Shown here in pieces: positions 1 through 64,000 of a stretch of 64,000 bases of DNA. Positions within the stretch are counted from its first letter, which is position 1. Each line of letters begins with the position of its first letter. The notes beneath the pieces were generated by a model. The model was not told the origin of the DNA, did not search any database, and saw only the letters and a program-made list of their open reading frames with translations. A program made the translations under genes and the position numbers. The DNA lies in contig JAIVFH010000027.1 in the NCBI GenBank assembly GCA_025765595.1, positions 124,001 through 188,000 on the forward strand. Reading direction: 5' to 3'. This DNA is from Obelidium mucronatum (taxonomy: Eukaryota > Chytridiomycota > Chytridiomycetes > Chytridiales > Chytriomycetaceae).

Positions 1-1
1 A

Positions 2-196
2 CTCAATCAAGCTGCGATGCGCGTCAAGGCGCTTGAATCTGGTTTGATAAACATTCCTTTGATTCAAGAAATGTACCTGAACCAAATCGCGTGGACAAAG
101 TACAAAAAGACTGTTTCACATCAAGTAAAACACCAGCATTTGCTTAAAAAGTCTCAAATTCCCACGCTTCCTCATTTGAATACGAAAATTGCGTAA
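2..196 (+). CDS. 3' end of an unidentified gene (partial)
   Basis: The window opens inside an open frame that gives 64 residues, starting LNQAAMRVKALESG and ending HLNTKIA before a TAA at 194-196. The start and any upstream exons lie outside the window. The piece is helical and basic, with no motif I recognise. It converges on the FKBP gene, whose stop codon is only 23 bp away, so the two transcripts must overlap at their 3' ends. That it is coding is inferred from the open frame and from the tight convergent arrangement, which is normal in this region; no function can be assigned. Confidence 0.5.
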   Translation, partial: LNQAAMRVKALESGLINIPLIQEMYLNQIAWTKYKKTVSHQVKHQHLLKKSQIPTLPHLNTKIA

Positions 197-219
197 TAAA
201 GGATCGGTGATAGACGAGT

Positions 220-1187
220 TTATTTAAACATTGCCTTGTACATATTCTTTTCCTTGTCATTGAGTTCCTTTTCTCGCTTGGACAAATTGGCTAGCTCTTG
301 CAAAATTGCTGCGTCTTTGGGCGCAATCTGATTTCGAAAAAAAAGAGTGTTACTACAAGTGTTCGCATTTTGGTGCGTAGAAACAAACCTCCAAAGCCTG
401 CTTCAAAACTTCTTCCGCTTTATCAAACATGGCCAATCCCACATATGCTTGTCCCATTCTAAACAGCACTTTGACATTCTTGACATCCACCTCCAAAGCC
501 TTGTCGCAAGCTTCCAATGCCTCTTTCAAATCCTTTGTCTTCAATAAGCTCGCCGCCAGGTTTGAATTCAGATTGAGCTTTAATTGGTTGAGTTCCTTGA
601 TTTCTTCGGGAGTTGCTCCCCAAGTGTACTCAATTCGCGAAATTCCAAAACGATACGCCTTGGCAGCTTCCGCGTATTTTCCGGCTGCAAAACTGGCATT
701 TCCACTGACTTTACTGTTGGTTGCGTCGACAATTTTTTTGGCGACAGGGTCTTCGAGCTTTGAGAGGGGGCAGTCAGTCAGGAGTAAAAAACAGCACATA
801 ATTATGCAATACCGGTTTGCTTGAAATAACTTCGACTTCAAACAGAAGCGTTGCATTCGCCGGAATAGTTGGTGGGTTTCCTTCGGCACCATAAGCGTAG
901 TCAGGGTCACAGAGCAACTCAGCCTTTTCGCCCACTTTCATAGTCAAAAGACCTTCGTCCCAACCCTTGATAACTCTTCCTTCAGAAACGTTGAAGTCGA
1001 GAGGGCGCTGTCTGTCTAAACTAGAGTCAAACTTTGCTCCCTTGGCCCCATCAACGTATAGGTAGCCCGTGTAGTGTACTGAGACGCTCGATCTGGGAGT
1101 AATCAGGTCTCCTTCTCCTTCTTGGATAACACGCTTGCGAAGCTTTGCATCGGGGGTCAAGTTTACAAATTCGGATTGTTCAGCCAT
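220..1187 (-). CDS. FKBP-type peptidyl-prolyl isomerase with TPR domain
   Basis: This is predicted to be a proline cis-trans isomerase and co-chaperone of 283 residues. Exons are 1187-813, 757-389 and 327-220, with introns of 55 and 61 bp that obey GT-AG. The N-terminal half is one FKBP domain with typical signature pieces SVHYTGYL, KFDSS, VIKGWDEGLL, YAYG and LLFEVEV. The C-terminal half (from about residue 126) is a TPR array containing SNLAASLLKTKDLKEAL and KALFRMGQAY-like helices, as in FKBP51/52 and plant FKBP62, whose TPRs bind Hsp90-type chaperones. The ATG at 1187 (MAEQSEF) is chosen because the longer frame begins with a TTG. A transposon lies 27 bp upstream of that ATG, so the native promoter is probably disrupted or replaced. 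Confidence 0.9.
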
Positions 1188-1214
1188 GAATGTTTTTTCC
1201 AAGTTTTTCCAATA

Positions 1215-1223
1215 TATTCCAAA
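1215..1223. repeat. Left target-site duplication of the MULE
   Basis: The 9 bases TATTCCAAA directly precede the left inverted repeat and recur exactly at 5284-5292 after the right one. This marks the two borders to the base. Confidence 0.93.
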
Positions 1224-1266
1224 GGAAAAACCAAGGCGGCTCCCCGGGAGCCGACGTCTCCCCTCA
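1224..1266 (+). repeat. Left terminal inverted repeat of the MULE
   Basis: This 43-bp repeat matches the reverse complement of 5241-5283 with four mismatches. It contains the near-palindrome GGCTCCC-N-GGGAGCC, which is also present in the right repeat. The same GGCTCCC word recurs at several subterminal positions up to about 1385. Confidence 0.93.
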
Positions 1267-1483
1267 CGTGACAGGGAGCCAAACGATTTTGGCTCCCGGG
1301 GAGCCGCTCACTTTTATTCCAATCCATATTCCAAGGCGGCTCCCCCCTCCTAACCGGCTCCCCCCATTCTTAGCGGGCTCCCCCTCAATCAAAACAAGAA
1401 AGTGTCATCAACAAACCATTGAAAACAGCAATGTCTGGGGAGGGCTATTTGATCCTCAAGTTTATTCAGCAACACTAAATCTG

Positions 1484-4400
1484 TCACTTCCCACAAGTTG
1501 AAGTGTTATGACCAGTCTTCCCACAAGTTTTGCACTTATACACCCGCTTTTTCGATTCCTCAGACAATAATCCAGATAAATCCACACCATTGTTTAACTT
1601 AAGTTGTTTTGCTTTCGCTCTTGAAACTTCAGTGCAATGGGCAAATCGTTTTTGCGAAGGGCGCCCAACAGGCTGATGCCACTCAGGGTCTTTGACATCT
1701 GCACTTGTCTTCACAACATTTCGCATTTCTTGGGCCAGCTCTTGGAGCTTGCGCGTTTTATCTGGGTCATTCAAGGTAATTGCCGCTTTGGCAACAAAAT
1801 CCGAGCTTTCCATCAGTTGAGCATGAAAGGTTGTACTTGAAATATTGTTTTCAGTCGGTTTTGAAAGCTGTGAGAGTGATTGCAATACTTCAGTCATGTT
1901 CTGGGTTCTGCTGTTTCCAAGTTGCTGACATGTGAACTCCGGAACTGTTCCTCCTGCAATACCAGTGATTGGTTGAGAATTCACCAGTCCGTCAAGCTGG
2001 GAATGTTGCTGCAGATCTTCCTTGTACCAGCGTTTCAAGATGAAACTGATCTTAAACCCAGCATATCCTGACCGGATTGCGGAATAAATGTGAGCACATG
2101 GCAGACCCCAGTTGACAAGACGAAGGCAGCTGCAGAAAATATCACCAGAAGATAAAATCGACAGATACTGCTTGGATGACCCAGGTTGGGCAGAATGACG
2201 GCAAGACAGTACAGTTTTGATGTTCTCGTCACCAAACTTTGCTATCACTTCAAAGGCAGAACAGCAACGGTTTTCAGTTTGAAGCTCCCGCATTCGTGAT
2301 GGGAGATCTGATTCACAAGTTCGAGAATATTCCAACGGTTCTTCCCTCAATTGCTTCAGCTCATCATGCCAGACAGTTGAAATGTCGCTGACTGAGAAAA
2401 AAAAGCTACGGTTCATTTCTGATTTTTGGTCTCCTGCAACCCAGTCAGTGGAAAAGAGTCTGAGTTGCTGAATAACAGGATAAAATACGCGAGCCACTTC
2501 CCCACTGAATTTACGGTCAGTGACAATAGTAGAATGTATGTACTTGGTGTATATGTTGGTTGCTTGATCCTTCTGCTCAACACTTTGTGTTGCATCAAAG
2601 ACGTCTTTCAGTGACGGCTTTTTTGGTAGTCGACTCTTGTATATGTCATGTCTTTTCTCGTTTCGCTGATCTGCAAAAGAGCCCACAGTCATTCGCGTTT
2701 TCACCCAAGCCATTCCCCATTGCTCACGAATTCCATATAGATCCTTCAGAATCTCAGATATCCGCATCTTTGACTCAATTCCAATATCCAAAGTTTGCAA
2801 GTAGTTCTGATATGCACAGTAGGAGGCATCAAACTGACTTGATGTGAAGCAATTTCTCAACTCCCATAACAAGCTGTACAGCTCATTCCAATGCCTTCCG
2901 GCGCTTGGCTTACAATTCTTCACAAAGTTCAATATGAACAGGTGGAAAATACACGCAACACGGAACACATCAGGCCACGCTTTCAACATGGCAGACTCCA
3001 GCGATTTGTGAGCATCCTTGATAACAGTTTTTGGTTGAACATCAGGAAACACAACTTTCAAGAACGCAATCAACCATTCGTAAGCTTGAGCAGTTTCACG
3101 AACAAAAAACCAATGAAACAGAGAGATTGTCTTGAACTCATTCGAAATACCAGTCCCTGAACCAAATGGTATTTCCAGGGTATTTGACTTGGCCGTCATG
3201 TCCATTTGAATTACATCGTGATACAGAATGTAGTGGCGATATTCTGAAGGAGAAATCCAGGCAATGCAAGACATGCGACCATTCTCGTCAAGTAAAACTT
3301 GGTGGCGAAAGTAGGTGTTGAGACGGGCTTGATGTTCCATCTTGAGAATGAGTATGGAAGATTGAGAGTGGGACATTGAGCTGCTTCTGGCAATACGGCG
3401 CAAGTTGGTCAATACAGATTCAACAGCCCTTGGAGCCAAAACGCGGGTAACGCCATGGACTCGAAGATGCTTCTCCACGTCAGCCGCACCAATATCTACG
3501 TCAACGTATAGAGATATGAGTCGAATTTCTTCTGCACTAAATCTAGTAGCCGAGCCCAGAGAACCATAGCAACGTTCAATAGATGCATCAAAATTTTCAA
3601 AGTGGTCATCATGACCGTCAGTGAAATCGTGCAGAAGTAACAAGGCTCTGGCGGAATGTTCAGATAAACGCCAACTGGTGCCTGTGGCGCAAATATTTAC
3701 AGTAAAACCACAGTTGGTCTTGATACTGGTTGTGTTTCGTTGCCGCTCTGGATCGTTTTGAAAGTTGGATTTCACTTTGGATCCTTGGTTATGCTTCCGT
3801 CTGTTACAAGCAAGAGTATAACGTGTGTATGGTGGAGGATTAGGTTTTCCACGAAATTTGACCAAGGTGATTCCAAAACTCAAGAAGCCCTCCTGAAGTC
3901 CTCTGATAGCATCTTCAAAAGTTGGCCACGATTCGCAAGTAAGGTGCGCAATGAACTGCTTGTAGTTGGGTGGTAGCTGTAGAATCGGAATTGTGGGCAA
4001 GGAAGCTTGAACAGTGTCCACTTGAGTATGGGTCCTTTGGGCATTGGCAATTGCGGCGACTCCGTTGCTGATCGGGACGGAATCAACATTGATGGTTGAG
4101 GCGTCAAAAGACTCAGAAATGCCAGAGTTTGTGTTCACCAATCGAGATAAATAGATTCCAGCTTGAAGGTCCTCTTCATCCCTTGCGTCAGCAGCAAGTT
4201 TTGCGTCCCTTTCCTCAAGTCCAAGAGTACAAACAACTTTTCCCTTCACTTCTAGCAACAGGTACGAAAACATTTTATATCTAAATGGCATAACAGATTC
4301 CACGGTCCTGAATTATCTTTGAGTTTTGTTTAACTGTTTAAACCTGACAACTTACCAGCTTATGTATCCAATATCAGCAAGCTCTCTTGAAGCTGCTAAA

Positions 4401-5142
4401 CAACACAGTCCGCAACTGGTGCCGTCAAATTGTTCTGGATAGTCATCAATTCTCGAAACAGCTGGCATGGACATCTGACAGATCTTGGTAAAATATACAC
4501 GCAAGGCATTCCATGCTCGATCTGGAATTAATGTCCCTGCTCTTGATTGATTGAGACTGTCACCCCATCGAATCTGTACTGACTTTCCAGAAACATCAAT
4601 TTCCATCAGCTGGAAGTGACAGTTGTGGAAATAGACCGTGAAGAATGACTGGCACTCTGACTCGAGAAGACAGTCATAGATGAAGCGCTCCCCTTTTCTT
4701 TTGAGCTGTTGTTGTCATATTGTGAGTCGTGATCAAACAGAGAACCGTTTTAACAAACCTCCTTCACGGACGAAGCACCATTTCGAGTAAATACAGATTT
4801 ATATGCATTAAACAGCTGAACGGTCGGAAAAAGTGTATGATCAGCTCCAGGTTGGCGACAGAGATGTACAAAATGGTTTGTCGATCCCCAAAGAACACGG
4901 CAATCTCCACTCTCAAGAGCGGCAGCGTTCCAACGAGAGAATATCTCGTCAATGAGGACGTTGTAGATCATAAAGTCCCCAGTAAGCGTGAAAAGGTTCT
5001 CTGGAGTGAGAGAGAAAGCTCCAAATGTAGAGCCTGGACAGAGACTTCGGACCTCCTTTTCAACAAGACACCAATGAGGGTCGTTTCCATGGTTCTGTGA
5101 TAACCAATGGTGTGCTTTTTGTATATCCATATCAGTATTCAT
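1484..5142 (-). CDS. Fused ULP1-type protease / MULE transposase
   Basis: Three exons (5142-4759, 4705-4356, 4307-1484; introns of 53 and 48 bp) join in frame to a 1185-residue protein. Residues 1-245 resemble a C48 (ULP1/SENP) cysteine protease with a possible triad H158 (NCHFQL), D177 (RWGDSL) and C226 (DGTSCGLCC). The rest is a Mutator transposase: candidate catalytic aspartates lie near residues 612 (IQMDMT) and 675 (VIKDAHKS), followed by a CxxH pair (CIFH), a SWIM zinc finger (CSCLRLVNWGLPCAH) and a C-terminal CCHC knuckle (CKTCGKTGHNTSTC). ULP1 proteases are carried by some plant MULEs; here splicing puts protease and transposase in one polypeptide. The linking donor is a consensus GTAAGT and phase is kept. 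An unspliced reading would give two separate proteins instead. Confidence 0.85.
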
Positions 5143-5240
5143 TTTAGCTTTTATTTATGATGTCCGAACTCTTCCAGGCTTTTTTCAAAAAAGAATTAGT
5201 ACGACGATGACTCACACATATTTCTATGACTCACGATGAG

Positions 5241-5283
5241 TGGGGGGAGCCGTGGGCTCCCCGGGAGCCGCCTTGGTTTTTCC
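5241..5283 (-). repeat. Right terminal inverted repeat of the MULE
   Basis: The inverse partner of 1224-1266. It carries the same palindromic core and an extra nearby GGGGGGAGCC block. Confidence 0.93.
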
Positions 5284-5292
5284 TATTCCAAA
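5284..5292. repeat. Right target-site duplication of the MULE
   Basis: An exact copy of the 9-bp left flank, immediately outside the right inverted repeat. Confidence 0.93.
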
Positions 5293-5360
5293 AACTCAAA
5301 CATTGCCCAACTTTAATTTCACTGTATTTATTTATTTATCTACTAATTTTTTTATAACTG

Positions 5361-6852
5361 TCAATTCATAATACTTGGTAACGCTGTAAATCGCCAACTC
5401 CGATCCCCATGTGTACTCAAATACAAGGTGCCCCCACTGTTCTTTCCTTCTTGAATTCCTCTGGATTCATTTTTGCGAATGATTCCACCGCCTCCATATG
5501 CTGGTGCCGTTGCTGGAATTCCTGGCAGCTTGTGCTCTCTTGTAGCAGCATTCGAGAGTTCTTCTATTAACGCCTTCACTTGCTCATTTGGTACAACTCC
5601 CAAGGCATCACACGCAGTCTGAAGTCTCCTTTTCTCTAAATGCGCTTCCAGTGCTGAATGATTGGGAGACTTGTGGTGGACCATGTACCCGTACTTTAAA
5701 GCAGTTTTATCCAGCTCGGACATGTCATAAGTCTTGAGAGATTGCGGGTATTTAATGTGCAGCTCCGGCATATTTGCTTGTGCGAGGAGCAGTGTGTCTC
5801 TGTCTTCGGGCCTTGTTTTTTCAGCAGCTGTTGGTGGAGGTCCGTTTGGGGGTGTCGGAGACGGTATCGCTCGTTCAATTGTTGGTAAATGGCTGGCTAG
5901 TGTTAGTGTGGACTCATCTGCGACGGCAGGGATATGTATTTCCAGGAATTGGAGCGGCTCTTTGAGAGTTGGAGTCCCTCGAGACGCAACTGCAGCCCAT
6001 CCGCGTTCGTATTCTGCATCAAAGCGGCTGTGTCCATGTATTCCACCAGACAGCTTTCCTCCTGCGGTTACTAGGGCGGCTCGGGAGTAATTTGCATTTA
6101 ATTGCATTGCTGTCGTTTTCCCCATGAGGTTTTCGCGTTTCAGGTTGAACATGTCAACTGGGCTGATGTGGCGTGTGTGGGGGCGTGGGGGCATCATGTT
6201 GGATGGGACTCCATTGAATCCGGCCAGTTTAAGGTTGGACGCTTCGAAGTGAAATGTGGCTGAAGGTAAATGTTGCTGCTGTTGATGATGGTGGTGGTGA
6301 TGTTGATGTTGTTGGTGGGTGTATTGTGTTGTTGGCTTCTTGTTTGGGCCTGAGGTGGACACGGCCTTCAATACTGCTGGAGGTTTTCGTTTCCGTTCTG
6401 TTTTCACAGGTCCTGGAGGAGCTAGTTGAACAACGGACGCGTGCCTTTTAGTTGATGAATTTGAGCGATGGTGGGTTGTGGATAGCGCTTCGGAGCTAGT
6501 GTCCTTCAATGGAATCCTTATTCGGACTTCCTTCGACTTACTCCCATCACTATCAAATAGATTTTAATAGAAATTTAAAAAAAAATGGGTTGGAATATCT
6601 TAACTCTTGGTTATCATCTCCAAGACTCGCCTCTACAGTCGCAGAATCACCAGGCCCAACAAGTTGGCCATTTTCGTTCAACACGACATCAGTTATGAAA
6701 GTTTCTGTCGACACCCTCTTTGAGCCACCTTTGGCGAGGGATCCCTCTTCTTGTGTTATGATATCCTCTCTGGTATTGTCCATAAAATTGGACTCTGGAG
6801 TTGCAAGAGATTTACAACAATCGAAATGAGTGTCATTTGAAAGAAAAAACAT
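5361..6852 (-). CDS. Hypothetical protein, His/Gln-rich
   Basis: Two exons (6852-6605, 6549-5361; a 55-bp intron) give 478 residues from the first ATG, or 455 from the ATG at 6783 (MDNTRED). I do not recognise the family. The N-terminal third is polar and disordered, with a TERKRKPP basic patch and a His/Gln tract at about 6260-6330. The C-terminal half looks folded: it contains LQFLEIHIP, MPELHIKYPQSLKTYDMSEL and a helical stretch LEKRRLQTACDALGV, and it ends YLSTHGDRSWRFTALPSIMN. The splice is supported by exact phase and by removal of an A/T-rich segment. The upstream MULE insertion is 3' of this gene and so should not affect its promoter. Confidence 0.65.
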
Positions 6853-6888
6853 CACTTTATATCAACAACTAAAATGCAAATGTGTGCG

Positions 6889-8156
6889 TTATTTCGCGTA
6901 CGCAGACTTTGTACGACTGTTTTGAGCAGCGCTGTATCCAGAAAGTCCTGGGACTGCAACCGCAATTGGTGGCTCAATCAATGAAGGAGCACCGTAGCCA
7001 GCAGGTCGCTTTGGTGGACCAGTAGGCACTGGATCGCCATCGCATTGAACAGTAATGTATTGAACCGTTGAATTGAATCCTACAGCAGCGATAGCATCGT
7101 TTCCCCATGGGACATAGCCACCAGTCCACTCACGGGTACCCTGACTTCCCGCGCTTCCATCCCATAAGGCGAACTGAATTTTGGAAGGAGTATTGGGAAA
7201 CTTGCAATTTTGGCCATTGGCATCACAAGTCTCGGACTGAATACCAAAGGATCAATAATTAATATGACTGTTTTGGAAACAAAAAACAAATCAGTTCATA
7301 GAACAAAATTATACCTTTGCAACGGTCTTGAGAAGCTTTCCATCGATAAACCAGCGAATCGTATCCGGAGTCCACTCCACACGCAACGTTGCAAATTGCT
7401 TCGACATGTCATACCCCGCATGCAGCTGAATCCCCTTTTCACCAAAGATTTTCTGGATGTTGCCTCTATGGAAAAAGTTTGGCTCTGCAATTTCCGGGTC
7501 CCTGCCGACGATTTCCCAATCGATTTCATCTCGTTCTTCGGAAAAGGAAATGAATGCAGTCACGAGACCGATTGGTGCGAGAGCCGTGAGACGGGCTTCC
7601 CAAGCGCCGTAGAGGAGCCAGGCTGTGCTTGACACACGTACTCCAAGACCAGCCGGGTAAGGGGGTGCCCATCCTCCCATCGGTTGTTTTGTGATGGAGG
7701 CAAGGAATCCACCGTTGGCGCCAAAGCGCAGGTTACCGTTATCTAGGCCAAGTGGGTCGATAATCCAGTCAGCGGTATTGATGTCGCCGTTATATGCATC
7801 GGCGTTGATGACCCAAGTGTTGGGATCTTTGGAAATTGTGATTAGATTATAGAGTGGTTTGAACTTAGTTGTAAATGTGTTTTGATCGTACCAAAGTTGT
7901 ACCGCCCTGAAACGCACTTCTTTTGGATATTTGGACGGCTGGCATAACAGGGACTAACTCCATTGATCATGGGGGAGAAGGCTGACTGGCAAAAGACACC
8001 ACAATGAAGGGGCGTTGTTCCACAGGTGCCGTATTCCGAGCAGCATGGAGCGGCATTCGAGCAGGTTGCATTGCCACCGTTCCAGCCGCACGCTTGGGAT
8101 CGAGCGCTGGTGGCAAGGAGTGCTGCCGCCAGCAGAACTTGTAACAGAAGAGTCAT
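6889..8156 (-). CDS. Secreted Crh-type GH16 transglycosidase with CBM18
   Basis: Exons 8156-7892, 7826-7315 and 7236-6889 (introns of 65 and 78 bp) encode 374 residues. A hydrophobic signal peptide (MTLLLQVLLAAALLATSARS) is followed by a Cys-rich chitin-binding CBM18/hevein domain (CGWNGG, CCSEYGTCG) and a GH16 domain. The catalytic motif DEIDWE is intact, with the two acids acting as nucleophile and acid/base. Fungal Crh1/Crh2/Crr1 enzymes of this layout transfer chitin onto beta-glucans in the cell wall. The tail lacks an obvious GPI-anchor hydrophobic end, so the enzyme is probably soluble or held by its chitin-binding domain. The first intron is inferred from a frame change; an alternative is that the overlapping segment near 7842-7917 is coding. 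Confidence 0.9.
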
Positions 8157-8484
8157 TATGGAAAATTACAAAATTCAACTATACTCATCAATCGTAACAT
8201 AATTTTTGCCATAATAATAGTCTGTAGCACGTTGGCCTTTCCGCCAACTAGCCTACAAATACGTTTTTTAAGGCTCATGTTGTGGTTTCATGAATCATGA
8301 TCGTTGAATTTTCCATCGAGTCGCAACTCAGGCACAATTCAATTCAAGCTGCTCTTTCTCGTATGAAGGACTTGCAATTATAGAATGTTGACTATCAAGA
8401 TTCAAAGGAATCTGTCGGACCGACTGATCGCAGACCAAGTGAAGAGTCGAAAGAGAGTTCGCTTCGCTGAAGGGCAATTGCAGT
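8157..8484. other. Intergenic, likely 5' region of the GH16 gene
   Basis: This 328-bp stretch lies upstream of the GH16 start and downstream of the stop of the small gene at 8485. It is AT-rich near the GH16 ATG. A weak open frame from 8385 runs on into the antisense of the neighbouring gene and is not convincing. I see no RNA gene or repeat. Confidence 0.5.
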
Positions 8485-8847
8485 TTATTGGTCCTTTGTC
8501 TTCTTTTTCTTCCTTAGTTTCAGCTTCTCAGTCGCTGTGTCCGTGTCGTTCCGTGTTTTGTGCAGCTTCTCGTCCCCGTTCAGCGGCTTCTTCGAGCCCT
8601 TCTTCGAGCCCTGCTTCGAACCCTGCGTCGCGCCCACAGTCCGCGCAGCGTAGACCCTTGCGGCGACATCCCACGCGAGCGAGTCTCTGACAGCGGCGAG
8701 CTGGTTTGCGACGAGCGGCGGCAGCGGCGCCTGCGCGTCGCGGGCGAGCGCGGCGACGGCGGCGGCGAGCGGCAGATTGGCGGGCGGCGGTGCGGCGAGG
8801 ACGGCGAGGTGCAGCGGCGTCGAGTGCGGCCGGATGAAGGTCGACAT
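8485..8847 (-). CDS. Small Ala-rich protein with a Lys-rich tail, hypothetical
   Basis: An uninterrupted frame of 120 residues begins MSTFIRPHSTPLHL. It has an Ala/Pro-rich helical middle (AWDVAARVYAARTVG) and ends in a basic, nuclear-localisation-like tail (KLKLRKKKKTKDQ). The family is unknown to me. Its start codon is 29 bp from the aladin start on the other strand, so both genes must share one promoter. Codon third positions are very GC-rich at the 5' end, as in several other first exons here. The opposite strand also has long open frames because of this composition, so the call rests on the sensible start, the tail and the spacing. Confidence 0.5.
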   Translation of the reverse strand: MSTFIRPHSTPLHLAVLAAPPPANLPLAAAVAALARDAQAPLPPLVANQLAAVRDSLAWDVAARVYAARTVGATQGSKQGSKKGSKKPLNGDEKLHKTRNDTDTATEKLKLRKKKKTKDQ

Positions 8848-8876
8848 TTCTTTTACCAAAAGAAAAGAAAAGAAAG

Positions 8877-10904
8877 ATGGCCTTACATCTGCCCTTCACG
8901 GCCCGCGCGCCAGCGGCAACTGCGCCTGCGGCTGCAGCAACGGCGAAGGCGGAAAAGAGAAGCGCCTGGGTCGCGCTGGTCGACGCCGTGTTTCCGGACA
9001 ACGCGCACAGCGGCAACTCCGAGTCCGCCGAAAGCACGCATGCAAGCGTCGAACGCGATGTCTACGCCGCCCTGAACACTGCCGCAAAGAGCCTCGGCTC
9101 CGCCGTCGAGGCGGGCGCGGCGGCGGCGGCCGGCGCGCTGGCCGGCGTCATTGACGGCAAAGTAAGGACGCCTTTGCCAACACTACAGCGACTCAACCGA
9201 ATCCAATACAGATCCCGTTTCTTTCGAGCGCCGCGCCTGAAAAGCATGTCGATGCAAACATGTCGGCAATCAAAGCGCTGGCGTGGCATCCACACAAACC
9301 ACTTCTGGCAGTGCTGCACCGACAGGATATCGTCTTTATCTACGACTTGAAAGCCAAAGGTGAATTCAGCATTGTACTATATATCTCTCATCTAACTTCC
9401 TTCGTAATTAGCATTTGTTGGAAAGAACCAAGGCATGTTGGTGAATGCAAACATGAATGGGGCGAGCTGTTTAGAATGGATGCCAATGTCTGGAAACGTA
9501 CTGGCTGTTGGAACAAAGTAGATATTTTCTTTTGGTGCCGACCGACTCTAATCTTTATCAAATAGGACTGGAGTTTGTGTTTGGAAAGTCTTCTTGGATC
9601 AGCCATCCGATTCTATTCATTTTCCGCTCGCTACCACATTTTATCCTGACGCGTCAGTGATGGCTGCGTCAACCTATTTAATCCGCCCTTCTTCCAACAT
9701 TGAGGATGCTCCTGCGACTCCACCTCGAAACACGCGACAAACATATCAACAACAGCGGCCAAATAATTCAGCTGCACTAAATGTTTCATTGGGACAACCG
9801 TTTCTATTGCATAACATTCGTCATCCAAGTGTGGAATATGTCTCTTCGCTTTGCTTCAGTCCTGACGCTCAATTGCTGTATATCGGATGCGCGACAACGG
9901 GCGGAATTGCAGTTGTTGATATGGCTTTGGGCGAAGTTGTAACCCATATTCCCAAAGTGGTTGGCAAGGCCACAAGATCTCTCACTGTGAGTGGAAACGG
10001 CCGCTACCTGGTTCAAGTTTGCAAATCAAAATTCTTGAGAATCTGGTGGACAGAAACCATGACGAGCGTTGATTTGGCTTGCGGTACTGGCCCTTGTTTC
10101 CGGGATGCCCAGTGGATGCCGGATTCAAAGACTCTGTTGTTGGCCACGGATGGAGCTGTGGCGGGTGTGGGATGTGTTTCCGCGCTTCAGATTACAGGAG
10201 GGAAAAATACCAGTATGTGGTGGCATATGTTGATCTCGTATAGTCTCTAAAGCTCTCCTGAAGGCTATATTATGCATCCGCACCCATGTCAAATGCCCAC
10301 AATCTCTACCATCGATTCAAATGGAAGGCAAAATGCATCGTAAGCGTAGTCTGTTTTAAAGATCCTTTCGGTTGTTGTTTACACTCCCCCGAACTAGAAT
10401 TGGCGGTATCATCAAATCCATGCAGCTGGATCCCAAAGGGCGGAGACTTGCTGTCACCTTCGAAAATCCAACGTCTAATATTGATAATTTTGCTCTTGGT
10501 CGTGACTTGGTTTGCTTTTTCGACGTTAAACTTGCCCCACATTTGATTCTGTCAGAAATGCAAGTTTTTTTCTTCTTTTATTATCTTCGTTTTGTAAAAT
10601 AACCCACTTTCTGGTGAATCTTTGTTTTTTTAGTGGTCAAGTGGGTGGACCTAATTGGGATGATAATGTGGCCGATGCCAATGAAGAGAGACCGCCACGA
10701 TACCCTCGTTCTGTGCATCCAGATTTGCAAGAAAATCAAATACCAGGGAATGGGTCCGTTACTATGCCAGCGGGACCGCGTCCTTTGGCGATTGGGTTCT
10801 CAAAAAGTGTGGTTGGATTGAGTGACGAAGGCAATCATGTGTCGGCTGTACTTGGAGCTGGGTGGGAAAACGGAGACATCTCGTTTGTTCCTTTGTACTT
10901 TTAA
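8877..10904 (+). CDS. AAAS: Aladin-like WD-repeat nucleoporin
   Basis: Seven exons (8877-9161, 9212-9359, 9412-9517, 9566-10212, 10264-10339, 10398-10559, 10634-10904) encode 564 residues. Aladin is a WD40 nucleoporin of the nuclear pore complex. Recognisable pieces are IKALAWHPHKPLLAVLH, the conserved core around LEWMP and GVCVWKVF, a WDPSG-like SMQLDPKGRRLAVTFEN, and the diagnostic C-terminus GWENGDISFVPLYF. The N-terminal exon is Ala-rich and GC-rich. Introns are 48 to 74 bp. The last intron uses a GC donor (GCAAGT) rather than GT; this keeps phase and restores the expected spacing before the C-terminal blade. Yeasts lack aladin while chytrids and animals have it, which supports the placement of this genome. 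The gene is divergent from 8485-8847. Confidence 0.88.
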
Positions 10905-11040
10905 AGTCAATAAAATATTATGCAATGGAGTACTATCTTCTCTATTTTTACACTATTTTATAATCATTGCAATATGAATAATATAGTTTATCAAAAACCA
11001 AGTTTTTGGAAACGGACACACCACGCAATCCACCATTGCG

Positions 11041-16214
<5,174 letters not shown>

Positions 16215-16295
16215 TTTTTTTTTTTTTTCACTTTCAAGGTCTTTTATTTATTGTTGCTTGAGTATACTCGTTTTTGCTACGTAACGCTTTTTTTT

Positions 16296-19289
16296 TCAAT
16301 AAAAGTCTGTTACAACTTCAGACCCGGTTCCCTTTATGAGCATGATGTGGGGAATTCCCTCCACCATCTCTCTCAAGCACTCTATATAATTTAGTTTGGC
16401 ACATTCATCGTTGTTTTCCCGAACAACTCCAGGTGAAGGGAGGTTTGTCATTACAATTCGGGAACGCGGCGACTTTTCCCGAATCACTGCATTCACACTT
16501 TGAATAAATTTGATCCGAACTTCATGGACGCCTATCGAATTGTTTGACGCAGTATTTCCAGCCGCAACCGTATCGTTTGATGCAGCTGATTCCCGAAAAT
16601 CCGTAGTACTCCACAGACTCATTGAACTCTGCTTACGAGAAGCCGCAGGCCCGACCCCAACAACAAGATCCGAATCCAATAACCCAAAAGTCTCCCCATC
16701 ACAACAAGTTTTCATTGGTATAACCTGGGTAAACGCAACAATCCGCAGCCCCTTCAAAGTTCTCAAGAGATTCCGCTTCATTGCGTTGCAGTCGTCTGTT
16801 TCATTTGCAATGACGAATATCCGAAGCGCGCAGTGTCTCCATTCCCGGTTCCTCAACAGTATGTGTGCAATGAGGGTTAGTATCCCGCCGTCCAGCAAGA
16901 TCCAATAAATGTCTACGGTTTGGTCTATAATAGTAGCTGCATCAGAAAGTATAAGGCTTAGAGGGGCTTCTTGTTTTTTGACTAGCAAGACGGCTTTATC
17001 GAGGAGAATGATTCCTCGAAGGACATCGGCAAAGTCGGTGGTCATATCTGAAGGCCAGTTCAACATGACTGTGTTTGAACGCAAGAGTCCGATTCCGCAG
17101 CATTGGATGGAGTTGAATACACCAGAGCGAAATGTAGGAGCTAGTACGGCTTGTGGGAATGCGTGAATGTGGTGTTTTCGTGCTTCCTCCAAAAGACACT
17201 ATAATGAATGATGATGATGATGATAAAAACAAAAACGACAAGCATCCCTTTAATACGTACAGCTTTGATGGCTTCGGATTTGAAGGTTTGCGGCAGCAGC
17301 TCTGGTTTCCCTTTAACTACTGTACAAACAACAGCAAGGCCTCCCGTTTTATTCAATTGAGCGAGAAACTCCATTCCATGGCCGTCAGCGACTTTCCATC
17401 CGCTAGTTTCGTTGTTTTCAACATTGACAAAAAGCATAATACTTGGACGCCAATCCGTTGTTTTCTGCGTTTCACCCGTTTTTCTTTCAACTTGCCATAG
17501 GTTTCGTTTTGCAACTTGAAGAAGAATTCCAGTCGCTTTAGCTTTGTCGACTCCATATTGTGATCGTGCCTCATAATGTGATATTATTTTGATGAGGACC
17601 CCCAACAAGGTCAACACAAGCAATGTGATTGGAAGACTGACAAAAAAGGAGAAAAGTAAGGACGTGACGGCAGCACCAGCCGAAATGGTCCAGTGCTGGT
17701 ATTTCCAGGAAGGCTTCCAATTTGGCGATTCAATGAACGTCAATAACGCAGCAGCAGCGTTAATGAAGAGATAGCAAATCTATTCGTAAGGGGATGGTAT
17801 AGCTTGATTTAAAAAAAAAAATTTAAAAATCTGGAGAAGCTCAAGGCTTTTGGAACGTGTGTTTACCAGATAAACTACTGTAACAAACTTGAAGCTATCG
17901 TCCGTAGGAATAGTCAAGAGGACGACTTCGGCGATTAAAAAGCCGTAAAAGCGTCCTGCCCACTTGGATATCATTTTTCCTGTTGCTGTTGACGCATTGC
18001 TTTGTTTAAAGACTTTCAAGAATGGTAAAAGATCGTCATTCGAAATGGCTTTCAATAGTTTGGTGGCACTTGTAAGACCTTGTACGGAGGCGCCTAATGC
18101 AATTCCTAAGCATCCCGCTGCGGATACCCATTTATTTGGACCAATGGCTACCAACAAATTCAAATCATTTGCGGCTGAAAGACTGTTTCTAAGAAGTGCT
18201 GCACGATCAAATGCGAACCCAAGCAGTATAATGATACAGAAGTAAATGGCGGAGGTGCTGAATTGGGCTAGGATAGTGTATCTTGGGATATCCCGGCGAG
18301 GGTGTGACAGTTCTGCAGAACGACTGGATCCAGCTAATACACCTGAATAGCAAGTTGGAAATCAGTTTTTTGTCTATAACGTTTTTGATTGATTGATTGA
18401 TTGATTGATTGACTGTTGTACCTGTGACTAAGGGAAAGAATACTCCCAGCGTGTCAAAGAAATCAGTATAATCAAATTGGCCCATTGGAAGCCAGTTATC
18501 AGCAAAGGTTTGCATTGAGATTTCATGCCCTTGTGCAGCGATCCGACAGCTTAGTCCGATGATTGTGCTACAAATGCTGATGAGAGCCAGGACAAAGCAG
18601 GCAGCCGAGACAATTGAGATGTGGTAGAACGACGAGTTCCTCTTTGCGACAAAGGGGTGGAAGACAGTCGCCAGGGCCAGAAAGCCGCTTCCGACGAGGC
18701 GGCGCGCGTTTTCGTCCGAGACTTGTCCGAACGCGTGTCCGAACAGCGGCGGCGGCAGCAGCGACAGCGCCACGCGCGCCGCCGCGGCCGCTGCGACGCC
18801 GACGCCAGCGCAGATGCCGCCGCTGAACAGAAGCGCGACGCCGCCGGCGGCGGCGCAGCCGACGCTCTGCGCGACGAGAAAGTAGACGCCGCCGTGCGCG
18901 CCCCTGCTTCCGCTTCCGGCTGTTCCGCTTCCGGCTGTTCCGGTTCCGGGCGGCCGCCGCTTCCAGGAGCCGCTGCCGGCCGTCGCCGCGGACGCCGCCG
19001 TCGCGAGCGTCAGCAGCGACGCGACGAGCGCGACGAGCGCCGTCTGCCGCGTGCCGCTGCGCGCAATAAACTGCGCCACGTGCACAAAGAGCACCAGCGA
19101 GAATATCGTCTGCGCCGTCGGAATAAATATGTGCGTCCACACATGCGCCGTGCTGCGCGCCGGCTTGGCCGCAGATGACAAATCAGCCGTCGGCGCCAGG
19201 ATCTGGTGCTCGGCGCGCGAAATAGGCCGACGCGATGCAGGGCTGACGGGGTCGTCAAAGAGATCAAGAGGCGTCGAAGCAATTGTCAT
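16296..19289 (-). CDS. SLC12 cation-chloride cotransporter, copy 1
   Basis: Exons 19289-18422, 18342-17867, 17779-17261 and 17198-16296 give 921 residues with exact phase. It is a membrane carrier of the SLC12 family (animal KCC/NKCC, yeast Vhc1), which moves chloride with K+ or Na+. The N-terminal half has about 12 hydrophobic segments with the conserved TGVLAGSSRSAEL and the PSWKYQHW-like block; the C-terminal half is the cytosolic domain ending IKGTGSEVVTDFY, close to the end of KCC proteins. The subgroup is not certain. The first exon is strikingly GC-rich (about 18650-19050), with a Gly/Ser/Thr repeat near residue 112-125. A paralog of the same intron plan lies upstream. An upstream in-frame exon is possible (see 19386-19536). 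Confidence 0.88.
18386..18413 (+). repeat. (TTGA)n microsatellite in an intron
   Basis: About six TTGA units lie in the first intron of SLC12 copy 1. Confidence 0.85.
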
Positions 19290-19385
19290 AGAAAATAAAG
19301 AATATTGTTTATTGAATAGAGTTAAACTAAGAGAAATAGTAATAAATTGAAACAAAAGAGGTTCAGTGTCAGCCAGGGAGAACCC

Positions 19386-19536
19386 TGTTACCAGCGGGAG
19401 CCACGAGGAGGCCCTGAACTATATCCCGCCACATACCTTTGATCGCGTCCATCCATAAAAAAAAATTAAAAAAACGAGGAGATTCATAAAGGACAACACT
19501 TGCAGAGCCCAACTTAAAACCAAAAGAACCCATGAA
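19386..19536 (-). other. Possible 5' leader exon and intron of SLC12 copy 1
   Basis: On the minus strand an ATG at about 19536 opens a frame (MGSFGFKLGSASVVLY) that reaches a GTATGT donor at 19434 and a CAG acceptor 52 bp later. Splicing would join it in frame to the SLC12 start region. The paralog has no such exon, so this may instead be a 5'-UTR intron. Transcript reads would decide. Confidence 0.3.
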
Positions 19537-19565
19537 TGTAAAAGAAATAACCAAAAGTCCCCTTT

Positions 19566-19570
<5 letters not shown>

Positions 19571-19614
<44 letters not shown>
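19571..19614 (+). repeat. T44 homopolymer
   Basis: A pure run of 44 T on the plus strand (A on the minus strand) is interrupted only by a G at 19615, where further T-rich sequence follows. It lies in the presumed 5' leader of SLC12 copy 1. I found no flanking duplication that would mark it as the tail of a retroelement. Confidence 0.95.
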
Positions 19615-19615
<1 letters not shown>

Positions 19616-19860
19616 TTTTGTTTTGGTCGCGTCTTTTCGCTTGTTTTTTTAACCCCCTTTCTTTTTGTCTGTTTTATGGGCCCGTCTTTTCGGTTGTTTT
19701 TAAGGGTTTGTTCAGGAGGGGACTTGGTGAGAATAAGAAGGGGTTGGTGAGGGATGAAGTGTTGTCCGAGTTAATTCCAGAGTTCTTGAAGAGAGAAGAA
19801 GTTTTTTTTTTAGGAGAGAAGAAGTTTTTGTGAGAAGAAAAGAGGGGGGGAGAGGCTCCC

Positions 19861-19868
19861 TATTTATA
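19861..19868 (-). promoter_or_regulatory. TATA box, minus strand
   Basis: A perfect TATAAATA element on the minus strand is followed by a pyrimidine-rich leader (19800-19845). It is the best core promoter in the spacer and points toward SLC12 copy 1, although it is nearly 600 bp from that start codon. Confidence 0.45.
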
Positions 19869-19899
19869 CCTTTTCCGATTTTTGACAATTCTGCAATGT

Positions 19900-21324
19900 T
19901 TGTCGGGTCTTGAAATCTGACATGTACCCGAAAACGAGGTAACCAAACGTCAGAACGCGTTGGGGATAATTGCAAACCAATGAAATGCTTTCACGGCGGT
20001 TCGAATGCGCTTTTCAAAAGCTGGAAACGGAGTTGGTTTGTATTTGTGTTGTTGTGTTGGAAAAGTATTTCATTTTGGATGAAAGTGCTCAACTCGAGGG
20101 GACCTGTATCTCGCGTCCTTAGCCGCTGCACCGACCTTCGACGTAATAAATTAAGCTAATTATAGTAGGGCATATGCCTGAATGCACGCACTGGCTTCCT
20201 GAAGGACTCGGTCCAAACTGTGACTGGCGAAGGCAAACAACTCGACTTGATTGCGGCGCTATCAGATACAGAGCTCAGCGCATACCAGTAATAACTCATA
20301 TAGAGACTTAAGTACATCAGCCGCGATAGGCCGTCCGTGCATAGGTTTCTCATATTGAACAAAGTCTGAAGTTTGTTTGATGCGCGAGTCATGGACGAGC
20401 TGAGGCCTCGTGCCTATTCGAATAGAGTGAGCGCGATAATAGATACCATATAATTCCTGGGCTAGATCATCGGTATTTAGTATGGGCGGCCGCCTTTGTT
20501 TACTTGATGGCGGCGACTTAAAGAAAACGAGGCTAATCACGCCCAGATTCAACTAGTCGCGTATCTAACTTTATATTTGAATGAGAATGAATTGCTCGTC
20601 GGATTGGTGGTAACACATCTGGTGAGGATCCATGTGAGCAGAAGTTGACCTAACCATGTCCAACACACCGACCAACTGCGGCCTTATTGATAAATCCACA
20701 ATCATAATTTCGGTTGAGCTTCTTCACTGCTGCTGCTTGTAATAATTTGTCTTTCATATCAGTCTTCGTGGTAGTCAGGGCTGAAACACCTGTTAGCGCA
20801 ACAATCAAGTATCCAAGTCCAGCCATATCAAGGCGGAAGCCTTGATCAACTGCAGTAGCTTGAAAGTGGAAGAGGTAAACAAAAAATATCGAAAAAAAAA
20901 GAAACCTGCGCCACTCCACCTTAGAAATCAAAACCAAGAACCGAACGCCCACATCGAAGAAGGGAACGCAATCGCCTTAGTCAATCAAATCAAACAAAAG
21001 TGTCAAAATTCCGAAGAATGTCAAGCGATGAGACCGTTAATCACAATCTCACAAAGTGTGACTCCTGGCGTTCTGGTCGACGAAGCGGCAAGAATCATCT
21101 GGCGTCTGGTTTCGTGTCCATATAATCAGGAAGGCATAAGCTTTCACACCAGTGGCGACCATTGGCTTTTCAAGCTTCGATTTCAAGAACAATAGCTCGG
21201 AACAAACCTGAAAATTATGAATAAATACTATAATTTGACAAGCCAGTGACGGCATTTTAATGATGCTGTTTATTTAAAGTTGAATTGATTTCAAGGAAGT
21301 ATGTAAGCGGTTAATTTACTGAAT
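19900..21324. other. Spacer between the tandem SLC12 genes, possible gene relics
   Basis: This 1.4 kb holds only short frames. The most protein-like is on the minus strand at 20830-20651, 59 residues starting MAGLGYLIVALTGVSA. It is preceded by a pyrimidine-rich intron-like segment ending at about 20864, but I could not join it to an upstream exon in frame. Minus-strand frames at 20552-20157 and plus-strand frame 20842-21195 also look partly coding. I read the segment as one or two decayed genes, with low certainty. Confidence 0.3.
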
Positions 21325-24300
21325 TCAGTAAAAGTCAGAAACCACCTCGTTGCCAGTACCCCTCACAAAAACAACATGTTCCAATCCATCCGCAAAACGC
21401 TTCAAAAACTCAATGTACTCTTCCACATCATTCGTCACCTGTTCCGGACATGGTAAATTACACAACACAAGCTTTGAATCCCTAAGCTTTGATTTAATCA
21501 GCGCGTTCAATTTGATAGCCAGTCCCAGACGTTGCAAGGACAAATCTTTTGCCAAAGCAACGCAAGACTCGGCCAATGTTTCAGACGACGTTAACTCAAC
21601 AGGTGAATCCTGTCCTCTTGATTCCACTGAATGGTTGAATGGAATCATCATGTGATTTCAGCGCATCAGACACTTTACACAAGTCCGAAACAGTTCGAAG
21701 ACTGAAAACAGTAGACCGCCTTGGAACTTTACCCTTCTCAACCTCGTTACTACTTGATCTCGTGGTTTTCCCAAACACTTTGTTCAATTCCGGTGACTCA
21801 TTATCAACACTACTTGTTCCTTGTGCTTCCAAACACTTGGTCAATCCTGTGACGCCAATCGCGCATTTAGCGACGGCGTCTTGGTGCTCAAGAACCAAAA
21901 CATCCGCTTCAGCGTGAATCCCAAGGCCACGCAAGTTGTTTTGGAGTCTTTCCTTCATATCTGAAACATCGTCCGTTGGTTGGGCGATTACAAAGATGCG
22001 AAATTTGCAAGACTGCCATGCGGCATGTTTCATGAGAATGTGAGCGATTAGAGTCAGAATAGCTCCATCCAGCATGACCCAAAATATGTCGATCGTTTTT
22101 TGCCTTGATGTGTCGGTTATTTGTAAGGGTTCGGTTCCAGAGTTTAACCCCTTTACAAGGAGTACAGCCTTATCCAAGACGACTATTCCGCGCAATAAAT
22201 GTATGAATGAGCGTGTCATCTTTTGCGGCCATTCCAACATGATAGTATTGGGTCTCAAAGGACCCAAACCAGAACATTGTATCGCAGACAAGACGCCAGA
22301 ATTGAATGTATCTGCAAATATAACTTGCAGAAATGCTTTTAAGCCATACTTGGAAATCTCCATTTGTAATCCCTGGAGTCGATGAGGAGGCAAAAGATTA
22401 ATCACGTATTTCACTTCCTTCGTTTGAAAAAAGGAAGAAAACATTTACCTTTCTGATTCCAAGATTCGCTTCATGAGTATCCATAACATCATCCCAATCT
22501 TTCTGAACATTCAAAACCATACTCAACCCACCGCCCTTCTTCATTTGAGACAAAAACTCCAATTTGTTTGTCTCAGAAACACTCCAAACCCCGTCCTCAT
22601 CCCTCGATCCATCCACAACCGCCAACACATGAGGCCTCCAGTCACAGGTATTGCAGTCACAACCTTTCGCTTCAACTTCCCAGAGGTTTTTCTTGGCGAT
22701 CTGGAGCAACAAGGCGATACCGCCTGTATTATTGTTTGATCTTCCGTATTGCGATCTCGCGTCATACGAGGCAACAACCTTCAAGAAATAAGCATGAGAG
22801 CGAAAAAGAGAAGCGTGAGTTGGACATTGATGAAGAATGCGAAAACCAAGGACACGATGGAGGTTGTAGCGGAAAGAGACCAGTGATGGTATTTCCAGGT
22901 AGGTCTCCAGGATGGAGATTTCATTAATCCCAAAGCGGCTATGGAAGCGTTCAAGAAGACATAAATCATCTGTTTTTTTGGTTTGATTTTGGTTTTGGGT
23001 CAGCCAAGAAAATCTGTCATAATTAAGGAAGCTCACCAAGTATAGAACTGCAAAAACATGACAAATATGATCGGCATCGCCAACCAGAATAGTAAACTCA
23101 ATGACAAAGAATCCCAAAAACCGGCCCTTCCAAGTATTCCACATTCTGTCAACCCGATTCTCTGACGGGACTTTTTTGAACACGCGCAAAATAGGAAGCA
23201 CGTCATCGTTGGCAAGAGACTGGAGAAGTTTCATGGCGGATCCCAGACCTTGGATGGCAGACCCAAGACAAATGGCGATGAATCCTGCCAAGGATATCCA
23301 CTTGATTGGCCATCCCAGCGCAACTAAAATAGACGATGAGTCTTGGGATAGTTCTGGGAGTTGGTTGATTTGGAGCGTGTCTCGATCCATGGCTACTCCA
23401 AGAAGCAGAATGAAGAAAAAGTAAATGAGGGAGGTTGTCACTTGAGCTGCGATTGTGAATCTTGGTATGTCCTTTCGAGGGTTTTTGAGCTCGGCGGAGC
23501 GACTGGTTCCAGAGAGAACACCTTAATCACAAAGTATTTAGAGATATGATGCAACTACCCATCATCATTACCTGAAACAGCTGGAATAAAAAACCCAAAC
23601 ATTTGAAAAAACATTTCTAGAGTCGGGATACTTCCATGTGCCCAGTTGAAATTAAAATTGTCCTGCGCCTTCACAGGTCCCTTTTCAGCCGCATAAATCA
23701 CCAATCCAACACCAGCACAAAGCAATCCAACAACTGCAACTACAAAGCAAATAACTGATGCAACCGAAATACTGTGCACCGAAGATCCCGCTACTTTTCT
23801 AGAAAATGGCCGAAGCAGAGCCGCCGTGACCATAAACAGCGTCCCAAAAACTCGTTTCAAATTCTCTTCAGAAACATCAGTCGATATACTCTGAACAGCT
23901 TGCAGAGACACCATCATTTTTGAAAACGCATTCACCAACACGGCGACTCCCATCAACACACCAAAGTAAAATATACATGAAACGGAGCCGCCGATTACTT
24001 TCCCAAGATTCCGAGATATCATGAAATAGATTCCGCCGTGTTTAGGGGGTTTTGGTTTCTTTGATTTTTTGGTTGTGGTACTTGTACCAGTGGATTCTTG
24101 AGATCGACTCCAAATACCGCTTCCAAAGGCGGAGAAACTGAGGGCGGTAGAGAGGGTCAATAAAGTTGCACATGCCGCGACCAGGATAGTTTGGAGTAGA
24201 CCGAGATCAGCTATCATTGTTGGGACGCGTAGTGCGATGGTGGGTGATATGATGGTTTGGAATGTGGGTATATAAATGTGGGTCAATAGCTGCCAATTGG

Positions 24301-24562
24301 ATGTTTTGGTTTGACGCGTCGTGGGTGTTCCCGGTTTACTACTGGGCGCATTACTGCCGCCACCACCTTCGATATCAGTGAAATCTTCTGGCTTTAGTGA
24401 TAGTGGGGCGGGTATTGCGGTGATCGAGTCGGAATCTTGTGGGGCTAGTATATGTTTGTGGGTTGCGGCCATGAGCGCGAAAGACACGGGTCGACGCGCA
24501 ACGGGGGCTGCAAGTGAAGGCGTGCCATCAAATAGCTCGAGAGTATTCGCTGTGTATGCCAT
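21325..24562 (-). CDS. SLC12 cation-chloride cotransporter, copy 2 (frameshift)
   Basis: Exons 24562-23572, 23521-23037, 22969-22449, 22372-21679 and 21626-21325 encode a paralog of copy 1 in the same orientation. Shared landmarks are the start (LELFDGTPS versus LDLFDDPVS), TGVLSGTSRSAELKNPRKD versus the same site, SYDARSQYG versus HYEARSQYG, and the end VRGTGNEVVSDFY. Introns 1 to 3 and the one near 22400 are at matching places; the last intron (52 bp) is extra. The third exon is 521 bp and does not keep frame: a TGA at 22781-22783 interrupts LTLLFFALMLIS just before KVVASYDARS. Against copy 1 this is one missing base. A 47-bp intron at 22779-22825 would also restore the frame but would delete a conserved hydrophobic segment. 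Everything else is intact. Confidence 0.82.
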
Positions 24563-24664
24563 ATATTAAGAGTATTATAGAAAGAGAATTAATTTATGGG
24601 CGGGATTCGGAGAATACCTTACTAAATAAATAAAGATTGACCCCAATTTCGAACCTTGCTTTGT

Positions 24665-25186
24665 TTATTTGCAAAAGGTCAAAGGATATCGTACTCCCTT
24701 CCACACTATAGAATCCTCGTCTAATTTGTCTGCGAGGTGCATTTGGATCATGGCTGATCGCAACAACCCCAGCCCCGATCCGTCCTTTTGCCATGGAGCC
24801 AATACACTGCGATGAGTTTCGGGCATTGGATGATATAATCTTCCTGTTTCGTGATTGCAATAAATACGATCGGGATAGAATTTGGTGGTGAGAGATCCAG
24901 CCCACCCAAGTTTGCAGTCCTTGGATCCTTCGTCAAGGAGATGCTGGAACACAATGGGCGAATCTTGACTCACAATCAAGTTTAATTCCTTCCCACAGCG
25001 CGATTCGTAGGGAAAGGTAGGATCGCCGTGAGTCGCCAGACTATCTGGTGTTCGTTGCTTCAGATGCGTCAGGAAGAAGTTCAAGAACTTTTGATCTCGA
25101 TAGGCGGTTGCCGGTGTTCTTATCTTTGCGTCCGCGAGGTAGAGGAAGCCCTGCAGATCGACCTGGTAGCGGTAGATTCTGGACAT
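24665..25186 (-). CDS. UPF0598 family protein (C8orf82-like)
   Basis: A single exon of 173 residues begins MSRIYRYQVDLQGFLYL. The order of conserved pieces (YQVDLQGFLYLADAK, DQKFLNFFLTHL, FPYESRCGKELN, PIVFQHLL, NHETGRLYHPMPE, GLLRSAMI) matches UPF0598, the family of human C8orf82. Its biochemical role is not established; the human protein is reported in mitochondria. The start codon lies 39 bp from the MFSD1 start on the other strand, so the two genes share a promoter. A longer upstream frame overlaps the GC-rich first exon of MFSD1 and is rejected. Confidence 0.87.
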   Translation of the reverse strand: MSRIYRYQVDLQGFLYLADAKIRTPATAYRDQKFLNFFLTHLKQRTPDSLATHGDPTFPYESRCGKELNLIVSQDSPIVFQHLLDEGSKDCKLGWAGSLTTKFYPDRIYCNHETGRLYHPMPETHRSVLAPWQKDGSGLGLLRSAMIQMHLADKLDEDSIVWKGVRYPLTFCK

Positions 25187-25225
25187 TGTTTTTTTGACTG
25201 AGACTTCTCTTAACCCTATTGCGCC

Positions 25226-27148
25226 ATGGCCGAACTGCAGCGGCGCGGGTCGCGGACAAACAGCGGCGCGTCGACGGCGTCCGACCCGTGCGGCCACCTC
25301 GACATCAGCGACGCGCTGGCGGCGGCCGGTGACGCAGCGGACGGCGACGCCGCGGATTCGGACTCGGACACGCACAGTCTGGCGCGCCTGGCGCCGCCGC
25401 AGACACACGGCGGCGACGGCGACGGCGGCGGCGGCGGCGGCGTGCGCTGGTGGGTGCTGGCGCTGGCGTGCATGGTGAGTCTCTTCCTTGTCTTCCTTGT
25501 CTTCCTTGTCTCTAACCGCAAGCATCAGCTCATGTTCGGCAACTTCTATGCGTACGACTTGCCCGCCGCCCTCAACAAACCGTTGCAGGCGTACCTGAAC
25601 GCTACAGACGAAACCTACCAGTACCAACTCAATCTGCTCTATTCGCTATACTCGCTGCCAAACATCATCCTGCCGTTCTTTGGCGGCTATCTTGTCGATC
25701 GATTTGGAACACGTAGGCTGATGACGATCCTGTCGACGCTGGTCTGTTTGGGCCAGTTGATGTTCACCTTCGGGGTCATCTACCGAAATTACGTGCTGAT
25801 GCAGTTTGGAAGAGTCGTTTTCGGTCTTGGAGGAGAAACCTTAAGTGTTGCCGTGAGTGTTTGTTCTTCCTTGTTCTACGCAAGAACCCTGCCAAACTCA
25901 CTTTCCATGCCACAAATCAGCAAACGAGAATAACAACAAAATGGTTTAAAGGAAAAGAGCTTGCATTTGCTCTTGGTGTTAATTTAAGTGTTTCTCGATT
26001 GGGAACAGTGTTGACGGACTTTTTATCTCCCCATCTGGCAATTGGGGGTTCGGTTCCATCTGCTATATGGGCAGGATTTATAACGTGCGTTATTTCGCTT
26101 CTATGCGGCGTTGCATTAAATGCCGTTGATGAATATGGAACCAACGCAGCACAGGATGCGTTTGCATCAACTTACGAACTCATCGAAAGAAGGCCGCGGC
26201 GGCATGCCAAAAAGAGTTTCGATAATACTAGTAGAAAAAGGAGCCAATCGCGTTCACGTCCATCTCTGTCTCGTATGGAGTCTTCAGCGTCTCAGGAACC
26301 CCTCTTCATGTCGCCATCTGTATCTGAAAGTCAACAACATCACATTTCACCTCCTCGATTGAGTTTCAAAGATGTTTTGGACTTTCCTTTGGCATTCTGG
26401 CAGATTGTATTGGTCATGTGTCTGATGTTTGCAACTGTGATTCCGTTCAACACTATCCATGCAGCTTTCCTGCAACTAAAATGGTATCACGGAAATCCGA
26501 AAAAAGGTTGGCTCGTTATTTACATTTCTGTCAGATGTTTTTGTGTCAAACTGATTTATGTGATTTTATTTTGTAATTAGCTGCACAAGTAATGGCTATT
26601 CCCGATATTATCTCGGCAATACTTGTTCCGTTCGTTGGAACTTTTGTTGATAAGTTTGGTCGCCGTTCCATGGTTCTTCTCGTTTGTGGAGTATCCATGG
26701 CAATTGTCCACTTGGTTCTTGGCTTCGTCAGCGTAGAGATTTTAACCTCCCCTATACCCGCATTGGCCGTTCTGGGATTCAGTTATTCTTTGCTATTGAC
26801 ATTTTGGCCATGTATACCCCTTGTGGTTCCTGAGAAACGGGTGGCCACGGCATTGTAAGTGACTGTGGGCTTTTTTTGCTCCCTCTGTCGCTCTCCTCCT
26901 CACAACTCGATTTTTGCATTTTTTCCAGTGGATTAGCAACATCGGCGCAGAATCTCGCTTTGACGGTGTTCCCGCTGATTGTAGCGTGGCTTGTGAACAC
27001 AGATCCCACATACCGGCTGACGGAGTTCTTTTTCTTTTCGGTCAGCGTGTTGGGGTCGCTTGTTTGTGTGTGGATGCACTGGTACGACCGGGTTTATTTA
27101 AGCAGCGTGTTGGACTTGCCGACTGGCTTCAGTCGGCGGCCTGAATAA
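25226..27148 (+). CDS. MFSD1: MFSD1-like lysosomal/vacuolar MFS transporter
   Basis: Exons 25226-25474, 25523-25852, 25921-26506, 26581-26854 and 26929-27148 give 552 residues. The protein is a 12-segment major facilitator: GNFYAYDLPAAL follows the first helix, GGYLVDRFGTRR is the MFS loop motif, VAQTRITTKWFKGKELAFALG is typical of MFSD1, and VDKFGRRS repeats the motif in the second half. Animal MFSD1 exports dipeptides from lysosomes, so a vacuolar role is likely. The N-terminal tail (about 70 residues) is acidic, Gly-rich and coded by very GC-rich DNA. The first intron is 48 bp with triple CTTCCTTGT repeats and no stop, so retained transcripts would add 16 hydrophobic residues; its removal gives the spacing expected of the family. 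Confidence 0.87.
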
Positions 27149-27201
27149 ACAAACAAAAGTAAAAAGTCCGAGAAACAAAACAAAACAAACAAAACAAACA
27201 A

Positions 27202-29225
27202 ATGGTTGTTGTCGTTGCGACCAGCGCGCTGCTCGCACCCGTACCCGCCGCCGCCGAAGACGCCGCCGCCGCCGCGCTCGCGCAGACACACTTCCGCGTC
27301 ATTGCGGCGGCGCTGCGCAAGGCAAAGAAGGTTGTCGCCGTGGCGGGCGCCGGCATCTCCGTAGCCGCCGGCATTCCGGTTAGTTCTCTTTCTTCTCTCT
27401 TCTATCGTCTCTCTGCTTTCTTACGGGACCGCTGCCAGGACTTTCGCTCTGCCGATGGTCTCTACAATCTGGTCAAGAATCGCTATCCACACGCCGTCGT
27501 CAAGGGAAAGGACATGTTCGACGCCGGCCTGTTTAGAGATCCGCTGACGACGTCCATCTTCTACACATTCATCTCAGAACTGAAACTTCTGTCAGACGCG
27601 GCTCAACTCACCCAAACACACACATTTCTCAAAACTCTGAACGAACGAGGCCAATTACTCAGATGCTATACTCAGGTACAACACTTGTCTCTTTATTAAA
27701 TGCCTGAGTTTCTCAAATCAATTATTACAAAAAAGAACATTGACTGCCTGGAATCCCGTCTCAATCTTGCACCCAAAGTCGCAACTCCATCGTCACGCAG
27801 CGCTGGCGCATCTTCATCCTCTGCGCCATCAACACCACAGAAAAGAGCCCCACCAAAACCTCTACCCACCCTCGTGCACCTACACGGAGCCCTCGACACA
27901 CTCATATGCACCCTCTGTAAAACAACGGTTCCATTCCAATCCACATTAATCGAAACATGCAAGAATGGAACAGCGCCCGCTTGCTCCGCGTGTCTCACAT
28001 CCAGCGCCATTCGCAGCGCTCAAGGGAAACGTGCCCTCGCGTGTGGAGTCTTGAGACCTAATATTGTGCTCTATGGAGAACATCATTCGGCGGGAGCGGA
28101 TATTAGTAAATTCGTGGGGGTTGATATCAAGAAGAGGCCGGATGTTGTGTTGGTTATGGGGACCAGTTTGAAGGTGGAAGGGGTTCGGACTTTGGTCAAG
28201 AATATGGCGAAAGCGTGTCATGGTCCTGCTTCCTCGCCTTCTACTAGCGGGGAAACTGTAAATAATAGTAATGGTGGTGGGATTGTAGTGTTGTTGAATA
28301 GAACCCGGCTTGGGAAGGAATGGGATAGTGTGTTTGATTATCAAGTTTTGGGAGATGTGGATGATTGTGTGAATTTGTTGGAAAGCGAAATGGCTAGGTT
28401 GGCAGCTCTTGCTCGACCTGCTGGCAGGAAGAGGACGGATCCTGCTGGGTCGTCTGATGGATTGGTGCAAACCAAATTGACGGATATGATGAAGGTTGTG
28501 AAAGCAGATCCTTCAGTAGCATCGGTCGTTTCTACTGCTGAGGCTGCTGTGCTTGCCAAGAAGGATGTCGATGCACCTGCTCCTGATTCTGAGGGAGATC
28601 AAGGTTCGGGGGCTGTTTTGTCCATCATTTTTCTTCACCAAACACTAATACGTTATTAGAAAACGGTGATCATGAGGATCTGCAAGCTTCCTCGTCCCGG
28701 CCTTCTAGAGCCGTTGCAAACAACCCATCAAAGAAACCCCTCGCAACGAAAGTTGCCGTGAAGAAGCCGCTGAAACTTGCTCAGCCATCAACTGTGAACA
28801 AAGCTCCATCTACAGCCGCTATGAACGGCTCTGGCTCCATTATTCGTCCCAAAACCGTATCCGCCACCACAGGCATGAGTAGTAAAACTGCCCTTCCTGT
28901 TGCCTCTATATTCTCCAGCATGTCTAAACCGTCAACAACTCCTATTAAGAAGAAGTCGTCGAAAGATTCATTGAAATGCACACCACAGAAACCAACTCCA
29001 AAATCTCAAGCATTTGATACCCCGTCAAAGTACATGCAAGTATTGACGATTGGCGATGACAGCAGTAAAGACGAAGAAGAAGGTCATGTCTTACATTCGC
29101 CAGTGAAGGATATGATTATCTCCTCTGAACATGTGCGAAGTAGTTCAGTTGTCAGGAAGGAGGGTGAAGGGTCACCGACGAAGAAAGTCAAGCGCAGATC
29201 TTTGGACAATGTGCTTGTTGTTTGA
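27202..29225 (+). CDS. Hst3/Hst4-type sirtuin (NAD-dependent deacetylase)
   Basis: Exons 27202-27378, 27439-27675, 27736-28603 and 28660-29225 encode 615 residues. Sirtuin motifs are in order: GAGISVAAGIPDFR (NAD pocket), TQNID, HLHGALD with the catalytic His, four Cys of the zinc site (CTLC and CSAC), LRPNIVLYGE and the MGTSLKVEG loop. The insertion between TQNID and HLHG and the LRPNIVLYGE wording are typical of the Hst3/Hst4 class, which in yeasts removes acetyl from histone H3 Lys56 to protect genome stability. The long Ser/Lys-rich tail carries PKKKV/VKRR-type basic patches that suggest nuclear import. It starts 53 bp after the MFSD1 stop on the same strand. Confidence 0.92.
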
Positions 29226-29448
29226 ATGTGAGAAAATATTGGGGGTTGTTTTAGTTCTTTTCTTTTTTTTTAATAGTTGTTAGTCTCGCGTTTTTTTATT
29301 CGTTCTTGGAGGTTTTGTCGGTGGAGTTAAAAATACAACATTGCCACACAGCTGCGTTCAATATAATTGTACTCATTTTAAGTATTGATAACTAATGGAT
29401 TCATTTCAAAAGCCAAGCGAAACCTCAAACAATGCAAGAAATCATTAA

Positions 29449-32279
29449 TCAAGCCCATTCATCCATATCACAATCTCTTCCCTGATCTTCATAAGTGAAT
29501 CCCCTTGTCTCTGGTCTGGTTTCTGGTGCTGGTGGATGGATGCCTCCTTGGCTGGAGTAACCTTGGTTTCCTGCTCCAAACCCAGATCCACCACTTTGTG
29601 TTGCTTTTCCCCCACCACCATCATAACCACCATAACCACCTTCACGACCACCACCGCCTCCACCGCCTCCACCGCCTCCACCGCCTCCTCCACCAACACC
29701 ACCATCGTAACCACCATAACCACCTTCACGACCACCACCACCGAATCCTCTTTGATCGCGGCGATTCGACGTCATCACCTGAGATGGGAAGAGTGCTTTT
29801 CCTGGCGGAACGTATGGTCCCTCTCTTTTGGTGTACACTCCAGTTTCATTCAGGAATGGCAGAATTGGCTTGTCTTTGTTTTTTACCGGTTCTGGTCTCG
29901 GCGCGTTTGGGTCGATTGGGCGGCGGGTCAAAAGACTGTTGATATCAGGTCGAAAAAAGTTTTAGTACAGGTGACCGTGGTAATAACAAATATAAAAAAA
30001 AAACAAAGATGGTGCAAACCTGGGAACATCAGGCATGCCACTGTTATTGCTTCCGGCATTACGCGGATCTTGAGAGCTTCTGTTTATTTATTATATATTT
30101 TTTTGTTTGGTTAGGTGAAATTCGAGAGAAATTAGAAATCATGAATTAATTTGATGCAAACCTTGAAACATCAGGCATCCCGCTGTTATTACTTCCGGAA
30201 TTGCGAGGATCTTGAGAGCTTCTTTTTTTTTTAAAGTAATCAATAAAATTGAGATTGGGAAGTTAAGAGCAAAAAAATTTGGGACTTACAACTTATTGGA
30301 CGCGTTATTAGAGCTGCGATACTCATTAGGAGGCTGAGGTTTTGGATTGGGACCAACGTAAACGTAGGGGACATCCTTGAACGATTCTGGGACTTGTCTT
30401 TGACCAATGTTCTTCATATCATCTACATTATACATTTGCTTTCCACCAGAAAAAGTGCGCTGATGCTGTGGCTCCGTGTTGTTATTCTTTGCGTTGGAGT
30501 TAATGTTGCCCTGATAGTGTGAAGATGCGCTAGCATTCAGTTGGCCAAGAGCTGCCGCTGCGCTGGGATCTACGCCCCATTCACCATCTTCGTCATCAAA
30601 TTCCATAGCGGTAGCTGGGTTATTGTATCCAGATTGGTCAGCGCCATAACGTCTTTCTGCTGCGCCACCAGCACCACTATCACGAGAGTGTCCGCTATCG
30701 CGATGGCGACTCACTACACTACTCGCTCTCACATCATCATTATAGTAGTCGTTTGGATCCCCTCTACCACCATTACCACTGTCTCTTGAGTCCTGGTTTC
30801 TCCCACGATTCATTTCATTGTATCCTCTTCTGCCGCCGCTCTCATCCCCAGCCGGACGTGCGCAAGAGCAACGGTGGCATTCTTGTCGCTTGGCAAAGTT
30901 GTGGTTGTTGCAACTTGGACATTCCCAATCTCCGTCGCGAAGGTCACGTTCTGGAACGTTACTGGTCCCAAATCCACCACCAACACCACCCATTCTCATC
31001 CCACCAAAACGATCAGCGAGATCACCAAATCCACCACCACCACCACCACCACCACCACCAGCACCACCACCGCCTCTCTGAACTCTCTCCTGGGGAACAT
31101 ACGGGATCCCAAGCTTCTCAGCTTTCCGTCTCTCATTATAAACATCCGGCCGACTCCCGATCCCTAAACCCGATTTATACTCTTCCCAATGGAATTTAGC
31201 TTGCATCCCGAGTCCTTCGAACCGCGGATCCAACCATGTTGTTTCGTAGTCTTGGATGGTTAGTTGGGTTCTGGGGATGAGTGGGTCGTAGCGCGCGGGT
31301 GCGTCGTTGGCGGATTCAATGCCCCAGTTGGGTGTGCTTTGGAGAGCGGCTTGGAATTTTTGTTTGCTGGCGGTGCGGGGCTCGGGTTGTTGTGGTGGTT
31401 GCCGTGGTGGGGCGACGGCAGCGGCGGCGGTGCTGGTGGTGGTGGCGAGGCGTGGACTTGATGGTGTTGGTGGGACGTTGGGGTCTTGTTGTGGTTCCGA
31501 AAGGGGCCATTCTGGCTGGGATTCAGGGAATGCGTCAACCGGGGGAGAAACAGAGGCAGCAGGAGCATCGGATACTGGAAGAGATGGGCGAGAAATGAGT
31601 CGTGGAGAGGGAGAAGCGGGTGGATCGTCATATTCCATTTCATCGTTGCTGTCATCGGCAAATGGGGGGACAGCTGTTGTAGTTGTTGTTGTTGCTGGTT
31701 CATCGACTGGGTCATCATGTGCTGCTTGCGGAAATTCAATAGGTTCTTGATTGACAGTAGTGGACGGCGAAGCAAAGACATCTTGATCTTCTACTAAAGA
31801 GATGCTTGGTGGAGCAGAGACGGATCCAGAGAGTGGAAAGGGTGGCGCGCCGGTGGATTGCAACTGCTGGTGAATAAACAAAGGTGCAACTGGCGAAAGA
31901 CTGTTACTTCTGCCTTTCGCGTTCAATTCTTCAGGGAGTGAAGTAAGAGGAGACGCGCTGGACGTCTCCAGCAAAGGGGAAACAGAGGGCGCGTGGGAGA
32001 CAGCAAGTGGAAACGGGTTAAAGGGGTCGCGCTCAGGCGATCCAGGAATCTGAATGCGCGTTTTTAGAAAGTTTGCGCGAGTTAGTTTTCGGTTTAATGT
32101 GTGGGTTAAAGGGAGAGGAGGCGATATTGAATTGGAGTGTGGGAAACACGAATGCAACACCTTACCTCAAGGCTTGAAAGAGTCGCGTTCGAATCCGCAG
32201 TGACAAGCTCCGAGGTGGCATGTTTTTCAGACGTAGCTTCGAAGGCGGGGCTTTGCTGTTCGTCAGAGGTTGTGTCCAT
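29449..32279 (-). CDS. RanBP2-type zinc-finger protein, Gly/Asn-rich
   Basis: Exons 32279-32166, 32049-30290, 30221-30162, 30079-30020 and 29935-29449 give 826 residues. The clear domain is one RanBP2-type zinc finger, GDWECPSCNNHNFAKRQECHRC, near 30860-30930; such fingers bind single-stranded RNA or ubiquitin. Around it are Gly-rich and RG-rich runs, an acidic Pro-rich N-terminus and a C-terminal Gly-rich tail with Tyr (GGYGGYDGG). The make-up suggests an RNA-binding protein, which is inference. Exons 3 and 4 are both 60 bp, have the same phase and code nearly the same peptide (SSQDPRNxGSNNSGMPDV), a tandem exon duplication. The ATG at 32279 is preferred because a TATA box at 32334-32340 leaves too little room for the upstream in-frame ATG at 32324. 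Confidence 0.8.
30020..30221 (-). repeat. Tandem duplicated 60-bp exon
   Basis: The exons at 30162-30221 and 30020-30079 share most of their 60 bases, begin and end in the same codon phase, and both are followed by donors reading GTTTGCA. The intron between them is 82 bp. Either exon could be skipped without a frameshift. Confidence 0.85.
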
Positions 32280-32333
32280 CTTTGTGAAGGCGTGTCTTTT
32301 TCTTTCCGTTTTTTTTATTATCAAAAGGTCTCC

Positions 32334-32340
32334 TTTTATA
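32334..32340 (-). promoter_or_regulatory. TATA box of the RanBP2-type gene
   Basis: TATAAAA on the minus strand lies 54 bp upstream of the chosen ATG. Confidence 0.45.
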
Positions 32341-32510
32341 AGCTTTTTTTTTCAAACTGAGATTCCATGCTACATAATATGTTCTCTCTCTTCTATAATG
32401 TACGTTCAGTTATCCAAAATATAATATTGTAAGTCAAAAAAAAACAATTCGGACAAACACAGACATCTCAAACAAACTTGCCACTCGCCCGCTCGACGAT
32501 TCACTCACAA

Positions 32511-35054
32511 ATGGACTTTGACGAAATGCTCCGTAAGAAAGCTTTTTTTTTTGTCACTCGCTCTGCTTAAAGCTAAATGCTTCGGTTTTTGAAGTCGATG
32601 GTCCCGTGAAGGTAGCCACCAAGAAACAAACAGCTAAAAAGGGTACAACAGCAGCAGCAGCACCAACAGCAGCGGCGGCGGCACGCAAATCAAAAACCAC
32701 CGAAGAAGCTTCAGCAAAGCCGATCCCAAAAGCCGTCCAAACGAAACCAGCAAAGCTGTCAAAACAACAAAAAGAAAAGGGCGACGAAGAAACAAACCAA
32801 CCGCCAGTCGCACTAGCAGCAGAAACCGACACAGCTGAAACTCACGGAAAGAGGCAAAGAGCTGCTCCTAAAGCGTTCTGGGACTTGGAAAAATCGGCAA
32901 ACGGAAAAGCTACATTGATTCCACCACCTTCACTACATCAAGCACACCAACACCAGGCAAAGCGCGACGAAGAAGACGAACCCGCTTCCAAAAAACCAAA
33001 AATCTCGAAAAAGGAGACAGGGGCGGTGACTGTGAAGGAGAAGAAGGTTGTTGATAAGCCAAAGAAAGAAACAGCTGCACAAAAGAAGGCTAGAATATCC
33101 GAATCAAAGAAACAAGAAGTATCAGTCGAGGACAGTGAAACTAGCGATGATGGTCATGCGACAGAAGAGAAGGGGAGGGAAAATGCAGCAAAGTCTGAAA
33201 TTCGTGGTTCAACAAAGGAGATGCCGAAAAAACAACCAGCGCAGCGTAAGAAGAAATCCCTTTCCAGTGCTGATGACGAAGGGGATGTGGGGGAACGGGC
33301 CCAAGATAATGGAAAGGGTGATTCCTCAGCACCCGAATTGACGATTACTCTAAGCGAAGATGAAGAAGAAGAGGGAGAAGGAAGCGAAGAAGAAGAAGCG
33401 AAGGAGATTGTCGCGAATCCAAAAGTAGCTCCGAAAACAAAAGAGCAGCTACCCATTGCTACCAAAAAAAGTGTGGCAACCGCATCTTCAGCCTCCGCCC
33501 CGAAAATGCCAATTGCTTCCTTAGAAGTATCATCCTCTACAGTGCCAGTACTTCGCCGATCACGCACGGTGGATGAAATGAACGAGGCTGCAGACTCTAT
33601 TCCAATGAAGGTTGCTATTTTTTATTCTGCTTTTATATTACCATCCACTGAATTTTTTATAATTACAGGATGGCATGAAAATCATCAACCAAATGAAGGC
33701 TGATTTTGATGAATATCGAGCCATACGCGAAACGCGGCAAGAGGAACTTTTAAGGGAGTACAAGGAGGCAGCGAGCAAACAAATTTCAGGTTTAATCTTT
33801 TTTTTTTTCATTTGATGTTGGTTTATCTGGTGGCGAAACCAACACGTTTGCCTTTTTTTCATGGTTGAAAAAGCCTTAGAAAAACAAGTCAAAAATCTTG
33901 AAACCTCTTTGGAGTCAAGTACGGTCAAATTGAAGCAAATTGCCGAATCAGAGAAAAAATTGATTGTTCAGGTGAAGGAGGACAAACAAGCAATAGCATC
34001 TCTTCAAAAGCAATTGGTTGGCCGCAGCCAAGACGAAAATCTTGCCGAGAAAGGCGATGCGCTTCAAAAAGAAATTCAGGATATAAAACGCGTCAACAGC
34101 GAATTGACCAGCCAGCACCAAGCTGTTTTGATTGATTTGGAACGAGTAAAGAAGGAATCAGACAAGTGGAAGAGGTTGGCTGCTGAAAAAGAAGCGATCG
34201 CTGCTGAAGCTGACAGAGCTCGGGAAGAAGCATTGGTGAGAGCCAGGGAGTTGGAGGCCGAGCTGCGTGCTGCAGTAGAACAAGGAAGTGAAGGTCAGGA
34301 AGAACTCGCAGCTGCTTTGAAAAGAGGAGACGACTTTGAAAAGGAAAGTAAAGGCTTGGTTTCAGAAGGTAGCAGTGAAACTATTTAAGTTTTTTTTATA
34401 TATGAAGCTGAAACTGTTGTAATTTTCAGTGAAATCCTTGCGAGCGAAGTTGGTGTCCATAGAGACGCGGCAGGTCCCGCAACCAAACAACAGACCGGCT
34501 CAACCGGACCGATACACCCAAACTCTTGAGCGAATGGTGAGAATGTATGAGGAGCTCACTAACTTCAAGATCCAATCGGTGGAAGAAACTCGTGCCGAGA
34601 TCGATTCGGATGATGAAGATGAAGACGAAGAATGCGAAGAAGAGAAGCAAGATGAAATCGACCGAGCCAGACGACGAAGTGTGCGGCGACAATCTGTTGG
34701 AAAGTGTGCAGTGAGACAGCCAACACCACATTTGGAAGATGTTTTGGAACACCGTTGTGAACAAAGCGGATCCCGTGGTGGTACGTGAACACGATAATGT
34801 ATTGATGATTATCCTTTTTCTAATCTTAACGATTTGAAGTTCTCCACTTTTCATTGACAATGCCAAAGGAGCAAACAGCAACGTCAAGTCCCAATATTCT
34901 TTACACTCTGCATACAGCCAAAAATGAAGCAGGAGAAGTGCTTGATGAAGATGACGAAGAGCTCCCGGACTATTTAAATGGTGAAATGACATTTCCAAGG
35001 GATCGGCTGGTTGACTTTTTCCGAAAGACTTGTGGATGGTTGTTTTCAGCTTAA
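32511..35054 (+). CDS. Csm1/Pcs1-like chromosome segregation protein
   Basis: Exons 32511-32532, 32595-33610, 33669-33789, 33874-34368, 34430-34780 and 34840-35054 give 739 residues. The first 340 residues are charged and disordered with many Lys-rich patches and an acidic run (DEEEEGEGSEEEEAKE). A long coiled coil follows (KIINQMKADFDEYR to SEGQEELAAALKRG), and then a C-terminal globular domain that starts RMVRMYEELTNFKIQSVEET and includes NILYTLHTAKNEAG and LNGEMTFPRDRLVDFFRK. Coiled coil plus this end domain is the layout of Csm1 of the yeast monopolin complex and fission-yeast Pcs1, which clamp kinetochore microtubule sites. The match is by pattern, so the family call is likely but not proven. 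The gene is divergent from the RanBP2-type gene. Confidence 0.7.
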
Positions 35055-35387
35055 CTTTGATTGCCGACCCTGTGGAGTGTGTACTTCGGATCTGCGTCCG
35101 ACATCGTATATTTATTAGAGTCTTTTATTTCTTGAGTCGTTCAGCTTTTGTTGTTTGAGCTTTGTTTGGATCTCTCCCTTCCTTGATCTTTGGTGAAATA
35201 ATAAACACTTTTCAACGAAATTTCAGTTAAGTAGTGTGATGTGCCTCTTTGACGGGACTGGCAAAAACGAGGACGTGTGCAAACTCGACCAGGACGAAGG
35301 CTTCGATGAACATTAGTTTGAAGCGGCTGAATGAGTTTAAGGATCAGTTGGACAGCTGTCAATGCTAACCAACTGCCAACACCACAG
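35055..35387. other. Intergenic, likely NST1 promoter and leader
   Basis: This 333-bp stretch lies between the Csm1-like stop and the chosen NST1 start. An in-frame ATG at 35331 would extend NST1 by 19 residues. Nothing else is recognisable. Confidence 0.5.
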
Positions 35388-38300
35388 ATGCCCACCCCGC
35401 CGGCGCCCACACCCGCACCCGCACCCGCGCCTATCGCAGGCGGCGACACGCGCACGAAGAAGCGCAAGGCGGCGGCATCGAGCAGTGGTCAGTCGCAGTT
35501 TGCGTGTTTGTGTGTTTGCTGGAGTGTTTGGGACAGATTTCTAACCGCTTTGCTTCACTTCGGCCGCCAGCGCACCACGCCTGCACGTGCGGCCACTCGC
35601 AGGCGGCGGCGCAGAGCCTCGCGGCGCCGCACGCCGCCGCTGCCGCCTCGGACCCGCCCGCCCCAGCAGCAACAGCAACAGCACCAACAACAGCGCCAGC
35701 TAGTCAGCCAGCGCCGAATCCAAAGCTGCGGACGCCGCACCACCATCACCACCACAATAATAACCACAACCACAACCATAACCACAGCCACAACCATCGC
35801 CACGCCGATCAGCAGCAACAACAACAACCGCCTCAGCCAACGCCGCAACAGCAACCGCCTCAGCAGCAGCATTCACATCGGCCTCAGCCTCTGCCGTCCG
35901 CTAAAAAACCATCTGCCTCTGCCCAACCAACGGCACAGAGCACAGCGATAGTACCTTCCGCGGATATATGGTACAAATCAGATGCTGAAGAGAAACAGCG
36001 TATCCGCGAATTCTGGCTAGAGCTGGGCGAAGAGGAGCGGAAAAATCTAGTCAAATTAGAAAAAGAAGCTGTTATGCGAAAGATTAAGGACCAGCAGAAA
36101 CACACTTGTTCTTGTCCTACTTGTGGGAAGAAAAAGTGAGTGTTTTATTGATTATTAGAGTGCATATTCAACAGTTGCGTAGAACCCTGATTGAAGAAGA
36201 ACTGGAACTTCTCTACGACGCTTATTATGAGGAGCTAGAAAATTTTGCGCAGAGCCAATCTGGTGCAAATTCAACCGTACCCGCCGCTGTTGCAAAACAT
36301 AGTAATAATCCTTATTCAAAAGGTTTCATTCCTAAATTTTTACGTCATGATTGATTGGTTGGTCTTACGAATTCTCTACACCCAGTCATTGAACCTCCGC
36401 AGCCTCATTACTGTTCTAATTATCGCCATCATCATCACGATAAAGATGATGATTTGGACAATACGGATGAATATGATGATGATATTGATGATCATTCACA
36501 ACACAGTCATCACCACCATCACCACCATCGACAAAGTACAGCTAGGAGTAGTATATTCGAGTTTGGAAGTGGTCTCACTGTGAAAGGTTCGGATCGGCCA
36601 ACTTAATTGAACGCCAAAGGCGTGACTATACCGTCATAGACGGTCATTTTTTACCATCTTCTCGGCCATTCCGCAAACATCCTTCTTCTATCAATTAATG
36701 CACTAAAGCAGACGGCGGGATCCTTACTGTGGCCGAAGATTTCCTCAAAAACGATGGTCGAAAGTTTCTAGACTTAATGGAGCAGCTAGCAGAACGGAAA
36801 ATTCGGCTCTTGGAAGATGAACCCGATTCGGAAAACATGACTGTAGCACAGCAGCAACAACAACAATTGCAGTTCCAGCAGCAGCAACAGCAGCAGTTAC
36901 AACAGCAGCTCCTACAAGCTCAGCAGCAACAGCAACTGTTACAACAGCAGCAACAGCAGAATCAGTTATTGCAGCAGCAAGTGCTACAGCATCAGCTATT
37001 GCAACAACAGCAAACACAAGTAAAGCCTTCACAACAAACCGATCAACAGCAGCATCCTCAACAGCCCGGCGGCGCCCTCGCCAATGCTCCAACATTCTTC
37101 GATGATGAGGGAGACGAAGGCGACGAAGAGGACGAAGAAGAGTATGATGATGAGGATGATCTCGACGATGATGACGAAGGTCTTGACGACGAAGAGGACG
37201 ATGAAGAATACGACGACGAGGAGGACGATGAAGAAGTACGTCTCGATTTTTTGTTTTGCGGAAACCATGATTATTTATCTGTCCAAAACTAGGATATCCT
37301 GACTGAGGAGCAGCGGATGGAAGAAGGTCGTCGTATGTTTCAGATCTTTGCCGCCAAAATGTTTGAGCAACGCGTTTTGACTGCCTATAGAGAAAAGGTG
37401 TGTTGGTTTTTTTTAGCTCTTTTTGTTGGCACTATCCATGGAGTTGTGACTTTTTTTTCCTCAGGTTGCCTATGAACGCCAGAATCGGCTACTTCAAGAG
37501 CTCGAGGAGGAGGAAAAACTCAAGAACGAAAAAGAAGAAGCAAAACAGAAGCTTAAGGAAAAGAAAAAATTGCAAAAGAAGTAATACTGAATTATTAGTG
37601 TTTTTTTTTTTCAAACCATTTGAAACCTAACCATGTATTTTTTTTGGTGTTTTCTAGAGCTGCAAAACAACAGAAGGAAGACGAAAAGTTACAAAAAGAA
37701 AAGGAGAAGCAGATGGAAGAGGAAGCACTCCGTTTGCAAAAGGAGAAGAAGGCTCAAGAGGATCGGTGTGTTATTGCGTTGACTCTTTTCTTTTTTATTG
37801 AATAATTTTTTTTCAGTGTCAAACGTGAAGCGGAACGTGCCAAGAAGGAAGCGGAGCGTTTGAAAAAGGAGGAAGCTGAGCGTGTTCGTCGTGAAGCTGA
37901 GCGGAAAAAGAAGGAAGAGGACATTCGGAAACAAAAGGAGGCCGAGGAAAGGAAAGCCCGGATTCGTGAAGAAACCGAACGAGTTGAACGGGAAAACCGA
38001 GAACGCAAGGAGAAGGAGAGGGAAGCCGCGCGGCTACGTAACCAGAAGGCTCGTGAAGAAGCCGAAGCTCGTGCTCGCGCTCAAGCCGAAGAGGAGAAAC
38101 AAAAGCTGGAGAAGGCAGAAGCTGAAGCGGCCGCACAGGCTGCACAGGCTGCAAAGTCCTCCAATCCGCCTTTGTCTCCCTCCGCAGCTGTCAAGCAACA
38201 ACTGCATACGATGACGCTCAATGAGCCTGGAGTCGTTCCATCTGTTGCTGTGAATCCGGGCTTCTCTCATCAGCCAATATATCAACAGCCAGGTCAGCAT

Positions 38301-39686
38301 CACTACATGTATCCCGGCCAAAAGCTTGGAGCTCCTCCCGGGTTTATTCCAATGAACCCAATTGCGTCTCCCAAGCAAGCGACTGCTGATGTCTCCCCGC
38401 CTTTGTCATCCAATGTCGGTGGAATGTCTAGTTACGGATGGACACCGCAATCAAATTTGGGCTACAATGGGCAAATGTTGAACCAACCCCCCATACGCCA
38501 GAATAGTATTCCCATTGGTCCCTCTTTCGTCTCCGGAGTTCTTCCCACGCCGCCATTGTCGTCGATATCACCGGACTTGGAAATGTCAGCACCTCTCGGT
38601 GTTCATTTGAACAGACAGAGCGCTTCGACGATGAAGCCTCTTGGTCGTCAAGCCCCTATTGGTAGGCCATCGGGTCTCTCTCTATCCACGTTCGATGGAT
38701 TGGGCTCATCTGGAAGTCCGATATTGACTCCTCTGGGCGATAATTACGGCCCAGTTGTCGGCGGTCAGTTTGGGCACTTTGTGGGAGCGCCTTCGTCAAA
38801 TCTGAAAAAGTCTTCGGCGTCGTCATCGTTTGAAAACATTCCGGCGTTTAATGACTCCTTCTTGGAACCGCAGGCGTCTCTTTTGGGTTCAAAGGCTCTG
38901 AATGGCCAGAGGTTACAGCAACAGCAGCAGCAGCAACATCATCAGTTTTCGAGTAGTTTTGGCTATGATCAAGAGCAGCAGCATCAGCACCTTCAACACG
39001 AGCAACAGCAGCAACAACATATTCACCAAATGAATATGATGCAGCAGCAGCAGTTGCATCAAGCCCAACAGAACCAGATGTTGAGTCAGCTGTCGCACCA
39101 ACAGCAGCAGCAACAGCAACAGCATCAGCATCAGCAGCAGTTCTCTGGTTTGCGAGGTGGAGATTCGTTGAAGGGGTTGTCATTTGATTGGGATATTGAT
39201 GTGGATGGTCCCCAAATGGGAAAATTGCCGACACGTTTATCAACGAGCTCGTTAAATTCCATGAACAATGCTCTCTTGTTTGATGATCTCAGTGGTGGCT
39301 TCAACGAGCGCGCACAGTTTGGTGGTAGTGGTCAAAACCCGCAGTTTCAACGAACTCTGAATCAGCTATCTCCTCCAAGCCAATCATCGCCTTCGATTCC
39401 TTCCGTTTCTACGGGCCTCTTTGACGACCGCAAGTCTTTGGGATTCCAACAGCAACCACCATTGGCTCCAGGAAGACTGCAGAATGGGTTTCAGCAACAG
39501 TCGCTGCTCCAGCAGCAACAGCAGCACATGAACCAGCAGCAGCAAGGGTTTGGTGTCATTGGACAAACTCCTTTGCAATCTTCGCAATTGTTTCAACAAG
39601 GGCAGGCGAATTGGTCAAGTGAGTACTTGTTGTGAATGAGAAATTTTTTTATCCCTCATAATCAACGTTCAATTGTAGACTTTTGA
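35388..39686 (+). CDS. NST1: NST1-like stress response protein
   Basis: Ten exons (35388-35487, 35571-36135, 36183-36322, 36386-36586, 36709-37235, 37293-37397, 37465-37580, 37658-37765, 37817-39618, 39679-39686) give 1223 residues. NST1 affects salt tolerance in yeast and is found across fungi. The diagnostic block is [30 protein letters not shown] and then [17 protein letters not shown]. It continues with His-rich and Gln-rich tracts, a strongly acidic run ([18 protein letters not shown]), the long Lys/Glu/Arg single-helix region typical of NST1, and a Gln/Ser-rich tail with several polyQ runs. The last exon adds only two codons (SNF ending); retention of the 60-bp intron would end the protein at 39635 instead. 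Confidence 0.88.
36849..37050 (+). repeat. CAG/CAA polyglutamine-coding repeat
   Basis: An interrupted CAG/CAA array inside NST1 exon 5 encodes a Gln-rich tract. Interruptions by CTA, TTA and CAT should limit slippage. Confidence 0.9.
38916..39144 (+). repeat. Second CAG/CAA and CAT repeat in NST1
   Basis: An interrupted array in exon 9 encodes Gln/His runs. Confidence 0.9.
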
Positions 39687-39942
39687 GTGACTCTTCTCTT
39701 CCAAGTCTTCTTTTGTCTTTTTTTGTTGTCTTTTTGGAATTTACCCCTCTTCTGTTACTCTACTCTTATATGCTTTTTTTCTTTTGTTATTTTTTTTCTT
39801 GTGTTTTTTGTTTTCATTTTCTGTGGGAATATAACATGCTGTCTCTTTATTCGTATAGTTCTTGTTGGAACCAATCATGTATGAACTGCATATATATTTT
39901 TTATTCGAATGGACAACACATACGTATGAATCAAAGAATCTC

Positions 39943-40294
39943 TTAAATGTTCTTCGGCAATAAATCACAGAGTAATGGCAATTCAGCAAGCTTGACAAAA
40001 TTGGAACATTGTAATTAAGTCATCGTTTCAAATAGAATATGGAGGACTCACAAGGTTTCCAGACACCACAGCTTCTTCCGAAGAACAGGACGAACCCAAG
40101 CAAGACGTCATGGATTGAATAATACTTGATGTATTTCTACACGCAGTTTCAAGATCGGTAGATTCCGGGAGTGAGTTCAAGCCAGTAGCTGAAGAAAGAC
40201 ATTGTTGTGTACATGGTTGAAGGGCAAGGACTTTTGACACCACTGCCTCCAGGATGGATACGCCAGGGACAGGTAGACTGCTCGAAACTCTCAT
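39943..40294 (-). CDS. Small CFEM-like cysteine-rich protein
   Basis: Exons 40294-40052 and 39990-39943 (a 61-bp intron with a GTGAGT donor) give 96 residues. The cysteine pattern follows the fungal CFEM domain: LQPCTQQC, then TDLETAC, MTSCLGSSC and a final LPLLC that is supplied only by the second exon. Two of the eight usual cysteines are absent. CFEM proteins are secreted or GPI-anchored, and some bind haem. The N-terminus (MRVSSSLPVPGV) is only a weak signal peptide, so an upstream exon may be missing; an in-frame stop lies just upstream of this ATG. It is convergent with NST1. Confidence 0.5.
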
Positions 40295-40676
40295 TTCTTG
40301 TTTGGTGCTTGTGGTGTTGGTGGTGTTTTTTTTTTTTCATTCCCGCTTTTACTGGCGGCGGGCTGTTGTTCTCAGAGGCGGTGGACGACGACGGGACAAG
40401 GGCATTTGGCGGGATTTTGGATACGAGAAACACACAACCATCTCCTGGAAAATTGAGGCGCACGGGGCATAAGCGAAAACCAACAAATTTTTTCAAAATT
40501 TTTGAGAAGCTGAATGTGTGGATGTTGAGGCACTATAACCTGTGCTCCAAAAATAGAATGAGAGATATGGTCAGCTCGCGCCTCCTGAAAATGCATAAAT
40601 AGGTAGACGCGATGGCCACTACTTTCTTTTCCTCCATCAGATCTCTGAACACTTCAAAACAACCACAAAAAAAAAC
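40295..40676. other. Divergent intergenic region
   Basis: The region lies between the CFEM-like gene and the gene starting at 40677. Open frames on both strands near 40370-40500 are short and overlap each other, and I do not accept them. A TATA-like ATAAATAG sits at 40595-40602, about 80 bp before the 40677 ATG. Confidence 0.5.
40595..40602 (+). promoter_or_regulatory. TATA-like element
   Basis: ATAAATAG about 80 bp upstream of the ATG at 40677. The paralog at 43630 has TATAAG at the same distance. Confidence 0.45.
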
Positions 40677-41670
40677 ATGGGAATCAAGCCAAAAACCAAT
40701 AACTCTACTGTTGCTGCCGTCCAGCAGAATATGCAGAACATGCCTGCCATGAATGCCAAGTTGGCTATGAACAAGGCAGCTGCCCCTACATCACGTCCAC
40801 AAACTCCTGCCCAGAAAGCTGCTCCAGCATCTCCAACAAAGCCAATGACACCAATGAAGCAACAGGCCGCTCCAATTAAGCCTCAAACACCAATGCAACA
40901 AAAGGCTGCCCCCGCCAAGCCACAAACACCGGTACAACAGAAAGCAGCTGCTCCGAGAAAGCCGTCAACTCCAGCCGGCCCACCTTCCAAGAGCAAAATC
41001 AACCCTCTCGCTCCATTGACTCCAGGAAAAGCTGCCGCCGGCCTCCCAGACAATGTCTTTGGTAACATGTTTGACCTTCCACCAAAGTGGGTTGCCGCTT
41101 GCAAGCCATCCAAGCCTGCCCAGCTCCTGAGACAACAACGCTCTTCTGCCAAGCCGCAACAAAAGATGCAACAACAAATGATGAAGAAGAAGCCTCAATT
41201 CACTCGCAAACCACGCGCTCCAAAGAACTCCACCAATGAAGTCTTCAACTTGCAATTCTTGTTCAATGAGAACGCCAGATTTGCTTCATGTGCACCGGTT
41301 CCACCCAAACGTATGCCAGGTGCCAAGAAGGCGGCGGCGGCGGTTCCAATGCAGCAAATGCAACATCGTGCAATGGCAAGTAAACCACAGGCCCAGCCAG
41401 CGAAACAGCGTGCTGCTTCCGCCAAGAAGTATGATCTTGTAAGTTTTAGATGTTATTATCATTGATTTCATCCATTTTAATGAATCACCACATCTTTTTT
41501 TCAAGGGACCTGGTTATGAAGGCTTCATGATGCCAAGTTTGTTCGTGGAACCACAAAACTGGACCAAAAACCAGGCTCCATGTCACGCTCCTCACCGTGC
41601 TGCGGTGAAGATCACCAAGCCATCAAGCCCAACAAAGCAACAGGCTCCTTCTTCTCCAAAGAGAAAGTGA
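40677..41670 (+). CDS. Unrecognised KPxTP-repeat protein, paralog A
   Basis: Exons 40677-41438 and 41506-41670 give 308 residues of a family I do not recognise. The N-terminus (TVAAVQQ) and a basic, Ala/Pro/Gln/Lys-rich middle with short repeats (KPQTPMQQKAAP, KPQTPVQQKAAA) are low-complexity. Conserved islands are VFGNMFDLPPKWVAA, then AASAKKYDL joined by the splice to GPGYEGFMMPSLFVEP, WTKNQAPCHAPHRAA. The last two blocks recur almost word for word in the paralog at 43630-45642, and both genes place an intron exactly between KYD(L/I) and GPGYEG. Basic composition suggests binding to nucleic acid or to acidic partners, which is inference. TATA-like sequence and clean codon use suggest strong expression. 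Confidence 0.78.
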
Positions 41671-41989
41671 AGATTGTAAAAATGCACTGTATTGTTTAAC
41701 CCTCGCTCCTTCTTTTCTTTTCTATTTCTGAGGGAAGGCAATTATTTGAACTTATAATGTAATAATATTATGTGCTGTATATTATAATGATGTTGTTTTC
41801 CAGTGTAAACACTGCTTTCTTAGGACTTGGTCGAACATCTGCTTCTTTGACCCACAAAAATATTAATACTTCAACATAAAAAATCAATATCATAAAATAT
41901 CCCTTTGTTAAACAGTTTTTAATATTGATCAAAGTTGACACACAGCAAGCATGGCTGAAAAACACAAATTGGGAAAAAAAACAAGGAAT

Positions 41990-43343
41990 TTACTTGAACT
42001 CAAAGTTCTTGACCTTTGGGTAAGTTGGTCCACTCTGTTGGATGACTTTTGACGCAACATACTGACCAGCCCGGACACACTCATCAACGTCCTTGCCCAA
42101 AACATAGGCAGCCAAGTAACCACCAGTAAAAGCATCTCCGGCTCCGTTGGTGTCAACAATCTTGGAAACAGCAACTTCAACCACTGGATACTCAGTGACG
42201 ACACCGTCAATGGCAACAATGGTTGGGTCCCGTCCTTGAGTAATAATCACAGTTCTCTTGCGGGAGTCGTTTTCTTTTGGAAGCTTGGAGAGGTGAGCAG
42301 CAATGTCGGCGATCTTGGTAGTCTTAACATCGTGAGATTCGGCGTAAGCGAGAGCTTCAGACTCGTTACCAAAGAGAAGGTCCCAGTAAGGAGCCAATTC
42401 GTCCAATGGTCCCTTGAAGAACTGTGGAATAAATGGAGCAGACAAGTTCATGGCAAAGACCTTGTTGGTGGCAGCAGCATGTTTGGCGAGGAGGTTGGCA
42501 GACTCAGGAGACACAGTGAGGAAAAATCCACCAACGTAGAAGTACTTGGCGTTCTCGACCAACGACCAGATTTCCTTGGATTGCAAGTGGGAGGCTTTGT
42601 AGGTGTTTGCCGCCTGGAGATCAGTGACCAAAGATCTGTCTTGTCCAGTGATCAACACACCACAGACACCAGTTGGAACAGTGTCATTAACCATGTATTC
42701 AGTACGAAGACCATCGTTCTTTGCAGCTGTTATTCGGTATCGAATGTCAATTAGCTCAAATTAGGTGTCAAGTGCAAATTACCATCTCTCAGACGGTCCG
42801 CATTTTCGTCCTTTCCAACAGCACCAACATACACGGTTGACTTGGCTGGAAGGAGCCATTGAGCACCACGGAGGGAGTTCTGTGCGGCACCACCAGCGCC
42901 ATAGCTGACATCAAACTTCTCAACAAGGTCAGCATAAACATTCTTGTGCTTCTCTTCGACAAGGATGGCGTCATTAGCCTTGAGCTCGTATTTCTCAAGG
43001 AGAGCAGCATCGACTTTAGCAGAAATGTCGAGAAGAGGATTCTCAATTCCAAAGAGGGTGTATTCTGTTTGAAGTGGTAAGTTGAGTTGATTGCTGTCAA
43101 GTTTGGAAACATGCAAACAGGCCACTTCTACAAAAGCAATTCTAATCCAGCATCCTTGCATTAATTCAGCAACGTTTTGAACTCTCCCTTCGCAACTCCC
43201 TTTGCATTAAATGCTTGGCGTCGATCTCGTTGGCTAGTCAAGACTAACGAGTTACCTTGAAGCAGATCCTCCGTCGAGTTCGCCTTCTTAGCCGGCGATG
43301 GCTTCTGAGCATCGCTTGGGGCGGTTCTTTTCGTACCTGACAT
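41990..43343 (-). CDS. Adenosine kinase
   Basis: Exons 43343-43256, 43064-42783 and 42726-41990 encode 368 residues. The enzyme phosphorylates adenosine to AMP with ATP and belongs to the PfkB/ribokinase family. Seen are FGIENPLLDISA at the start of the fold, GGAAQNSLRGAQWLL, the gly-rich VDTNGAGDAFTGGYLAAYVLG with the catalytic Asp (anion hole GAGD), and the C-terminal GPTYPKVKNFEFK. The 88-bp first exon codes a basic Ser/Thr/Lys-rich leader (SGTKRTAPSDAQKPSPAKK) and is separated by an unusually long 191-bp intron. An upstream in-frame ATG exists at 43412; the one at 43343 is preferred. The gene lies between, and opposite to, the two paralogs of an unknown family, and is head-to-head with paralog B, 286 bp between starts. 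Confidence 0.95.
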
Positions 43344-43550
43344 TGCGTTGGTGATGTTTGAGACCAGTTTTTGGGGTGCGAAAAAAGAAGTTGAATGGAA
43401 ATGGTAAAACATAAGTAATGGAGTTAATCCGTCCGATAAACGCGATCGGACTAGCGACGCCTTCGCATTCTATTATTAGAGCACACGAGGCGATCGTAGG
43501 GCTCCACCTGGCGGTATAGCTCTGTTCCAAAAATACACTCAAGAAAAACC

Positions 43551-43556
43551 TATAAG
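43551..43556 (+). promoter_or_regulatory. TATA element of paralog B
   Basis: TATAAG 79 bp upstream of the ATG at 43630, at the spacing seen in paralog A. Confidence 0.4.
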
Positions 43557-43629
43557 AAGTGACAACAAATTGTTTGACCTCACACGCATTAAATCTTTAA
43601 ACTTACTCTCTAATCTGTAAAACTACTTA

Positions 43630-45642
43630 ATGACACGCAAGAACAACAATAACAAAAACGCCGGCAATGCTACAGTCGCTGCCGTTCAACAGGCACACAT
43701 TGCAAACGTTCAGGCCGCAAAGAATGTTGCAGCACCAAAGCCCCAAGCTGCTGCAAAGCCTCAATCAAAGCCATCTACCCCAGCCCAGCTTTCTTCCAAG
43801 GTTCAATCTAAGCCTGCTACTCCAGTCAGCATGGCTGCTGCTGCAAAGGTATGCCCTCGATTCACTCATCACCTCTAAACTATCGGCGTTCATGTTTTAG
43901 CCATCAGTACAGCAGGCGAAGGTTCAAGCCGCTCCACCAAAGGTATATCACTTTTTTCTACTGAGAACTTAGTTTCCTAACTCACCACTGACAGCCTGCA
44001 ACTCCTCAGAAGGCCCAAGCTTCGAAAGTCCAAGCTGCCCCTCTTAAGCCTCAGGTTGCTCAATCGCAATCTAAGGTAGAAACGACTATCAGCCTTAAAT
44101 GAGTTTCCGAAAAGTTTTAACTTGAACCACAGCCCTCCACCCCACAGACCAAAGCCCAAGCCGCTCCAATTAAACCACAACAACGCGCTGCATCTGCTAA
44201 GAAGTATGATATTGTAAGTCAAAGTATCTGCGTTTGTGCCATACAGCTTCTAAAAATAGCAAATGAATTAGGGACCTGGTTATGAAGGCTTTATGATGCC
44301 GAATATGTTCCAAGAGCCATCATCCTGGACCAAAAATCAATCTCCTTGCCATGCTCCTCACCGTGCTGCCATTAAGCAGCTTAACAAACAACCATCTTTC
44401 AAAGCAGCCACCCCCATTAGCAAGCCATCAACCCCAGTGCCAAAAGCCCAAGCCAACAACAAGGGCGCCAAAGCTGCTCCAATTGCATCCACTAAAGGAA
44501 AAAATGCCGTCAAGTGGAGTTCTCCAGCAGGAAAGCAACTTATTTTGAGACCAAAGATGGGGCTTGTCATTTACACTCCATTGTGGATTCAAGTCTACCA
44601 CTGGGCACAGAACAAGGACAAAAAGCCAATTCGTGGTCGCTCTGCGGATAAAACAAACAAGGCTCAAAGACTACAACAGCAAAAACAAAGAATTGCTGCT
44701 GAACGCAATCCAAACGACAGAGCAAAGTCTCCAGCTCCAAAGGTACTTTCTCGGCAGGCGTCTGCGGTTTCCGCTAAGCCCTCCGCTCCGGTTTCTCGCC
44801 AGCAGTCTGCCATTTCCGCCAAATCCCCAGCGCCTTTGTCTCGTCAGCAATCTGCAGCAGGTCAGAAGAACAAGCCAACAACCCCAGCCAAAAAGAAGGG
44901 AAACTCTTCTCCAGTAAATAATTGGCAAGAAAATGTGTGGGCTGACTTCTACACTGCCAACAAGCACCACACATTCACTTCTGGCAAAGTGCAAGCCGCT
45001 CCAGCCCCTAAAGCAGCCCCAAACAACAAGCCACAACAGATCAACTCAAAACAACCAAACGGCAGCTTGAAATCCACAATTGCTCCCCCTAAATCCGCGA
45101 AATCTCCAGAAATCTTCTCCTTTGTCAAAGCCCCAACCTCAAATGCCAGTTCCGTTACACACAGCCGCCAAGCATCCGCCCAGAAGGCTCCATTGAAGAA
45201 GCAACAATCAGCATCTTCTCCAGTTGGAAACACTCCTGATATTTTCGCAATGTACATGGAACCTTCTGCAAAATCCAAACCACAAACGCCCAGTCAACAA
45301 TACGCTGCCATCCGCGCTGCCAAGCCAAAGCCAGCTCCTTACATGAGCGCTTCCATGCCTCGTGAAATGATGAATGCCTTTTCTGAAGGAAGTAACGTTG
45401 CTTACATCAAGTTGAACAATGATGCCCATCAACGTGGCTTGCAGATGGGACCAAAGCCAAAGCAACAGCAAAACAACAAAGCAAGAGTCGCTTCTGCTAA
45501 GCCATCGACCCCAACTATTAGCAACAAGAACAAGCGCCCAGCTGTTGAAAAGAGTAACTCTTGGTTCACTCCTTCCGGCATTGCAGTCGCTTCTGCAATT
45601 GTTGCAATCGGCGGTGTTGGCATCAGTAAATTGGCTTGGTAA
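43630..45642 (+). CDS. Unrecognised KPxTP-repeat protein, paralog B, with C-terminal membrane segment
   Basis: Exons 43630-43848, 43901-43942, 43995-44075, 44133-44213 and 44272-45642 give 597 residues. All introns are phase 0 and each small exon is one repeat module (14, 27 and 27 codons) opening with PxTP or PSV, so the repeat region looks built by exon duplication. The shared core is AASAKKYDI/GPGYEGFMMPNMFQEP and WTKNQSPCHAPHRAA. Paralog B then adds an aromatic WIQVYHWAQNKDK segment, LSRQASAVSAKPSAP-type repeats, VWADFYTANKHHTF, and ends with a hydrophobic helix (GIAVASAIVAIGGVGISKLAW), which suggests a tail-anchored membrane protein. Paralog A lacks that helix. Function is unknown. Confidence 0.78.
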
Positions 45643-45785
45643 AAGCAATCAGTATAGCATTATAATCTTTGGCTTTTTATGTTGAATATGTGTGTTGATA
45701 TGATACGAATATAATAATAATGACCATTTTGGTATACTTATTTACGTTTATTTAACTAACGAAATCAGTAAATCCCCCTTCTCAT

Positions 45786-48700
45786 CTAAACTTTCACGTC
45801 TGATCCAGAAAACAACTCTTGCCTCAAACCAGGATAGACCTTGTCAATATGTTGCCAAGTGATCTCCCACAGATTATGATGCTGCGATACTTGCGGTCCT
45901 TCTGCTTCTTGCGGTGCTGGAGGATTCGGCTGAAATATTCTTTGTGTGGACATGACAAGGAGCATGTTTTTCAAGGACTCCAAAACACCCTCGGACTAAA
46001 TATGAAAAAAAGCACCAGTGAGCGGTTGCACCGGCTGGCGACGAAGAAAAAAACCGCCTCTACTTACCACAAACTCCGAGCCACCAGCATTAACATAGCG
46101 ATTCATGCAATCCAAAACCTTGATCCAGAGTACAGGCAAATCTTTAAAACGCGCGAGACGATTCAGGTACTGCAAAAAGATTTTGCACAACAAGGCAGCA
46201 ACTCTCATTCGAGTCTCATCCATCCCACTGGCATCCAATCGTCTGATTTCCGGCTTCAAGAGCTCTTCCAACAGAGGGAAGAGGACGTTTTCAAAGACAT
46301 CGACACCTGTTTCCAGCGTTGAACTTGTGATGTCATCGATCCCTCCAGATGCATTTGGTTTCGGCACCATTACTGTCGATTCCACTTCCGATGACAGCAA
46401 AGACCGCTGCAAAAGAGTTAAACTGTGCTGGCGGATTTCTCGGCCCGGGTTATAGCACTGCTGGGCAAGCCCAGAGAGTAATGGAAGCCAGAACTCGAAC
46501 CAAACTACCCAGACCAATTTCATTAAAAACAAAATCTATCTTAAGAACATCTGCGCTGACTTACTTCTTTCACGGCCAATACCAGCTTTCGATACCAGAG
46601 CAGGGATTTTCGAAGACAGCGAGAAGAGCTTATCTAGTGCCTTCAAGGCACGTTCGGTGGCAGCTTGTGCGTTCAAACTGAAAAGAAAAAAAAACAATCA
46701 GTACGGTATGAAATTGCTATTCCCGCCAAACACTCCAAACTTACTTCTTTTGAACTACCCGTGGACTCGTCACCGACCCTCTCCCATCAGGCGATCCAAC
46801 CTGCGCAGTTGAATTCAACACAATACCCCCAGCCGAAGTAACAAAGCTCAACAACAAATCAACACAATCGCCAAAACTCTCTGCAGTCAGTGGACTGTTT
46901 GTATCGCTGCTCACTAAAATACAGGCCGCTTCCAAACTAAATCTCGATGCTTCTGGGTGCATCGCCGTTCCACTTAGGAGATGCAAGACGGCATCCCATC
47001 GTGGGTATCGAAGAATTAGACTTGGGTCCGTTTTAATAACTTGAAGGAGACCAGCCATCAGTTGTTCAGCGACAATGTTAAGGACTTCAACTGGAAGCGA
47101 TGTGAGCATATCAAGTGATTGAAAGACTTGCGGAAGCATATCGTCCTTTGAGAAAGAAGAAAAAAAATCGCTTCAGTCCACACACACAAACATTAAGGAA
47201 ATTAAGAACCAACCTTGTGAACCATTCGAATCAACAGCCTCAACAAACCAACAACCGCTCTTTCAAGTAACGGCGGGTGCTCCAAACCAGAAACATCGCC
47301 AGATAAAATCTTGGAAATCAATTCAAAGGCAACAGGCCAAACAACCTTCAACCGGTCTCTATTGTGGAATGTGATATTCACAATCAATTCGACATAGAAT
47401 GCAACCGAAAGAGAATAGGCCGGCTTATTCGCCCCTGCTGCAACAACGGGCGTTGACGGGCTTTCTGCAGGATTCAGCAATTTAGCATTCTCAGGACTCT
47501 TTGCAGCAACTTCCGCATTCGTTTCATTTCCCCCGTTCTGGAAAAGACCCGATTGAGATGGCCGGTGTGTCAACTTTGGCAAAACGTAACACGCTTGAGT
47601 GATGATTGCCAGTAAATGCTGTAGTGACGACTCCTCCAAGAACCTTGTTTCCAAAAAGAGTTCTTCAATACGACAGCAAGTAATACAAGAGATTGTGCTC
47701 TGCTCGGCATCAAGCTCTTCGGCAGTAGGCGGAAGGTCGGCGACATCATCACCTCCTCCCAAATTCAACAGTTGGGCCAAAGAAAAAAAGAGACCTCCAC
47801 CAACTGGTTCTTTTTGAGGTGCCTCTTTTTCTTTTACCAATAGACGTGGTATTTGAGCGCCACGGCGAATAAAATTGTCGGCAGTGAGCATATTGCTGGG
47901 CAAAAGGGAGTGCAAGAATAGGTTTCCAAGGATATCGACAATCTAAACAAGAAACAACTAATAAGCAACAGTTTAAAAAAAGAGAGCTGTCGACATACAT
48001 TCTTCCATCCAAGTCTCAGTGAATTTCCATACTCAGAGGCCAAGTTGAACATCAACACACAAGCTACCTGACTCTTGTAATTTCTTCCAAAGTCAACAGC
48101 CCAGGGATCAGCCCGGACAGGATCTGGTCTATTGTTTGGCGAAGATACGCCAAGTGAATCATCCAGTTTTCGCTCAGCTGGAAGTTTTCCGTGGTCCTTG
48201 AGAAGTCCAGTGGTTTTGGAAAGACTGATTACAATACTATCAAGCACATCAGTTATTTGATACAGGCTTGCAATGGAAGCACATCGGTGCAATCCAACAA
48301 TCGCCTTTTGAAGGGTTAATGAATCTTCTGAACTGTCAAAAGCTGAACAAGAAAAAACAGAATCAATACACTCCAGAAATCTTTCGAACCAAAAAAAAAA
48401 AAATTTAACAATTATTACCATAGGAAATGGCCGCAATCGTTGACACCGAAATAGCTTGAAACATGTCCTTGCTGAACGACCCCCGTGGGCAACTCATCAG
48501 CGGATTCGCAGTTTCTGATTTCTTCAGAAGCTCTTTCCAGGCATAACTAAATCCCAAATCTCCTTCATGCTCCTCAGGCATAACAATTTCATTGTGCTTG
48601 ATAGCATCATATATTGCTCGCAAGTACTCTGGATCAAAATCCTTTCCGTTATTGCAGCCACGGTTGTTCCTTTGGAAGTCTTCTGGTGTCATTCGTCGAC

Positions 48701-51700
48701 GAACTTGTGGATTGTGTTGGTCTGTATTGAGGAGAATGATGGAAAAGGCAAGAACAAATCCAGCACTTTGGTCGGCAATGTGATGGTCTTGCGTGTCTTC
48801 CATGGCTTGAAAGTACCCTTCGGCAAAATTTTCGACGACTCGCTCGATAAGTTGCGCTTCTCCAGGAAGACGGAAACTCTCCAAAAGCAGTCGAAGGCCT
48901 TCGTCCAACCGTTTCTGTAAAAATCAGTTGATTAAAACTGTGGATAAACAAACACAGTTACTTACGCCTTTGAAGTTATAAAGCTTGATAAAAGTCTTCA
49001 AGATATCTTCGTTTCCTCTCTTTGCGATATACTCTCCGATCAGTTTTTTATTCACGCCAGGAGTAGTTTTCAAAAAGACGGCAATACTATGAGGATCCGC
49101 AGGAGTCGGCAACAGCTCTTGTTCTTAGAGCATCGAGTCTGTTAGCATTTACAGTCCTCAATATGTTTTAATCCATCAAACCTTGCAAAAACTTGATCCC
49201 AGCTTTCGGACTTGAGTTGAATCTCTCGGCACCTTGAGCGAGAAGCTTTTTACGGCGTTTGACTGCCAACAGCTCTTCGGGGGATGGTTCATGATACAAA
49301 GACTCTGGCAGTCCCATTGCAGTCACGCCAATCTCCATTCCCGACTTTCGCTCAGACAAATGCTTTAATAAGAGCATTAAACCATCCACACATTGAACCT
49401 GGTGGTTAATCATTGTGACAGGTCCGCCTGGAGTGGCATCAGGGAAAGTATGCTACCGAAAAAGTATTCGAATTAGCCCCCCATAAACAAATTGCGGTGA
49501 AATCTGTCTACCTTGCTCAAGAACCTCACAACTTCTTCATACAAATTTCCTTGGCATTGGCCGTCTCCATCAAAGTTGACCCACAATTCAGTGAAAAATC
49601 CAGGAATTCGACAACATTGAACCATTGTTTCAAGCAAGAGCTCTCTTGCCTCAGCGACGAGAACGTTTCGCCCAGCAACGTTTTGTTGCGCGTTAACTAT
49701 GATGATGACTATTAAGTTAAATCAATTCGAACTGAGTGACAATACCTTGCTCAGGAGTAGACGTAGTATTGTTTTGAATATCCGTAACGTCCCAACTGAC
49801 AACTCCAGCATCTACTTTGGACATGATCCAGTTCAAGAAATATTCAAACTGAAACTTCAAAAAGTGCCGGGAAGTTTGAAAGAGAGCCGTCAAGACCCTC
49901 AATGTCATTGAAAGAAGCGTCATGTTATTTGATGACGGAGGAGAGTTGTATGTCATATTTGTGTTTTGAAGAAACTAACAAGAAGTCGGTTAGCAGAGCA
50001 GGTACCACGCGAAATATTATATGGGGCCATACCTGGAACAAAAACTTGACTAGTTCGTTCACAACTAGCTCCTTGCATGCCACGGCCATTTTTTCTTCAT
50101 CCGAAACAGCCACGTCAGTTCCACGGGTTGCCTTTTCGGCTTCCACTTCATAACCCCAGCCAATCCATTTTCCTAGAGATCTACCACCAACTTCAACCCC
50201 GACATTCAATAAAGTCAATGCAATAAATCGATGGGTGGAGTCTGTGTGGCTCCTATTACGCGGATCCATCAATGTCACCAAAACTCGCACCAATTCCAGA
50301 ATCGCCGGGAGTCCGAAAGGAGCAAACGCGCGATGGCTCGACTGCTCTTTTTGATTATTATGTTGCTCTTCTGTCTCCTGCGAAGGCGCAGCAGACGGAA
50401 TCGAGCTCTTGACGACATCGTCGCTGTTCTTTTCGGCAGCTTCCAACAGAGGTTGCTGTTCACCGACTTCAGCCGCTACATGCAGCCTCAGTAAGAGCCT
50501 TCTTCGTGAGATACTTCTTGAAATTGAACTTTTGGCTGCTGTTCCAACTGCTGTTGATTCAAATCCAAGTCAAGCTTGATCTCCAAATCACTACTGGCAT
50601 CATCGTGACCAACGCTGATCATTTCTGGTTCATTATTTCCCGAAGATGATAGTGAATCGGCAATTGATATTACAACTGGGCCATTAGAGGAATCTGTTCC
50701 ATTCACTTCTGTTCCCTTGTTTGTCGACGATGCAAAGACGGTTTCGAGATCTCCTTTTTGTCGAGACTTCAATGAACGAATAATACTGGCAGCTGCGTGT
50801 GATGAGGGAACTGTCGATGACGTTTCATTATTGGCTGTAACGGCAGATTTGAGTCGGTCATTGTGCTCCTTGACTTTCAGAATTTGAGTAAGCCTTTCGA
50901 ATAAAACTTGAACAAGAATGACGAGAGTTTGTTCAGCGGATTTCTTGAGCAGTTCTGAGAATGAGTATGATCAATACAGGGCGAAACAAGCATGGAGTAG
51001 AAGGGAGCTGCATTACCACTGACTCTTCCTTGAAAACACATTCCAAATGCGGTTTCGACCATTTCGCAGATTGCCTTATCATCAAGAGTCTTTTGCCCCA
51101 CCTCGCTCATTACAGTCACCCGAATTAGCCTCAGGATGCGCGTGAGCACGACTTCGTCCGAGCTGGGATCTGTAGCTTCAAACTTGCAGTTTGACACGGT
51201 GTGCGTCAGAACAGACATTGCGTGCGGCAGAAGCGGATGGTTTGGGTCCAGCACGCGGTACTTGATGAATTTTTCGACGGCGGCCAGGGCGGCGCCAGTG
51301 ATTGGCCCCGTGGTGTCGCCGCTGCGGATGACGTCCAGGAACGGCGCCAGCAGCGCCAGCGGGTCGATGTCGCGCAGCTCGGCCACCAGCGTTAGGCGCG
51401 CCTTGAGCCGCGCAAAGCCGGCCAGCAGCGGGCCTTCGACCAGACCCGTGACGCGCTCGTTCGCGCCGTAGTACGCGCCGCCGCCGCCGCCGCCGGAGTT
51501 GCTGCTGCTGCTGCTGCCGCTGCCCGCGCCGGCGTTCGCGCTCGCCGGCGGGCGCCGCGCCGTGAAGGCCAGCACGTGGCCGAGGGCCGCCGGCGCCGCG
51601 GCCGCGCAGAAGTCGAAGGCGTCGGCGGCGGGCGGCGGCGCCAGGCGCTCGTTGTACTCCTGGCCGCTGACGGACAGACTCCAGCGCGCGTTCTTGCGCA

Positions 51701-51938
51701 TCGCCGCCGCCACCGCCGCCGCCTCCGCGTGCACAATGTGCTGCCACGCCTGCTCCGGCCGCGGGTGGAGGATGCGCTTCGGCGCGCTGCCGCCGTTCGA
51801 GCTACCCGAGAAGCTGCGCGTGGCGGCAAACGCGCCGTCGCCGTCGCCAGCCGCTTCCAAGCTTCCGAATGCTGGCGGCGGCCCCCGTCCAGGGCCGCTG
51901 CTGCCCCGCACCGGTGCGGGCAACGTGTCACTGGCCAT
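45786..51938 (-). CDS. Gea/GBF1-type ARF guanine-nucleotide exchange factor
   Basis: Fourteen exons (51938-51017, 50954-50515, 50455-50033, 49974-49746, 49696-49512, 49452-49182, 49123-48966, 48914-48419, 48342-47999, 47942-47214, 47145-46745, 46677-46565, 46504-46068, 45995-45786) give 1785 residues. The protein activates ARF GTPases at the Golgi to recruit COPI coat. The order DCB, HUS, SEC7, HDS1-3 is recognisable; SEC7 has the glutamic finger in FRLPGEAQ (about residue 895) and FSIILLNTDQHNPQVR. Flanking pieces match GBF1/Gea: LLSMTLRVLTALFQTSRHFLKFQFEYF, CCRIPGFFTELWVNFDGDGQC and FWLPLLSGLAQQCYNPGREIRQHSL. The boundary of exons 2 and 3 is the least certain, chosen for phase and a 59-bp intron. 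The first exon is very GC-rich with Ala, Gly and Ser runs. Confidence 0.93.
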
Positions 51939-51984
51939 TTTTGAGATTTTTTGATTTATTTAAATTGCTCTTCTTTATTGATGT

Positions 51985-52971
51985 TCACAAAAAGACTGCT
52001 TCCTTCACAGCTTGTTGGGCAAACACCTTCCGGGCGTCATGGCCGCATTCATGGACAACAATCGTTTTGACTGCAACAGCCACATCCATGCCGTTCTGTT
52101 CAAAAATTTCCCGGCAACAATTCCTGAGATAGTGGACATACACACAGGCACGTTCGAACCGATGGGACTTGCACTGAACAAGAGCTTGAGGGCTGGAATC
52201 GAGTGAGTCCCCTCCTTTCGTGTCATCAGAAACAAGTATAAACGTTATTGGAATTGCCAGAGCCCTTTTTCGAATAACTTCCAAGGTATCGGCTGACTCT
52301 GAAAGCAGGGACGAGGGAATATTGTTCAAGCCATATTTCCAGTCATTGTAACCATTCAGCGCATCTGATTCGATTGGCAAGATGAAGTCCTTCTCTGATA
52401 CTTGAGATTCAAGTGTGATGTTTGTCAACATTGGATCAATTCGAAGGGGGTGAAGGTACAGCCAAGACGAAGAAGTTCCAAGAACGAGGGAAACATTGGT
52501 TGTATCCCGGATCTGTTGAAGTATTGTAGAGACGGCTGCGAATCGATTCCAAAACTGAGCGCCCGCAGAGAACCCCAATAAAACCAGATGCGTTGGCGAA
52601 TGGATGTTAACGGCATGTGCCAAGAGAATATCAGCCATTGCAAACGATGTCAGCTGCGGTGGAGACAACGCGGGATCATTCGTTGATGATGGCGCAATAA
52701 TCGGAGTCTTGCCTTCACAGTAGTCGCCGCCCTTTGCAAACAGAATATTGGATACAGACAAATTCGATCCGCCGAGTTTGGCGGTTGCGAAGAGCGGCGC
52801 CAGAACGAGCGAGTCGTTGGCCCAATCAGCCACGAGTTGGAGCGTATCATCGATTCGTCGCTTCATCCCATGCACAACAACCACTACTCGACGAATTATT
52901 GAGCATCCTTTCCAGGAATACACGGGTAGTGTTTGTGACGTATGAGGGAGCAGAAAATCACTGCGTTCCAT
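51985..52971 (-). CDS. Alpha/beta-hydrolase fold protein
   Basis: A single exon of 328 residues. The fold is suggested by a hydrophobic strand into VVVVVHGMKRR (oxyanion-type HG), the nucleophile elbow GFSAGAQF (G-x-S-x-G) and a late His in IVVHECGHDARKVF, with an acidic residue between (LVSDDTKGG). It looks like a serine hydrolase such as an esterase or lipase, but substrate cannot be told. There is no signal peptide. Lack of introns is unusual in this window and could mean a more recent origin, though composition does not stand out. It ends 46 bp from the Gea start on the same strand. Confidence 0.75.
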   Translation of the reverse strand: MERSDFLLPHTSQTLPVYSWKGCSIIRRVVVVVHGMKRRIDDTLQLVADWANDSLVLAPLFATAKLGGSNLSVSNILFAKGGDYCEGKTPIIAPSSTNDPALSPPQLTSFAMADILLAHAVNIHSPTHLVLLGFSAGAQFWNRFAAVSTILQQIRDTTNVSLVLGTSSSWLYLHPLRIDPMLTNITLESQVSEKDFILPIESDALNGYNDWKYGLNNIPSSLLSESADTLEVIRKRALAIPITFILVSDDTKGGDSLDSSPQALVQCKSHRFERACVYVHYLRNCCREIFEQNGMDVAVAVKTIVVHECGHDARKVFAQQAVKEAVFL

Positions 52972-53108
52972 CTCAATTCAATAAATACAAACCATCAAAC
53001 ATTGAACCTAAACAAGCGCTGCGCACCCTTATAGCTGAAGGCTGAAAACGGTTAAGTTTATTTAAAACCAAACTACAGTCAACTTTATCAATCCCCAGGA
53101 ACCCCTTG

Positions 53109-54453
53109 TTAAATCAACATGGTCAACTCCTCCAGACTTGGTCTTCTTGTGATACTATAACGCAGTACAATCCCAACAGCATTAGATGACGGAATCAAAA
53201 CGTAGATACCATTTCTCTCCACCTGTGAAGCAGTTTTAATCTTGGTTTGTGTCAGTAAAAAACATTCACCTTGCGAAAAACTTTATCAACAGCTGGTTGT
53301 TGCAGTCCTTTTTTTTCCAACAGCTCGTCTTCGATTTGGTTTTTCTCCTGATCAAACAACTCGATAGTCTTTTTCATATGCGGGTGATTCTTTTTGGCTG
53401 TTCTGACCAGATCAATTGCAGCTGAAACTTCATCACATAGAAGTCTCCCAATGACTTGACGTTCGAGAGGTAGGTTGGGCTCCTGAGAATGTGTAGCAGA
53501 ATAAGTGCAGGGGTATTAAAAATAAAGAACTAACCTTGTCCAGCTGCATTTCCAATTCGTCCCACAGTTTCTGATATTTTGATGGATTACCACCAAGCAC
53601 TCCCCACAAAACATTACCTATTAGATTCCTGGTCGCAACAACAATCAAACAAGAAAACTGAGGAAGACTTTCAATCATCTGTCGGTCCATTGAATCAATG
53701 CATCGAACACGTCCTCGATTTGTTTGTGTCACACTTTCGTCAATTGAGTTGGGCGATGAATCCACTATCACACGCAGATGGAGATCATCCGTAAGTGTAC
53801 GCACAGCAGCAGCGACTCCAGCACACTGGTCATCCTTCTTCCTTTCTGTGACGCTGACTACCACAATGGGCGTTCGGCCAAAAGTGAACACCTTGTACCA
53901 AAAGACGACTCTTTTGCTATTGCTCATTAGATCCCAGAAAGAGCTGCGCAATCCAGTCAAGCCTCTCAGAGCGCTTTCAATGATCTTGTCTTGACTGTGG
54001 CCAGGCTGAGCTGTGACGCGAATAACTCCACAAGTTTTATAAACGGCAGAGTCGATTAAGCAGGACTTTCCAACTCCTTTCTCTCCAGTCACTGTTTTGG
54101 AATGTAAGCATGGAGATCAACAAGAGTTGTCCGAGGTAACCGTTGGTGGCCAAGTGACAATTTGACTGAAGTTTACACATTCACTCACCAACAATGTACT
54201 TTTGACCCCAAGTCTTTCGTGAAATGTCTTTTCGAAGCAAATTCAGCTCTGTTGTGCGAACGGACTGAATAGGCCGACTTTGGAGAAACCGACTGCGAAC
54301 GGCCACCCATCCAGCACGGACAGGGCCAATGCGAGGGACCACCTGGGCAAACGAAGCAGCTCCAATAACTCCAACAGATGCGCCCACGTATGGTAGTAAT
54401 GGGGCAATGCCCGTAACAGCCTGAGACACCACCTCGATCAAAAAAGGTGTCAT
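53109..54453 (-). CDS. Fungal P-loop NTPase of unknown role
   Basis: Exons 54453-54189, 54091-53535, 53482-53271 and 53223-53109 encode 382 residues. Before the ATPase core lies an N-terminal segment with hydrophobic stretches (VVSQAVTGIAPLLPYVGASVGVIGAASF) that may be a membrane helix, then RTTELNLLRKDISRKTWGQKYIV. The splice brings this to the Walker A loop VTGEKGVGKSCL; the Walker B strand may be VVFWYKVFTFGRTPIVVVSV, which is not a clear DxxG or DE motif. The C-terminal part is helical and ends NGIYVLIPSSNAVGIVLRYS. I know of similar P-loop proteins in early-diverging fungi but not of a function. The ATG at 54453 is used because the longer frame starting at 54525 reads into a transposon end. 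Confidence 0.7.
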
Positions 54454-54461
54454 TAGTTTAG

Positions 54462-54470
54462 GGATTTTAT
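54462..54470. repeat. Left target-site duplication of the second transposon
   Basis: GGATTTTAT, repeated exactly at 59712-59720. One more flanking G on each side also matches, so the duplication could be read as 10 bases, the extra base belonging to the element end on the right. Confidence 0.9.
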
Positions 54471-54484
54471 CAGGGGGGTGGCAA

Positions 54485-54927
54485 GTGAGCAAAATTTCTA
54501 CAAAAAATGAGTGAAATGTTCCCATACTGAGCGACTTTGTTCCTAACGACCTTGCTCCGGCATCTCAAATTGCTCCACGCTGAAATTTTCTGATGGCGCT
54601 AGTGAATAGCATATATATCCATTCGTTTTTTTAGAAAGGCAAAGAGCGTCATCAAGTAAGTGCTCGGAAGAAGTGTCAAACCATACCCAAATACTGAAAT
54701 AACTCCGCTAATAAGCGCGGAAGACATTTCCTATTAAACCCAAGCATATAATGTATCTACATAATGAGGCAGCACTATGTGGCGCTGCATAGATAATTTT
54801 TTTAATAATGGTATCCGTTGGTTGTTCTTTTATGTTATTTTCGGAAATAACTCGTAAACCAAAAGAGATGCAGCACCATGCTATCTTCCAGTGAAATCAA
54901 CGTATTTTTTTACATCAGCAGCACTAT
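54485..54927. other. 5' noncoding region of the second transposon
   Basis: About 440 bp lie between the left inverted repeat and the first ATG of the element gene. They contain short copies of GCAGCAC(T/C)AT near 54769, 54871 and 54918 that could be subterminal binding sites. I see no gene. Confidence 0.5.
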
Positions 54928-57900
54928 ATGAATTTTTTGTGGTGTCAGTTGTGTCATTCAGTAAAACAGTTGTACAAATTTGGAATCATTTTGAAATCGT
55001 GTGAATCCAAGAACAATGGGACGAAAGCGTGGTCCAACGCGAAGAGAGCAGCTACATATCGAATCAAAAGAGACCAGGCTAAAAGTCAAAGTGAGTCTGA
55101 TGCTGCCGACGATGAAAGAGGGTCTGTCCTGTTTCTGTCGAAAAGCAACAAAACCAACGAAAATAGTGCGGCAAATCCGGCGGCAGAGCCAAGAAAAGGT
55201 CAGTACATAAAACCTTGTGTTAGTATTTTCAATGTAATGAACCTAAGAACCAGGCGATTCCACAACTGATGAAGGGGACATTTCCGAATCTGATCAAATA
55301 TCCACCGACAAAGAAAACGTGAAACACGACAACCGTAAGTGCAGACTATCTAAAATTTATGGCTTAATCGACACAAAATAGGTTTCAAAGCCCCCTTACC
55401 TATGAAGCGACTGCCTCAGTCATCCCCCGAAACATCAAACATAATCAAAATACAGCGACCAAATCAGCTTTCTGATGCCAATCAATCCATGAATGCCACT
55501 TCAACGTCAGAGACAGAATCAAGATCAGATGGCTCAATTACGGAATCAGTGTCAGCAAAATCAAGGCGGGCTGCTGCAATGAACGCTGTGATCCAAACCA
55601 GTAAGAATGTGTGGTCCTCATCTGGAGCCTTGTTTCGAAAGTCTCGAGGGACCAATGGCATCAAATCACGCAGTTCAAGCCTTTCAAATGACAGAACCAA
55701 CGATTCTGCAATTCGTGAAAACACTGACGACGACCTGGATTATGAAGATATTCTGTTCAATGGCACAGAATCGAAACAGCGAATACATGTTAAGAAGGCA
55801 ACAAGATATCATGGTCACAATGTACCTTCAGTTGAAATTCACGGCCAAAGTCTTTTGCAACCAGTGTCAATTGACGGAGGAAAGCAAATTTATTACCTCT
55901 GTCGCCCCATCTCAGAGATCTTGAACGTGCAGATACAAGAAGGAGGAAATTGCATCCAAGTTGACCTAGACGGGATATCTGAACTTGTTGCAACGAAATC
56001 CCAGTTCAAGCGGCTCCTCCTGTTTCGATCTCGCAAATTTGTTCAACTGCTCTTTAATCTCAATTCTGGCAACTGTCAGATGCTCGCAGATTTCCTGAGG
56101 TACTTAAACTCCCACAGCTGGATTTTATCGAAATCTGAAGAACCTGTGGTTGTAAATCCAGCAGTTGAACCGTCAAAACAATTTAAGGATCTCCAAAAAA
56201 GAAATAAAATGTTGACCGAGAAGGAGTCAAAGGCCACAAAGGAGCTCAGAAACTTTCGGGAGCTGTTGCCAATTCAGTTGAAGAAACAATTCAAGAAGAT
56301 AAAACTTTTGGACGCCAAATCTCCAAAGTCGGAGTCTCGTTACACTATCATCAGTAGCCTGCTTGACGCGCTTGCCAAAGGAAATTACCACCCTGATCTG
56401 TTCAACTACAAGTTCTGTAACTCACAGTTCAAGTACGCAGTCCTGGACAATATTCGAGGCAGTGCAGCTCAGAATGCAGTTCCTTCCGAAGTGCTTCTCA
56501 TGTGGCTTCAGTTTGTTGCTGATTGCGGTAAAACTCCGTATGAGTATTTGCGGGGGAATGGGTTTAAACAAGAGTCTGACAATCTCAAGCCAGAAATTAC
56601 AGACCCAACAGAAACTGATGACAACTCAGATACAGGGGCAGAAATTGAACCGAAAATTAAATTTCGCAAATCTACTGTTCCCGAAAACCAAAAAAGCAGA
56701 GTTGGAGATCATTCTGGAGCTCTATTTCTTCCTCATATCCGCACAATCCAAAAAAAAATACAAGAGTTAAAGGCTAGCAATAAAACATTTGGCCTAAGCA
56801 AGAGTCGAGTTGACGAAATTGCAAAGCTGTGTAAGTTGGACAGACAGAAAATGGAAGATTTGGGTGGAGTTTTAGCACATGGCCATCAAACTGATGAAAG
56901 TGATATGGGCTTGGATGATGTCACTGTTTCTACGTTGCTGGGGAAGACTGTGATATTTGGTCTTCCTGATTATGGTGGACTTGAGGAAAGAGAAGAATGT
57001 CCATTCAAACTGTTACCAGGGATTGCAAAATCCAAAAATGAGGTACTTTGCATGTTTTATTTTGGATCTAACAAAGAAGCATGTAGTTGGAGAGAATTCT
57101 GAATTCATATCAAGAAAGAGTCGTAGCAGTTTCAAAAACGATGGCAGAAGGAAAGGATATCTTTACAACAAACGAAATAGTCAATGAGATCAAAAATCTT
57201 TTTGGAGATATTCTCAATGACATCCAAAAACTTCAAGCCTTTATTCAGTCAACACTCCAAGATGTCAAAAAATCGTTGCTAAGTGCTGAAAAACGATTAA
57301 AAAAGAAAGCAAAGGAAGGAAACGAGTTTAAAGAGCTCCACGGAAATGCCATTGCTGCAAAAGAAAGAAAAGAGTCCCGTTTGATATCACTTAGCAAGTT
57401 CAACGACAACTTCAATGCTCTGAAGCAAGATGTTGACAGCACACTTTCAAGTATTGATATTGACTATTGCTTTTTAAACTCCGACTTCCTTCAGAAACTT
57501 CTTTATAGCTGTTTGTCCTTGTTTCAATCAACTTCCCTTGCAGTTGCTCCTCGAGGGACTAAGCTAGAAATTCACCTTATCAGTGATTCCTTCCATCTTG
57601 GGTCCCATATTATTTTCTCATTTATTTCTGCCTCTGTAACTGCCGAATTATCCTGTTATTTTGGAAATTTAGTGTATGAGGAAATGGCACAGCGTGGAAT
57701 TCATTTATTATGGAAAGCAGCAGATGGACTAACAATTGCACATTCAATGTACAATGGTCGCCAGAGACCGACGACAGCTACAGCTGTGTTTAAACAATCT
57801 GTGGAGCAATTTGAACAAGAAATTTCAAGAAATGAATTGAAGAATTCATCTGCTGCTGCTACTCGGGAACTAAAACGTGAACGGAAGACACAATTCTTTC

Positions 57901-59639
57901 AATCTAGCTATATGGAGGCCATCATGACACTATCCGATCAGAAGCTATCAGGAAACTGCTGTTGGTTTCAGATTCCTCCCCTCCCACCCAGTTGTAATGA
58001 AATCTTGACAACAAAAAAGAAACCAACAGCAGGGAATTTCACACAACTTGAGTTTGTGGAAGCAACACGTGAATATCAGCTTGAGCTGAAGCGGAATCAA
58101 CTGATTGGTACCAGCCTTAAAATCAAAACAGCAACAAACCTGTGCAGTGGCTCACGAGAGGTGTATCTTTCTGTTTGCCAAAACAACGGAAGTATTCACG
58201 AAGTTCAACTATTGTCCAAAGGGGGAAAGCAGTTATGGGCTGAATTGTACCATCAAACAATGCAAGTGTGCATCGCTGCTGAGTGCGCCATTCTTTTGGA
58301 TTCAGAGCTTGACGAATGGTGTTACTTTATTAATTTTGTTTTGCAATTGGCAAAGCTGCGTGACACAGAGAATCTTGATTTTTTTCAGCACATGTACATT
58401 CCAGAAGTTAGAAATGGGGTGCCTTATGTTTCCATCTATGATTGGCCTCATCTGAATAAGTGCTTTACAACATCTGTTTCGGAAAATGGATTCACAGGAT
58501 TCATAACAAAGGACGAGGTCGAGAAGTTGCTCAATTCGAACTTGACTCTTTTGACAAATCGATTCAAAGATCGTGATAAACAAAAAGTGTTTGATGCAAA
58601 ATATTTTTGGAGTTTACCTGTTCAAACGGCGCTGGAATCATTGGGATTAACTGATGCCGCCAATTTTTGGCAAGTGGTTCGGGAGTGTGACGAAGCTTTC
58701 GACAATGATGGATTACTTGATTCTGAGAGAATTGAACGACAGCAGACATTCTTAATGGTATTGAAATCGAAGGTAATTTTTGGATCTTGAACTCTTAATT
58801 ATTTCACCGAAAACGCGAAACAGTTGATGCCGTCGCTCTACATGAACCCCCAATCCACACATTGTCCAAACCTTCGAATTTCAGAAAGAGAAATTAAGCC
58901 AAATCGACTCTTAGAAGGTGCATTACCATGGGATCAAGCCGTCAAAGCCATTTCATCATTGGAAGGAATCATGATCATCAAGACCCACTTGAAACTGATC
59001 CGAGAACAATTACCATGGAGGAAACGATACACCAACGTAATGAAAGATATTTCAATGGATTCGAGGCTATATTTTGCCACTCGGCGGGTCGCAAAATATG
59101 ATGCACAACTCAAACAAAATCAGGCAATCATAGGGGCGCTCAAGTCAGACGAGTCAGCGAAAATTGAAACCAATAATTTAGAATCGATAAACAGTCACTC
59201 CAAAGTTATTGCACTTGTCAACGATTCGGCTTTTGGATCCAATGACTGTGAATCACAGTTTTCTGTTTACAAACGGAAGCAAGGCCACACAGCTATGGGA
59301 CGCGTCAATTCGACGTCTTCTGAGCAAGCGACTCATGCAGCCCATATGCTCAGCTTATTGGATCGACAGAGCTTAAGAACACGACTCCGAGGTCGAACTT
59401 CACTTGGATACACCCCCTTCTCAAGAAGGCCCACAACGTTTCGCTCCCACAGACTTTTTAAAAATGTATACAAATGGGGAACTCCAGACTCCAGCCTCAA
59501 ACCGAATACAGCGATTCCAATTACAAAGAAAATAAGTACATTTGAGCGAAAAGAGAGGCAACAAAACAAGTCAGCCCAAACTTTCGATGCAGAAAAGGGT
59601 TCTGTACGAGGTTATCACAGAGGGGTTGCTGGTGCATGA
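54928..59639 (+). CDS. Candidate transposase of unknown superfamily
   Basis: Exons 54928-55198, 55254-55334, 55382-57042, 57087-58772 and 58824-59639 give exactly 1505 codons. I recognise no known domain. The first 140 residues are basic, then Ser/acid-rich (AKRAATYRIKRDQAKS; ESDAADDE). A helical stretch KQFKDLQKRNKMLTEKES follows. Later pieces look like an RNase H-type DDE core: a strand LEIHLISD (D838), the block IYDWPHLNKCF (D1123), where D-x-x-H-L-x-K resembles P-element/THAP9 transposases, and SNDCESQFSVYKR (E1376), similar to the last acid region of that group. These assignments are inference. The two frames at 54928-55200 both look open, so the start could instead be the ATG at 55017 (GRKRGPTRRE) with a different first intron. 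Confidence 0.7.
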
Positions 59640-59711
59640 ATTAAAGAGATTGGTTTTTGGGTCGTTTCTTTTTTTCATTGCCATTTTTTCTGGTTGATTG
59701 CCACCCCCCTG

Positions 59712-59720
59712 GGATTTTAT
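59712..59720. repeat. Right target-site duplication of the second transposon
   Basis: An exact 9-bp copy of the left flank, immediately after the right inverted repeat. Confidence 0.9.
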
Positions 59721-59739
59721 TGCATCTTCAACATGACCC

Positions 59740-61802
59740 CTACAACTTTGCTTTTTTCAAGTTGGCAGCATCTTGAACGCGCAAGATTCTCCGCAAAATC
59801 TTTCCACTGGCCGCTTTTGGAATCTCATTGACAAACTCCACTCCACCACGAAGTCTCTTGTGTGGCGCCACCTTCTTGTCAATGAACGCAATTATTTCTG
59901 ATTCGGTAAGACTGGAATTGGCCTGTAAACGTGTGTATGAGTGAGTTGAAACATTGTACATGGCAAATAAAAATAAAGTCACCTGCAAAACCACGAAAGC
60001 TCGAGGAACCTCACCACCAGATTCATCTGCTCTTCCAATCACAGCTGCATCTGCAATCTGCGGGTGCTCAATCAGGTACGCCTCCAATTCTGCAGGGGCA
60101 ACTTGGAATCCTTTATACTTGATCAACTCCTTCAACCTGTCGACAATGAAAAAGACTCCTTGATCATTGACTTTCGCGATATCGCCTGTAGTGTGTGAAA
60201 CACACCAAAAAAAAAAAAGTTGGAATCTTTCAAATCAGAGACTCAATCTCAATTTTTTCAAACCAGTATGGAGCCACTTTTCGGAATCGATCGTTTCAGC
60301 CGTAGCCTTGGCATTATTATGGTATCCCTTCATAATATTGGGACCACGAACCCATAGTTCCCCTTCGGCACCTGCAGGTGCATCTTTACCAGTTTCAGGG
60401 TTGACCAATCTCGCTTCAACGCTTGGAATTAAATGCCCAATCGATCCTGGAAACTTCAACGCCACTGTTTTTTTTTTTTCAAAACAAGTTGGTCAGGAAA
60501 AAAAAGAAACGCTAAACCGCCTTCAGAATTTTTTAACATACATGACGAGGGAAGCATATGCGTAATCGGCGAAGTCTCCGTCATTCCATACCCTTGAAAC
60601 AACGGAACCTTGAGTCTCTGAAACACTCCATCCACAACCTCAGCACCCAACGGAGCCGCCCCACTCATCAACCCACGAAGTTTCGGGAACTTGAATTGAT
60701 CAACAATAGGATGCTTTGCCAAAGCAACTGCAATGGGTGGCACAATATGCGCCGCAGTCACTTGGTATTTCGCCAACGACGACAAGAACAAAGGCAAGTC
60801 AAACTTTGGGAAAACCACAACACTACAGCTTTGATGGAACGCAACGTGCAATGCAAGCGTGAGTCCGTAAATGTGGAAGAACGGTAACACGCCTGTCCAG
60901 ACGTCTCCTGAAAACACTTCACGTGCCTTTTTTTGGAATGCGTCGAATTGGATCACGTTCGCAATCACATTGTATTGGGTTGTTTCGACTCCTTTGGAGA
61001 GACCTGTTGTTCCGGAGGAGTAGCAGAGGTAGGCGGGTTTTTCCGTGATTTCTTGGCGTGTGAATTTGATTTGGGGGAGTGGCTTCTTGTTGGAGGTGGA
61101 TATCTGGTTCACGGATCGGCGCGTGGGGCCAGGGTAGGAAGCAGTTGAATCATCGAGAAGAATGATTTTGTCTTCAGAAATGCCGACTTTGCGGGCTGCA
61201 GCAAGAGCCGTGTTCAAGAATAGTGGGTGGACAAAGAGGAAGCGGGCGCCTGAATCTTTGAGCTGGAACGCCAATTCGTTCTCATTGTAGGTAGGATTTG
61301 CTGGAGAGATGGTTCCACCGGCTTTGAGAACAGCATGGACAACCACAGGGAATCTACATTCTTGTTAGCAGTGGAGAATCAGATAAACAAGAAGAAATAA
61401 GGGTAGAGACACCCAACTGAACGTGATTAGGACTAAACAACCCAACAACATTCCACTTTTTAAACTCCAGAGTCCCGTAGAGTGCAGCAGCAAGCGCATC
61501 AATAGACGCCAAGAGTGCTTTGAAGGACGTTGTCTTGCCCGAAACAGCATCAATCAAAGCCGTCGCGTTGCTGTTTCTCTTATCTTGCGAAAATACAATG
61601 TTGTGGATATCGACTGTACAGACAGTGAAGGAATAAGATCAGTATAGTCTATGATGAGCATTTCTTCCCAAACAAACACGCCATACCCGTATCAGGGACG
61701 GCAGCTGGCCCGTACTTGCTTTCGAAGATCTGTAATATTCATTGAACATAATTAGGCAATTATGGTGCACGCGTAGTTAAGCCTTATGTTTACATGTGCC
61801 AT
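59740..61802 (-). CDS. 4-coumarate-CoA-ligase-like acyl-CoA synthetase, peroxisomal
   Basis: Seven exons (61802-61794, 61729-61687, 61613-61418, 61353-60542, 60464-60264, 60185-59983, 59922-59740) give 548 residues. The enzyme activates a carboxylic acid with ATP to an acyl-AMP and then to its CoA ester. Present are IFESKYGP at the start, [16 protein letters not shown], the AMP-binding box [53 protein letters not shown] and the catalytic Lys region [11 protein letters not shown]. The last three residues AKL are a peroxisomal PTS1-type signal, so fatty or aromatic acid breakdown in peroxisomes is likely. The first exon codes only Met-Ala-His. The start is 46 bp from that of ALG12 on the other strand. 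Confidence 0.92.
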
Positions 61803-61848
61803 TATTCAAGAGAAACCAAATAAAGTGAATTTTCAAAATTTAAAAATC

Positions 61849-64000
61849 ATGACCAAAGAAAAGATAGAGAACACCAAGGACAAGGAAGAAGAGAAACCTC
61901 AACCCGTCTCGCTATTTTCAGCCAAAGTTCTGACAGACGACAGCACCAATATCAACCACCATGACCTGATAGCCATTCTGCCAGGTACTAACAATAAAAA
62001 AAAAGGGCTACATATTCACTTACTCTCAACAGGCGCCTTGTACGATCTGCTTATTTTAATGTTCATGATCCATGCCGTTCTGTTGGCTCCGTACACAAAA
62101 GTCGAGGAGAGCTTTAATGTTCAGGCTGTTCACGATTTGATGCTTCTGCCTGTTTCTCAATTGAACGAGTACGATCACATGGTAAGCTTTTTTAAGGGAA
62201 AAGTTAGGCTTTTCTTAACTCTTTTGCCCTTTCTTTTTTAAAAGTCCTTTCCCGGAGTTGTACCGCGAACCTTTATCGGCCCTCTATTTATCAAACTGAT
62301 TTCACAACCCGCAATCGCAGTCCTAACCGGCGACGGAAAATCCGAACTAACATCAGACTGGTACCTTTACATTGCCCGAATCACACTCACAATCCTCACG
62401 GTCCACTCACTCCGAATCTTGCGTTTATCAATTGCACGAGTCTTTGGATACACTGTCTCTGCGTTTTTCGCTTTGGTCTGCTTGAGTCAGTTCCATTTGG
62501 TGTTTTGGGGGTCGCGATTGATTCCAAACACGTTTGCTTTGATTCTTGTCAATTATGGGGTTTCGTCTTGGATTGCTTCTTGGAAACCTGTTACTAGGAA
62601 GGAGATTGTTGATCAGTTTCGGGAACGGGAGCGTATTTTTGGCAGTATGTGTTTTTTTTTCTATCATTGCTTTTTACTTTGACACTAAAACCCATGGTAA
62701 AGGCCCACCAACCTCACTTGCTGAGGGAAGAACGCGAAAAATTCCAACCCTGAAAAAGCAGCTAGCTGAACCACCTATATCGTCCCACGCCGCCGGCTTG
62801 ATCGTTTTCATCTTATTTGCGGCAATCGTCTTTCGCATGGAATTACTCGCTCTCTTGGGACCCATCCTATTATCAGAAATCTTTATTTACAAACATTTAA
62901 AATTCTTTCCCGTGCTCCTGACATGCATCCTCACTGGAATCGTATCTCTGGCACTCACGCTCTCCATCGACACTATTTTCTGGAACACCACAACCACCAA
63001 AGACACACTCATGTGGCCAGAGCTGGAAGTCTTCAAATTCAACGTATTGGAAGGAAGGTCCAAGGAATATGGAGTCTCCCCGGCTCATTTTTACTTTTCA
63101 AATCTGATTCCACGGATCGCGACTGTTGCGTATCCACTTGCCGTGTTTGCTTACATCAAAGACCCACGCGTTCGTAGAATCATGAATCCTGTCATTATTT
63201 TCTTGACTACAATGTCTTTGATTGGACATAAGGTAAACACTTTTTTTTTTTTTTTAAAAAACCCGTTCCCTTTTATTTATTTTTTTTCTTCTTACTTCTT
63301 GAATGTATCTCAAAAACACACAGGAATGGAGATTCATTTTCCCAATCCTACCCCTCATCAACCTCTCCGCCGCCATCACCTTGACAAGAATCCACCGCCT
63401 CGGCTTCCTCACCCCTGCAACCCGCCCACCCAATACAATCGGCACCCCTTCCTTCTTACACACACTCCTTGCCCTCCTCCTCCCTTGCCTCCTTCTCGCC
63501 AGCTTTGTTTTCGCGAATATCGCTACCGAGATTAGTAGCTTGAATTACCCGGGCGGAGTCGCCATGAAGGCAATCCACCAATTCATCCCTCCTTCTTCAA
63601 CAACAGATGTGTCTGTAAAAGTGCATATGGATGTGTACACCTGTCAGACGGGTGCGAGTCGGTTCATGGAGCTGGGGAGACCGGTTGGGTGGGAGTATAG
63701 TAAAGTGGAAGGGTTGGTGAAGGGTAGTGAGTTTGTGGAGAGGGGGTTTACTCATTTGTTGACGACGACGCCAGAGGTTCATGTGGGAGAAGGGTGGGAT
63801 AATGATGATAATGATAAGAATCAGGCGAAATCAGGAGACAGTGTTGGAGGATATGGTGAGACGAGTGCGGGGACTGGGGATGGTTTAAAGATGTGGGATG
63901 TTGTCCCTGGGTATATTCACGCTCTGAAAGGCGTCAAGGTTGTGTTTGGACCTGGTGGTTGGAAAGCCTGGGTTGCTGAATCTGTGGAAAAGGTGATGAG
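61849..64000 (+). CDS. ALG12: ALG12-like dolichol-phosphate-mannose alpha-1,6-mannosyltransferase (partial)
   Basis: Exons 61849-61984, 62033-62181, 62245-62644, 62703-63232 and 63324 to the window end give at least 664 residues. ALG12 adds the eighth mannose to the lipid-linked N-glycan precursor in the ER lumen. The GT22 signatures are APYTKVEESFNVQA with the acidic catalytic loop, HDL, SFPGVVPRTFIGPL, RxELLALLGP and GHKEWRFIFPILPL, the HKEWRF being joined by the last splice. Many hydrophobic helices agree with an ER multispan protein. The first intron is 48 bp with no stop, so its retention would add 16 residues. The fourth exon start is chosen for phase and a branch-like CTAAA; an alternative acceptor lies near 62763. 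The frame is open at base 64000. Confidence 0.9.

Follow-up and report, generated by a model that had tools for sequence, protein, structure and literature searches.

A complete DNA transposon of Obelidium mucronatum and its relatives, a likely undescribed superfamily of chytrid cut-and-paste elements

Borders of the element

The analysed window comprises 64,000 nucleotides of contig JAIVFH010000027.1 (positions 124,001-188,000, forward strand) from assembly GCA_025765595.1 of Obelidium mucronatum (Chytriomycetaceae), and all coordinates given here refer to this window. A complete element of 5,241 bp extends from 54471 to 59711. Its left terminal inverted repeat of 14 bp, CAGGGGGGTGGCAA, lies at 54471..54484 on the forward strand, and the perfect reverse complement of this sequence forms the right end at 59698..59711 on the reverse strand. 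Both flanks carry GGATTTTAT, a target site duplication of exactly 9 bp (54462..54470 and 59712..59720). The 14-mer occurs at exactly two sites in the 48.3-Mb genome, which are the two ends of the element (chance expectation 0.2-0.36), and the probability that two random flanks match over 9 bp is about 4e-6. The element, here called family I, is single-copy in this genome. The initial sequence-only reading had described it as a complete DNA transposon with 14-bp inverted ends and a perfect 9-bp duplication, and this description is confirmed by the presence of the ends, the duplication, and one gene between them.

Gene and predicted transposase

The family I gene, on the forward strand, splices to 1,504 codons upon removal of four GT-AG introns of 55, 47, 44, and 51 bp. 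In this splice model, exon 1 (54928..55198) is followed by intron 1 (55199..55253, phase 1), exon 2 (55254..55334), intron 2 (55335..55381, phase 1), exon 3 (55382..57042), intron 3 (57043..57086, phase 0), exon 4 (57087..58772), intron 4 (58773..58823, phase 0), and exon 5 (58824..59639), which includes the stop codon. The length and the four introns were thus as first proposed, but the term "in-phase" used for these introns was loose, as their phases differ. Introns 3 and 4 are found at the same place and in the same phase in family II (see below). The NCBI model P0001 has 1,498 aa and is identical to the 1,504-aa model over residues 450-1440. It begins in another first exon, however, and the N-terminus of the family I protein is therefore uncertain.

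The predicted catalytic residues are distributed over the last three exons. Exon 3 encodes the first aspartate, D622 (TDESDMG, 56893..56895), which is found in all aligned sequences that cover the site. The alignment of families places the second aspartate, D884 (AADG, 57723..57725), and a DxxHxxK motif (DWPHLNK, residues 1123-1129, 58440..58460) in exon 4, and the predicted catalytic glutamate, E1376 (SNDCESQFS, 59250..59252), in exon 5. A D-x-x-H-L-x-K motif and a late acidic residue had already been pointed out from the sequence alone, and both are indeed present.

Related families and their insertions

At least three further families with ends of the type CAGGG(G/T)GGTGG reside in the same genome. 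All 16 insertions of which both ends could be read are flanked by an exact 9-bp duplication. They comprise the window element, five insertions of family II (C148, C56, C113, C58, and C30), three of family III (C51, C10, and C34), and seven of family IV (C22, C179, C180, C225, C341, C3, and C78). This count excludes C31, an inverted pair, and C66, of which one end is missing; fragments at C114 and at C56:34 kb also stand outside it. The C31 pair looks like two left ends in inverted repeat, because its flanks are mutual reverse complements. The C10 and C34 copies of family III, each 5,023 bp long, are 100% identical and differ in their flanks and duplications. Family III has therefore moved recently. 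Family IV includes non-autonomous copies of 0.9-1.35 kb. The search for other copies with the same kind of borders, which had been suggested as a check on the initial reading, was thus successful within this one genome.

The end sequence CAGGGGGGTGG is shared by families I, II, and IV, and family III has CAGGGTGGTGG. One end of the C58 insertion reads CAGGTGGGTGG, with one mismatch to CAGGGGGGTGG and two to the family III end. According to the Repbase rule, which is stated for non-autonomous elements (PMC4455052, excerpt), members of one superfamily have duplications of equal length, and their termini show no more than one mismatch when positions 1-11 are aligned. The CAGGGGGGTGG and CAGGGTGGTGG ends, together with the 9-bp duplications, agree with this rule across the lineage itself.

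Taken by itself, the pattern CAGGGNGGTGG shows no genome-wide enrichment (109 sites versus 113 for a backwards control). The lack of enrichment of this 11-bp pattern and the single copy of family I would be compatible with chance or an assembly artefact, by which ends and duplications came to surround an ordinary host gene. This explanation is refuted by the copies, as exact 9-bp duplications accompany every set of paired ends and identical copies occupy different sites, and its probability is negligible.

Conservation of the protein

Families I to III encode homologous proteins with 19-28% identity between families. After removal of the introns by hand, a core of approximately 900 aa could be aligned among these three families and one protein from Rhizoclosmatium globosum. 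Invariant in this core (alignment numbering) are D62, D65, D328, D554xxH557xxK560, and E806, although D65 is absent from P0003. In the four aligned proteins, the successive gaps of the D..D..DxxHxxK..E series measure 261-278, 208-238, and 195-252 residues, the last of these being 195 and 198 residues in families II and III. The protein of family IV matches the profile weakly (hhalign probability 1%, score 25.9 versus 13.3-20.9 for ten controls). Among four copies of family II, dN/dS ranges from 0.16 to 0.51 over all six pairs and is 0.16-0.17 in the three most diverged pairs; in the three close pairs, the raw number of non-synonymous changes equals or exceeds that of synonymous ones.

Comparison with hAT, KDZ, MULE, and Merlin

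No transposase family was matched by the scanned members in searches of Pfam, NCBIfam, and PDB sequences, which supports the initial statement that the element fits no familiar superfamily. The whole-Pfam scans, which reported matches up to E 10, took in the complete proteins of families I and III and, for family II, its core; no transposase model was retrieved for any of these. They used hmmscan, which is less sensitive than HHpred, and the latter might still show a link to P or hAT. Elsewhere in the genome, Pfam models had at least 41 matches for hAT, at least 16 for KDZ (15 of them over the cut-off), at least six for MULE, and at least two for the P-type RNase H domain, and among the matches listed none was at the loci discussed here.

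Alternatively, rather than forming a separate superfamily, the element could be an aberrant member of hAT, KDZ, MULE, or Merlin with a transposase too diverged for the family models to detect. Several features could be explained in this way. CAGGG-like ends are common to hAT elements, which also share cut-and-paste transposition with staggered joining, and the 9-bp duplications fit the range of 8-9 bp of MULE/MuDR elements; a barley MULE reportedly has a "9-bp TSD". Pfam also includes a model for the Merlin transposase, and this model, like the other transposase models, remained silent in the scanned members. The duplications of Merlin are similar in length at 8-9 bp (PMC4482050, excerpt). The length of hAT duplications varies, with a range of 5-8 bp (PMC12730594 and PMC4482050, excerpts) and non-canonical lengths of 5, 6, and 7 bp (PMC12730594, excerpt), but this range does not extend to the 9 bp found at every insertion here. 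Moreover, PF05699 (hAT C-terminal dimerisation domain), PF18758 (KDZ), and PF10551 (MULE) detect their superfamilies in the same genome and have no match in the scanned members of the new lineage. The KDZ elements (Kyakuja, Dileera, and Zisupton) are likewise DNA transposons of fungi, and both they and the new lineage occur in Obelidium; their duplications, however, are 7 or 8 bp long (PMC12730594, excerpt). Taken together, an aberrant member of one of these four groups appears improbable.

Comparison with P elements

A relationship with P elements (THAP9) deserves more consideration. The P signature string consists of D, D, D(2)H, and E in this order (PMC8230255, excerpt), and the aligned families show the same order. 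The fly P protein has these residues at D230, D303, D339, and E531 with gaps of 72, 35, and 191 residues, and an insertion domain that starts at the D(2)H motif. The distance from this motif to the glutamate is thus similarly long in P and in the new lineage (191 versus 195-252 residues), and families II and III come particularly near to the P value, whereas the first two gaps are far longer here than in the fly protein. Both groups have short inverted ends, and P-type RNase H domains are present in the Obelidium genome, where PF21787 has its matches. One could therefore imagine a deeply diverged branch of P elements in which the THAP domain disappeared, the catalytic domain acquired insertions, and the duplications lengthened from 8 to 9 bp. 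Against such a branch, the Pfam scans described above yielded no match up to E 10 to the THAP, P-type RNase H, and GTP-binding models in families I and III (entire proteins) or family II (core); the duplications are 8 bp long in fly and zebrafish P elements (PMC7776569, excerpt); and the ends of the new lineage are of the CAGGG(G/T)GGTGG type. In addition, hhalign comparisons with one KDZ protein and one P-like protein of this genome stayed at the level of the controls, which is weak evidence given a single sequence for each. A derived P branch thus seems unlikely, though less so than an aberrant member of the four groups above. The DxxHxxK motif hints at a remote link with P elements, in fold and in mechanism, rather than at membership.

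When alignment A4 was searched against PDB sequences, eight weak matches were obtained (best E 0.095), and no transposase was among them. The P-like protein of the same genome also found nothing in PDB sequences, and this silence is therefore no proof of a new element. The P-type fold is an RNase H domain with a helical insertion between strand 5 and helix 4; the AlphaFold models of P0002 with three sequences (mean pLDDT 38.5) and of P0006 with six sequences (mean pLDDT 48.3) were too poor for a comparison with it. The 50 matches listed by Foldseek and the 50 listed by VIA-align were mostly helical, those of VIA-align mainly to residues 112-306, and included no transposase, an outcome that carries no weight in either direction.

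Distribution, classification, and proposed mechanism

Protein searches retrieved six proteins, two from Obelidium, one from Rhizoclosmatium globosum, two from R. hyalinum, and one from the source "lgn". As these searches required shared exact words and scored approximately 8,000 candidates each, distant relatives may be missed. A scan of viral contigs for relatives gave 46 pattern matches, of which none was confirmed, and no description of the lineage was found in the literature searched by topic.

On balance, we assign a probability of roughly 0.6 to the reading that the window element is a complete chytrid DNA transposon and one of four families, that it encodes a predicted DDE-type transposase and likely moves by cut-and-paste, and that its lineage is a likely undescribed superfamily. 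The initial suggestion of a new or very divergent superfamily is supported, as neither a profile match to a named superfamily nor copies with differing borders appeared. Chances are about even for a more specific proposal, namely a new eukaryotic cut-and-paste superfamily represented by four or more families in a single genome, with CAGGG(G/T)GGTGG ends and 9-bp duplications, whose RNase H-type core would carry three large insertions (after D1, D2, and DxxH) as opposed to one in P, and which would comprise a branch with recent activity as well as small copies mobilised in trans; its range so far would be Chytriomycetaceae and the one record from "lgn".

DNA transposon superfamilies are few and new ones are rare. 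One count gives 17 cut-and-paste superfamilies (PMC8230255, excerpt), and a Repbase table of 2015 has 23 names of DNA transposons, with Crypton and Sola once each and Helitron and Polinton included (PMC4455052, excerpt). In the lineage described here, the termini are clean, the genes are intact, introns are shared, and some copies have moved recently. If its core adopts a P- or hAT-like fold with other insertions, it would illustrate how large inserted domains can be accommodated by the RNase H core of a transposase, and would make available a new integrating enzyme whose stagger is 9 bp. It may also provide a name for copies that chytrid repeat annotation possibly now leaves as unknown or as host genes.

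The transposase of this lineage would have an RNase H fold and act by the corresponding mechanism. It presumably binds the inverted ends, and D622, D884, and E1376 would carry out metal-dependent cutting and joining. The two ends may then be joined to target strands nine bases apart, and gap repair would yield the 9-bp duplication. The short copies of family IV would depend for their movement on a full-length relative acting in trans.

Termini and target duplications

The family I element (window 54471-59711) is bounded by perfect inverted repeats of 14 bp each, with the target duplication GGATTTTAT present at both flanks, so that the 14-bp inverted ends and 9-bp duplication proposed in the sequence-only reading are borne out, both being perfect. 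A single gene on the + strand lies between these ends and comprises 1,504 codons after removal of four short GT-AG introns. Splicing thus upholds the intact four-intron gene proposed in the same reading, although the NCBI model (1,498 aa) uses an alternative first exon and the N-terminus is therefore uncertain. The protein is identical to an NCBI protein of Obelidium mucronatum, a chytrid in the Chytriomycetaceae and the source of the window, across residues 450-1440. The 14-mer has no other occurrence in the 48.3-Mb assembly.

With the open frame of family I exon 4 as query, distant relatives were found at ten more places in the genome, and reading of their borders revealed two further families. 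Family II has the ends CAGGGGGGTGGTGATC (one end deviates in the C58 copy) and copies on contigs C148, C56, C113, C58, and C66; family III has the ends CAGGGTGGTGG and copies on C51, C10, and C34. The last two of the ten places, C114 and C56:34 kb, hold fragments. A search with the end pattern CAGGGNGGTGG gave 109 sites in the genome, and convergent pairs of less than 6 kb were picked by eye from the 100 sites listed. Nine pairs were new, and eight have an exact 9-bp duplication; of these eight, C30 is one more member of family II and the other seven make up a family IV, whose ends are CAGGGGGGTGGGACT. The ninth (G000:C31:221486-227402) consists of two convergent family IV left ends whose flanks are reverse-complementary and lack a duplication, and looks like an inverted duplication of genome or assembly. 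Taken by itself, the 11-bp pattern is no commoner than its backwards control (109 versus 113 sites), so only paired ends are used as evidence here.

The duplication is exactly 9 bp in all 16 insertions with both ends read, a count that leaves out C31 for its reverse-complementary flanks and C66, which is without one end; for a random border pair, the computed chance of a 9-bp match is approximately 4e-6. The sought further copies with similar ends and 9-bp duplications thus exist, in three more families. Under the Repbase rule, which delimits superfamilies by termini and duplication length (PMC4455052), the four families form one superfamily. A fifth family probably exists, since two decayed copies (L020 3754-4027 and L029 2993-3260) have a common 274-bp stretch (95%), and adjoining parts resemble the protein of family I, at 34% in L020 and at 40% and 33% in L029.

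Protein core and distribution

A Rhizoclosmatium globosum protein matches family I at 46%, and a core of approximately 900 aa can be aligned across it and families I, II, and III. Invariant in all four are D62 and D65 (TDE.DMG; core-alignment numbering), the YGG after them, D328 (ADG), D554xxH557xxK560, R598-D599, E636-A637, and E806. A wider comparison adds two Rhizoclosmatium hyalinum family III relatives and the protein P0003. Here the first Asp is kept in every relative covering its place, D65 is lost in P0003, and the Y of YGG is lost in R. hyalinum; D62 is therefore preferred as first catalytic residue over D65. The family I counterparts in the window, D622, D884, D1123/H1126/K1129, and E1376, are predicted catalytic or motif residues. 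Two AlphaFold predictions were poor (mean pLDDT 38.5 and 48.3). The second has weak strands (69-73, 87-91, and 94-98; block means 40-57) around the first Asp (D77 of the query P0006), the arrangement expected for strands 1-3 in an RNase H fold, but in a model too poor to serve as evidence.

Family II has introns at the position and phase of introns 3 and 4 in family I, and one intron position is common to families II and III and absent from family I; splice sites were set by eye, those of family I being backed by the NCBI model. Assignment of family IV to the lineage relies on ends and duplications rather than on the protein: its pieces follow the order of the core by eye, and its profile match is weak (score 25.9 versus 13.3-20.9 in ten controls; probability 1%), the best site being the DxxHxxK motif.

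Protein searches returned six relatives, and every named one is from Chytriomycetaceae; the small number may reflect masking of repeats before annotation. P0003 (747 aa, approximately 40% to family I) stems from a 5,032-bp contig of source 'lgn' and is probably environmental, which hints that the lineage lives beyond the named chytrid genomes covered here.

Relation to known superfamilies

Scans of lineage members against Pfam (to E 10; core only for family II) and NCBIfam (to E 1) gave no transposase family match, and a PDB sequence search (to E 10) gave no transposase match. Control models in the same genome found hAT at 41 or more places, KDZ at 16 or more, MULE at six or more, and P-type RNase H at two or more, and none of the places listed coincides with a described copy. 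Several of the KDZ matches (at least 16, at L038-L045 and further loci; 15 over the cut-off) fall within long open frames. The model PF21787 places P-type RNase H domains at L036 (G000:C20:338087-338500) and L037 (C9:9500-9916), and at one of the two loci a GTP-binding domain also matches, below threshold. At window 2939-3214 (-), G000:C27:126939-127214, a 942-aa open frame contains a MULE transposase domain (PF10551, E 9.2e-11) and marks a separate transposon.

MULEs make duplications of 9 bp, the length found here. MULE and Merlin elements share this length with the lineage but have a different protein. Published duplication lengths are 8-9 bp for Merlin (PMC4482050), 7 or 8 bp for KDZ (PMC12730594), 5 to 8 bp for hAT (PMC12730594, PMC4482050), and 8 bp for P (PMC7776569). 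The main rival to a new superfamily is a very deep P (THAP9) branch. The P signature is given as D230, D303, D339 (of the D(2)H motif), and E531 (PMC8230255); the order of landmarks is common to both and the last gap is alike (191 residues in P, 195-252 in the lineage), and by this analogy the catalytic core of the lineage may function as that of P elements does. However, the first two gaps differ (72 and 35 versus 261-278 and 208-238 residues), and neither THAP nor GTP-binding domains were seen in the scanned lineage proteins. By the tests of P membership made here (duplication length, first two gaps, and domains), the lineage falls outside P. It is nearly certain that this is a real element belonging to a real lineage, and we put the probability of a new superfamily, as against a very deep P branch, at about 0.6; an entry for the lineage may exist unpublished or in a database only. 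The earlier proposal of a new or very divergent superfamily thus stands in that no named superfamily was matched in Pfam, NCBIfam, or PDB, while the deep P branch keeps its place as rival to the first of these two options.

Mobility and selection

The family III copies on C10 and C34 are identical along 5,023 bp and differ in flanks and duplications, which is read as recent movement. Five family IV copies measure 0.9-1.35 kb and would be non-autonomous, mobilised in trans. Four family II copies were compared pairwise over their large exon, and each of the six comparisons gave a dN/dS below 1. The three that involve C113 have values of 0.16-0.17 (26.5-28.5 non-synonymous versus 44.5-46.5 synonymous changes). 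The other three, between close copies, have values of 0.29-0.51; their raw changes are few, and non-synonymous ones equal or outnumber synonymous ones. The identical family III copies exceed the C51 copy by 725 bp (L026 approximately 2513-3228, same place in L027), made up of a nested insertion of approximately 716 bp and the 9-bp repeat GGGGATTTG; the insert has ends unlike those of the lineage and is possibly a MULE-type miniature element.
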